Positions 1-64,000 of a stretch of 64,000 nt of DNA are shown in pieces. The stretch spans positions 62,141,554-62,205,553 of the forward strand of contig OX485803.1 of assembly GCA_950295325.1 (NCBI GenBank), given 5' to 3'. The notes beneath the pieces were generated by a model. It was not told where the DNA came from and made no database searches. It saw only the letters and a list, made by a program, of their open reading frames with translations. Origin of the DNA: Polytrichum commune (Eukaryota; Streptophyta; Polytrichopsida; Polytrichales; Polytrichaceae). The translations under genes were made by a program, and so were the position numbers. Each line of letters begins with the position of its first letter. Position 1 is the first letter of the stretch.

Positions 1-3000
1 TCCTTGGTCTTGCAAAGAAGTGGCAGTTGTTGTGACAGGCACTGCAGCCTGCATCGCAGCCTCGTGTCCGCTATTGCGAGCAGCAGGTACATCATGGTTG
101 TGTTTTCCTTCATACGTGGTGATCACAGCTTTATAATCATTAGAAGCTCTCTCCACATGCTTGCGGACAGGGCAACCCACATTCGTACACTTGTAGTAGC
201 TCCTGCAGGTAATAGCAACAGTCATTTTCAGAAATGTATCATTCATTTAGAGTTGCCACTGGCCTCCATATAATCCATGGACTAGCACAAGGCTTTATCA
301 AAGTAAGAAATCCCAGTTGAACTCATGGATGGAAACAAAGTGAAGGCTCCTGACCCCAGACACCATGCAACACATGCAAGAGTGGAGGCTATGAGAGGTA
401 GATTACAGACACCATGTCATTCACATTGACCAAAAAGAAGAAGCAGACACCAACATACCGAGGATTATTGTTTCCTTTGACCACTTTCTGGCCGTACTTG
501 CGCCAACGGTAGCCATCATCAAGAATGTCAACATCACTAGTGGTTTGCACAACAACTCGAGGTTCCCGAACCATCCTTGGAGCAGGAACTGTCTCCTTCA
601 CCTTTTTATCCTTTTTCCTGTTCCCAGAAACCCACTTATCAGAATTTCCCTCCAACATTACCCAAAAGACATTGCACAACTGGTGTTTCAAGCATTGTGG
701 TCCAAAATAATCCTCATATTAGTCCCCATGATTCATACAGAAGGTAAATTGCCAATTTACTCTCAGCAGGAAATTAGTCAGAACTAATCAGCTACATGAT
801 AAGAAAAATATCAAGAATGAAGTGTTCCCTCAAGAATGCCCTAAGATTCTTTGTGTGTTATTTTATTTTTTTAAACATTGTGTTAACAAGGCTGCTAGGC
901 TGTATGTAATTTTGGCATCACTAACTGCAACACTGAAAAGTGATCACTGAGTAGTATCATTTGTGAGACAATTAGTACCTGCGCTTTGAATCTGGTTCAT
1001 CCTCATCACCATCTTCAGTTGACTGTTTGCTACCTTCTTCCCCCTCATCATCACTAGTTGATGGAGACGAGTGCTCAGTGGCACCACTTGCACCCATCTG
1101 AACTGGCTGGGCATTCTGTCTTTCTGAACCATCTCTCTCTGCATTTCCACCCTCATTCTTGACCATGGAAAGTAACCCGGTTCCTGATGCACCTGAAACA
1201 TCAGCACACTTTCTCAGGATTCAAAAATCTCTGAAAAATACCATGACCATTCTCTACATATGCACATCACTTGCAGATCCCCCTCACCGCACACATACTA
1301 ACTGATTGCATTTAAAAGAAATTTAACGAGATAATGCACACAACTTAGAGGGCTCACTTATTCCATCAACGTTCTAAGCCCTATTTCTTCATGACCTACC
1401 TTGAATAATACATGACAAGCTACCACTTGCTTCCAAGAGTTCCGACCAAGTGCTTTATAGTATGAAAGCATGCTGTAGTTACTTAAGACATAGCACATGC
1501 AATATAATGTAATAAGCTGACAGAACTAGAGGAGAAGAGGAAACTCTCAAGAGTCTATGAAGATGCGATCACACATGCAAATGTGAGCTACAGAAAACTA
1601 GGACAGTTATAGTTAAGCCAGTGTATCTGTCAGAGTTTTCATAATGTGAATATAATCCATAATACTATCCAACAACACAAATGGCGAGTGCCTAACCTGA
1701 GTTGTCAGAAATATGATGAGCACCACTAAGAGTCAACCGACGTGTTGGTTGTGGCTTGGGATGATTGTGTTCGCCCTTATACACAATCTCTGTCACTTGT
1801 CCGTCATGGGATCGCTCCACTTTTTTCTTCATAGGACAACTAGCTTGAGTACATTTATAATAACTACGGGGGTATTCACTCCCTTTCACTTGCTTTTGTC
1901 CATACTTGCGCCAGTTGTAGCCATCCTCTGAGGGTCTTTCAGGAAATGCTGTCACTGTGGCAGGAGGTGCTGGTTGCTCAGACCCTTGTGATCCCTGTGA
2001 ATTCTGCTCAGACTCCCCACCTGTTTGCTGAGACTGGGAAGGAGCTCGCACCTGTAAGGGTTGGGCAACTACAAAGGATACAGGCACAGCAACAGGAACT
2101 GCTGTTGAGGGTGCTGGTGGTCTTGCTGGTGCAGAAGGAGCAGCAGAGGAAGTCACAGCCTGTTGTTGGGCATGGGCTTGATGCACCTGAGAGAGGGCCT
2201 GTGCTTGATGATGGGACATTCCAAAAGTTGGCTGCATTTAATCCCAGTGCAAATTAGTGGTGCGTAAACGTCTTGCTCAACTTCACATAAAAGTCCGCTC
2301 TCAGATACACTCATCAGGAGAGAATGCTCTAAAAATCACAATTCTGGTGTAGTTTGATGTCTGAGGTTCACTGAAAAACACTGTTCATGACCTCTTGAAG
2401 ACTTATGAAGATTTGCATTTCAAAATGGTTAAGGAAAATGGCAACCAGCGCATCTAATGCACCTACTGTTAGATTCACAAATGTTTCCATTTCTGGAGGA
2501 CGACAGCCACAAGACAATAAAAGCAATCCAACTGCCTTGAAGAGGCTTTAGACCCAGACTTTAGACCCCAAGTCCACATTCAGGATTGAAAATCAAGTAT
2601 CGAGAAAGAAACGTACCAAGGGTGCCAATGGAGATAGGGGAGGGCGAGGAGCAGTTTTTACAAATGGCTTGAAAACAAATGGCTGGTCGCCGCTTCTCTC
2701 CTTTCCACCATCACCTGCAGGAGCCCCTGGTCTAGGGACTCCTGCATTAAATAGAGGAGGCATAGGAAAGGTTCCAGTGGTAGGTGATGGCTCTGACTGC
2801 ATGGAGTGGAGCACAACATAAACACCAGTTTAATCCATGAGCAACGACAGAAACGTTGCACCTCTTGAAGAGCAACCCAGATCATCCAAAACACACTCCC
2901 TTGCCATGCTCGATTGCAAGGGCCGGGCTCCAGAGATTGAGCTCCGCTCATCAAACACATAAATCAGCAGAGCAGGAAAATGAATCCATTTGCTTCCGAA

Positions 3001-3860
3001 ATTTGATAATAGGTACACACATCATCAAAAATGCCCCCCTTGCCATGCTCGATTGCAAGGGAGGGCGGGTTCCATAGATGGAGCTCAGTTCGTCATATAC
3101 ATATGTATATGTATATATAAATCAGCAGTAAGCAGGAATAAAAAACCTTCCATACAAAATTTGATGGTAATAAGGTACCTACCTGAGAGGTAGACAGAAG
3201 CACTGGGGAAGAATCGAGGAGAGTATTGGGACTAAACCCGGGAGGAATTGTAACATATGGGCTCTGCCGCGGTATAGGAAGACGCGAAGGAGGGATAGAC
3301 TTGAGGCGGCCAGAGATAGGAGGCCTCGGTGGCCCTCCTGATCCTCCCGTAGTAGTAGCCTTGTTGTTGGCTGCCCCTCGCGCTGCCAGTCTTTCCGCAA
3401 AGCTCCCGCCTGAGGCTCCTGGCGAGCCTCTGTTGACACCTTCTCCTTCACCACCTCGATGGTTTTCCACTCCATGACTACTGGCCCCTCTTCCTGCTGC
3501 AGCTGCTGCTGGTGACTCTGTTGGCACTACTGTCTTCTCCTCTCCCGATCCCTCTACACTGTTGTCGCCACTAGGAGAAGGAGAGCCCATGGCACCAGCT
3601 AGCAGATGCGAGAATGACCTATTCTCCACTTCCCCGTCCTGCTGATGATCCACCAAGAAGCCGGACACCATGGCTGACATCGGACTCTGCAGTGGCTTGA
3701 ATGCCGCTGGTGATGGTCCTACTCCGCCATCCGCTCGAGCAGGCATCGATGTTGGATGAGGCCTCGATGGCGTTGGTTTTCTTAATACACCATCGCCTCC
3801 TCCTCCTCCTCCTCCTGAATCCTCCCCTGCCCCTGTCTCACGCTGCTCCCCTTCCATCAC
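1..3860 (-). CDS. Group I WRKY transcription factor (two WRKY domains), 3' end outside window
   Basis: Nuclear DNA-binding factor expected to bind W-boxes (TTGACC/T). Exons on the minus strand: 3183-3860, 2617-2796, 1697-2231, 979-1192, 459-617, 1-202. All junctions are GT-AG and phases agree, giving 656 residues up to the window edge. The start is the ATG at 3860. The N-terminal half is low-complexity, rich in Gly/Ser/Pro, with a Ser-Pro cluster at about residues 197-225 ([19 protein letters not shown]) typical of MAP-kinase-targeted group I WRKYs. The first WRKYGQK is at residues 393-399 with a C-X4-C-X22-H-X-H zinc site (C413, C418, H441, H443). The second is at 574-580 with C-X4-C-X23-H-X-H (C594, C599, H623, H625). 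A basic NLS-like SKRRKKDKK is formed across the exon 4/5 junction. The intron inside the second domain sits at the conserved Pro-Arg site of this family. Closest by eye to the WRKY2/20/33-type subgroup; orthology not assigned. Confidence 0.95.
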
Positions 3861-4018
3861 TCAGCATTGCCCTACCCACTTCCCAATCCACTTCACCACA
3901 CCCCTCCACCAATCCTCCAACACTCCCTAACTCACACAATCCCCTGTTCTCCACGTCTCCCTCTCCCTCCCATTCCCATTCCCATTCCCATCCCCTTGCC
4001 CCCAAACCAAGCCACACC

Positions 4019-4176
4019 AGAACCTACTCAACAAGCTCCTGGAACATCTACAGCACCCGCAACACCATGCCAGGCCAGAACCTATTGAACGAGCTCCTGC
4101 AACATCCACAGCGTCCGCAACACCATGCCAAACCAAAACCTATTACCCGGGCTCCTGGAATATCCGCAACGCCATG
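4019..4176. repeat. 58-bp tandem repeat, about 2.7 copies, in the WRKY leader
   Basis: Units start at 4019, 4077 and 4135, each 58 bp apart. Shared segments include AACCTA, AGCTCCTG and CCGCAACACCATGCC. The third unit is shorter and more diverged. It lies 159-316 bp upstream of the WRKY ATG, so it may be transcribed as 5' UTR. Confidence 0.85.
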
Positions 4177-4722
4177 AGAACTATTTCCCGCCGAAGGTAT
4201 TTTCCTTAGCCTTCCAACGACCTCACCTCGGCCTTCCCCAAAACCACGCTGGAACCCTAACTCGCTCAATCACGAGTTCCGGCTCTACACATCGGCCTCT
4301 ACTGGCGATCGTGGCTCCGAATGGGAAAGAAAGGAGCCAAAAAAGCGACAAGTAATTCACATGTGCCGGAGCGGAAATCGAATCGACAGCGAGGAATTAG
4401 GGTTACGAAGCACGAAGCTCTTGCTTCCTTGCTTCCCTTGCTTTGCTTGCTTGGAGCACGATAGAAATGATGCAATTGCCGCGAGCGCGAGTGAGTTACT
4501 GTTGCGGAGAGTTCTGCGAGAGCGCCCGGAACCAGAACTGAGCGCAGAGCCGGAGGGAGAAAGGGGAGGGGGGGGGGGGAGCCGCCTGGGATGAATGTGG
4601 TAGATGAGTGAGGTGGATGAAGTCTGGATGGGGGGCTGCGTAAAGGTTGTGGAGGAATGTGGCCTTTATCTTTCCGTACTCTTTTCATCCATATTCTGTT
4701 GGAGGCTGGGGGAGGTGATTGC

Positions 4723-4746
4723 TCATCCATCCATCCATCCATCCAT
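4723..4746. repeat. (ATCC)n microsatellite
   Basis: About six perfect ATCC units directly visible. Confidence 0.9.
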
Positions 4747-5328
4747 GGTGGGCTCCGTGCATTTTTGCGTGCCGGACATGACATCTCATGGGAGTTGCCA
4801 TGAAGGCGGCTTTCCGGGTGACGTGGCGCCCCATAGATCTTTCTCCTCATGTAAAATTCAAGTAACCCCACCCCACCCGAGTATTGGAGGTAAGTTAAGG
4901 GGAGGATTCGATCTCGGGAGATGAGATGGTGCTTAGGGTTGGGTTTACTACACTAGGGTCCCAAGGCCAAAAGAAACTCCAAAAATCAAGCAACCCTATT
5001 GGTCGAAAGCAACCTTAGGAGCCCATAAGTTCACAATTAGGGTTTGGGTTGAACCACTGTTTATGTGGCATTGTTGCTTCTGTTGCTTTCTGAGAGTCTT
5101 CACTTTAGAAAACATTTCTTAGGGTTTGAGATCTCGATATTCAAGCTTGGGTCCAATCTTTGAGTCCATAAGGAAGGCCTGTGAGTGAAGATTTGGGTCC
5201 TAATGTAAACATACCCTTGACATCATCCTCGGCGTCACATATGAGGACATGATGGATAAGGCTTCTTTATATATAAATTTAAAAAATAAAAAATAAAAAA
5301 CCTTTCCACAAGGTTCTTCAAAAAAAAA

Positions 5329-5555
5329 ACTACGTTAACTATGATATTCAATGTCACTTACTATTCGGAGTTACACAATCCTGGATATTTTGATTGTTGA
5401 TACAATTCTTTTACCAAGTGAAAAATGTTAATGTTTTATAATGTCCAAACAACCAACTCGAGCTTTGTTGGTAGAAAATGAGATGCACAATAAATAATTA
5501 TAGCGTTGTGTGATTCCAAATAGTGAGTGACACTAAACATCATATTTAGTGTAGT
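5329..5555. mobile_element. MITE with long inverted ends (ACTACA...TGTAGT family)
   Basis: A 227-bp element. The left end reads ACTACGTTAACTATGATATT and the right end is its imperfect complement, finishing TTTAGTGTAGT. The inverted similarity runs about 45-50 bp and includes TGTCACTTACTATT on the left and its complement on the right. It has no coding capacity. It belongs to the same family as the copy at 13656-13876. Confidence 0.75.
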
Positions 5556-6045
5556 AGGCCACATAGAATAGAAGTTGTAAGAATCTAAGGGTCACATCCA
5601 CATGGTTGAAACACACACACAAACAAAAGGTCAACTTCAACTTATGCTAATTATATTATAGTTATGATGTTGACGATTTGGTATACTCACAAACCCTGTT
5701 GTTTTCTAGAGAAATGACAACATTAGTTGAGTATACTAATATTATAGATTGGTGAAAAATTGCAAGCATAATGTCTTCTTCAATTCATCAAACTATCAAA
5801 GTGCCTTTACATATGTGAGCACTTCGTGAGATAGTAGGGACAACCATGCATGCAATTTCACGACGAAACCCAATAAATGTGATAGATAAATTCAAATTAT
5901 TTTATACATGTTTATATTTGTATTTATATTCTAGCGATATCCAAATGACATGTCCTTGTCAATGTCTAGCAAGGGGAGGGAGGCAAGAGGAACACACGAT
6001 GTTCATCCAAGTTTGTCTTCAATTGTGAGAAACAAAAGGCATGTA

Positions 6046-6077
<32 letters not shown>

Positions 6078-6378
6078 ATTGGTATTTTTATAAAGGACAC
6101 CAAGTATGGTGTCATGGGAGCTCGTGAATTTGCTTTTGCATTTCATACGGTATAAGGCAAATGGGTCTCAATTACATTTTTTGACTAGCCTACCTCTCCT
6201 AGGATATGAAACACACAATACAAGATGGTCTTAACCACATACCACTAACATACATGTCTTGGATTAAGATAAATAAGGCACATCTACCTTATCATAACAA
6301 GTAGTGAAACAATTGAGTGGTACAACAGCAGTTGTTTCTAACAAAACCTTGCACTTCCATATGACCAATAAATTACCA

Positions 6379-6409
<31 letters not shown>

Positions 6410-7311
6410 CCTATGATCCAGTTTAGCGAGCATCAAGAGACCATGTTGACATTTAGGTAAGTAGGTGACATTCACTTTGTTTTTCATGTTCTTCAACTTC
6501 TACCACGCATATTTACACAACAAAACTTTTGTTGCATTAGCATATCCAAACCGAAACATCAACAAACAAGCCCAAAAATATATATATATATATATATATA
6601 TATTGGAAAACATATCTCCCCTTATTAGTTATGGTCATAAGAAGCACGAGTTTGTTCGTTTCTCAACCGAATACATAGATCCTCCCAACTGTGCTCACTG
6701 TTGAGTGTGGAGTAGTTTACAAACTTTGAAGACATAATATTATATCTTCAAACATCAATGTCTTTATGATGTTTGTTCTCAGATCCTCATCAAACCACAC
6801 ACCATTCAAATATAGGGGTTTGAATTCTATTAAAAGAAGTGAACAAGTTCACATAAGTGTGTCTTTAAGTTTGGACTTACATGTGATATTACTTTTAAAA
6901 AATGAGGTGTGGTGTCCCACTTCGTGGTTTGGCATGCATGCATAACACGCCTTCAAGTTTTGTAAAGTATCAAGCAATGTAACGACTAAGGACTAAGTGG
7001 TATGATGACTCTATAATTTCCGACAAAACCTTCCACTTGCATGTGACCAATGTACAAGCCAATTAGAGAGAATGATTCCCCAAAATGACTTCCAATATAG
7101 TAAATTAATCGGCATCATAGGACAACATGGTCCACCATGTGATGGCAACCCCAACATTTGGTAATCGGGGACACTAACAAGAAGAACGAGGGCCTTCACC
7201 CCTAGGCATGTAAGAGGCTCATGGTAGGCCTCTCCAAGTAAAAAAACATGGTGTATATGAGCTATATACTTTCATTTTTAACTAATCTTGTCATTAACAA
7301 CTTCATGTAGA

Positions 7312-7364
<53 letters not shown>

Positions 7365-8538
7365 GTGCATTATTTGATTGAGTTAAACATTTTGATGTTA
7401 TTCAAAATCTAAGCTCAAATACGCAATACGGATACCTTTGGATGCAATTACATATGTTGTATTTTGATCATCAAGTATAGTATGAGGATAGTTTGATTTT
7501 CTCCTTGACATAAGACTCTCTACATGTAGAGAGAGAGAGAGAGAGAATAAAATATGATCTATGAACTTGGTGAAGCCCATATAATTTGTGCATTTGATCG
7601 TATATTGAGACCCCGCATCCGTTAAGCGTTAAGAACAAATGTCATTGATATCAAGCCCTTGTTGCAAACAAAACGATTTCAAAGTGGATAGTTGTTAGGG
7701 TGATCCATGCAAAATTTTCAGAATGATTTTTTAATTTTTTAGTTTCTTGTGTTGTGGATAAACAATTGATGTGGTTAGTTCTTTTAAGATTCCATAACAG
7801 TAATAGGGAAATGCTTTAAAGATATTACAACTTCTATGAGTAATATAATGTTGAAGGACTCTCTTTTTAAGTAAGATTACGAGTGAGGTACACCATGTGT
7901 TCAATGACAAATGACACACTAGATTAGATGTTTTTATTGCATTAATTGAATTGTGTTTTGTGATCAAATTGCTCCTCCTAGGTCGTGTATCAAAGATCAC
8001 ACGTCTATTGAACTTCATTTAGTGCCTATTGTTGAAGTTCATTGACATCTCTTCATATCTCTCTCCTAAGAAGAAGAAGAAGAAGAACTCCGGTCTCCGG
8101 AGGAAGCCGGAGTGAATAAAGTGTCTGTTCGTAGAACACCTGGGCCATGCCTCATCTCTCTCCTATTTATTGAAAACACAAACACCTACCAATAAATTTT
8201 ATTTATTTATTTATTTTTATTTTATTTGTGGATTATTTTGGAGCAAAGATTTGTGAGGCAAGAGAAAAATTAGAGTCCACATTCAACACTTAATGGACTT
8301 TGGTTTCATACTCACGATTTATTTCTCAAACTAGGAGGAGTATATTGTTGAACATTGACCGCCAAGATGTGAAGGAAAGTAATGCCACATTAGGGTCATT
8401 TCACCTTTTCTTTCTTTTTTGTCTTAGACCCGGACCTTGGAGTAAACTCTTTGTATTCCAAAAACGTTTCTTCATGAGTAAGATCATTCGATTTTAGAGG
8501 TTCTTTGGTCTTGGAGCACGGTGTAGGGGCTAGGTTAC
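5556..8538. other. AT-rich intergenic repeat DNA
   Basis: No supportable gene. It holds simple repeats (TG at 6049-6077, AG at 6382-6409, AT at 6578-6603, AT at 7315-7360, GA near 7530-7546). Diverged duplicated segments are also present: about 6325-6460 resembles 7010-7160, sharing ACAAAACCTT and ATGTGACCAAT-like stretches. A copy of the dispersed repeat described at 10.2 kb begins near 6140. Confidence 0.6.
8066..8140. repeat. Dispersed repeat, copy 1 (partner at 14129)
   Basis: GAAGAAGAAGAAGAACTCCG, then a GGAGTGAATAAAGTGT segment, recurs in diverged form at 14129-14205. Both copies follow an AAG trinucleotide run. It could be the end of a retroelement; no terminal features identify it. 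Confidence 0.5.
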
Positions 8539-9013
8539 ACTACATCGTTTAAGGTATTTAGTGTCACATGCACTATTTGCAAAGGGTCCAAACTAGATGC
8601 ATAGAGATTTCAAGGCATCGTGTATGCTAATTGCCAATATGATACTATTTGTTGACATAAGTAGCTTTTAAAATGAGAAATAGTTACATTATGACATTTA
8701 ACGTAGCACACTGTGATACTTGGGTTGATAATACCTAATGTGGTTCAATATGGAAGGGGAAGATATTATTGAGCATGCTAATGCCAAGTGTCATCAACTT
8801 GTGGACCATTGCGAATAACATACGCATACCCCTCGAAACACTATTGAACGTACTCATGCCAAGATATTAGTGAGTGCACTTGAAAACGCCATCTGTCACG
8901 AGGTGACACTAATGGTGAAGTTGTTGATTATTATTGTAACCTAGCATACACCCCAAAATAGGGTAAGTGACACTATTACGCATCTGACAGCAAACACCAT
9001 AAATGGCACAGTG
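8539..9013. mobile_element. MITE of the ACTACA family carrying a nested insertion
   Basis: The ends are inverted: left CTACATCGTTTAAGGTATTT, right ...AACACCATAAATGGCACAGT. Alignment with the uninterrupted copy at 39424-39688 shows about 200 extra bases at roughly 8695-8899 (after ACATTATGA, before GAGGTGACACTAAT). The extra block carries no recognisable coding sequence. Confidence 0.65.
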
Positions 9014-9805
9014 ACTAGTGACCAATGACTCTTATCATTGCTATCTTAAATCTCTCAATTGGTTGAGAAATGAGTGGCAGTCCACGTCATTTCATACAAG
9101 ATCACCGAAATATAGAAGTGATTATGAGTGAAAATGTCAAAATATGGAGAGAAAGTGACAAGGAATCCTACATGACCAAAAAAGGATGACATTAGGCGAT
9201 CACCTGTACATTGCGGCGAGAGAACCCAAATAAGTCATTTGAACAAAAAATAAGGTGACCATGTCATATGAATTCATAATAAATTCTATTTCAATACATG
9301 TTAACTTAAGTTCACGAAAAGCATGTTTTATTCTTATAACATTTTCTATTTACTATTTTCATCAAGAATACCACATATTGGTCTAAGTCCGCTTTACACC
9401 ATGTCATGTGACCAAGGTTTTTTCTTCTTCTTCTTAAAGGTGAATATCTCTTGGTCACGTGTGTAAAACGGTCCTAAAGCAACCATTCCAATTAAAGGGA
9501 AGCAATCTTGACATGGATATGAAAAGAGAATGATTTAATTTAAACCCTAAAAAATCAACAATGTTTCCTTTTCACCTGCAAAACTCAATGTCGAAATTCC
9601 ATCGATACCAAGACTCACACATACTACACAACATTCACCACCAAACTTTTAGACCCCCTTGAGTTTAAAACTTTTTGACTCGGCATTCGCATTGTCTTCA
9701 TCGAAAGGTAACTTGTCGAAAGCTACTACATGTTTTATCCGGTTTCTTTATAATAGATGAAACCCATCACTTTACACAAGCATGGATTTCATCCAAATGT
9801 AGTAA
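9014..9805. other. Intergenic, nothing recognised
   Basis: AT-rich DNA with TTC repeats at 9420-9435. I see no gene, RNA or clear element. Confidence 0.5.
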
Positions 9806-10186
9806 CTACACTACACTTGTGTCTTAGTGTCATAAAGTATCTTATGTCACCGTGGGTAACTTTTCTTATGGCACTTCTTGTGAATTAAGTTTACAAATGT
9901 TGTCATCCCAACTTACTTTATTGTTCATCCACTTTTGGTATATCCTACATCCTAGCATTCTTGTATTCAAGTGTTATCATGGATGACTAAAATTTGGATG
10001 AAAAACCCACTTAGTAATTGACAATAATTGCAACAATGTAAATCTAGACTACCCAAATCCTTTTACAAGGAATGACAAATAATGTTAGGTTTTCATTTAG
10101 TGTTGTAACACTACATGGGCGGTTTACAATTAGCGTTGAGCAAGACAAACAAAATTGGTGACACTATGTTCAATATTTAGTGTAGT
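9806..10186. mobile_element. MITE of the ACTACA family
   Basis: Starts ACTACACTACACTTGTGTC and ends AATATTTAGTGTAGT. The interior matches the copy at 23934-24203 (shared ATTTGGATGAAAAA, TTGCAACA.TGTAAATCTA, CATTTAGTGTTG, TTTACAATTAG.GTTGAGCAAG). No open frame of note. Confidence 0.65.
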
Positions 10187-10199
10187 GGCTTGGAGTTGG

Positions 10200-10490
10200 G
10201 TTTTCAACTTCCTAGCGGTCTTAAATGGTTTCTTTTTTTTCTTCCTTTCACTAGTCCACTTCTCCCATGATATCAAACACGTGATTAGTATGAGATGGTT
10301 AGCAAATAAAGATCAAGGCCATAGTCACTTTCCTCATAATGTTTGAAGCTCATATGACTATCTTATTCATTATTAAAATGAAGATCCTCATGTTCATTAA
10401 CCAGCCATACAAGCTCCCCCCCCCCTCCCAATTATGATGAGTATTGAATCTAGAATGAATATCATATTTTGAGCATGTAGTAGTTATGGA
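10200..10490 (+). repeat. Dispersed repeat R1, copy 1
   Basis: Shared order with copies at 10985-11280 (+) and 15745-16015 (-): GGTCTTAAATGGTT, a CCACTTCT block, a pair of ACACG/ATTAG motifs, AAATGAAGAT, a poly-C tract, then ATCATATTTTGAGCA. Unidentified element type. Confidence 0.6.
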
Positions 10491-10984
10491 CAAAGTCAAC
10501 GATAGTCAACTGGGACGTAAATACATAGCATGTGAATAAGAACCATTGTGAATGAAATGCAAAGCAATGCATCTCTCAATCTAATGTTGTTTAACCCTCT
10601 CTCTATCCCCGGGTTCCATTCCATGCTTCACTTCAAATTTCGAATCACCCCCAATGTGAGGCGACTTTAAGCACTTCGGTTAACAATTTCTCGATGACCG
10701 GGCAATTGTGTGTTTCTTAACTCCAAGAGTTATCACACCACCACCACTATGAAGATCCAATAAGGTCCAATGGTGGCAAAGTTCAATGTTGGAATTAGGG
10801 TAGGTCTCCTTGTTTGGTTTGTTTACTATTTTTGGGTGATGGGTTTCACACAATCTTTAAGTGTCTCTCCAATATGTATTCATGTTCTCCTTAAGAACAT
10901 AAAGCATTTTTCCATTTTACAATTCTTCATTTTAACCTCTTTATGCTCATTTATGTCTCGGTCAAAGTAGGTTGCATGGTAAGG

Positions 10985-11280
10985 AGAAAGGGTTTAAGGT
11001 AGATGGGTCTTAAATGGTTACTTTTTCCAACTAGCCCACTTCTTTCAAGATATAAAACACGCAATTAGCACAAGATGGTTAGCAAATCTAAATGGATGAC
11101 AAAATCCACTTTCTCCATAACTTTTGGAGCTTATAATATGAAAATCTTGTTCATTATCAAAATGAAGATTTTTTCTCATTAAGTGGTCATATACCCCCCC
11201 CCATATATATATATATATATATAATTTATGTTGATTGTTGAGCTTAGAATGGTTATCATATTTTGAGCACATACTCCACT
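10985..11280 (+). repeat. Dispersed repeat R1, copy 2
   Basis: Diverged direct copy of 10200-10490, with GGTCTTAAATGGTTACTTTT, AAATGAAGATTTTTTCTC, poly-C plus an AT run, then TTATCATATTTTGAGCACAT. Confidence 0.6.
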
Positions 11281-12181
11281 ATCTTTTCAACACATGTCTT
11301 TTTGGTCGCCGTTGTCATAGTCACACTAACAACATACTAGTACTCATAGTGGGGTGTCTATTTAAGAGAAGTAAGTGAACTAGACACGTCTGCCTGAGGC
11401 CGTTGAAAGGGTGGCTCCACAAGAAGTGGTTGAGGCCAACAGGATGAACATGCAACAATCAATGGTTTTGGTGTTTTGATCCCTGGGTTGAGGAGGAGTT
11501 TATATAAATATTGGACTAAAATGATCGTGCAAACAAATAAAAAACAATTCTTTGAGGCCGGTACAGGGGCTCAAAGAAAGTGAAACAACACACATAACAT
11601 CACTAAGCAACTACATGGTGGTCTCTTTCCCAACGAAAGCGGTTGTGATTCAAAACACAATGTTCATAGTACACAGCGTGAGTGTCGTACACAAATGGGG
11701 AATCTCTAAATTAAAGGAGAAGTATACTCCTATTATACATGGTCCCACGATATGCAACCAAGGAGCTATGTTATGTTATGTTATACGTGGGAACATCGTG
11801 GGCAATAAAGGGGTAATGGGTAGTCACACATTGTCAATACAAGCTATGTGTGCTTTACGTAATCGTTCTTTGTAAACGAGGCACCTAACGTGGTGTTTGA
11901 GTGGGCAATGCCAAGGCTTGTAGTTTATATCATAAATTAAAAAAGACATATGTTACAATGAGATTGTAATTTGTGCTCAAAATGCATAGACTGTCCATAG
12001 GTTAAATCTCTAGGATAATCAAGAGAGCTACATGGTCATTCCATAGAGGGAAAAAAAGAAGATTCACTTCCACATGCCACTCGACTCCAACTCTGAAACT
12101 TGAAATGACAATCTCTGTAATTTGCAATTGCTAATTCGATGACACACTCGTGGAGCCAATCCAACTGACATACATGCTTTG

Positions 12182-12254
12182 TGGAGTTGGAAGTGCCCAC
12201 AATAGGGTCACACGCCTCAATATTATGGTCATGTTGTGGGCACTTCCAACTCCA
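12182..12254. repeat. Perfect 21-bp inverted repeat (hairpin, 31-nt loop)
   Basis: Left arm 12182-12202 contains GGAGTTGGAAGTGCCCACAA; right arm 12234-12254 contains its exact complement TTGTGGGCACTTCCAACTCC. A related single-arm sequence (GAAGTGCTCACAATAGG) recurs near 22970, so it belongs to a dispersed repeat. Confidence 0.85.
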
Positions 12255-13655
12255 TGTACAATTGAATAGAATATGCATCGGATCAAGAGATATCTTATAT
12301 GCTCATGGATTACGGTTCATGAAATTTGTCTTTTCATGTTTCCGAATCGAAGTTAATATACAAGAGTTAAACACACCTTAATTTTACAATAGCTACAGTC
12401 GTGTGAAAACACCCTTGACACATATAAATGCAAACTTTGTAATCCTCATCCATATCATCCATCTTACATCCACATGTACCCAAAGTCCGGATACTCGGTG
12501 ATTACAAAATTGTGGTGTCTACATAAATTCATCCATTTCGAAGGCGAAGATGTGGCTAATTTTTTTGTAATGTGTAAATGATTGTCTTTGAGCTGTTTGA
12601 CTCTTGAAATAACATAAAAAACCCCTAAATTAATCTAATGAAATCTAATTAGAATGAATCGACCCTCAACCTTGTAGGGAACTTGTTTTTTTTTTTACTA
12701 TTAGTGCCCTTTCATCCACGATGGATGAGATTCAATAGATGTCAAGAGCCCCAAGATTGTACTCGGTTTCGGAACACCTACCTACCTAGTACCATGGAAC
12801 GGTCATTTCACGGCCAAAACAAAGGCAAAATTACAAACAAGTACTTATTGCAAGAAAGAGTACTGTGCCTTATTTTGCCACAACCTAGTACCACTCCGTG
12901 TTACCGACCTTCATCCACCATGCCGTGGGTCTCATCCACTAGAATACATCCGTGGGTCCCCATATTAAACAAGGGAACGTGGCTTTCTCACGAGAGGTTT
13001 TGTCTTAAAATATAATTTTGAATGTTTGGAATAATCGATGTTTATATGAATGGAGGTGTCGATAGTTTGTTGATAAATATTGGAAGAGTATTTGGAAGTT
13101 TGAATGCAATATAGTTTAGTTTGTCATTATAAGCAATTTTCAATTTCAATAATAAAAACACTTATTTCTAATTACTAGTTCATTTCACATGAAATTGGAA
13201 ATTCCAACGAGCTTTTATTGTATTGCCACTTCTCATTATAAGATATCTTAGTTTAATTGAAATATGATAAAACTAGTCAATTTTAATTACTATCTTTGCA
13301 TATTAAATTGGAAATTTCACTGAGATTCCACTGAGCTTCTCCATATCTTATTCGTTGAGTTATAGCGTGCATTATTGGGGCCCTATTACCACTCAAAAGC
13401 AACCTCCACAATGGCCACGATTTGGGAGGCATTATCAATGTTTTTTTAAATGTAGATAGTTGTTTCATGTTTTCTTATGAAATCATCATCCAAAACCCTA
13501 CGTGACCAACAAAATAAAATGGGATGCAATCATCAGATTTTCAAATATAATTTGAAATACGTAAATTGCTGAAAATTTTGAGATGAATATGTATCAATTT
13601 GGATGAAGCTTTGTATTACCATCCACATGTGGGTTTATACCTTCAATGTTTGTAG

Positions 13656-13876
13656 CTACACTAAATATGATATTTAGTGTGACTTACTATTTTGAATTAT
13701 GCAATGCTATGTCTATTTATTGTACATCTTATATTTTACCAACAAATGTTAAATTGGTAGTTTGGATATTATAGAACATCGACAACTTTACTTGGTGTAA
13801 AAAAATTCACTAATAAAAGATATAGCACCGTGTAAATTCAAATAGTAAGTCACACTAAATATCATATTTGTTGTAG
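13656..13876. mobile_element. MITE of the ACTACA family
   Basis: A 221-bp element: CTACACTAAATATGATATTT on the left and AAATATCATATTTGTTGTAG on the right. Inverted identity extends about 50 bp. Same family as 5329-5555, with shared interior features (ACCAA, AATGTTAA, GGATATTATA). Confidence 0.8.
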
Positions 13877-14128
13877 TGCTACACTCTTGAACTTTTTAAA
13901 AAATAAAATGAAATAAAATCAACAGGCGTTGTGAACATTCAAACCCCAATCATCCGATGAGTATTGTTGTAGAGCTCATGGATTACCATTCATAGCTAAA
14001 TTGACCCTAATTTGGGATCGAGACCCAAATCAATGAAATGAGCTTAAACTAGGGAGAATCAACAACCAACATGTAGCGGGGGGTGTTTATGTTGTTAACC
14101 CCCCCCCCCCCCCCGCAGGAGGTATTAA

Positions 14129-14205
14129 GAAGAAGAAGAAGAACTCTGGTCTTTGAAGGAGGCTAGAGTGGATAGAGTGTATGTTCATAAAACATCCTGA
14201 GATAT
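14129..14205. repeat. Dispersed repeat, copy 2 (partner at 8066)
   Basis: AAGAAGAAGAAGAACTCTGG followed by a diverged match to 8080-8140 (GAGTGGATAGAGTGTATGTT). Confidence 0.5.
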
Positions 14206-15744
14206 TAAGAAACTAAATTAGTGGTTGGAAATGCGTATGAATTTTTTTCATAATGAGATTTTTTTGTGTGCCAAGAAAATGTCATATGCAGGTAGTTGTG
14301 AGCAACAAATTTGATCAACTTCCTCATAAGGATCTTTTTTGGTTTTGAAACAAAAAAAAAAAAAAATGGTGAAATTGTGTGTGCAATACTTAGTACCTTT
14401 CCATTCAAACATAAATGTGTTGGGACAAGAAGATTCTCAAATCCAAAGGTTGCTTATCAAGAAACATAACTTATAGTTTAACTAAGAACATCAACCCAAA
14501 TAGTATGTAGGTGAATAAAAAAACTTTTACGAAAATTATTTGTGCAATTACATATGGGTTGGACGTTTGGACTTTCTAGCCTCCCAAAATTGATTTCTAA
14601 TATACTAAAACGTTAATAATTCATTAGAGATGCACATTACATCACAATTATATGAAGCTTGATATGTAGGAATTGATAGGGAGAGACAAATGGCACCAAC
14701 CTCTGGTGTCGGTGTGAATGAGGGACACTTCACCTTGATCATAACTGTGAGCTCATATGTAAATCCAAAGCTAGTTCATGGAGCAAGGTTGTGGGACAAG
14801 TGCTACTGTCTCGTGTTGGAAAGTGGTCCTCATAATTAATGAAAGGGAGGTGGGGGGAGGGTGTTTATTAGCGTGTTTTATGTGGTTGAGGACACCCCGT
14901 ATGGATCGTATGATGGAGGGGGCTTGAACTGGTTTGGACATGTTTGTGGGTTCAGTTCTCGAGGTTGACCCTGGGGGCTATTTGTTCTTGTAACTGAGCT
15001 GATGGGGTTGGTGTGGGCATCTTGTTGTAGGATACAACCTAGGCGTCATTATAAATTTAATTGGGCAGTACAGGGAGTTAGTACTTCTCAAGTTTTCTTT
15101 TGTTGAGCATCAACAAGGTGAGGTACTTTTATGGCTATTAAATGTATTTGTTGCATGCACGCATGTGTATGGATGAATGGGGATATAGCCTTGTTCAAAG
15201 ACTACCGTCCAGAAATAGAAAATGTATATCTCTCATCTCTTGGCACATCATAAATCTACATGTGCTCATCACACCTTAGAATTTCAAGGTAATTAATTTT
15301 AAACTTTAAAATGATGATATGGAATTCACCAAGTTATTTAGGTCATTAATTGTATGGTTGATATCTTTAGATCCAAGCATACATATTTCAATATATCAAC
15401 CATCAAATTATAAGTACAAATCTATGTTGCACACATCAAAATATCAATACATGGTTTCACAATTATACTCACTCGCTCGCTCTATCTATCTAATAGACAT
15501 CTATCTTTCTACGGATATGGAATACTATTACACTTTTTTCATAATCATATGGTTGACATATACATACGTAGTCTCATTGACAAGATTCACTATGGGAATA
15601 ATGAAGTCATGGAGTTTCCTAGATCACATGTATATTATGGGTGAAACTCATTATCATACATGCTACATGTATGGTTAGAAAATTATAGCAATTTGAGAGA
15701 TATGTGCGAGAGTTCTAACACACACACCAAAAAAAAAACATGTT

Positions 15745-16015
15745 TATGTGAGAATCTAGATTGCATGCTCAAAATATGATAATCGTTAATAATGAGCATA
15801 ATCGAGGAGGGACCTACGTGACCATTTATAAAGCATGAGAATCTTCACTTTGTTAATGAATAAGTCATACATGTGAGCTCCAAAATTTAATGGGATTGAG
15901 GCTACCACCGCAATGTGGATATGCTAATCATCTTGTATTAATCGCATGTTTCACATTCTAGAAGAAGTGGGCTACTTGGAACACGTAACCGTTTAAGAGC
16001 CATTTTACCATGCAT
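15745..16015 (-). repeat. Dispersed repeat R1, inverted copy
   Basis: Reads as the complement of the 10.2 and 11.0 kb copies: TGCTCAAAATATGATAATCG at one end, then ...GAAGTGGGCTA... and AACCGTTTAAGAGCC at the other. Confidence 0.55.
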
Positions 16016-19000
16016 TTTATTGGATCAAACCCGATCATGGTACGCTACACAATACTACCTAGTTGCGATCGCACTTCAATAGTCCTATTTGTTGCTTGTG
16101 CCTAATATGATAAGCGTTTAATGCAACTCATCCCGAAACATGATGGCATGCTTAGAACCAAAACATTCAACGCATGTCCTACTAAGCTAGGCCGCCCTTA
16201 CTTCCGTTCCCCTACGCCGGAAGCTTTGATGAATTCAAAGCCGTATTTTTTATTTTGTATGAAAGGGCTTGATGGTCATTTAAAGGAACTTCTAAGGAAG
16301 TTTGTGCCGTTCTAGGGTCCCGTCATACCCACGCTTTGGGGTAGGACTAGAAGAGCCAAATAAGGAGGCCATTGTATATTTTTAGAGATAGAGAGAGAGA
16401 CGTGCATTTTAAGGGTGCATTTGTATGGAGAAGCTACAATTTTCACACCTATTCTTGTGGTTTGTTAAAAGCTTGATATGATAAACCAGGTTGCCTTTGC
16501 AAATAGATTGTCTCTTACCCATGCAAATTTCCTTGGGTGAAAAAATAATCATATAAAATTGTAACTTTGTTTATCAATATGTAAAGAAAGAAATAATAAT
16601 GATAATAATAACAACAACACATCTCATGTACTTATTTTTTCTTGACAACTATTCAATATTCAAAGCAGTGTGGAATGTTGGTATAGTAGTGTGGGGCAAC
16701 CTAATTGCACATATCAATGTAGTGTTTATTTGGACATGTGCGACTTTTTAGACCAAAATATCAAATGTTTAAGCAAAGGAGTATGGAGCTCCTATCTTTT
16801 ACATGAACATGAACTACTGTGGGCTGAAATATACAATATCTACGTGATATAAAATTTATACCAAAATCAAAATATTTCGTCAACATTTTTATCATTCCAT
16901 ATGTGAATGTTGGTAGTTTGGAAAATTATGAACAACCCTAATTCTCAAGCCACGCATAAGATACAATGAACCACAGTATTTTCTACTCGCACTACATGTC
17001 ATCGCACATTAATGGGTGTGAAAGTACACTACATCATTTCTTTTTTCATGAACAACATTTAGGTCATGTTTTATCGTCCCTTCCACATTGTGATATAGAC
17101 ATGTACGATGTAGAATGGAAAGTTCAATTATGAACCCCCTAAAAACATGCTACCTACTTGGAAAAAGCAATGCCAAGATGACATCATTGTTCCGTTTCCG
17201 CTTCTCAATAGAAACTCAATGCCCCTAGACAAGAGTCCAAAGCCAAGAAGTTGCAAGTCCAAAATACATTCATAGTCTTGGAACCCTTAAAGGCCATTGA
17301 AAGAACCAAACTAAAATCCTTGTCTTTGACCCTTGTGGATCGATTGACCTATGTACCATGGGTTGAGATAAAAGAAAACATATGGTGGAACCTCCATAAG
17401 CAAGCGATTGTGTTTTAAGGTCCCACTTGTAGCAATAGAAGATTGTGTGGGCCCATCTCAACTAAAGATGATCGTCGATACACATTGAAGGGATTATTTC
17501 TTGAGCTTTACTCATAGCAATACATGTATGTAGAAATACATGGTTGAAATTTGATGAAGTCTAATTGAAAGATATTGAGAAAATAAGGTGATGTCAAAGT
17601 ATGTGTGTTAGCCGACCACCGTTCCTTGACCACATTCAATGACAAAATTGGTGGTAGTTGCCACACGTCGTGATCTCGTGGATTGAAAACCTTTGGGTTG
17701 AGTTACGTGCACTTATTTTGGTTTGTGACCTATTATAAACATCAAAAGTTAAGGGTACACCCTAAATTTGTAATATCAACCTCTGTAATGTCACTCACTC
17801 TCCAATCTCTAGGGAACAAATGTTCTTAGTTCAAATCTCACTCCTTGTTGTCACATTTCTCTCCCTTATATCATGGGGTTTGCCATTAATGCAAATTGCC
17901 GTAGAAGTCAACCCACACCCTCGCATGGTGCCATGTGTCAATATGTGGAGTGTTGGTTGCTCTCTTGCAATTGAATTTTCAATTTGTATCAAAAAAACAA
18001 GAGTCAATATGTGGAGTGTGTTATTCTTCTTCTAATGCCAGTTGTTGAATTGCTGGCGCATGGATTTGTCACATTGCTCAAGAAGTCAAGTGGGAGGTTG
18101 ATATGTGAAGATGGATCCTCTATAATGACATCGTAGATCTCTCACGGTATCATTTGTTCTAAACCCTAAGCCCTAATCACGAACCATGTCTTCTCCCTCT
18201 CACATGTGCTGCACATCTCTCGGCAATTCAATCCACCAACGTGGGAAGCTCCTTAAGGAGTTGAATATATACATGTGTGTGCATTACTCACTGCGAAGGT
18301 CACCACTTACTAATTTCAATTGCAAGTCCTATTAATTATGCCTTCTCCATATCCTTAGAAGCTGAGTTGTTTTGAATTGAGATCGAGCATCACAAAATTG
18401 GTGTTGTTGTAGGACATTTCCACCAATTGTTGATGAAGATATAGAAACATTATTTTATGCATTGGACGACAGTGGTGACTTGAAGGTTCGTTTCGTGCAC
18501 CAATTTTCATATTATTATAATTATATTATGAGCAAATAGTGAAATTCTTCATCAAATGTTTGGGGTTTCATCCATGTCGAGAATTCAGTATGTTGGTTGT
18601 CTCCATATCAATAGGGGAGAATTTCATGACCTTTGCAATGCCATCTCTTTGAAATTTGAAAGGGCAAACGAGGTGAGCTGCATTCATGTCTACATTTGGA
18701 TGACATCCTTTGTACTAATGTTTCTTTTTCATGTATGTTTCTTGAGATGAATTTCTAGTGAGCTGAAATGTGTAGAATTTATGTCCCTCATAATCATTGG
18801 TCAGTCTATGAAATTAGTGGATCATTTTGCTTGAGGGTTGATGTGGTGCCAAATTATAGGCTCATATAGGGTTGTGAGTGTCAGGGAAGGATTTTGGGCA
18901 TCCTTGGTCAAGATCCTAGTGTTTCCAAGACCAACCAATTACATGTTAACATCTTTCATGTGTTTTTTTTTTTAGTTTTTTGTTATTTGTTAGCTAAAAT

Positions 19001-19288
19001 GAGGAATAATTTATAAATTTCTATAAATGATTAGATTGAGGTAAAGCCCTTCTCTTCTCTCTTCAATCAGAACTATGACACCTTGAGCTTCTTGTCTTCA
19101 ATGTCTAAAATTTGCACTGATTTTAGTATCATCACTTCATTATGGTCTAGACATGACATAAATTAGCAATGCTAGCTAGTTTCCTTTCACCATCTAAACA
19201 AGTGCAATTTTCTACTAAGATTGAAATCTACGAAATGTTTTGCTTGAAGGCTAAAAAAAGTAAGATTAAACTTCTCCAAAAGGCTTAT

Positions 19289-19690
19289 TTATGTAGACAT
19301 ATACACACTCAGAGTCCGTTGTGCAACTATTGTCATCCAAAAATCATCAATTTTCGATTCTTCTTCATCATCTTCATAAAGCCCACACTGAAAGCCATGG
19401 CTACCCAAATGCCTCCCTCCTACATCCAAAGCTTCCATAGCTTCACTTAACCCAAAATCAAGATCATCCACTTGCCCAGCCACCAAAGAACCTAACTAAT
19501 GTTCATCATGTCCGAACTTTTGTAGATTTGTAGTTGCATCAATCTCCCCACCACCCTCTTCATAATCTTCTTGATTTGCTCCATGTTGGGGTCTTGCACT
19601 AAGGTCCTTTACAAAGTGTTTCTTGACTTCTTGGATTGCTCGATCGTACATAAGCTTTGCGTATGTGTGCAACTTTGGGAGATTATCCAT
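19289..19690 (-). pseudogene. Unidentified coding-like remnant, interrupted by one stop
   Basis: One minus-strand frame runs from 19690 to 19289 with a single TAG at about 19496-19498. The translation is not low-complexity in its first half (KLMYDRAIQEVKKHF) and has acidic blocks (EDYEEGGGE, YEDDEEESKIDD). Such a mix can be found in transposase-derived proteins, but I cannot name a family. It may equally be chance. Confidence 0.3.
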
Positions 19691-20699
19691 GTCCCATGCA
19701 TGAAATTGTCAATTTCAATAATACAACGTTGCACTTTGTGTTATTCCATAATGTCACACCCTACACTAATTTTCTATATCATGCATCCATGTTAACACTA
19801 CAAAACTTCATAATATCACGTGCACTTTGGTTGCCACATGTGTGATAATATGGAGTTTAGAATATCAAATGGTTCTCAAACACATGGCAACTCCAATGTG
19901 CCGTACACTATAACATAGACAAGTGGATGGAGGCTCCAAATCAAGTAATAATATATATTGTTATGTATGCATGGATAATGAAAATAATGAAAGTGCATAC
20001 ATGTAGTTTAGCAAGTCCTATAATGATAGAAATGCTAGTATTAACTTGAAATGTGGACTATAATTCGTGTTGTAATTACATTATTGTTGCATCTACATTG
20101 TGGTATTCGTGAAAGATATGCATGTGGAGTGGTGCTTTGATCGCATTGCTTCTTATGTATATATAATGCAGGTTTCCATATCTAGTTCAACAAAGGTAGG
20201 CCCATGGATTTGCCAATTTTACACTTAGTGCACTTCATATGGGCCCACACGCAAGGCATCATAAGCAAGTATGGTATGTCACTTGTAGTCCCACGTTCTC
20301 ACAATCGCGAAATGTTTTCAAGGTCATAATCGGTCATTCAAGAAGCATTTTGTCCCATGCAAAAGGTGGAGCATCATTGACCTAGATGGGTGGCACATAC
20401 AAATGTCCCAATATGAACAATGACCACAATGAGTTTTAGAATATCTTGGTTTAAAGTTCCCATGTACAATGTGGAACCGTCATGTCATGTGACCACTATG
20501 TTTTCTAAAGGGGCTTAGACTTACTCACCCCTCTTACAAATCACCTATACTTATTTCACATGTGCTTTCTAACATGGACTCCCCTTCTCTACTAACATTG
20601 TCCCATGAATATTTAGAGAAAGACATTCCGTGCTAGATCATTGGAAAGATGACTACATCTACTTAAACAAAAACAAGCTGAATCATTATATTCTCCTTT

Positions 20700-20747
20700 T
20701 TTGTGTGTGTGCGTGTGTGTGTGTGCGTGTGTGTGTGTGCGTGTGTT
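20700..20747. repeat. (GT/GC)n microsatellite
   Basis: Alternating GT with GC interruptions, directly visible. Confidence 0.9.
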
Positions 20748-23707
20748 TAGTTTGGTTTGTTTGGTTTGTTTGTTTGTTTTGATCGGGCAACACTCATTGT
20801 AGTGATGAAGCCGTATATGGATGAAAGTACACATTTTCCATCCAACACATGGACATATTATTCCCGCCAATTGGCTATTTCATCCACATCTTATGATGTT
20901 TGGGGATGTTTATGACAATTTCAACTATGAAAAAAAACATAATATTCCAATTGTACTTTTAGATTTCACAAAGTGGCCTTTCTTTTGTCTAAGAAAAAAA
21001 ATAGGGTTGCTCTCTCCCTCTCAATCCCTCCCTACCATCCTTCTTTCCTTCCTACCTTATGATGCATCTATCAAGTCTTCCCTTGCCTTCATATCGGTAC
21101 ATCGTGTTCAAGTATTACTTTAGTAAGTTCCAAGATTATGACTCTATGTTCTAAAAGGGAAGAAGCAAATACATAAATGAAGAGAGGAAATCAACAAGGC
21201 AAGTTAAAATGCATACAATTATTATTGTAGCTTTCTAGTAGGTTGGACACCTTTCCGCCTAATAATTAATTAAAGTGCGAAAGTAATTTAGCCAACCCAT
21301 AAAATAATAATCTAATAATGGGTAGATTCAAGAAGTAATTTAAATTAAGTTAGACGTTCATCCAAGTCATTTCTATAATTCATGGTTGATTTTCCTAATT
21401 TCATTTATGGCGGTTGACAATTGTTTTTAGACCACGAGTGAGATTGATGTTGCTTGAAGACATTGATGAAGTTATTTGGTGCTACTTTGTTGGATTCCAG
21501 TGAATTTCACTTGCATTGTTATGATTTTAGGGGTTTTTTTTTTGACACTCAACGAAATTAATTTCCCATAAATTTAGGCACCTTTAAAACTAATTACTTT
21601 CTGCCCAAGCTACTAGAGAGCTACTATACTACAATAACTATGGCTTTGATTATCCAATGTATCCTTCAATTTACTTTCATTGATCATAACCATCCAAGAA
21701 TTGCACATACGACCTAATAAGTCCCTATTGACAAATTCTCTAACCTTATTTTTTATCATCCATAACCCCCCTCATCGCCCCATAGTCAAGTTTTTTGGTC
21801 GTGAATCTATATGGGGCTCCTAAACTAATGACCTCATGTGGAATAAGGTATGCGGGTGTTATTTGGTTTGTGTTTCATAATCTCGTACTTCTTCGGATCA
21901 TATTCACACTTCAAAACTTGTGCCGCATTAGCAAATCTACAATGAAGCATCCACAAAAAAACGGATTGAAAATAAGACCTTCCTTAATTTAGTTACAGCT
22001 ATCGGCAATGCATCTTTTGCTGAATATCTTTACTGAAACACATGGGTCCCCCAATGTAATTCTTTATTGAACATGGAGTAATCAATAAGAATCGAAAACA
22101 TAGTGCAAATCTCGTTTCAACATGTGTCTTTATGATGTTATGCTTTGATCCTCAGCGAACCAAACATCAATAAAAAAATATAAGGGTCCAAGTTAAGAAA
22201 AAGTAATTGAATAACACACGCATACCTTAAGGCCCGCATATCGTTCTTGGACTTGACCGGCCCATAACACATAACTTTGTGTGGCTTGCGGGGATTGTAC
22301 GATGACATTGATTCCAATTGAATGACCTCGAATAGGTAATTCATGATGATTGAAGCGAAATACAAGTCATAGTGAACCACATAACTTCGCGAAGGCGGTA
22401 GTTGAAACGTTCCTACGTAGGCCTTGGTGGCATGAAGTTGAAATTGAAATTGGGCTAGGTAGACAATATATAGTGCTAGGTCTAGAGAGGATATGCAAGA
22501 TTGACCGGGCCCTAAGTCCCGTTTCCTCTACTTGAAGAGGATTTGGCCTTTTCAAATCGTGATTTTTTTTTTTTGGTTGGATAAACTCGAGAGGAAGAGA
22601 ATTGTGTGAGCTATGTGAGCCTTATGTGGTCACTCTTTCCTTATTGGACACCTAAATTTAAGTGGAATATAGTGACACTCGTAGTCGTGAACAAGCACAA
22701 AATGGTATGTATTGCGCTGAGATTGGACTACGTGCTCAAAATATAGACACCATTCTAAGTTTGGTAATAATGGCAGATGGGGAGACCTATTTGATTGATT
22801 GAAGGAAGAGAATGAGATTCTTCAGTTTAAGTTCCTATTTTATTTGCATTTTAACTTTGTTTCTGAAAATTTCAACGATAAGTAGTACGATTCACACTCA
22901 TTAACTATGATGAAACAATTCCCAATCCGACCCAATGGCCAAAATTATGGTTGAAGTCAGAAGTGCTCACAATAGGACCACACACCTTAGAGGTGAAGGA
23001 AGGATATTAAGATAAGGAGCGCACCTTACAAGTACAAGTGTCTTGATTGTATGCATATGAGGTAGTTTGTAACATGTATTTTTGGCTCTCCACGAAGACA
23101 TTGTTTTTGGTAGCCTCAACTAAGGAAACCTAATGCAACTCATATTCAAGTAAAATTGGACCAAGGTCCAATCCGTGATTACAACATGACGGATTCTATG
23201 ATAGGTCCTCCTCTAGAATATACAAATTATGACTATGATTTTATCAAGACAGTTGTTTAGATTGGATTGTGATTGATATTCATGGTTTATTGATATGAAT
23301 TTAACAACCCAAATGATGATGTCGAATTTCTTGATCATATTTCAATATCATAACATTCAAGTAAGCTTTGAGGGTTTTTATACATGAGATTTGAACATGT
23401 TTAAGGTGTGTTGATGAATCCGCCCATACAATCTAATCAACCAAAAACATCCACATCTCAAAATATATGTGCATATTAACTTAATTATGGTTTAAGCCAA
23501 TGTTTTTGTTGAGGTAAGTGGATATGATTTTATTACTTATCTTAATCAAACAATTACCTCTGATTGGTGTGAGATTGAGTGTGAATCTAAGAGCAAACAT
23601 CAAAACAAATGTGGTTAAAAGATCAAAGTGCAACACATTCAATATGCATATAGTTGAAGATTGGAGGACATGGTTGAAGTATTGTATTCATGGATAGAAA
23701 AACACAA

Positions 23708-24450
23708 GGGAGTTGCTTGAAATGTTCTCCACTTGGATGAGCAATCGTCCATGAACTTGCGAGACTAACATATGATGAGTTATGGTAGCAACAGAACATC
23801 CACCTACTTAACCGGTTCATGAAAAAGATTGGTCTGGATAAAAAACAAAATTCCAAAGATATGGATGAAATGGCCTTTGTGTTAGTGGAAACACATGGGA
23901 GTTGTTGGAAGTGCTCTCCACTTGGGACGAATAACTACACTTAAATATGACATACTTATGTCACTATGGTAACTTTTTGGATGACACTTCTTATTGTCAT
24001 GGATGATAGAATTTTGGATGAAAAATCAGTTGGTAATCGATTGTAATTGCAACACTGTAAATCTATAATCATCCAAAAACCTGACATGGATTACCAATAA
24101 TGTTGGGATAACATTTAGTGTTGGTGACACTACACCACACTTTACAATTAGTATTGAGCAAGCAATTATAATTGATGACACTAAATATCATATGTAATGT
24201 AGTTATGGATTTGAGAGGAAAACACATGATGAGCTTTGGTAGCAACGAATCGTCCACCTACTGAAGTTGTTTATGGGGCATAACCAATATGTTGATGGAC
24301 TAAAAAATGGAGATATGGACGAAATATATAAGGGTAGGTGTTGGAAGTGCTCTCCACTTGGATGAATGATCAATCATGGACTACATAACCAACGAGAGGA
24401 AACTAAATGATGATTTTGCAACAACAACAAGATGTCCATTTACTCGAGCA
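23708..24450. repeat. Tandem repeat of about 190 bp, three units, middle one split by a MITE
   Basis: Units begin at GGGAGTTG... (23708), GGGAGTTGTTGGAAGTGCTC (23897) and GGGTAGGTGTTGGAAGTGCT (24332). Shared text includes CTCTCCACTTGG, ATGATGAG, GTAGCAACA and GTCCACCTACT. Removing the element at 23934-24203 brings unit 2 back to about 165 bp. Unit 3 is incomplete. Confidence 0.7.
23934..24203. mobile_element. MITE of the ACTACA family inserted in a tandem repeat
   Basis: A 270-bp element: ACTACACTTAAATATGACAT at the left, ATATCATATGTAATGTAGT at the right. The flanking tandem repeat fixes its edges; the left flank ends ATA and the right begins TAT, consistent with a short TA-type duplication. 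Confidence 0.75.
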
Positions 24451-25740
24451 ACCTATAACTAATAATAGGAACGTAGGTTACAAGCTGTGTTCATGACAAA
24501 GCATCCACCAAAGTAAATATGTCAAACAATTAGTTTTTGTCGTTTGTCATGATTCTTAAGTTGGATTCTCAAAAATAGGATCCACAAATGTGATGTGAGA
24601 TTTTAGCAACAATAGACTTATCCGTGAAGTCCGTCAAAGGGGGTCAAAACTATGGGTTTAATTCTTCTTTGAGAAATCTTTCTATTAAGAGCTTGTTAGC
24701 CTGTCATTTATCAAAACCTATTTGAAAGTTGGGTGAAACTCTTGGGACCTTTTTTTTTTCTACCTCAAAAACTTTGAGGGAATTTTAAGATCTAAAATGG
24801 GATATGTGCATGGACCCACAATCCCAGATCGGCCTATGCAAGCTAGCTTGGCTCACCCATCCTAGCAGAGCAAGCTAGAAAGCTGGATTTTTAATAGCCT
24901 CACACCACTCTTTGTGTATGGTGATCCAAGTGTTAAGATAACTTGGTGACTTTGTCTTAATTCTCATAAACTCAGGGTTTTGGGACTAAACCTATGGTTT
25001 CATATGCTTTACTTTATGGATAACTCTAATCTATGGAATTTTTTGATCTCCCATATTGTTGCTAGGATTTATCATTTTTCAAACTGCTGGAGCCATAAAA
25101 CGACCAGGTAGGCCCCTTAATTATGTCAACTATTGAGCCTACAATGGTTAGCAAATTTTGAACACATGTATTTTTTAAACACAAGTCTTTTTTGGTGTCT
25201 GTTCTTAGATCCACACCTAACCACACAACACTCAAATATCGGTCTCCGAATAAGACATGTAACTGAATCAGGCAATATTCAACTTACTGAAGCCATTTAT
25301 TGGGCATAACCCATTTGCTCATCGCTGGAAACTAGGAGGCTGTGGATAGAATGTTCTCTAGGTTGAAAGAAAAGAACAGGGGAGCTGTAGGAATTGCAAC
25401 CACTTGTGAATGGAAATGGTAGGTGCTGCAGCTAACTTAGGGGATTATTCTGTCAAAGTTTATCGATATGCACCACATCAGTTGCAAATACCTCATACAA
25501 ACCGAAGGATAGAAAAACAAATCACCTACTTTAGATTCTCCGGAAGTCTGTCAGCCCATGACCACTCACATTCAAGGTTTCTGATGCTCACATCATGACC
25601 GTACTGCAGGCTAGGCATATGAAGTGCACTGACATATAATATTAAATTTCGGATTTGGAGTTACAAGTACCTCCTGTACAGATAGCACATGCGACCGGTC
25701 CTGTCAACCACGAATTTGCGAGTTGGGGGCCGCAAAACTT
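24451..25740. other. Intergenic, nothing recognised
   Basis: Mixed-composition DNA between the tandem repeat and the 3' flank of the ARF-GEF gene. No gene or RNA recognised; a diverged dispersed-repeat piece lies near 25110-25240. Confidence 0.45.
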
Positions 25741-26545
25741 GCATTCAGTCATTAATCCGAGAGCTGACAGGCACCGGACTGTGAGCAAGCACACTTCAAG
25801 ACACAAATGAGTTACGTCCACTGATAAGTTAGCTGATCCCATTGGTGGGTCAGGCTAAATAGGAATTCAAGCAGAGATGATGATTACAGCACCCTAGAAT
25901 AATAATCTTTTCTCGACTTAGGAAACCTGTTGTTGCATTCTACTAAAGAAATCTTCCTCCCTAGCTGCCTAACCAGAGTGAGAGTAGACATATTATTTAG
26001 AAATCTTACAGACTAGTTTACAAAGGGCACCGCAGTGTGAACAGGCACACCTTAAGAGATATTCAATTCATTGGTCTGGAAAAATTAGGATTCAAGCATA
26101 GACGATGATCACAGCATCCCCAAATTAATTTGTTCCCATTATAGGAAACCTGTTGGTGATTTCCACTAAATAATCTTCCGCCCTAGCTGCCAAGTTAGAT
26201 TGAGATAAGACAAATCACCTAGAATTCTCACAAACTGATCCACGAGGAGATAATTGCACAAAAGGCACCAGAATGTGAGCGAGCACACTTTAAGACCCAA
26301 ATGAACTACATCTACTGATAGGTGATTCAAATGGTTGGTCTGGCTAAAATAGAATTCAAGCATTGACGATGATCACACTCCCCCGAAATGAATTTGTTCT
26401 CATCATATGAAACCTGTTGCTGGTTTCTGCTAAAAAAAATCTTCCTCCCTACCTACCTAGTCAGAATGAGATTAGACAATTACCTAGAAATCTTACAAAC
26501 TAGTCCACAAGGAGATTATTTCACAAAATAGTCAGGGAAAGCTAC
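25741..26545. repeat. Tandem repeat (about 225-265 bp period) behind the ARF-GEF stop codon
   Basis: The motif AAACCTGTTG recurs at 25923, 26146 and 26410; GGCACC followed by a GTGAG/GTGAA and GCACAC block recurs near 25771, 26027 and 26265; CTTCCTCCCTA-type blocks recur too. About three diverged units run right up to the stop codon at 26552, so part of the array probably forms the 3' UTR. Confidence 0.8.
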
Positions 26546-26551
26546 CTGTAC

Positions 26552-29500
26552 CTACACTCCTGCTTGTAGAAGGATGGGACCAATCCAGTTGCTGAACATA
26601 TCACTCAGTGCCAGCTGCACTTCCCCAGATCCATGTTCACAGCTGATTAGCCCTGCCAGTAACGGAAAGAACCGCACCAAGTACTGCTCAAATGAAGCAT
26701 CCTTGAGGCCGCTAACAGCCTGGAGAGTTGCAACCACCAGTGGTGCCCGTGCCACTAATTCTCGCCTCCTAGCCGATCCAAGAGGAACCACCCATCGTGG
26801 TTTCTGAGTGGCCACAGGAGTGGCAGTTGACGTGGAAATGTACAGTCGCAGAACCTCCTCACACAGCTCCACCAGCCGTGTTTCAACCTCCACGTCTTTT
26901 GCAAGGCTGGGCTTATCCATGGGCAAATGCTGCAACATGGTGAGATAGGCTTGGTAAGCTTCGCTCTCCAGGCGAAGCAATGGAGGATCAGGCATCAGAC
27001 GGAGCTCTTGAACCTGCTCTCGAAGGGTGTGGTCGCCATTCACCTTGTGTGCATGCACTGCTATGGTGTGGAGCGTATCCAGTAAGTGCATCGTATTAGC
27101 TGCCGATAATTCTGCTCCATGTGAGTTGTACATTTCTGTCATTGCCTGTTGAAATGCCACATTGACATATCAGTATTTCTACACCACTACTTCATTCAAA
27201 GTCCTGATGACTCAGTAAGAATCAACACAAAATCCTGGACCCTCCTAAGAACTATACATTAGGTAGACCGATATAACTTAGAACGTAAACACTTTTGTCC
27301 CTTGTAATGACTTGACAGGACTCTAAAATTGAAACCGAACACGTATCTCTAACTGTACAGACAGATAGCATTATCCACAATAAGACGACATGAAGTCTTG
27401 CTCTCAATACTGAAGCAGAACCTAGTAACAAAAAACAGAGGAAGCTCCAGTCTTATGCCAAATCAAACTGCGTCACCAGCTTGGGTAATTCCTTCATTCT
27501 TGAGTGAGGTGGGATTATGCTGGAAGGGAGAAGTACACACCTGTACAAGCAGCAGCTGTACAGCTGTGCGGCATTTGACATCTGAAAGGAGGAGTCGCAA
27601 GGCTGGGGCATCATGTCCATCCTGACTTTCAGCGTCCTCATGAACTGAAACAGAGTGGCGAGAGCTGTAACTAGCCTGCTCCTCTTGTGCAGTCAATACA
27701 AGTTTTTCAAGGTCAGGAAGTGTCTCCACTGCAGCATCATGGAGACCTTTGAGCACTTCTTCCCATTTCTCATCTGAAAATAGGTTTCCAGCATTGCTCA
27801 TCAACCGTACAAAGGCAGCCACCCCAATAGCTGCTAAGCTTTGATGAGGCCGCTTGATAAACCCAGTCAGTAGTGACAATATTCTGCCCAGTAGAGGATT
27901 AACTACTGGGTAAAATTTCACAAATAAGTCTACAACCAACTGTAAGGCTAAAGTACATGTTTCATAGAGCCATGCATCCATCTCCAGCTCTGCTTGTTCC
28001 TTCTCTTCATCACCATCTCTGTGTGCCCCAGGCTCTGTAGCACGGCGGACATGATCAAAAATGGGTAGAAGTACCGAATCAAAAACTTTCTCCCACAAGC
28101 CAGGCGAGAACTTGTCACCATGGAAGCGAAGAGTATCAAACAGTACTTCAAGTGCACTCTTGCGTATATCAGGGCGTGGATCAAAAGTAAGTTCTGACAA
28201 GCCTGCAACAGATGATATGAAATCAGATGGGTGGAAAAATTTGCATTAGGTGAACAACCAGTCAGTGTGATGGAATCATAATTCTAATGCTTGTGCCAAA
28301 AGGCAACTGTTCAGAAAGGGAAAGGAGAAACTCCAGATATATGTTTCATAATCAGGCTTATAATATCATGATAATGCTTCATTCAGGCTTGAAGTGTCCT
28401 CCCTCTGAAGATATTGATTCACAAGAGCTATCCTAAGATTATCAAAAGACCTTTCATATGAAGAACGGAAGATCACCGAGTCACATGCCAACCAACCTGC
28501 AAGAAGTGGGAACCAGAAGTAGAGATGATCATCCTTGTCGGTAAATGTAGGAGATTCTGATTCCCCCTGTTTCGGAGAGGTAACTGAATTCCCAAGCTTG
28601 CTCCGAGCAGAACCAATATCTCCTTCAGCCAGTTTGAGAGCACAGAACCGTAGGAACGCAATGGCGTTCAGGCTGACATCTTTATTAAACCTGCTATTGG
28701 TAAAAGCAATGAGACAGTTCACACAGTCTGTAAAAGTGGTGGTCTCTGTCTCAGTAATATATGGGAAGTACTCTCGCACAATCTTCTCTATGGTTTCAAA
28801 TGCAAGCAGCACAATTGACTTGTGCTCATCTGTAGCTGCTGTTGTGAAGACCTGCAGACATTCAATGGCCACTTGTAACAGCTGCTCACTAAAAGTCACG
28901 AAGTACACACAAGCCAACAATAATCCAAATAATGTGGTGTTGACTAAAGGTAAGTAGTATATTCCTATCTTTCTCAACTAAATTAGAATATCATGTAGCA
29001 CTAAAAATATAAACATGCAAAGGCCACTTCAGTAGCATCATATCAATCTACAGAGGCATGAACCTGAAGCTTGCAATTCAATTAAGACAAAAGACCCAAT
29101 TTTGACAAAGCTAACTATGCCATATAGTCGTTATTGATGTTCAAAACACCTGAGTGACCTACTATTCCAGAGAATGACTGGAAAACACATTCAGTAGCCA
29201 AAAGAAGACAAGGACTTACCATAAACATAATCTTCCAGCCTGATTTCACATTCCCAACACGAGCAAATACCATTTGAGAGACACATCGAATTATCAGCTC
29301 TCGAATCTCCACAGAATTGCTCTTGCGCATGACAATGACAAAGGGTTTCATGAACTCGTTCTGAAAGTTATAATTTGAAAGCTCTTCCCGTTCCAAAAAT
29401 TTCATTGCAAGCTGTCGCAATGAATCCATGGCATACATTGCTACGGACAGGTTGTCTGAGCACCCAACCGTTACAAAATAGTCTGCCAGAACACTCCACA

Positions 29501-32500
29501 TCTTTGACCAAACCAGTCTAATGCGAGTCATGTTGAAGTGCCTGCACAAGCAAAAAAAGTAGAATGAATTTCTATAAATAACATCCATCTTCTACACATG
29601 TGACTTCTACAATGATAATCCAACTTATTAGGACATACCTATGCTATTCTCCAAATTGATGGATGCCACATCTGTCCTGATAAAACCCAGGTGATGATTG
29701 AAGCTTCACAAGATCAACAACAATGATCTAAAGGTGCAGGAAAGGTTTACTGCGTAGAACTTCTATGATTAGAAACTTTGGGATACAATTTACTGGACTG
29801 ACTACTGTACATATTGAAAAAAACGCTAATTTACCACCAACTGCTATTAACAGGATAATACTAACTGATGGAGAGTATTCATACTGAATGTCTTGGTTCT
29901 GGCAAGGGAACCACTTACGAGATTTCAACAATCTTAGTAAGGCTGAACACTCGAGGGTCGCTTGGAGATCGTAGTTCCTCCATTGATACCTTGCATAATG
30001 CCCTCACAAAGTCCACAATTGCTTCACTGTTGAGCCTTTGACTTCGAGCAAATATCTTATTCACTTCAAAACTGCCTATCTGCTCTAGCATGTTGAGATT
30101 TAACACAAGATTGTTCATCTGTTCTGTGGTAACCACCCCAGCAGATCCGCCCCCTACGCCAGCACTGTCATAGGAGCCCCTACGTGCTGCAGCAGCAGCA
30201 TACTGCAATCGCCCTTGTGTCTTCCGCCGCAGTACCGGCAGGACTGGACCTTTTACAGCTTGACGCCGATCTGCATCACTTTGAGGGGCTGCAAAAAATG
30301 TTGCATCTGGTGGGGCGCCTTCCCCAATCAGGTGTAGATGTTCAAACCGTGAGACACATGTCAGAATGTGCTCCCAAGCATCTTGTAAGTAATTTCCATC
30401 TTCATCAGCTATGGAGATGATAGCCTGCACCATTACATTGCCCTTTCAGAAGATTTTACAAGAAGAGCTTCTGAGTGATTAGTTTGTAAATCTGGCGGAG
30501 AATAGTAACTGCATCAAGAAGTGAAAATACTGCAACTAAACGGTAGTATTATAGACTCAACAAGAGCTTCTGAAACTTACCACTGACAGAAAAACCAGAA
30601 CCAAAAATATCAGATTACTAAATTTTAGTTCCTCTCTGTGGAACTAAATATCAGTAGGAGGCTGCCTTGAGGGCCTAGCTAGGTTCAACTGTAATTACCC
30701 AGCTTTGAGGAGAGTGTTTCATTCAATATTTGAAGAATCCATTGAACAGGGTCTTCCCAGTTAAATTAGGACAAGGAAATTATAGGACAGCATCACCTTA
30801 ATAGCGTCAATATTCTTCTGCTTGATGTCTGCAGCAGAATGAAGGGATGTGAATTTGGCAAGAGAGGTGAGGAATGCATCACGTTGTGTTCTCATACAAA
30901 GAACTGCTGTAATACGGACAGCATAGCGAAATCCTTCAAGACACTGGAAAGTAACCACCTCATCTTCACTTTTGTCTAGTGGCACACTAAAGGCTGCCAA
31001 CATTGGAGCCCAGGTAACCTCAACCATGGGCCTTAATATCTCCACATCTGAGGCAGCATAGTAGATGGATCTGTGCACCATACCAAAACAAAATGGATCA
31101 GTTGACCAGAGTGGGAAGAGATCTGACATTTACGAATTAGCCTGCAGACATATAAGAGGGCCTTCAATCCACTTACTCGGATTTGCCAGCCTTGGCCTTG
31201 AACTGCTCCTGCATATGGCGGATCACATCCTCACTTGTCTCCATGATCTTAGACTCCTCCCTGGGCTTCCTCACAACAATATTCAAAATTGCATCTAACC
31301 CAGGCATCCTGTTCACATTAGCAGGCTGTTGCTTACTAGGCACCGTGGAATCAGCCTTCATTTTGATTTCATTGGATACTATGCGGTCATATAAAGCACC
31401 CATGAAATCTTCTCCAATGTCACGACCATCATCAATTCCGCGATTGTTTCGAATGAACTCTGCCTTTGACATCTGTTGACATTGAAAAAGATGATAGTGA
31501 GTCTTTTATTCCATGGTGAACAAATAGACCCAGGAGCGAACCAAATTTCACATATTTCTCAAAAAGTACAAAAACTGAGTTTGTTACTGTTATATCCCAA
31601 GGAGAGTTCTCATAAGAAGTAACAGTGTGTTCATTCAAAGAATAAAGCAGAACAAATAGCCATGTCAGCAGATATTTCAAATTTTCAAATGAATACATTG
31701 CAATATGCAGGCAACACAAACAACTCGCCAGAAAGGCTAACCACTTGAGTGCAGACTACAAACCTTGCTCTTGACCATGGGGTTGTGGGCATCTGTGTTG
31801 AGCATGATGACAGAGTAGGCAAGTACGTAAGCTGTGTCTGCACTAGAGAAAGCTCTGGGATTGCATTTACAGAAGCGCTCAGCAAATTTCTCCATAACCC
31901 TATCAATTTTCTGAGCCTCCCCAGGAAGTCTGAAGCCCAAGAGGAATGCTCGAATAGATTCATCGAAATCCATGCCTTGGAAGTTAAAGGAATCAACATA
32001 TGCATGCATGACCTTCAGAGAAAATTCTTCTTTTTCTCCTAGATAATCTCCAATCATGGTCTTGTCCAACCCGGTGCCATTTCGTAAAAATCTAGCAACT
32101 TCCTCAGGAGATTCTCCCACTTTATGTGCTTTAATCAGAAACTCAATACCCTTGCGAGGTTTCTTGTTAAACAAGGAGATACCTTCCTGCAAATCATAAA
32201 CCTTTGTAAGCATCTCACAACCCATCACTATATAGAATAAACTGTCATATATCAAGAAATTGCTAGAGCACAATATCCAAAGTGGTATGGATAGACTGTT
32301 ACCTGCATCTCTAACTTGTAGACACGTCTCTGCTCAAATGTAGCAGCTTCCGATGTCTCTTCAGGTGGATGACTTTCAGAGGTACTGGTTACCTCAATAG
32401 TCTCCTCCCCTGAATCTGTACCAGGAGCTGGGAGACTTGCAGTGCTAGCCGTGTCACTTGTGCTTTCTTCACCACTATTAGACTTGAGATAAGAGGAAGA

Positions 32501-35500
32501 TTCCACAAGTGGTAACTGACGGTTCATCCAGTCACCCATGGATCGCAAAACCCCAACCAGGCACTTGATGGCTGCCAGCTTTAAAGCTGCATCCTGAACT
32601 GGATTCAAGCTGCTATCTGCACCTGGTGGTATACCTTGTGCAGTTTTCAACAGACCATTGACCATCCTGAACAAAATTATTATGTTAGTAAGTCATCATT
32701 CTTTTTATGAATGTTGCCCTTCCTAGCATGCAGTCAGCACTTGTGTCTATAAATAACACAAATCAAGGCCTAAAGAGGAGAAAATTCACCTTTCAAATAT
32801 GTTAGATGAATCCACATCGCAGTCATAGTTGACAAATATGTCAACCAGGATCTGTGGATCCACACAAAGCTTTTCCAAAAATCGTAAAACAATTGTTTTC
32901 TGAGAAAAATTTGGGTGTGCAACATTTTCTAGTACTCGAAGCACAATCATAGGGAAGAAAACTCCAATTTCTGCTTTCAGGCCAGCTCTAAATCTTGACA
33001 CAAGGCTCATAAAGATGGAGCAGGAGAGCTGGAAAACATTCATCAATGAAGAAGCGCTGTTCTTCAGTAACGAAAGACACAAATACTGCTTGATGGCCCC
33101 TAAAAACCTGCAACAAACGCCAAGAAAGGAAGTAAGTCATTGAATCCACTCATGTTGAAATCCAACAGTAATCAAAAAGATCAGAATCTGTGTTCAATCA
33201 ATAACAAAGTCAACGTAAACATCTCAAGGATTTCTGGCAAGCAAGTGAAGACGGTCTTTGCTTAACGAACGTAGGGGAACTGCTGAGCACTAAGTTGTCT
33301 ACATCATTTTGACTTTATTGTATAATATAAGATACTGACATCATGTATGGCCACAGATATCCACAAGATCTTAAAATTAGTTTGCTGAAATAACAAAAGA
33401 GATGATGCATTCAAGATCCCGAAAGAAATGCTTGAATATATATAGTACCTATCACTGGTGCGAAAAACAGTTCCAGCATTCTCCAGTGAGATTTTTAGAA
33501 GTTCCAATGCTACAGTCTTTCCACGAATGGAAAATGGATCTCCTTGGCTCTCATGCGCGGCATTCTTCATGGAGAGTTTACAAAGTGCTCTGAATACCAA
33601 GAAGGCATCCCGCCGCAGCTTGTTACTTATCTGAACATCTGAATCCCCGTCTTTGTCAATATCGCCATAATTTATGTCACCTTTCCTATTCTGATCAAGC
33701 GCATTCTTGTACATATTGAGCTCCCAGTACTTAGCATCCACCACGTCCTTATCAGTAGATTCCAAAATATCAGTTGAATTGCTGCTCTCTCCAGCAGCTG
33801 TCGCTTCAAATGCACTATCATGCCGCATGGACTTGATTGACTTCAAAGCAGGCACTGGGCTTATCACACCCTCGATATCTTGGACAACTTTAGTAATAAA
33901 ACCTTGAACAAACTGAGTGACATTTACATCTGAGTTTGACCGCTCAGCTGGCTCCATGAATTCTGCCACTACAATTGGCTGCACTGCTATTGTTGATGAA
34001 TCTGCTTCCATTCTTCGGAACACAATCACTAGCATTTGAGTGAGTGATGCTTTGGCTGTTGTCTGATTGACAGGAGACTTGCTGCCCAAGTACAAATTAT
34101 AACAAGTGCGAACAGCCTTTAGAAGACTGTCCCCGTGCACTCGTAATGAGGTGGATGTCACAGCTGAGAGAAGAGTTTTCAGGACCAGCAATTCGATGCC
34201 TTCCTCTGCCATATCATAACACTTGCACACCGCTTCCACAACCTGCAATCCCATGCTGCAAGTCATCATCAACATTCAACTCCTCTCCTGTCGTCTAAAC
34301 CCCCACAAATGGACCTGACAACAACTATCTTCCCTTGAAGATTACGCCCCTCTGCGCACTTAAAGAAGGTGGCATTCTATACATCACAAACTTCCAGGGC
34401 AATATATAATGTTATTATCATGTATTATATGCATTAATCTTATGTAACAATTTGCTTTGTAATAGTACAATGTGGCACACGATAAAGGAGAATAACAAAG
34501 TAATGTAATTAGAGTTATCCTCTAATTCAACATGACTTTTGGTCGGGAACTGATTGTTTTGCATACAACACCTTCCATGGATGCTTGGAGGTAGTGGGGA
34601 ATTTTGAACAAAGACCATTCTACATCGGTTCATTGAAGGTCACACTCATTTTGGCATGCAAAGTGGTGCTAAAATGAGTTTGGCGCTCGATAAATCAAAA
34701 TAGGTTGCTACTCATTCAAATTCAAACACGACCTTCAAGCATGGCCCACGAGTGTAAAGAAATCATTGCTTTTGTATGCAAAACAACCACTGGAAATCAT
34801 ACGGGACCAACTCCCGATGAAGAGTCCCATTGAGATGAAGGAGAACTTTATTAACAATATTTGAAATTTATAATGTAATTTTCAACTCTATATTATTTTT
34901 ACGTAATAATTTAGCCTCTGGAAGTTTGTGATGTATTCAGTCATTTCAGCTGATCAAGGCTCGCTAATGGAACAGGATGTTGGAACGTTGTATTTAAATT
35001 CAAAACTACTTGATCACACGAGACGAACTACATAAGGGAGAGAGAAGATTTCATCAAAAATGAACGTCGCACACACTTCGCGCAATCAAGTGAAGTAAAT
35101 GACTTGATTCGAGCTCACTGGAGTTGTTAAAATTGGAAACTAGATACTGACCTCCAACAGTAGCTTGTTGTCAGGTGTAAGCGAATCCATCTCCCCTCGC
35201 AAATGGCCATGCGCAATCAGCTTCTGGAGGCAATCAAGAGCAGGCTCCACGACCTTGGGGTACGAAGTCTCACAGGCTCCAATCAAAGGCTGCAGGATCA
35301 AATCCGCATTACTTCCATTATAACATAATCCGTTATCGTCATACAAGGGACTATCCAGCGCGGTGGCCGCGGCCACTAACTCCGTCCCCGCAAGCTTATC
35401 GATCGCAACCTTGCAGTCCTGTACAAGCTTATTGTGCTTGCGCCAGGCCGCATTCTTGATAATTTTATCCAGTGCCGGAGCCACGACTTTCTCCAGCCTC

Positions 35501-35538
35501 CAGTGTGCCTTCGATGAGGCACCTCCACCGGTCGCCAT
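26552..35538 (-). CDS. BIG-type Sec7 ARF guanine-nucleotide exchange factor
   Basis: Large GEF activating ARF GTPases at the trans-Golgi network/endosomes for vesicle trafficking. Twelve exons: 35152-35538, 33449-34242, 32790-33107, 32303-32666, 31764-32186, 31177-31472, 30797-31070, 29919-30424, 29220-29541, 28497-28851, 27541-28202, 26552-27145. All introns are GT-AG and phases close exactly to 5295 bp, 1764 aa, the usual length for plant BIGs. Start at 35538 ([10 protein letters not shown]). N-terminal DCB/HUS regions include a HUS-box-like YVNYD-type stretch ([18 protein letters not shown]). The Sec7 domain spans about residues 606-800, with [12 protein letters not shown] carrying the catalytic glutamic finger (E711). 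The BFA-contact positions read Y745, S746, D753, M763. C-terminal HDS repeats follow. Most like the BIG1-4 clade by eye; not the GNOM/GBF type. The gene looks intact. Confidence 0.96.
34378..34935. mobile_element. Fold-back/MITE-like element inside intron 1 of the ARF-GEF gene
   Basis: Ends are inverted: left TACATCACAAACTTCCAGGG, right CCTCTGGAAGTTTGTGATGT. Nested inverted pairs lie inside: GATTGTTTTGCATACAA against TTGTATGCAAAACAACC, and ACTCATTTTGGCA against TGCTAAAATGAGT near the centre. About 558 bp, no coding capacity, target duplication not clear. Confidence 0.6.
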
Positions 35539-38500
35539 TACTGCTCCCTCTGGAGGCTTCAATCTCTCGATCGATTCACACCAATCCCGCAGGATACATC
35601 GTTCGCACAAAATCCACACGAAAACACAAACACAAACGTTTCAGGCCCGATCTCTCACAGTAAAACCCTCGTAAGACTGCCGTTTTTATTTATTTCTACG
35701 GTTCAAGATGCAGAGAATTTTTGTTTTTTGGCAATGGTGGGCAACGATCGAATGGAATTGGTGCATGCCGCGACGCTCGCGGGAGGAAAGGACGTGGATC
35801 CTATATTAGGGTTCCAAACTCTCCCGAGTCCTTCCTTCGGAGCAACATGTGCTTCTTTGCAGGAGCTCGCTCTCCGGACTCCTTCCCGGGACTCCACTTC
35901 CCGAACGAACGAATCACGACGAATTCAGTTCCTCGTCCGACCTCGTCCCCTGTGTCCGTGCACGTGGACGAACCTGGACGACTGGCAATTCTCTTCTCTG
36001 GACGCATCTCTCTGAGAGCCAAAGAAGGTGGACTCGTTCTCCTGCGTCTTGGCTTCCGTCCAGGATGACGAACGTGGACGATGGAACTTCTGACGCTTGA
36101 CGTTCCAGGTAATAGTTCAGTGATGCCTTGGACGAAAATTTATTTAATAGCGGCCGCACGGTTTCAAACAAGAAATGCTTTGAAGGCCACGTGGCACCAC
36201 GCAGGGTACCTATCACCGCACATCCATTTTGCTTTCATTTTCCTTTGGTTTTTAACCATGTGTATATTCCTACTATGTGGCTGTAGCTCCCTATGTGAGC
36301 TTTGGCAATCATCATTATTGATGTTTTTGAAAACACTCACATTTAGGTGTCCAATGTCCATTTACCCACACACATGGGTGTTAGAGAAGATTGAAAGATT
36401 GTTAATTTCACATTAAGAAATAAGCAATAACAACCACAACATTACTTAGTTGTGTATTTGTGCACTGTGAGGTTGGGATAATGTTGAATATTCTCTTTTC
36501 TTTTTATATTATGGGTTTCTCATGCATTTTGGGTGTGTTTAGTGTGAGTATTGGTCATTAGTTGACAAGCAACACCCATTATAGCTGGACCAATTCGGGC
36601 AAAGGTTATCGGTGAAAACATTTCAATGGCATAGTACAACCTATCTTTGCAACCCGCATAGTAGTTTGTATACTAAAATTGATTAATTATGATTCATTAC
36701 TTGATGGTCACGGAATGGTCAGGTTGTCTACATAGTTTGTTAACCTATATTCCATTCGAGATGGACTTTAGCCCATGTGTTTCTTAATAGAAAGGGAGCG
36801 TGTGAAGGCGCTTGAGTAATGTAACAACAACAACAACAACAACATTACTTGAAGAGTATTATTTAAATGAGTGGTGGACATGCTCTAACATGTGCTTGGG
36901 TAACACTAACATACATTAACAAGTAGCTACATTGGTGTGTGTTTTATTGATAGTGTCTTGTTATTGACCGTGATTGAAAGGAACGAAGATTCTTTTTGAA
37001 TGATCCCATCATGGCTTAGATAAATGGAAATTTTAAAATTTTGTTATTGGAAATTGCAAGTGTGTTGATTCTGCATTCATTCTAGGAAATATGTTCAAAT
37101 GTGATGGGTATGTGGTCTAGTTGAGATCCAATTCTTGTTACTTTCTAGTACTTCCAATTGTTTGTGAACTTGATTTTTGTTTGTACATGGGACAGGCCCA
37201 AAAAATAATAATTGTTGTTCATGTTTTGCATGATTATTACCTTCAAGGATGTCACACTAAAGTTTCTTGGGATGCTAAGTGGGAAAGATGTTGGTGAATA
37301 TAGATGAAGAAATTTAAGATTCAAGATCATATTTGACATAAAAAAAATCATGGTCGATTTATTTGATTTCACTAAATGCATTTGAAAGTAGCCATTGTCA
37401 CATTAATATGATAATATATAATTTTATGATTAAAAAAAACAATGTCCAATAAACCCAAGGTGGTCGGGTGCCCAGATATGTGAGCCGCTTAGTTAATCAT
37501 TACAAAAACTGGATGAACACAACATACTATTCCATCCCACATTAGTAGGTTGGTCACTGTCAAAATTACTTAACGTGGGTTGCCCCTTCCACTTGCACCG
37601 GGATGTACAAATAAACGTGACAAGGCCTCTAGCGGTCATCTTGCAACAACTTTTGCTATGATAATCCTAGACATGTAATGAAAAGAAAAAAGAAAAAAAA
37701 TCATAGGAAAGTTGTATTGCAATTTGTACATGCCTAGTGCATTTTGTAATTTTGAATTTGATTTGTTTTGGTCAATCATTAATAGCAGTCTATTAACTAA
37801 TGAACCCAGAGAACTAGTGGGTTGGGTTGCATAAGAAATAAACAAAATGAACGTCAACATTTATATCGACATGAATTTGGGCTTGTTGGTCCTACTTTGT
37901 TCAAAAGTCCCCTTGGTGCAGAGGCATGATTTTATTGCCTAGCCTTGCGTAGGCAAGCTCATTTGTGAAGGTTAGACGGTTTCAACATTTCGGCTCTGAT
38001 GGAGGCGGTTGTATAGTTTCTTGCTCATTGTATGGTTTCCTTTTGTTGAGGACTAGATATGTTAGGTATTTTATGGCTATATGATGGATGGTTTTCATTT
38101 TTTATTGGGATTTTTTTTTGGGGGGGGGGGGGGAATGTGTAGGTTCCCTAGAATTTCGATATTGTGTGTGTGAATTGTGACGTGGACTCTTGCAGTGATG
38201 GTGATGAGGGGGTTGACTTTCCAACCTTGGGTTTAAATCGCAGTTATGAGGGGGGTATATTTGCCTTGCTTTGTTTTGATGGCTTGGTTTGTGTTCCTAT
38301 CATGTGTGAACATGAATTCTATTCTATGGATTGTCAGGTTGGGGAAAGGTATGAATGACTTTTCTAGTGGGTCGTTGCACAATCTAACGTTTCTTTAAAA
38401 ACTCTTCATCCAATCGATTGCTATGAGTAGTCACATAACATTCGATTTGTTGTTGACCGACGCACTCATGTGACACATGCAAGGTAATTCAAGGGTAATT

Positions 38501-39032
38501 GTAGTGGTGGGTAGTGCACACGACAACATCTCACATATTTAAAATGAAGATTTAAAGTTCCAAAAAGCATTTTGGGGAGCATTGTGAGAGGGTCAAGAAT
38601 GTCATGTGTACCATATACATAAATGTTGACTCCAAGCATAGCAAGCATGAATGGAGAGCCTCGTTCGCGAGCATGCTACTTCCCTCTTTCAAAGGGATGA
38701 CTAATACGACAAATACATAGATCTTGCTAATTCATTCTCCTACATACTCACAGGAGAGAATGAAAATTTGAAAATTTAGTCCTCTTCATTTTCTCTTTAT
38801 GCACAAGATTGTTCCCTGTAATTTCATTCCATTTCGTCAAATATACTACATTTAAACAATTCCTATTCTTTCCATATTTAATCACTAACGGATACATATA
38901 TTGGAATGCAAGTTCTTTACTACACTCCATCCATCATTGTCTTCACATGTGAGAAGATCACAACCTTGTCCATCAAGTCTACACTTCATTTTGTATAATC
39001 TATATCCACTCAAAGTGAGTCCCAACAATGCA

Positions 39033-39067
<35 letters not shown>

Positions 39068-39423
39068 ATTGTTAAGTCGACCAAGTATTGGTTAAAACGA
39101 CCATATTCAATATGTAAGGTGTTGACCAGGCTAGACTAACTTGTCATCCAAGTTGTCCAAGTTTTATTAATTCTAACCAAAAGCTGATAGCTTGCTCCTC
39201 TTCAAGTGTTCGATGAAAAATCAAAATTTGACAAGTCGTGACCATGTCACGTGTCTTTGTGGTCGTTTTAACAAAATACATGGAATCAACACTTCCCTAG
39301 ACGACCCCCTTTGACAAATATAAAATTTTAGTTGATCTCCATCTCAACTGCAAAGTACACTACATCAAAATGCTAGAATGAAGTCCACATTTTGTCATAA
39401 ATATATTGGTAAATTGAATTGGT
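35539..39423. other. ARF-GEF 5' flank and intergenic DNA
   Basis: The first 600 bp or so are moderately GC-rich and probably hold the 5' UTR and promoter of the ARF-GEF gene; no distinct TATA element found. Beyond 36.2 kb the DNA is AT-rich with an AAC microsatellite (36822-36843), a poly-G run (38119-38133) and an AT run (39038-39063). No further gene supported. Confidence 0.5.
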
Positions 39424-39688
39424 ACTACGCCGTTTATGGTGTTTAGTGTCACGAACACTAGTTGCGAAGGGCCTAAAGTAGATGCCTAGAGGTCTCAAAG
39501 TGTCACGTCTCTTAATTGCCAATATGATGTTAGTCATAACTAAATAACTTTACTTAAGTGAAATTTTATTACATTATGAGGTAACACTAATAGTGAAATT
39601 GTCGATTATTAGTGTAACCTAGCATACAACTAATAATAGGGTCGATGACACTATTACGCATGTGACCTTAAATACCTTAGATGGTGTA
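39424..39688. mobile_element. MITE of the ACTACA family (uninterrupted copy of the 8.5 kb element)
   Basis: Starts ACTACGCCGTTTATGGTGTT and ends AATACCTTAGATGGTGTA, the imperfect complement. The interior matches 8539-9013 (AATTGCCAATATGAT, GTAACCTAGCATACA, GACACTATTACGCAT). Confidence 0.7.
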
Positions 39689-42600
39689 ACGCTTTTAACT
39701 TACCATTCTTTATTCAACACTTTTATGTTTATGAACTAGTATGAGACATCGTGCATGGAGAGATTTGTATTATTTATATTTCATTGGTCCTTCATAGCAT
39801 TACTTAGTTGTGTGAGGCTGCTCCCTATGCTTGAATATTTGGAGTGTATGATCTTTCCATTATTTGGGGTTATCCCGCTCTTTCTTGCTAGATGTCAAGC
39901 TTGCCGGTGTTTGTGGGGTGGGACTTAGGGCCACTTCACACACGAGACTGAGAGCCCGTGACCATTACACTTCAAGCACTCTCATTGGTGGAAAAGGTGG
40001 AGCCGGTCCAAGTTCATTTCACATTATGCTTGAGGGACCAACGGAGTATGTGAATGCAAGATGGATGTAAAGTCTACATGGCATCATATGGACCATGTTT
40101 CATGGTTACTTAGATTGTTTTCAAAAACCACTTCTTGGAGGTAGGCCTAACACAAAACCAGGAGACCATGGCATTCCGAACACTCACAACCAATGGTTTA
40201 TTTATTTATTTATCATATGTGAGGACCTACATGAATAGAAATTCATTAAAATAACATTTGGTTGAGGACTTGGTCACATATGCCTTCACACTACACTTGA
40301 AGATCTATGACCACACTACATGAGTTTGGAGGTATCTTGGGACGGCCTTTGGACACTTTCTTTTGGGCTCTCACAATTTCATGGTCACGGCCCTTGGCTC
40401 GTGTGTGAAGCGTCCCTTAAGTGGTTACCGGTCCCAAGTTGTTAGTGACACACCCTGCCTACATAAGGCCCTAGGAAGGCCTACTTCAAAGGGGATGGTG
40501 GTTTGTTTGTAGAAGGACTAGCACAAGTCCATGTGTTTGCCTGCTCACACATGCTTATTAAGTAGCCAGGTTGTTGCGGCAAGAAATGTTGATTAAGTAG
40601 TCGAATTTGGACATTAGCTTGGGAAATGTCAAGGGTTTTGAAAATTTGTTCATGCATGGCTTTGTTGCGAGCTTGTCTTAATTGAATCAAATGTTTGAAT
40701 TTGTAAGGGCCCCATCTCAACCCAAAAATCCATCTTCAAAATCCAAAGATTTTTAAGAAGAAATAAAGAAATAGGGCATTCGAGTGAGACTCTATAGGGT
40801 AGCAAAAATGTAACGTAATGTCTCTCAAAAAGAGAGGAAAAGTAAGAGGTATGATCCACCCAATCTTGAGCCTTATATACTTGTAAGAACTAAGAGTTGA
40901 AGCTCCCCTCACTGGTCCTCAAGCACAAAGTTAAATGGCTCTCCTTTCATGCCTTTGGGGTGAGTTAAGTGCTCTTAACTAAAGATTGTTACTTACAAGG
41001 TGAGAACATCGTGTAATATCATAGTCCCAGCTAGTGGATCACTCCCGTTTATGTTTTAAGACTAGTAATAGATCTCCCAAGGTGGAGCTCTCTAGTCTTA
41101 TAGATAGTAGAGGCTAGTTGGAATTAGCGATAGCAAAGGTAACTAATAAATGGATATATGTTACAAAAAAATTACCTCAACAATCTTGCAAAAAGGCATA
41201 TGTGGTTCATGATCTTAGTAACAAATCTAATGTTGGATTAGACAAACATGAGGTGTTGGAATTCATCCCTTGGTGCAGCTTGAGTCCAAGCAAACATGAT
41301 GAATGTTATGCACCATGTAGCAACCTTCCACATGAAGGTAGCGACCTGCTTGGTTGACGCCTTTGGAGGCCTCTTTCTACCTACCGCACATATTTACTTG
41401 CCTACGTGTGACACTACATGCCTACTATAACCGCCACCCTTTTGCCATGAGCACATAGTAATTGCCTCCCATAGTGTATTGTATCGCACCCCACTACGAC
41501 TGCATTCCTAGGTTTTGCTTTGTAATGTCCTAAACTCGAATGAGAAAGGGTGCAACCTCATACAACTAAGTCAAATTATGCTTGTTTGCCTTATGTAGAA
41601 ATTATAAAGAAGATGATGTTCAAAATGATCATATCATGTTTCTTTATTTGACTAGATGATGATATTGATGATGATGAAGTTTGTTACCAACTTTTTTCTT
41701 CTTCCCTTCTATGAATAGGTACGTCACAATGTTGGAGACCTTATACTAAATTTCTTGGAAAATACATTTTGCCACTAGTGGGATTCGAACAATAAGTGTG
41801 ATATGCTATGAAGTTGTTTGATGTTTTAAAGTATTACACACTCCAACATGAATATTGAGCTTAGTGACAGATGATGAAAATATCATATCAATAATATGAT
41901 TTTTTAGGTGGTTATTTGGAGACCTATTCAAGAGCTAGGATTGAGTGTTGGACTTCCCCGCTTTTATGTGGCTACATGGAAACCACCACATTGTACTACC
42001 AAAGCTCGAACTAGGGACAAACAAAGCGGCTTCATCCCATGTCCTTTCATCAAGTATTTCAGGACAATCAAAATGTGCACCGGTGGAGTGAAACGGAAAG
42101 ATTACCTTTTCACACTATCCCCTTTTCATAGTACTAGGAAGGGAAACCCATAACAATTTGTAACTTTTGTTGTCATAATTGATTTCCGGATCTTCCACCA
42201 CGGATTTGCAAGGAGAAAATCTTTTCTTTTTATCGGCCGATATTGCATGCGAGGAGAGCGTGAATCAGATTGATGGTACAAATGGATGACTGGACTACAA
42301 ACACAAGTCCGGGTCATAAATCACTAGATTGTTATCTATATTCAATGAAGGTTCTATTTGTCCTTGTATGGGAGAGTTACAAGTTTGAGTTCCTCAAGAT
42401 CCAACCTTACCAAAAACCGTGAATGTTTGAAGGACGGAGGGACTTTCATTTGTTTTCCCACTTGTATTCTACCATATAATATAAAATTAATAAAAAAAAA
42501 GTATTGTTTGCCTTTTGCCATTCACACAATCAATATCTTTGTTTGGATGTACGTGCTCACACTAATGCACACATCTTTCATATGCATACGAGTTGCACAT

Positions 42601-44504
42601 TGGAAGGATCAATTGGAAACATGTCCTTCAAACTTGAGTATAAATCATGTTCTTCACACCACAATGAGAGACCTTTGCTTATATAAAAAAAGAAGGGATG
42701 ACAATACGAACGTAAAGCATGGTGTGACCAGAACATCTTCTTCTTGCGGCTAGTATTGTCACTTGTCAGTGGTGGGGTCTAGAACCTCACCTCTTATAGG
42801 CCAACTTCATTGTAGGACATAGTACACACAATCAATGTTGTTTGTTTGGATATACGAACGCATACATCTTCGAATCCTATTGAGTCTGACATTGGACGGT
42901 GTTGGAAGCATGTCCTAGAGGCTTGTATTTGACTCATGTCCTTCACAACATGGCTAGCCGATAGAGAACTTCACCTCTTGTAGGCCGACGTGATTGTACA
43001 ACATGGTACAAGTCTCTCAAGCAGCGCCCCAACAATCGTATGAGTTGAGAACAAAGATATGTTGGATGAATGTCTAGCATGCCTCTAGCATGATTCCTTT
43101 GTGAGCCACGTTTTGGATTACACAGTTTACATCTTGATCCATTTTGAGTTGACAATGGTCATTGCCAAATTATCACGATCTAATAACCAAAGTCAATCAT
43201 GAAAATTACAAATGTTACAATTTAGAATTGAAAGGATTGGGATCGGGTTAGGGTTAGCTGAATCTATGGAAGATTTTGTGTGTTTATTCTTAACATCTTA
43301 TTCCTCAACTTAAATTTTTTGTAATATTATGAAACCACCACAACAATGTTTTCTTCAACATGTGACATGTTTGAATGTTTATTAATTTTCAACATGTTAG
43401 TTGTTGTTTTCCTAAATACCCACCGCAATATTACAAGAGTGGGGGCCACAAACATTTTATGGCATTTTGATTACAAATCTATCCATTCTACATTGCTCTC
43501 CTGAGCATGTAGAAGTTTTGATTTTTGTCCTCCAATTAACCTGTTTTGCAATATCGTACACGTACCGACAACGTCAACAAAACTCTCATTATATGCAACA
43601 TCAAACCCAGATAAAATCTGTTGTCCATGTTTACTTGAATCCTAGGCAATCAATGGGGAGAACCAAGTGCTAATTACAGATGAACGGATTGAGTTTGAGA
43701 AATAACCGGTTAAAGTTCGAGACTGCAGGAAAATTACGAATCATGCTCGAGGACTCTATGGAATATACCTCGAACTCATAAAAGAAAAACCGAAAGAGCA
43801 CAACATGTAACTGATTGGACTAGGAAACACTAGGATTTTGACCAAAAAATGCCCAAAATTCTCCCCGGATGCTGATCCTAGGTTACAAGAATTACAGGCG
43901 GCTCTCCTGGACACCAAGTACAACAAAGTGGGCATTCGTGAGGAAAAACAACATAACGTACCTATCCAAGTTGAGCAATTGATTTATATGTGTATATATA
44001 TCTCTTGTGTCAGTTGTCCATGCCATCTCAGATCACTGCCGCAACATGCAAGCCATTTCGTGTCACCCTCTCATCTCCTCAGTCTCCATATTTTTTAAGC
44101 AAATTTCCGCTTCTGGTGCACCGATGTTGGATAACAGCATAGGCACAGCTATGGTGATCGCTCGCGCCTCACGTCTCCTTGCAAACAAACTCCAAGGAGT
44201 AGCTTAGGAAACCACTTCTTCAGAGCTTGAATGTTGTTGCACATTGAGTCACGACTAGTGTTTCAAGAAATTTCAAACCAAGGTTAGCCTTGCTTGTGCA
44301 AATTATGGCATGTGTAGAATGTTGCTGCGTTTGTTGCATGTTTCTCCTTGAATCAACATCTCAGACTTGCAGGTTAATGTTTGCATTGTTCTCCTCATAG
44401 TGCCCTATACTGAAAGGTGGCAGTAGCCTGCAGGCATAGACTCGGCTCTTCACGAAGCATAAGTGATCACTTATGCTTGCTTCTTCAGGACACTGATCGA
44501 ACTA

Positions 44505-44535
<31 letters not shown>

Positions 44536-45876
44536 GCTGATGCAAGTCCTGGGCATGCTTTGGGTTCTTGTTGTAGTTTGTTTTGGGTTCGGACATGACG
44601 AAATTGTCACAATTACGAAGTGGAGTAGGATTCAGGTTGCGAGTGGAGAGGAAAATGATTTAATATTTGCTCAGGTTGTGTCTTGACATTTTTTGGTAGA
44701 TGCTTTGCAGCCGAAATTTGTGTTCTAGATGGTTAGTCCAAGTATGATAGCTTTAGATAATATGCAATTTGAATTGAGTGCGATAAAGAAAAAGAAAGAA
44801 AGAAAGAAAGAAAATATACACACACACACACATACATGTAACGTCTCCACATAATGACTGTCACAACCAATGCATGTCTCAACCAACAGTTATACTTCCC
44901 ATGATGATGATGTTGACTAGGTAACCGGTTCTGCTCTTTGCAATGAGCAGAATGCATGTGTCAATACAATAAGTTATCACCTAAAGGGGACCCAAAAGTT
45001 CATCACCCCACTCCCAGCATCTAGACAGGTGATAGATGGCCTACTTTCACAGGTGGTGACTAGGATCTACACAGTTTGTAGATACTGGACAGATTATTGC
45101 TAACATAAATTGTTGCCAAATCCATCCATGCCAGTCTACAGCTTGTAGATTAATATTGCAACTGCTTCATCTTGGAAATGTTTGGAGATCTAAACTCTTA
45201 GCTAGTCTTATGGCTATTAATTGTGTACTGCTTGAAAGTACTAGCTGTCTGATTAGATTAGATTAGATTAGCTTGCATCCCTGTCAAAATACATGGACAT
45301 TAGTTTCTGATTCTACTAGTGCCTGCAGGTCTGCACACACTCTTCCAGATTGTGCACATCCGATCAGTTCTTGAGGTTTTCCAAATCAAAACATCACATA
45401 CAGCACAATACTTACAGTAAGTAACCACAATCGTGCTTCTTTAATTTGCTTCACTCTTGAATTCCTGCTCAATCGCCAAGTTGACTCCAGCGGACCGTGT
45501 GCTATACATGGTTGCTCATCAATTTTTCTATTCTGATGATGCATTGGAAAGGCATTTATCTTATGTCAATATTGTTTTTATGTCGATGCATATATGCATG
45601 CAGTGTTTTTGAGAAACAGTGACAAATCATTTAGCGCCATCGGAGACGATCGGAGTACAGGTATCAATGTCGTTTTGCGCCATCCTTGCATCCACTGTAA
45701 CAGACTTTGAAATCAATTAAACCAGATATATAGTGTCTACATCATCTGCCATGCAATGGTAAATGACTTATACATAGCTGTGTGCAAGCTCAGGAAGACT
45801 GTTGGGAGCTTAAAATTGATGCTGTCTGCAAAGATTTCATAGATAGAGTTGCATAAATCTGACTAGGTAGTAATTA
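39689..45876. other. Intergenic, no supportable gene
   Basis: Holds microsatellites (CTGT at 44505-44536, GAAA near 44785-44812, AC near 44817-44832, ATTAG near 45253-45271). Open frames such as 42358-42753 and 44417-44686 have no recognisable domain, splice context or conservation. Part of 43.6-45.8 kb is less repetitive than its surroundings, but I could not identify a gene. Confidence 0.5.
44505..44536. repeat. (CTGT)n microsatellite
   Basis: Eight perfect tetranucleotide units. Confidence 0.9.
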
Positions 45877-46173
45877 CATTAAATTTCCCTATTACTGTGG
45901 GCCACACTAATTTTAAACCCAAGCTAAATTTACAGTAGAAAATTAGTGTGGGCAACAATTTTTGATTTCCTAGAAAACTAATATGGGTGATTATTTTACT
46001 TAAGTCCTACAACTAATATTCAATGCGTTGGTTGGAAGTCTTCATATATAGACTTGGGGAAAGACCCAAGGTCTTGGACCAATGATAATTCCACCCTGAC
46101 TAGAAAGTTAGTGTGTTCCACGCTAATTATTCCCATGCTGATTTTCCATCCACATTATTAGGACTATTTAGTG
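45877..46173. mobile_element. MITE, GTGGGCCACACTAA family, copy A
   Basis: Degenerate inverted ends: CATTAAATTTCCCTATTACT at the left and ATTATTAGGACTATTTAGTG at the right. Internal TGTGGGCCACACTAATTTT and AAAATTAGTGTGGGC form further inverted pairs. About 297 bp, noncoding. Related to 46961-47267, 48560-48873 and 53150-53312. Confidence 0.75.
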
Positions 46174-46960
46174 CAGTTTCTAGACTTATCAATAAGCATA
46201 TGTTACTAGAAGATGAGTTGTGTAAATTAACTTTGTTTTGAGGCTTGACACGATTATTCAAGTGACAAAGAAGTTTCTAGCCTCAGGGAAAGTGAGTTTC
46301 CATTATAAAAGTCTAGGAAGGTCTTAGTTGTAATTTTAGCATGCATTCCACAAAGAGAGTAATCAATAAAGTAGGCATGGTTGCTTGATTGTCTTCACAA
46401 TGGAGCCCTTGGATATACAAATGCATTGGGACCTCTTAATACTAGAGCTCAACTTGAGAGCTTGAGTTTGTAATTTCTGGGAGTTTGATGTTTGGATGTG
46501 ACAACCTTTAATTTCAATAAACTCAAACTAATGAGAGCTTGAACCATTTACAAACTCTCAATAGTTTGAGCAAGTGTAAAGTGGTCATGGTTGAGTGAGA
46601 TAAAATCAAGGGGGGGGGGGGTTACTCCTATACAAAGGAGATTCATTCATGATAAGCCAAAGGATGTTTAAAAGCCTATGGATTTGGGGCCCACAAAACG
46701 AGAGCTCACAAACTCTTAACCTCCATGAGGTAGCCTAAGATTTTGACCAAGAGCTTGTGTAGAATGCGCTATCTTGTTCATGGTTGTTTCACATGGGACT
46801 GTCAAGGCGCCATCTAGGCCTTGTCCTAGTCATGGTAAAAGTGCAAGCTCTCAAGTTGAAAGTTGAAATGTAGAGTGAACTTGGGTGGACAAAGCGTGAG
46901 TAAGAGGCTCCATTCTGCCAATGAGAAGGCTCCTTCCTTCACCTCTTAATCTCTCAAGTG
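46174..46960. other. Intergenic between two MITE copies
   Basis: Includes a poly-G run (46610-46620) and repeated GAGAGCTTGA/AACTCTCA-like words. No gene recognised. Confidence 0.45.
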
Positions 46961-47267
46961 CACTAAATAGGGTCTTTACTAATCTCGGCCACATTAATTT
47001 TGAACCCATGCTAATTTCTATCAGAAAATTAGCGTGGGCCACATTAATTGCTTTTCTAGAAAATTGATGTCGGTGATTATTTTATTTTGTACTACTTTTA
47101 TCCTAAAACTAAGATTCAATGTGTTGGTCGGAAATTTTAATGAAGACTTAGAGGGAGATCTGGAGCATTGAACCCATGTTAATGTCACCTTGACTAGATA
47201 ATTAGTGTGGCCCACGTTAATTATTTCCATGCTAATATTCCACCCACGGTAATAGGACTATTTAGTG
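46961..47267. mobile_element. MITE, GTGGGCCACACTAA family, copy B
   Basis: A 307-bp element: CACTAAATAGGGTCTTTACT at the left, GGTAATAGGACTATTTAGTG at the right. The best preserved ends of the family. Confidence 0.8.
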
Positions 47268-48032
47268 TACATCTCTGGTGCACAGGGGGCCTTACTCTGC
47301 TTTTGTCATGATAAGGAGGTCAACTTCTAGTGATCCTTTTGTCAAGGTCTTTTGAATTGGCTCGTATCGGAGGTTCTGGTTTCGTGCTTGTAACTGTATC
47401 TTCATTGCAACAAAATTTTACTGGCTCTCCAAAACAAAAACAGAAAAATTAAACCTATCAAATGATGTTATCCCAGTCATCAGAGATGTGCCCTGCTCTA
47501 CTCACCATTCCAGACATAGCTCAAATACGTGCTCCAAGTTAATGTACAATTTCTTGGAAGAAAGGCAGGACGACACATAATCCGCTCAATTAACACCACG
47601 CAGGATAGTAGACCTGCTATCAAGAGGAGTCAATTCATCACCATCACTGTGGCTTCTAGTCTAAACATGTACTCAATTTGTAGCTCTGTTGGTTCATCAG
47701 AAGAAAGTTACAGTGAATCACAATAATTCCAGATAACAAACCGACGTGATAAATGTGACCTCCTTTTGAATGTATCTAAAATCTGTGGTTTTGCTCCACT
47801 GTTATATCTATGATACAAATACTATGATACAACAATTGTGGGTATACTCTTTCTTTGTTTAGGATCAATCTGCACTGATTGCATTATCCACCCTGATGCA
47901 TTATTTTACACAAAATAATCACATGTTTCAGTCTTTGTGACACCCAGAGAATCGAGTTCTGAACAAAACATCTTGACCCAAGCGTTTTTGATCACACTGC
48001 TTGCCGTTCCAATTGATTTGAGGTGCAAGACA
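47268..48032 (+). promoter_or_regulatory. Proximal upstream region of the alpha-glucosidase gene
   Basis: About 765 bp between MITE copy B and the initiator ATG; it should contain the promoter and 5' UTR. No confident TATA box, start site or cis-element could be assigned. Confidence 0.35.
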
Positions 48033-51000
48033 ATGGTGGAGGGCTCTGGGAGGTCGATGTCGTGGTCACGGTGGACAGTAATTGGAATTTTCGTTGCTGT
48101 GGGGGCCATTTCTGTGCGAGACTCGGGAGCCACAGGAGCTTCAAGGCCCTCATGGGCAAGTGAAATTGATGGTGATCAAATGATGCACGAGGTCACCAAA
48201 GTGAAGGAGTATGTGAACCAGCAGGGCTTTGAGGCGGAGCTCAAGGTCATGTCGAGTGCGAAGGATCTGGAGAAATATGGCCCAGATATCGAGACGCTTT
48301 GTGTGATTGTCAGGTAATTAAAAACTGCCAGGGGTACCCAGGTTTGAATAGAGTGCGCATTTTTATGCAGACAGTGTGCCATAGCATTACTCAGCTGATA
48401 AGCAGTGTTCATGGACCCATGTAGTACATTCGAGAATAAAGACTTCGTATGCCGGAATCCCAATGCTTCACATTGAATCTCAAGGCATATTTAATAGCTG
48501 CCAAGACATTATCAAACTGCCAAGACATTATATTATTTAATTACTGCCAAGACATTATCAAACTATTTAGTCAAGGTGGAATTAACGTGGGTCCAAGACC
48601 CTGGGTCTTGCCCCAAGTCTTCATGAAGACTTCAACCAATGCATTGAATATTAATTATAGAACAAAAATAGCACAAATAATCACCCATGTTAATTTTCTA
48701 GAATAACAATTTCTATGGGCCACGCTAAATGTTTGCTAGAAATTTAGTGTGGGTTGAAACTTCATGAAAACTCTCACATTAATTCTTAATGTGATCCACA
48801 TTAGTTCTCATTATGGAAGTTAACATGGACTCTAGAAAATTACTGTGGCCCACAGTTATAAGAATATTCAGTGGAGTTTATAAACAAGTAGTCTCTGTAC
48901 AGATAGGTTCATGTTTGCATTGGTTGGGAGCCTTTTCTGTAACTATTTGTTGGATTTTGTGGAGAGCAGCCAGTTTAGGGAAATTGAAGCTGGAAAAATC
49001 CAACACAAGAATTGCAATTTGAGCCTAGCATTATTTGCGTATATAAATTGATGAATTCAACTGAAAATGGATCCAGTGTATCCAACACTGATTGAGATTT
49101 GGCAAACCACGTACAGGAGCTTAGAGATCATATATCAATTGCAACATGCCACACTGATTTGTGGATATATAGATCACTAAGGAATCGAGTCGATAAACAA
49201 GAAACTGATACTCTATTGCTCGTCAACAGGAACCTAAGATCTAAAAATGGTTTTTTCGTGTCACATGACAGGGTTGAGAAATCAACGCGACTAAGAGTGC
49301 ACATCTCCGATTCCACAAAGACGCGTTGGGAAGTGCCCCAGAGCATCATTCCTCGGCCCACAGTGGACTCCCCTTTAAAATTAAAGAATAGTACACCACC
49401 AATGATGGCTATCACATACACCAGAAAACCATTTGGCTTTGCCATCACCCGAATCTCAAATGGTGACGTGCTATTTAACTCGACGCCACCACTAGTTACC
49501 ACCAAACACGGCGACAACAATCTCACGACGTTATTTAATGGACTGGTTTTCAAGGACCAATACCTAGAAATCTCGACCCAATTGCCGAGGGAACATTCCA
49601 CCCTTTTTGGGCTTGGGGAGACTACACGAACGGAGGGGTTGAAGCTCACAAAAGGCCGCAAATACACTCTTTGGACGACCGACAAGGAGGCTAGTTTCTA
49701 TAATATTGACTTATATGGTGCTTACCCATTTTACCTTGACGTACGTGGAACTAGTGCGGTCACTCACGGTGTGCTCCTCCTCAATAGTAATGGCATGGAA
49801 GTCACGTATAACAAGGCTAATTCGTTAACATATCGAGTGCTTGGGGGCGTGCTCGACTTCTATTTCTTCCCAGGCCCGACGCCCTTGGATGTCATTGATC
49901 AATACACTCAACTTGTCGGACGGCCCGCGGCTCAACCGTATTGGTCATTTGGTGAGCACTCTGGATCAATCTACCATCCTATCATTTGGTTGATTGTAGA
50001 ATCACAAACCTCTAGGTCCATAAACCGACAATGACTCTAAGTTATTTTGATTCAATCAACATTCAATTAAAGCCTACTGAACTTGACAAGGTTGCAATTT
50101 TGTTTCCGTATACGATAAACATATTAAACCCTGAAGGTTATGTAACATTCAACACATGTGTAAAAACACTTACTAAACATTAAACATTGGGCAAGTCTTA
50201 CACGTTGAGATGAGGGCACAATCGCAATGATGGATGTATCCAAGTTTCATTACGTAGTGTCGATTCATTGTATCGCTGATATCTTTTGGCAATGCATTTG
50301 GAGTGGTTGGTTGAAATCGTCTTCAAAATCGGTCAAGAGACTGTTTGTTGATGAAAACTGCAGGTTTCCATCAATGTCGATGGGGATATCGGAATGTGTC
50401 AGTTGACAAGGAAGTGGTGGCGAATTTCAAGAAAGCCAGAATTCCAATGGACACCATGTGGAACGACATTGATTATTCAGACAAGTACAAAGATTTCACG
50501 AATGACAAGGTTCGATTTCCACTGGATAAGTGGCGGGCCTTCGTTGACGCACTGCATGCCGATGGCCAGCACTATGTTATCCTTGTCGATCCTGGTACGT
50601 GGTAACTCTTCCACAAATATATACTGAAACATATAAATGTTATGGATGGACAATGTTCAACAAAAGATTTTTGAAACACTCGTGTTCCCAGGTGGAGACA
50701 TAAAGTAATTGGGTTTTGAATTTGAATCCACACTAGTTGCGACATCCTATGGTTATACTCTCGGGGCTCACATGAACGAACACACACTCCTTAATAATGT
50801 TATGTCAATCCAATGACACAAATGAATATCACGTAGGACTTGGAGATCCCTTTCGTTGCCTGCATCACACAACCTTAACCTTTAGATTCATATCATATCA
50901 ACACTGATTGTACATCGATTCAATCACATCACACTACAAACAGTGATTCAATGCCCAGAATAGTCATTTGTTTATATGTGTGGTAGGATGAAAGCTGAGT

Positions 51001-52951
51001 TGAAGCAATGCTAAGTGAATAATGATTGACTCGAATGTTGAATTTAGCATTGTTAAGATATTACACCCTGAATCAGAAATGTAATGATACTGACCACAAA
51101 GAAATGTCTTTACTCAACTTTATAAGATGCGATCCATACAATAACATTCCCTGACAAATTATCTATAACTCCTTCCGGGGCCTTATTTTGGTTATCTGGT
51201 TACCGTCCTCTGTATAGATCCCACACTTGAAAAAAAACCAGCGTCGTCTAGGCTCTTCTTCAATCATGCTTGCTACTCCCGGATCCGGCGTTTATATCTT
51301 ATCATTCTGTCTACGAGACACTAACTCAGCATTGAAAATTGGCCGTGACTTTGCAATTTGAGCAGGTATCGCGACGGCGTACAATGACTATGGCACCTAC
51401 TTGCGGGGTGTGAAGGAGGACATTTTCCTGAAGAACCAAAGGGGAGAGAACTACCTCGGGCAGGTGTGGCCGGGCCCCGTCTACTACCCCGACTTCCTCA
51501 ACCCCAAGGGAGTGAAGTGGTGGACAAACGAGGTGCAAATGTTCCACGACCAGTTGCCGTTCGACGGGATGTGGATCGACATGAACGAGGTCTCCAACTT
51601 CTGCACGGGCACGTACTGCAAGTGGAACGGCACGATCGTGACGGACATGGCGCACATCACCGAGTGCTATTTGCATTGCGAGGACTCGCACACCAAGTAC
51701 GACCACCCCGCATTCCGCCTGAACCACGTCGGCACGTATGAGGTCCTCGCGAACAAGACGGCGGGGATGACGGTGCGACACTACGACGGGACGATCGAGT
51801 ACAACGCGCACAGCTTGTACGGGATCGCGGAATCTGCAGCGACGAAGCTCGCGCTAACGGCCGTGAGGAAGAAGCGCCCGTTCCTCCTCTCGCGCTCGAC
51901 GTTCGTGGGGTCGGGGGCGTACGGGGCGCACTGGACAGGGGACAACAGCGCGACGTACACGGACCTCGCATACTCAATCGTCACCGTGATGAATGCGGGC
52001 ATCGTCGGGATCCCGATGGTGGGCGCCGACATCTGCGGCTTCAATGGCGACGTCACTGAGGAGCTCTGCGGCCGGTGGATCCAGGTAGGGGCATTCCACC
52101 CGTTCTCACGAGCCCACAACAACATTGCGAACAAAGGGAAGGAGTTTTACCAGTGGGAGCGAGTCACAACACAAGCCCGGGGCGCGCTCGAGATGCGTTA
52201 CAAGCTACTGCCCTACTTCTACACGCTGAGCTACGAGGCGCACACGAAGGGCTACCCAATTGTGCGGCCTTTGTTCTTCGCGTTCCTCACCGACCCCAAG
52301 GCACGGGACGTCTCGTACCAGTTCTTGATCGGGAACCACGTCCTCGTGTCACCGGTCCTCGCCGCAAACACAAGCTCGGTGGTGGCCTACTTTCCGAAAG
52401 GCACCTGGTATAACCTCTTCGACTGGTCGAAAATCATCAGCACGGGCGAGAATGTCACCCTCCACGCTCCCTGGGACACCATCAACGTCCACGTACACGA
52501 GGGCGCCATCATTCCGCTGCAAGAGAGCGCATTGACATCCACGGCGGCACGGAAAACGCCTTTCACATTAGTCGTCGCATTCGCACACGGCGCATCAGCG
52601 GGCCGGGCACACGGGTACGTCTTCCTCGACAGCGGAGAAGACATCAAGATGGAACTCAAGCCACACAAATCCACGCTCGTCACTTTCGACGCAACGCATC
52701 GTGGCAAAGGGGGCACATTGCGGTTGCGTGCGATTCATGGGGAGTTTGCGCTCAAGGAGCATTGGGTCGTGGAGCACGTCGTGCTTCTGGGTGCGGCGGG
52801 TGGCTTCATTGACTCGGAGTCGCCATCCTTGGAATTGAACGACGAAATCGTGAGTGATGCGAAATTCTCACGAGATGGATCCAATCTGCACATGGCCGGC
52901 CTTCGCCTCCCGCTAGGCGGGGATTGTGAGCTGAAATGGGGCATCCAGTAA
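48033..52951 (+). CDS. Plant GH31 alpha-glucosidase (or alpha-xylosidase), secreted/vacuolar
   Basis: Retaining glycoside hydrolase releasing terminal alpha-glucose (or alpha-xylose) from oligosaccharides, starch breakdown products or xyloglucan. Exons: 48033-48313, 49272-49951, 50364-50594, 51366-52951; all GT-AG, phases close to 2778 bp, 925 aa, normal for the family. I chose ATG 48033 because it precedes a signal-peptide-like core ([13 protein letters not shown]); a frame upstream lacks an ATG. The N-terminal beta-sandwich holds [17 protein letters not shown]. The barrel begins near [20 protein letters not shown]. The nucleophile motif [10 protein letters not shown] gives D469 and [10 protein letters not shown] gives the acid/base D590. 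The C-terminal beta domains end in a predicted Gly/Leu-rich stretch. Substrate preference cannot be read from sequence. The last exon is strikingly GC-rich compared with exons 1-3. Intron 1 contains a MITE. Confidence 0.95.
48560..48873. mobile_element. MITE, GTGGGCCACACTAA family, copy C, inside alpha-glucosidase intron 1
   Basis: Inverted relative to copies A and B. It lacks about 60 bp of one end but keeps ATTTAGTCAAGGTGGAATTA, AGACCCTGGGTCTTGCCCCA, GTGGCCCACAGTTATAAG and a terminal ATTCAGTG. It lies between exon 1 and exon 2. Confidence 0.7.
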
Positions 52952-53800
52952 CGAAATACTATCAACTAGCAAGGCTTATTAATAAGTTGTGTACCATATG
53001 TGCTACTGTGTTGTTGTATGGGAGGTGCGCTTTGTTTTCTTTTTGAAGTGGGCGAAGTATGAGAGGCCTCCATATATAAATGATGACTTGTTGGAAAGAC
53101 CTTGGGAAGAGACCCATAACACATACTCCTCACCGACTTGAATCATTGGAGTACACTAAAGATGTGAATTAGTGTGGCCCACATTACTCATTGTCGTGCA
53201 ATCACTTGGTGGTTAATATACATACATGACAAGTCACAAAGACCATTCTAATTAACATGGCACACCAATTTTTTCATGCCACATTAAATCCAAATTTTTA
53301 GTGTAGTTGGATCAACCCAAGATACAAATATCATAAGAATGTACTTCTAATATGTAAACATTCATAGAAAGTTTGTTTTTTTGGTAGATTAAACTCATCA
53401 AAACACTGCGCCAGTTGCTTTTCTATACCATAATATATTCAATAACTTCCTCCATTTCAAGCATCTTTTGTGGCCATCTAGTTTATTTCTTTATCGTGAT
53501 TGTTTAAAAAAAAATGCACACATAACATATATAAGGCCTTGCCTACCCCAATTCTCATAACCTTATCCCTAGCTTCCATACTCCAATCTTACCAAGCCCT
53601 TGTTCTCATTAATTAGTTATTGCCAAATTTTATGTCTAAACATCTATGTACGTGGCTACCCACATGGAATGTGGGTTTACATTAGGGTCTAGGACCATGA
53701 AACTTGGGGTCCAAAATACTTCTTAATGGACCTTATTTTTGGACTCAAGATTGATTCTCAAACTTGTGAGGAGTATTTTATCTTAGTGAGGAACACCCAA
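52952..53800. other. 3' flank of the alpha-glucosidase gene
   Basis: Contains the probable 3' UTR and a diverged fourth GTGGGCCACACTAA-family copy (about 53150-53312, with AATTAGTGTGGCCCACATTA). No other gene recognised. Confidence 0.5.
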
Positions 53801-54129
53801 TACTAATAGAAAACTATGCCCCAAAAAAACCACAACCGAAATCGGCTATGGTTCTTTTGACCAGCCTAATTTGCAGTCGCTAAACGATTACAACTTTTTG
53901 TTTTTTATTTTGCGACTGCAATTTAAAATTTTATGGGTGTGTAATATACCGTTGGAAATGTATTTTCAAGACCATTCCAACTGTATATTCAACTCCCCAC
54001 AATTCCTAAAATCTTAGTTGCTAAATAAATTAAAAATCTACAATTGTTTAGCGACTACATATCATGCTGGTCAAAAGTATTGTAGCCGATTTTAGTTGCG
54101 GTTTTTTTTGGCATAGTTTTCTACTAGTA
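53801..54129. mobile_element. MITE with CACTA-type termini (TACTARTAGAAAA)
   Basis: A 329-bp element with about 60-bp inverted ends. The left begins TACTAATAGAAAACTATGCC; the right ends GGCATAGTTTTCTACTAGTA. Inside, ATCGGCTA, TTTTGACCAGC and GTCGCTAAACGATTA pair with complements on the other side. CACTAGTAGAAAA-like ends are typical of the CACTA superfamily, here with T in place of the first C. Confidence 0.8.
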
Positions 54130-56054
54130 AAGTATGGCGGGAAAGTGATGCCACATTAGCATCACTTTGTTTTTCCATACCTTGGATCATTAGCATGCTT
54201 AAAGGGGAGATGCATTTGGAGTTTAAGAAAAAATACAAAATTTGCAAGGAATCTTCTCAATTCGATTTGTTTGTTTGTTTGTTTGTTTTTGGTTGTATAG
54301 TAGTAGCTTTCAACAAAAAAACACATGTCTTTTGGTGCCTTTGCCTTTGCTTGCAGTCGAGAAAGGTTGGAACGGCCTTGATATGTGCCTCCTTTTTTTT
54401 CTTTCCTTTTGGTCTTCAAATTGAAGGGGCATTAATTTAGCAAAATAACGCCACCAAGCATCAAAACATGGACCTCATGGGATCAAAACCTTATTCCTAT
54501 AGTTCACCAACCTTCCTTCTCTTCCCTTGATGCTTAAAAGATCCATGCATTGCTTTTATATTTATCCTACACTATCTAAACATGTGTTATTTCAAACATT
54601 TTAAGGTCATTATTGAGGGTTTAGGACTTGTTTTCAAGCATTTTCACATGCTCTAGAATATGATATTGCATAGTCTTTTAATGTCATATTTAATTTTGAG
54701 GAGAATTTAATACATATGCTCGACTTCAAGTATAAATGTTGGTTGCAATCTCTGGATTTTCTCCTACTGTTAAAGCAATGTCGGAAGAAGTTTTGAAACT
54801 ATTTTCAAGTCATACAAGAAAAACAAACTTACCAATTCGTTTTCAGATAACCATAAACACAAATGTAAATTACATGATTCTTTGGATCAATGTTGGCACC
54901 AAGTCGGCTTTGTAATGAAGCATGTGAGTGTAACTATAATGGATAGTTCAAATACTGATGCATAAGACAATTATAAGGATGCAAATTAAGATGTATCTCA
55001 TGATGTACAACTAGAACGCATATTTCAATCTAAATTGTCATCAACTTCAAAGACGAACAAATTTCAAGACCAAACTTTATTTTATTTCAAAAAGATAGTA
55101 GTCAATAAAATTGTAATGTTAGATTATTTTAACAAACCAATGAATTGCTGCAAAAAGTAAATCAACAAATAAATCGGCTCATTAACAAGCTCTAGTGTTC
55201 TTCTATATTAATACTAGTTCTACTGTAAGTGTTATCTTTATTTTTTTTCTAAGTACTTTATGTAATAGTTTTTTGCCAATATCAAATGAATTCGGATAGT
55301 TTTCCAAATAGATTTTGATATTTTCTTCATAGTCTATTTTTGTTTTAACAAATATTTCTTTAGATTTTTTAATGTTCAAATTAGTTGTATCATTATCTAT
55401 AGGAAATTATCATGTATGATGCATAGGTTGTAAAGGCATAAACAAGTTGTAACAATATTTGGAATCATTCGCAATGATATCTCAATAATATTTAACAACA
55501 TTCTCCATCTTCCCTTTAAAATATTTAATGCATGTTCAATTGTCATTTGAGTGTTTGATTGGATAAAATTTTAGTATAGTTTTTTTTGTTGAGAGACTTG
55601 TCTTTTCTCTCTTAAAAGGTGAATAAAACCAATAATGTATTAAATATGCAACACCCCCGATAAATTTGTATGGTAAAACTATTTCATTCATAGTTATTTT
55701 TCTAATTTATGATTTATGAAATAATAACTAATCATGTACACTTCCAACCCAACCGAAATTATAAGCCCCAAATTTGCATTGACAATCTATTGTATCTCGA
55801 AGTAAAATTGAATAGAATTTCTTGTTATAATAATATGAAGTATGATCTATACTTAGAGTAGTAACTAGAAGGAGGTTACCATCTATTATCACTAGGATGT
55901 ATGGAATTTCATGCAAACTCTCAAATTTTGCAACTATTTGCTTCATCCTTCTTAATGTTGGTTTAAAAAAAATCAAAGGTCCCAATAGCTTTTTTAATCT
56001 CCTCACAAATAAAACTAATAAAATTTTAAGCACTAGGCCTTGATATACCATACG
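54130..56054. other. AT-rich intergenic DNA
   Basis: Very AT-rich from 54.5 to 55.9 kb. Open frames are short with no recognisable domain, and no RNA gene is seen. Confidence 0.5.
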
Positions 56055-56320
56055 TGTTACACACCTCTCCATAAAGGGGACCTCAAAGTGATATATGAGA
56101 CTTGTGGTGTCATAGGTTAGAAGGCCCAAGTGATCCTAATGTGGGTGAGTGTCCTGGGCATTGAGAATGCCTCCCATCCACAGAGACTAGAAGATTATGG
56201 ATTTTAGAAGGCTCAAGAACACCTCAAACAGAAGTGTGAGCTAAGAGATATGGCAATTTGAATGGGATGTTGCTTAAGGATAGTGCCTTAGGATAGTAGT
56301 GCCCTGGGACAATAGTGACC
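56055..56320 (+). mobile_element. Decayed 5' fragment of the same LTR found at 60706
   Basis: TGTTACACACCTCTCC at its start matches the LTR start TGTCGCGCACCTCTCC. It shares GGCCCAAGTGATCCTA, GCCTCCCATCCAC and GTGTGAGCTA in the same order. Most differences look like C-to-T or G-to-A changes, often at former CpG sites. It ends after the first third of the LTR. Confidence 0.7.
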
Positions 56321-57025
56321 TAGACCTAAAATTTATGATTTGTTTTCTTGACAAGATACAAAGCCAGTACCTTTATAGTTTAGAATCACTTTCACCTAAA
56401 AGCTTTGCAAGAATCAAGAGTTGTCCATTGTATTGTGTTTGCACCCAAGTAAATATTATTATCGGATATAAAATTTTATCAGTGGAAATTGACAAGGGAT
56501 TCAAGTGCACCAAAGCATGTCGTATTTGAATTCCATATGCAAAAGCTACAAGGGTTCAAGTTATATTGGTAGATGACCCAAAACCACTTCGGAACCTAGT
56601 GACAAGGTGCTAGACATTCTCGTGGTTAACATGTAGTTATTGTGTGAGATTATAGGGTGTCGGTTTTGGGTGGAGTGTTTGTTTTACGCATTGATATAAC
56701 TTTTTGAGAATATTATTCTCTACATATTTAAATTATTTCTAGTTCCTTGATGTGCGTACTTGCTATATATGTTTTTGGATAGAGCATGATATCCTTAGTA
56801 AAAATAAAAACATAGTGTGACTTCCAATGGTGAAAACATGTTGCCATTGATATATCATTGCAAACCACTTGTCAAAAAGATGATTCTCACTAGCGCCCCA
56901 ATTTGTTGGTGGACGCTAGCTATGTTGCTCATGGATGCCCCACTCATTTAAATTCATTTTGAAATTCCATGCGGAGTTATCCATCTCACCTCCAATCAAA
57001 TAAGAAATAGGTGGGCTCAAAAATA

Positions 57026-57186
57026 TGACTGCCATGTGTTATATGACTCCCGTTATAAGACACAACATCACCCATCTATTTTCACGTTTTGTTCATGAGC
57101 TGATGACTGCCGTGTGTTATATGACTAGCATGTGTTATATGACTCCCGTGTGTTATATGACTGCCTTGGGTTATTTGACTCCCCTT
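57026..57186. repeat. Subterminal repeats of the CACTA element, 18-bp unit
   Basis: Perfectly phased 18-bp units start at 57103, 57121, 57139, 57157 and 57175 (last one partial), consensus ATGACTSCCRTGTGTTAT. Related single units lie near 57030-57055. Clustered short motifs near the ends are usual transposase-binding sites in CACTA elements. Confidence 0.75.
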
Positions 57187-57292
57187 TCGTATGTATCCAC
57201 CTAGATATGTGACTGCGTGCATGTGAGCACTCCCTCCGTGTAAGGTATTCCCATATCACAATTTGACCCGCCGCGTATGCCGTGCACTCCAC

Positions 57293-58194
57293 ATGATGGT
57301 AGGAGGGGAGTTCGAAAGCTTGAAGCATCTACAGTTATGGCAAGAAGAAGAGGTCCAAGCAGACGCCATGCGGTTATCCAAGTACCCATGTCCATACATG
57401 GAGTGTGCGGGAGGGAAAGTCCTCGATCGAGCCACAATTCAAAAGCATCTTCGTAGCAAAAAAATGAACCATGTGTTTACCGCCTCTATCTTGGTAAGTC
57501 ATTCCAACAAACGACTTTTGAATGAGCGTAAGCAGGTGGTCCTGCTTACAACGAGTTTTCATCTTTGTGTACATGAATTTTGTAGGCCCGATGGAGACCC
57601 ATTGTAAAAGCTGCTTGCAAGACATCCATGAGAAAGTTTCTAGGAGGATACGAAACGCCAACACACTCCATGCCAAACACAGCGTCTGCAAGAGTACGAG
57701 CCTTGCAGACATGGGGGTCAAACGTGTATGACGGACAGTGGTGTGACGGGCCAATCCCAAAACTTATAAAATTTTCATACTGGAATAGAGAATGGGAAGT
57801 AAGGGTGTCCAACTTCCCATTCATAGGTTGCGGTCTCTTTGCACTTCAACCCGCCAAAGAGGGAGATGAACTGCTTCCATTTGTAGGACCACAATACACC
57901 TTGGGAGAATACAGAGCTTTGAGGAAGGCACAACCTCGAGTGAAGTCATATACGATGCAAGTTGAGCCGGACTTGTACATCGATGGAGATGTAATGAAGG
58001 GGCATGTTGCTGGCTTCATAAATAGTTCCATAGGACGCAAAGAAATAGGAAATGTGGTGTGAGAATTTCGCATGTTGCCAAAACCCTGGAACAAACATGA
58101 ATGGGGGTATGTAATCACCATAGCCACAAAAGACATTTTGGTCGGAGAAGAGTTGTATGCACACTACTCTTTGAACCCGCACATCGTATTGTAG
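57293..58194 (+). pseudogene. Transposon-linked SET-domain protein, one in-frame stop
   Basis: Two exons, 57293-57493 and 57586-58194, joined by a 92-bp GT-AG intron in phase 0; 269 aa if the internal stop is ignored. Exon 1 has a Cys-containing segment (YPCPYMECAGGKVLDRATIQ) resembling the zinc-motif region that precedes TNP2 transposases. Exon 2 encodes a SET fold: FIGCGLFAL (GxG motif for S-adenosylmethionine binding), GHVAGFINSSIG in place of the usual Asn-His-Ser motif, and GEELYAHYS with the catalytic-type Tyr. A TGA at 58060-58062 falls where an aromatic residue (probably Trp, TGG) is expected; the frame then continues to TAG at 58192. It sits 520 bp upstream of the transposase on the same strand. 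Host gene capture or an element-borne gene are both possible; activity today is unlikely. Confidence 0.75.
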
Positions 58195-58717
58195 GCTGAC
58201 ACCCGGTAGTCCATATTAGGAATAACTACACTGCGTCATGTGTTCGCTAACATGACTATACCAAGTCATGGTTTGTTTTGACAAAATTTTGTATACATGT
58301 CGTGACCACGGTATACATGTATACATGGAACATGACAATTTTTCCACATCCATTGTTTGTATTTGTGTGTTGCATGGGAGTTCATGTTCCTGACACACTC
58401 CAGTCTTCATAATCTGTGGACATTCCCCCCACATATGTTATACGTTCATGTTATATTCGGCGTTTTATGATTGCCCCTTATTAGATACAGCGGACATTTT
58501 ATGATACAATCCCGTAACACAGAAGTCACAAATTTATGACTCATCCATGTGATACAAGACTACTTGTAATTGGCCCTCTGTCGTTTTCATACTTTTATAA
58601 CATGTCCATGTTATATACAATCCATGTTTTATTAATGACATTGTTATGAGTCTTTGTCGTATGTTTCAGCCAAAACGAATATATATAACGTGCGTACAAA
58701 TTTATCACTGTCTGTAG
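58195..58717. other. Spacer between SET gene and transposase
   Basis: About 520 bp with several CATGTTATA/ATGTTATAC words like those in the subterminal repeats, ending in a good acceptor (GTCTGTAG) at 58717. May contain a promoter or an intron of the transposase; no coding exon identified. Confidence 0.45.
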
Positions 58718-61700
58718 GACGAATACAGCCCGATTGACTTGTTCTCCCATGCACCGAGGAGTGGTCAAAGAAGCCAGACATACCCTAACACAAACGATGG
58801 ACAAGATGGAGAAGTTGAGGTTCTACATATGGTGACAGAGTGCTTTGGCAAGTACGATAGCCTCAATTTTGACGGACACGAAACCGAAGGCACTATACAT
58901 GACGGACTCGGGGATGCATTGGTTGGAGACCCTAAAGGGGAGGATGGTTTCACAACGAACGAAAGTGAAGGTAGCGACGAGGAAAATGAAGAAATTAATG
59001 ACCCCATGGAAACTGGAGGGAGTACCATGAACAACAAGGACCCCAGTGGGATAGACCACGAGATTCTCTTACGCGAAGCTGGAACTCCACTTTATGAAGG
59101 AAGCCCCTCGAACTGTCTGACATCGACATTATTGTTACTATTGTGTTGCACGACCTTCGCCGTACTAAACAATTTTGTGGATGAGTTGTTGAAGGAAACA
59201 ATTTTACCCAAGGACAATATACTACCGAAATCATTTTACGAGGCGAAAGGCTTGTTGATGAAGTTGGGGTTGTCCTACAACTCAATACATGCGTGTAGGA
59301 ATGGATGTTGTTTGTTTCGGAAAGATTTGGAGGATGCAACGGAGTGCCCAAGATGCCACAAATCGCGGTACGTAGAGAACTCCAAAACAATTTGAATCAA
59401 AATTTTGAGGCATTTTCCTTTAATTCCTCATTTGCGAAGGATGTACAGCTGCACACGGCTGGCGGAGCTCATGAAGTGGCATGTAGGCAGGAAAAGTTCG
59501 GACAAGGTGATGAGGTCTGTGGTGGACTCGAAGGCTTGGGACCACGTAAATAATAGGTGGCCGTGGTTTGCGGAAGAGGAACGGAACGTTAGGCTTGGCT
59601 TTGCACTGGACTGTGTAAATCCGTTTAGGAACCAAAGTCTCAGCCACTCTACTTGGCCCGTGGTCGTGCTGAACAACAATATCCCACCTTGGTTAGTGAC
59701 CAAAAATTTCTTCATGATACTTGCGCTAATCATACCAGGAAAAGATAATGTTACAGACATGAACGTGGATGTGTACCTGGCACAGTTGATTGAGGAGCTC
59801 CAAGAGCTTTGGAAAGGGATCAACTACTTGGACAGATCGCAAGGAAACTCCAAAGATAAAACATTCAAGCTACATGACATGCTTTTGTGGACGGTGAATG
59901 ACTTCCCGGCGTACGGATTGATTTCCGGGCAAGTAACAAAAGGACATAGGATTTGTCCCGTGTATGGCCCCAACGTGGTAACACGGCGTTCCAAAGCATT
60001 GAAAAAGAATGTTTGCCTTGAGCATAGACGACAACTGCCAATGACCCACGAATGGAGACAAAAGAGGTCCATTTTTTATGGGCAGCCCGAGATGAGACCA
60101 CCGCCAAGAAGAATGAGTGGTCGAGAGCAATTGCGATATGCGAACGAGCGAGAAGAGTGGATGAAAAAACACTGCACGCACTAAGGTGGACAGACGAAAG
60201 ACCCCGTACACGAACACGGAGTGAAGAGGAGGACATGTCTATATGACCTTCCATACTGGAAAGTACGTGTATGCTATTATGAGAATTATGTGAGTGGACG
60301 TAGTCACATGATTGCACGTAGTAATATTGTTTATGAGAATTATGTGAGTGGATGTAGTCATGTACAGCCACATGATTGCACATAGTGATATTGTGATTCG
60401 CACCGTCAAATTTTTGACTGGCTCGAGTCATTGTACAGGATCTTCTAATTCGACACACATTAGATGTTATGCACTGTGAGAAAAACATCGCTAAGAATGT
60501 CATGAAAACCATATTTGGAGAGAAGGACACACTTAGAGTTCGTCTTGACATGAAGGAGGCGGGTATACGCAAACATCTTTGGCCCGTACCAGGAAAGAAA
60601 CCACGCAGCGTCATTTTACGTCGGTCCTCGTACGTTCTGACGAAAGAAGAGCGCGAAGTCTTTGTGGAGCAAGTGCGTGCATTACGAACCCCCACCCACT
60701 ATGTGTGTCGCGCACCTCTCCATGAGGAGTGCCCGAAACACCATGGGCACAAGGGGGACCCCGGAGTGACACCCGAGACTTGTGGAGCCGTTGGTGAGAG
60801 GGCCCAAGTGATCCTAGTGTGGGTGAGGGCCCCGGGCGTTGGGAACGCCTCCCATCCACGGAGACTAGGAGGCATGAGGGTAAGGCCATGAGCTATGCGT
60901 AGCTCATGGCGTGGTGATTCTAGAATGCTCAAGATCACCTCAAGCGGAGGTGTGAGCTAGGAGTTATGGCCATTTGAGTGGGGCGCTGTCCCGGGACAGC
61001 GCCCTGGTACAGCAGTGCCTGGGAGTGATTCCCGGGATTGCCAAGGTTCAAACAGGCATAACTTCCTCAAGACTTGCCCGAATGGGGCAAGTGAGGAGTC
61101 CATCGGCATCTACGTGAAGCGTAGATGAAGATGGAGTGGTTGGTTGTTATGAACAGACATCATACAAGGAAGTTATGATGGTCTGAAGCTGCTGGGGGGG
61201 TTCTAGGCCCAGCAGCTAAAGGAAAATGTCCACTTGGCCCCAACTCTTGGTAGAGAGACAAGAGGTCTCTTGACGGTGGGGTAGGGGCCCCGCGGAGAGT
61301 CCTAGAGGCTTATATGGGTGAGGTGGTGTGGCCTCACCCACCCGAGGCTGAACGGCACGGCCTCCATGGGCTTTGGCCCATTGTGAGGCCATAGTTGCCT
61401 AGTATGGTTCGGGTTGTTGTAGTGTTGCTCCGGCAACGCGATGACCAACATAGGATTGCACTTCCATGGATGGAAGTCCACATTGGGGAAATGGGTTACC
61501 GATCAAGGGGTGAGTCCCGAAAGCAAAGTAGGAGGGTTGGTTCCCCTCCTATGAACTATAGGTCCAGGGTAGGAGGAGCTAACCATGAGCATGGCGGAAT
61601 GTGAAGGGTTAGCACTCATAACCTTTGCTAGGAATGAAAATTGCCAAGATGGTCAAGGGGGCTAGCAAGGGTTGCGACAATGTAGGTTAGTTGAAGAAGC

Positions 61701-62170
61701 GTGTAAACGTGGATGGGCACATAAAAGGCCTGAAATCCCATGACTACCATGTCCTCATGCAGCAAGTGTTGCCACTATGTGTGCGCTGCACAATGGAAAA
61801 GGAAGTTCGGACATCAATAATAATGTTGAGCCGTGTATTCAGCAGGGTATGTGCTAAGTCCATTGATCCCGCAACAATACATGAGATGAGGGGTGAAGCG
61901 GCCATAGCACTATGCATGTTGGAAAAAAGAATTCCCGCCATCATTTTTTGACATTATGAGCCATCTGGTTTTGTACCTCGTGGAGGAAGTGGAAATTTGC
62001 GGACCTGTACATACACGTTGGATGTACCCTATAGAGAGGTATCTCAAGACTCTAAAAGGATGCGTCCGAAACCGTGCTCAACCAGAGGGTTGCATGGCTG
62101 AAGGCTATGTCATAGTATAGGCATTGGGATTTTGTACAGAGTGTATGCAAGAATATACAGTCACCACCAG
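58718..62170 (+). pseudogene. TNP2-type transposase (Transposase_21 plus DUF4218), CACTA superfamily
   Basis: Exon 58718-60262 and, after a 176-bp GT-AG intron, exon 60439 onward. It has an acidic N-terminus, a zinc motif (GCCLFRKDLEDATECPRCHK), then ILRHFPLIPHLRRMY, the DCVNPF and SHSTWPVV blocks, and LLWTVNDFPAYG and DLPYWK before the intron. After the intron come RHTLDVMHCEKN and GIRKHLWP, and beyond the inserted LTR the DUF4218 part (LKSHDYHVLMQQVLP, CGPVHTRWMYPIERYLK). Disruptions: TGA 59393, TAA 60182, LTR at 60706, TAG 61688, one extra T in the T-run 61944-61949, TAG 62118. The frame on both sides of each stop is the same, so these are point lesions. Not functional. Confidence 0.9.
60706..61679 (+). 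mobile_element. Solo LTR (974 bp) inserted in the transposase
   Basis: Begins TGTCGC and ends GCGACA, a perfect 6-bp inverted terminal pair of TG...CA type. It is flanked by ATGTG (60701-60705) and ATGTA (61680-61684), a 5-bp target duplication with one mismatch. GC-rich, with no gag-pol inside. The transposase reading frame resumes immediately after the right flank. Solo LTRs arise by recombination between the two LTRs of a full element. Strand chosen arbitrarily from the TG...CA reading. Confidence 0.85.
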
Positions 62171-62560
62171 TGTTTTTTTTTTCCAAAAGAAATGGGTCTC
62201 TACATTGGCTCTTGGCCCATCCATTAGCTAGCTTCTTTGGCAATTTGAGTTGGCTTGAAGGAGCCCTAGCTAGCCACGTGGGATGACTTAACATATGGCG
62301 AATGCGACTAGATGTCAAAGAAGGTTTGAGTATGTGGCGATATATAATTTTTTTGGGGCGAGTGTATGTGGCTATGTTTTGCCAACGTAAAGTTGAAATA
62401 TGGCCCCCGCTTCCTACGTTGTTGATGTAAATGTGGCTAATACAACCCAAAGTACATCAAAATTTGGCTACATCTAAGATTCAATGTACAAAAAATATTT
62501 GTTCCACAGGGGAATTGAACCCTTGTCACGTGAGGTGACATCGGGGGCTAAGTCACGTCA
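62171..62560 (-). mobile_element. Possible tRNA-derived SINE
   Basis: On the minus strand a B-box-like GGTTCAATTCC (plus coordinates 62511-62521) lies near one end and an A10 tail (62173-62182) at the other, giving about 390 bp. The interior has no open frame. It begins where the transposase homology stops. No convincing A-box or target duplication was found, so this is tentative. Confidence 0.35.
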
Positions 62561-63355
62561 ATTTAGGAGTAAATGGACTCCACTAGGAGTCCATGTGTGT
62601 TGGGATGAGTAACGGACTCCATTGGGAGTCCTAGTTAGTTGTTCATCCACTCCATGGATGAACTCCACATAGGATTGGGGTTGTATGGAGAGGAAGGCCT
62701 CTTGACTTGCCATTGTTGTCAAATCAAGTCTTGTGAGTGTGTTTTGAGAGAGAGAGAGAGCTTGTTGTTGCTTTCTCATGGCTATGGTGTAATAGATTAT
62801 GAGTAAAGCCTTTGCATTCTTTCTCCACCACTTGCACTCTTGGATTCTCCCTTCGTGGAGTGAGAGATAGCTTGACTCTTGTGTGTGAATTTTAGAGTTT
62901 CTTAAGCTTTGTAAGGAGACATTTTAGTTTCTTAAGCTTGGAGAGAGAATCCCTCATACTTGACAACAATTTATTCAAATTTTTCATTTTTAGTTGTATT
63001 TCTGAGCTAGAATGGCCCAGTCATGAGAGCAAATGAGTGATACAAGTGTTTGAAAGCTTAGTTCGTCATTTCTTGCAATCCTCAAGAAGATTTTGAGAGA
63101 AATCTTCCCATTTTTCTTTGGTTGTCTCTTGTATTTTCTTCAATTATTGATGTTTGAATCTTGAGATTCCATTTAGTTTCAAGATTCTCAAGTCACATTT
63201 TCTTGCTTGCAAATTGTGAAGCAAAGTTTAATTTAAATACAAACATAAACCACAATCAAAATCCGATTTAGTTTTAATTTTGGTTGAGCTCCGGACGGAT
63301 CCGGAGCTCACCGGACCCTCTTGGAGCTCTTGGAGCTCCTGGAGCTCCAATTCTG
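62561..63355. other. Repeat-like DNA with two short palindromes
   Basis: GGACTCC...GGAGTCC palindromes at 62575-62592 and 62614-62631, a GA run (62745-62760), and GAGCTC-containing repeats (63286-63346) including inverted 10-bp arms GAGCTCCGGA / TCCGGAGCTC. It looks like retroelement leader or LTR sequence, but no gag-pol or paired LTR is in the window. Confidence 0.4.
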
Positions 63356-63538
63356 AATCCCGGGGGTGGCTAATCCCGGGCCGGGGGCAACAAAATCCCG
63401 GGCCGGGGGCGGGCGGGCGGCGGCCGGGCCCCATGGCGGGCGGCGCCAGCCGGGCCCCGCGGCGAGGTGGCAGCGGGCCGGGGGCGGGCGGGCGACAGCC
63501 TGGCCGAGGTGGCGGGCGGCGCCAGCCTGGCCCCCCCT
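63356..63538. repeat. Extremely GC-rich block with internal repeats
   Basis: Repeated CCGGGCCGGGGGC (three times) and GCGGGCGGCGCCAGCC (twice). Open frames through it on both strands are by-products of composition. Confidence 0.7.
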
Positions 63539-63562
63539 TTATTTCAAGGTATGCTAACAACC

Positions 63563-63843
63563 TTAGTTAATTTAAATAACCTAGCTTAGTTAATTACTTA
63601 ATTAATTAGGTTAGTTAGCTAACTAATTAGGTTAGTTAACTAATTAAGTTAATTAGCTAATTAAGTTAATTAGCTAATTAGGTTAGTTAACTAATTAGGT
63701 TAGTTAATTAATTAGTTAATTAGGTTAGTTAGTTAGTTAATTAATTAGGTTAATTAAGTTAGTTAACTTAATCAGTTAATTAATTACATAATTAGGTTAA
63801 GTTAACTAATTTAATTAGATTAAGTTAATTAAGTTAATTAACT
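63563..63843. repeat. AT-rich array of TTAATTA/GGTTAGT words
   Basis: About 280 bp made almost only of TAATTAGGTTAGTTAACTAA-like units, without a fixed period. Followed by poly-T-rich simple sequence to the window end. Not the plant telomere unit TTTAGGG. Confidence 0.8.
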
Positions 63844-64000
63844 TTTTGTTTTGTTTTTGTTTTTGTTTTATTTTTATTTTTATTTTTAAATAAACCGGAT
63901 TTTTTTTTAATATTTTGATTTTGATTTTGATTTTTTGATTTTTTACTTTCACTTTCAAATTTGGCATTTCATTGTCACAAATTTTGAGGCTCAAATTTGG

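Follow-up and report, generated by a model that had tools for sequence, protein, structure and literature searches.

A SET-domain gene nested in the transposase gene of CACTA transposons in a plant-type genome

The window, by which we mean the whole 64-kb stretch of DNA that was analysed, carries a damaged transposon copy in which a short zinc-motif exon, a SET-domain exon and a TNP2-type transposase gene follow one another on the same strand (Table 1). The proposal of the earlier note that a zinc-motif segment is joined in phase 0 to a SET fold at 57293-58194 is borne out by the coordinates, by the splice signals and by the Pfam SET profile, which matches the exon with an E value of 1.7e-7 (32.1 bits against a cut-off of 22.4) when the frame is joined with an X at its internal stop, and with E values of 0.021 and 0.037 when the two halves are read apart. 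The position and structure of the gene thus stand as described; what had gone unreported is the in-frame TGA at 58060-58062, and because this codon breaks the SET frame, the window copy is a pseudogene. Exon 1 of the window copy matches both Transpos_assoc (E 0.047) and U-box (E 0.0029) below the respective Pfam cut-offs. Subterminal repeats, also noted previously, were found ahead of the gene.

Table 1. Features of the element copy in the window, with positions counted from the first letter of the window.
Feature	Position	Strand	Remarks
Subterminal repeats, ATGACTnCCnTGTGTTAT-like units	57025..57192	+	on the 5' side, where the element is truncated
Exon 1, Transpos_assoc-like zinc motif	57293..57493	+	ATG at 57293; 67 codons; CPYMEC...H motif
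SET-side intron	57494..57585	+	GT..AG, 92 bp, phase 0; donor G|GTAAGT, acceptor TTTTGTAG|
Transposase (alternative) intron enclosing the SET exon	57494..58717	+	phase-0 acceptor at 58717
SET exon	57586..58194	+	own stop TAG at 58192-58194; motifs GxG, INSS..N and GEELYAHY
TNP2 exon 2	58718..60181	+	frame broken near 59390; Transposase_21 domain at 59396-60181
TNP2 downstream exon, part 1	60418..60705	+	
Solo-LTR-like insertion	60706..61679	.	974 bp; TGTCGC...GCGACA; flanks ATGTG/ATGTA; termini by eye
TNP2 downstream exon, part 2, DUF4218	61680..62167	+	

The distance from the end of the SET exon to the broken TNP2 gene is 523 bp, in agreement with the 520 bp given before for a collinear TNP2 pseudogene. 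That the transposase gene is broken was recognized correctly, whereas the insertion that splits one of its downstream exons had been missed. Read from 58718, the window TNP2 matches Transposase_21 with an E value of 1.2e-60 and DUF4218 with 1.1e-26; the corresponding gene of the intact copy L016 matches Transposase_21 with 1.6e-72 as well as DUF4218, and DUF4216 under its cut-off. The alignment of the window to L016 begins at 57103 and ends at 62167, and the last TNP2 exon of L016 has no counterpart anywhere in the window. No CACTACAACAGATTGG terminal inverted repeat (TIR) adjoins the window copy on either side, both ends of the element having been lost. An older partial copy of the solo-LTR-like sequence lies at 56070-56303, and relatives of it, judged by eye, interrupt the SET gene in locus L053 and adjoin TNP2 in L054. 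Upstream of the element, a long open frame at 51362-52951 encodes a glycoside hydrolase of family 31 (Pfam E 1.4e-78). Rfam gave no match anywhere in the 64 kb.

The search for further copies covered the window's own assembly (407.8 Mb in 64 contigs). For the SET segment the best 150 of 190 candidates were scored, giving 143 loci after seven split fragments had been left out, and for TNP2 the best 146 of 643 candidates were scored, so that the SET and TNP2 counts are lower bounds. A SET match lies within 6 kb of 79 of the 146 scored TNP2 matches, and in all 79 it is upstream and on the same strand, while random placement of the two gave 0.15 pairs on average and at most two in 200 trials. Chance adjacency is therefore rejected. 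The suggestion of the earlier note to look for other TNP2 copies with SET upstream was accordingly borne out for this part of the matches, whereas the other 67 have no SET match within that distance. Six of these 67 were read: SET is lacking in L029, L030, L031 and L052, it is split by an insertion in L053, and L054 is uninformative. Among the matches listed, all 27 TNP2 matches below 49% identity are without a SET match. Conversely, 64 of the 143 SET loci have no TNP2 match within 6 kb among the matches listed; of three that were read, two (L037, L039) do contain TNP2 and one (L038) has none in the stretch read. The order exon 1-SET-TNP2 was found in the window, in all 20 fetched loci of the clades that we call A and B, and in seven of eight further loci from two other clades. 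The same N-terminal segment thus recurs upstream of SET as had been anticipated, although relatives without SET possess exon 1 too. Intact copies, for which the earlier note had also asked, do exist: four of four score 29.8-41.3 bits against Pfam SET, 24 of 28 SET exons compared are open over at least 190 residues, and about 45 uninterrupted SET frames of 198-202 residues occur among the best 150 of the 190 candidates.

Both the SET tree and the TNP2 tree recover four diverged clades of SET-bearing elements, A, B, C and C2. The two trees conflict in their deeper order, with A joined to C2 in the SET tree (support 89) and A joined to B in the TNP2 tree (support 75). In the latter, which was rooted by choice on a single outgroup sequence (L031) and has weak deep branches (75-90), clade D, which lacks SET, is sister to the SET-bearing C2 (support 81). 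This position of D suggests that SET was gained once and lost once, as far as a tree of this kind can indicate. In four pairs between two subfamilies of B, at a dS of about 0.7, the dN/dS of SET is 0.15-0.20 and that of the transposase core, in the identical pairs, 0.11-0.14; between larger clades synonymous change is saturated. By the measure of dN/dS, SET is thus under purifying selection between subfamilies. Among close copies the ratio is 0.46 in A, 0.43 in B1, 0.80 in C and 0.17 in one B2 pair, and in the pair L025-L026 SET evolves more loosely than TNP2 (0.57 and 0.19). Many SET copies may therefore be dying, and since these close-pair values are high, the present function of each single copy is less certain. 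SET is dispensable in the SET-less clade, because that clade is itself multi-copy.

The TIR CACTACAACAGATTGG, a 16-mer that begins with CACTA, occurs at 46 forward and 43 reverse exact sites in the genome, the reversed-pattern control giving none. Elements of the window's group end in these TIRs, and two sites were counted as a pair if they face inward and lie less than 50 kb apart. Of the 30 exact pairs obtained in this way, 25 contain one SET each, and 24 of these contain TNP2 too; the SET-bearing pairs are mostly 14-18 kb and most often about 15.5 kb long. The remaining five pairs are without SET, one of them with TNP2. Seen from the SET side, 25 of the 39 loci with at least 82% identity to the window lie inside a TIR pair, which upholds the assignment of the SET gene to a CACTA element, and 34 of the 39 have at least one TIR within 16 kb. 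Together with the 79 collinear pairs, this decides the refuting test named in the earlier note in favour of its claim. Exact 3-bp target duplications were found by script at eight of eight A elements, and CTT/CTT, seen by eye, flanks the only B element with both ends. With CACTA TIRs, a 3-bp target duplication and a TNP2-type transposase, the element belongs to the CACTA (En/Spm) superfamily, and the SET gene, nested in the transposase gene, is a conserved mobile component of four diverged TNP2 clades. Four TIR pairs of 7.0-7.5 kb without SET or TNP2 match (G000:C3:45035958, C3:48730502, C4:12776107 and C6:39029013) are probably non-autonomous derivatives.

In A elements about 10 kb lie 5' of exon 1; this part contains repeated ATGACT...AGTCAT palindromes and, on the opposite strand, open frames. 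At L041:890-5487 (minus strand) these frames belong to a gene near the 5' end of the A element that is divergent from SET and TNP2; none of six of its open frames matches a Pfam family at its cut-off. One of the frames was searched against the genome (best 150 of 242 candidates, 147 of the 150 rows used). Among the matches listed, the divergent gene lies within 20 kb upstream of 41 of the 79 TNP2 matches with SET, with one more in another arrangement, beside 21 of 38 TNP2 matches without SET at 53% identity or more, and beside none of 29 SET-less ones below 53%. That SET substitutes for the second (TNPA-like) gene of CACTA elements is not favoured, as the divergent gene adjoins TNP2 both with and without a SET match; by the same occurrence SET is better regarded as an extra module than as a replacement for another element gene.

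The relation of SET to the transposase gene is best seen at exon 1. Among the loci whose sequences were printed, 22 of 22 have a GT donor and, just ahead of SET, a TAG acceptor; TNP2 exon 2 directly follows an AG in 23 of 23, and in all 12 copies printed to that point the SET frame is closed by a stop codon. In the SET-less L029, L030 and L052, a gap without SET match (E up to 1) separates exon 1 from the TNP2 that comes after it, and in the distant, SET-less L031 one open frame holds both Transposase_21 and a Transpos_assoc domain that passes its cut-off with 33.9 bits. Since exon 1 directly precedes TNP2 in these relatives and is continuous with it in L031, it ancestrally forms the N-terminus of the transposase, and the SET exon of the SET-bearing clades therefore sits in the first intron of the transposase gene. 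Because the donor is the same and both acceptors are in phase 0, a single transcription unit with two products is the simplest interpretation; the SET exon is thus probably an alternative last exon within that intron. In three SET-bearing copies, exon 1 reaches 20.7-22.1 bits for Transpos_assoc (cut-off 27.7), and in L016 it matches U-box with 22.2 bits, just above the cut-off of 21.4. We take exon 1 to encode a zinc domain of the Transpos_assoc-like kind because of where it lies and how it resembles L031, rather than on account of its score.

SET lysine methyltransferases are marked by a GxG motif, an Asn-His-Ser motif and a C-terminal Tyr. Across the 15 aligned SETs of the family, GxG, the motif Asn, another Asn further downstream and the C-terminal Tyr show no variation, and altogether 41 of 205 alignment columns are invariant. 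The GFINSS to which the earlier note had drawn attention as a replacement of Asn-His-Ser is real and is a family trait: the motif reads INSS in 14 of the 15 copies and INNS in the other, so that the His is replaced in every case, 14 times by Ser and once by Asn. Catalysis might be weakened or lost through the missing His of this SAM-binding motif. Inspection by eye showed neither a pre-SET nor a post-SET cysteine cluster. In a profile search of the PDB the best matches were ASH1L and H3K4-specific enzymes (best E 8.9e-6, about 1e-5), with NSD-type matches too and weaker ones to EZH2 and SUV39H2; we claim no SET class, because all these matches differ by a few bits. In NCBIfam, 14 of the 15 members match a bacterial SET effector, far under the cut-off. 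Pattern searches gave 74 matches in viral and 69 in prokaryotic contigs, among which no relatives were confirmed, and a single-sequence fold (pLDDT 33.1) gave an unusable model. Within the genome, host-type SETs score up to 91.6 bits against Pfam SET and element copies up to 46.6.

We consider it on balance likely that the element makes a predicted methyltransferase, composed of the zinc domain and SET, that works on the element's own chromatin. Exon 1 would encode a short Transpos_assoc-like zinc domain of the transposase; spliced to TNP2 exon 2 it would yield the transposase, and spliced to the SET exon with its own stop it would yield a zinc-SET protein of about 265-270 residues. The zinc domain might then tether the methyltransferase to the element, either at its ends or in the transposase complex, and histone methylation at this place might keep the element's chromatin open for expression and transposition. 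Alternative splicing, tethering, the histone substrate and the anti-silencing outcome are the steps that we infer here. More tentatively, and with slightly less than even confidence, we propose for the family as a whole that a CACTA clade gained an anti-silencing SET exon in the first intron of its transposase gene, so that one pre-mRNA would give a transposase and a methyltransferase with a shared targeting domain, and that one sister clade lost SET again.

Several other readings of the same locus have to be weighed against a methyltransferase expressed from a shared exon. SET and TNP2 might be two separate genes without an exon in common, in which case exon 1 and a promoter of its own would belong to SET, and TNP2 would begin at its own ATG downstream. 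The TNP2 frames of A copies, which are open for some residues 5' of the acceptor and contain ATGs, are in keeping with this arrangement, whereas stops lie a few codons 5' of the acceptor in most B copies printed, and exon 1 stands directly before TNP2 in SET-less relatives and in one frame with it in L031; we regard separate genes as rather unlikely. The opposite arrangement, in which a donor just 5' of the SET stop fuses SET and transposase into a single protein, is disfavoured and in our estimation very unlikely. Some GT does occur shortly before the stop in the window copy, in B copies and in L032; however, these GTs are at differing places, the one of the window is absent in five of five other A copies printed, and each of the 12 SET frames closes with its stop. 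The capture of host gene pieces by CACTA elements, known as Pack-CACTA (PMC13317346, as far as the accessible part of that review goes), would lend some colour to SET being a neutral host passenger or a chance neighbour, and the earlier note had indeed spoken of a passenger captured from the host. This description proved too weak for a gene that is found in four clades at a fixed intron position, with an exon 1 that is apparently shared, and under purifying selection. A neutral passenger is rejected on the dN/dS of SET between subfamilies and on its mobility in units with TIRs and target duplications. Recent capture is not supported, since the four strongest host-type SETs of the genome are absent from the best 150 of the 190 matches to the element SET, and we hold a passenger or chance neighbour to be barely conceivable.

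The remaining readings accept the SET protein and differ in what it would do. With Asn-Ser in place of Asn-His, SET might be catalytically dead and act within the transposition complex as a module for binding or dimerisation, and both the loss of His throughout the alignment and the weak similarity to solved methyltransferases point that way; the invariant GxG, Asn and Tyr positions, in contrast, are unlike a decaying enzyme, and we judge this reading unlikely, though worth serious attention. SET enzymes with non-histone substrates exist, so the transposase might be what the protein methylates, or else the divergent 5' gene, which is conserved in these same elements, might supply the substrate. 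Since the divergent gene also lies beside SET-less TNP2 in the proportion given above, a non-histone substrate seems to us improbable without being far-fetched. SET might also lay a repressive mark by which the element limits its own activity, and EZH2 and SUV39H2 were indeed matched, weakly, in the profile search. The best profile matches, by a few bits, are nevertheless ASH1L and H3K4-specific enzymes, and selection on an element would presumably maintain self-restraint less easily, which leaves this possibility quite unlikely.

Known CACTA/En-Spm elements have in common with the present one the CACTA termini, the 3-bp target duplication, the subterminal repeats and a TNP2 transposase (Transposase_21, DUF4218), and they differ from it by the extra SET exon in the first transposase intron. 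SETMAR (Metnase) of primates joins a SET domain to a transposon protein in a single host fusion gene; the present family is in contrast mobile and multi-copy, and its SET and transposase are predicted to be separate products. In Phytophthora, SET histone methyltransferase genes are carried by HarbingerS and MuDR elements (Kojima and Jurka, 2014, as related in the accessible part of PMC12730594). Like the element described here, these are DNA transposons with a SET methyltransferase gene, and so far as that source describes them they belong to other superfamilies in an oomycete host, as opposed to CACTA in a genome that, judged by its domain content, is plant-type; the transposase here is TNP2, not PIF/Harbinger as in HarbingerS. 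In the accessible part of PMC12730594, TET/JBP is reported from DNA transposons of fungi, among them EnSpm and Plavaka, and these transposons, some of them CACTA-related, likewise bear an epigenetic enzyme, the TET dioxygenase targeting methylcytosine whereas SET targets protein lysine. The VANC protein of VANDAL elements, which are plant DNA transposons, counters silencing through noncoding repeats (PMC10398659, in its accessible part). It is the nearest plant analogue in role in the literature searched, anti-silencing being a proposed role for the present element. To our knowledge, VANC is not a SET protein.

A CACTA element or other plant transposon with a SET gene was not found in the literature searched, outside which lie subscription papers and Repbase reports. 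The accessible parts of PMC12730594, PMC13317346, PMC10398659 and PMC12477816 describe no CACTA element with a SET gene, and the terms 'SET domain' and 'methyltransferase' are absent from the main text, so far as accessible, of PMC13317346, a 2026 review of plant gene capture. If our reading is true, SET would be the first chromatin-writing gene known for CACTA elements. Transposons with chromatin enzymes of their own allow direct tests of the struggle of mobile DNA with silencing, and the shared-exon layout hints at an easy way for a transposon to aim such an enzyme at itself. Since one genome holds SET-bearing and SET-less elements, many open SET frames and young-looking copies (L014 and L015 are 98% identical over about 8 kb), expression, chromatin marks and spread of both kinds could be compared in one nucleus. 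One further SET/TNP2 pair, at G000:C1:63437346-63441005, has 72% and 60% identity to the window and is intermediate between the main groups.
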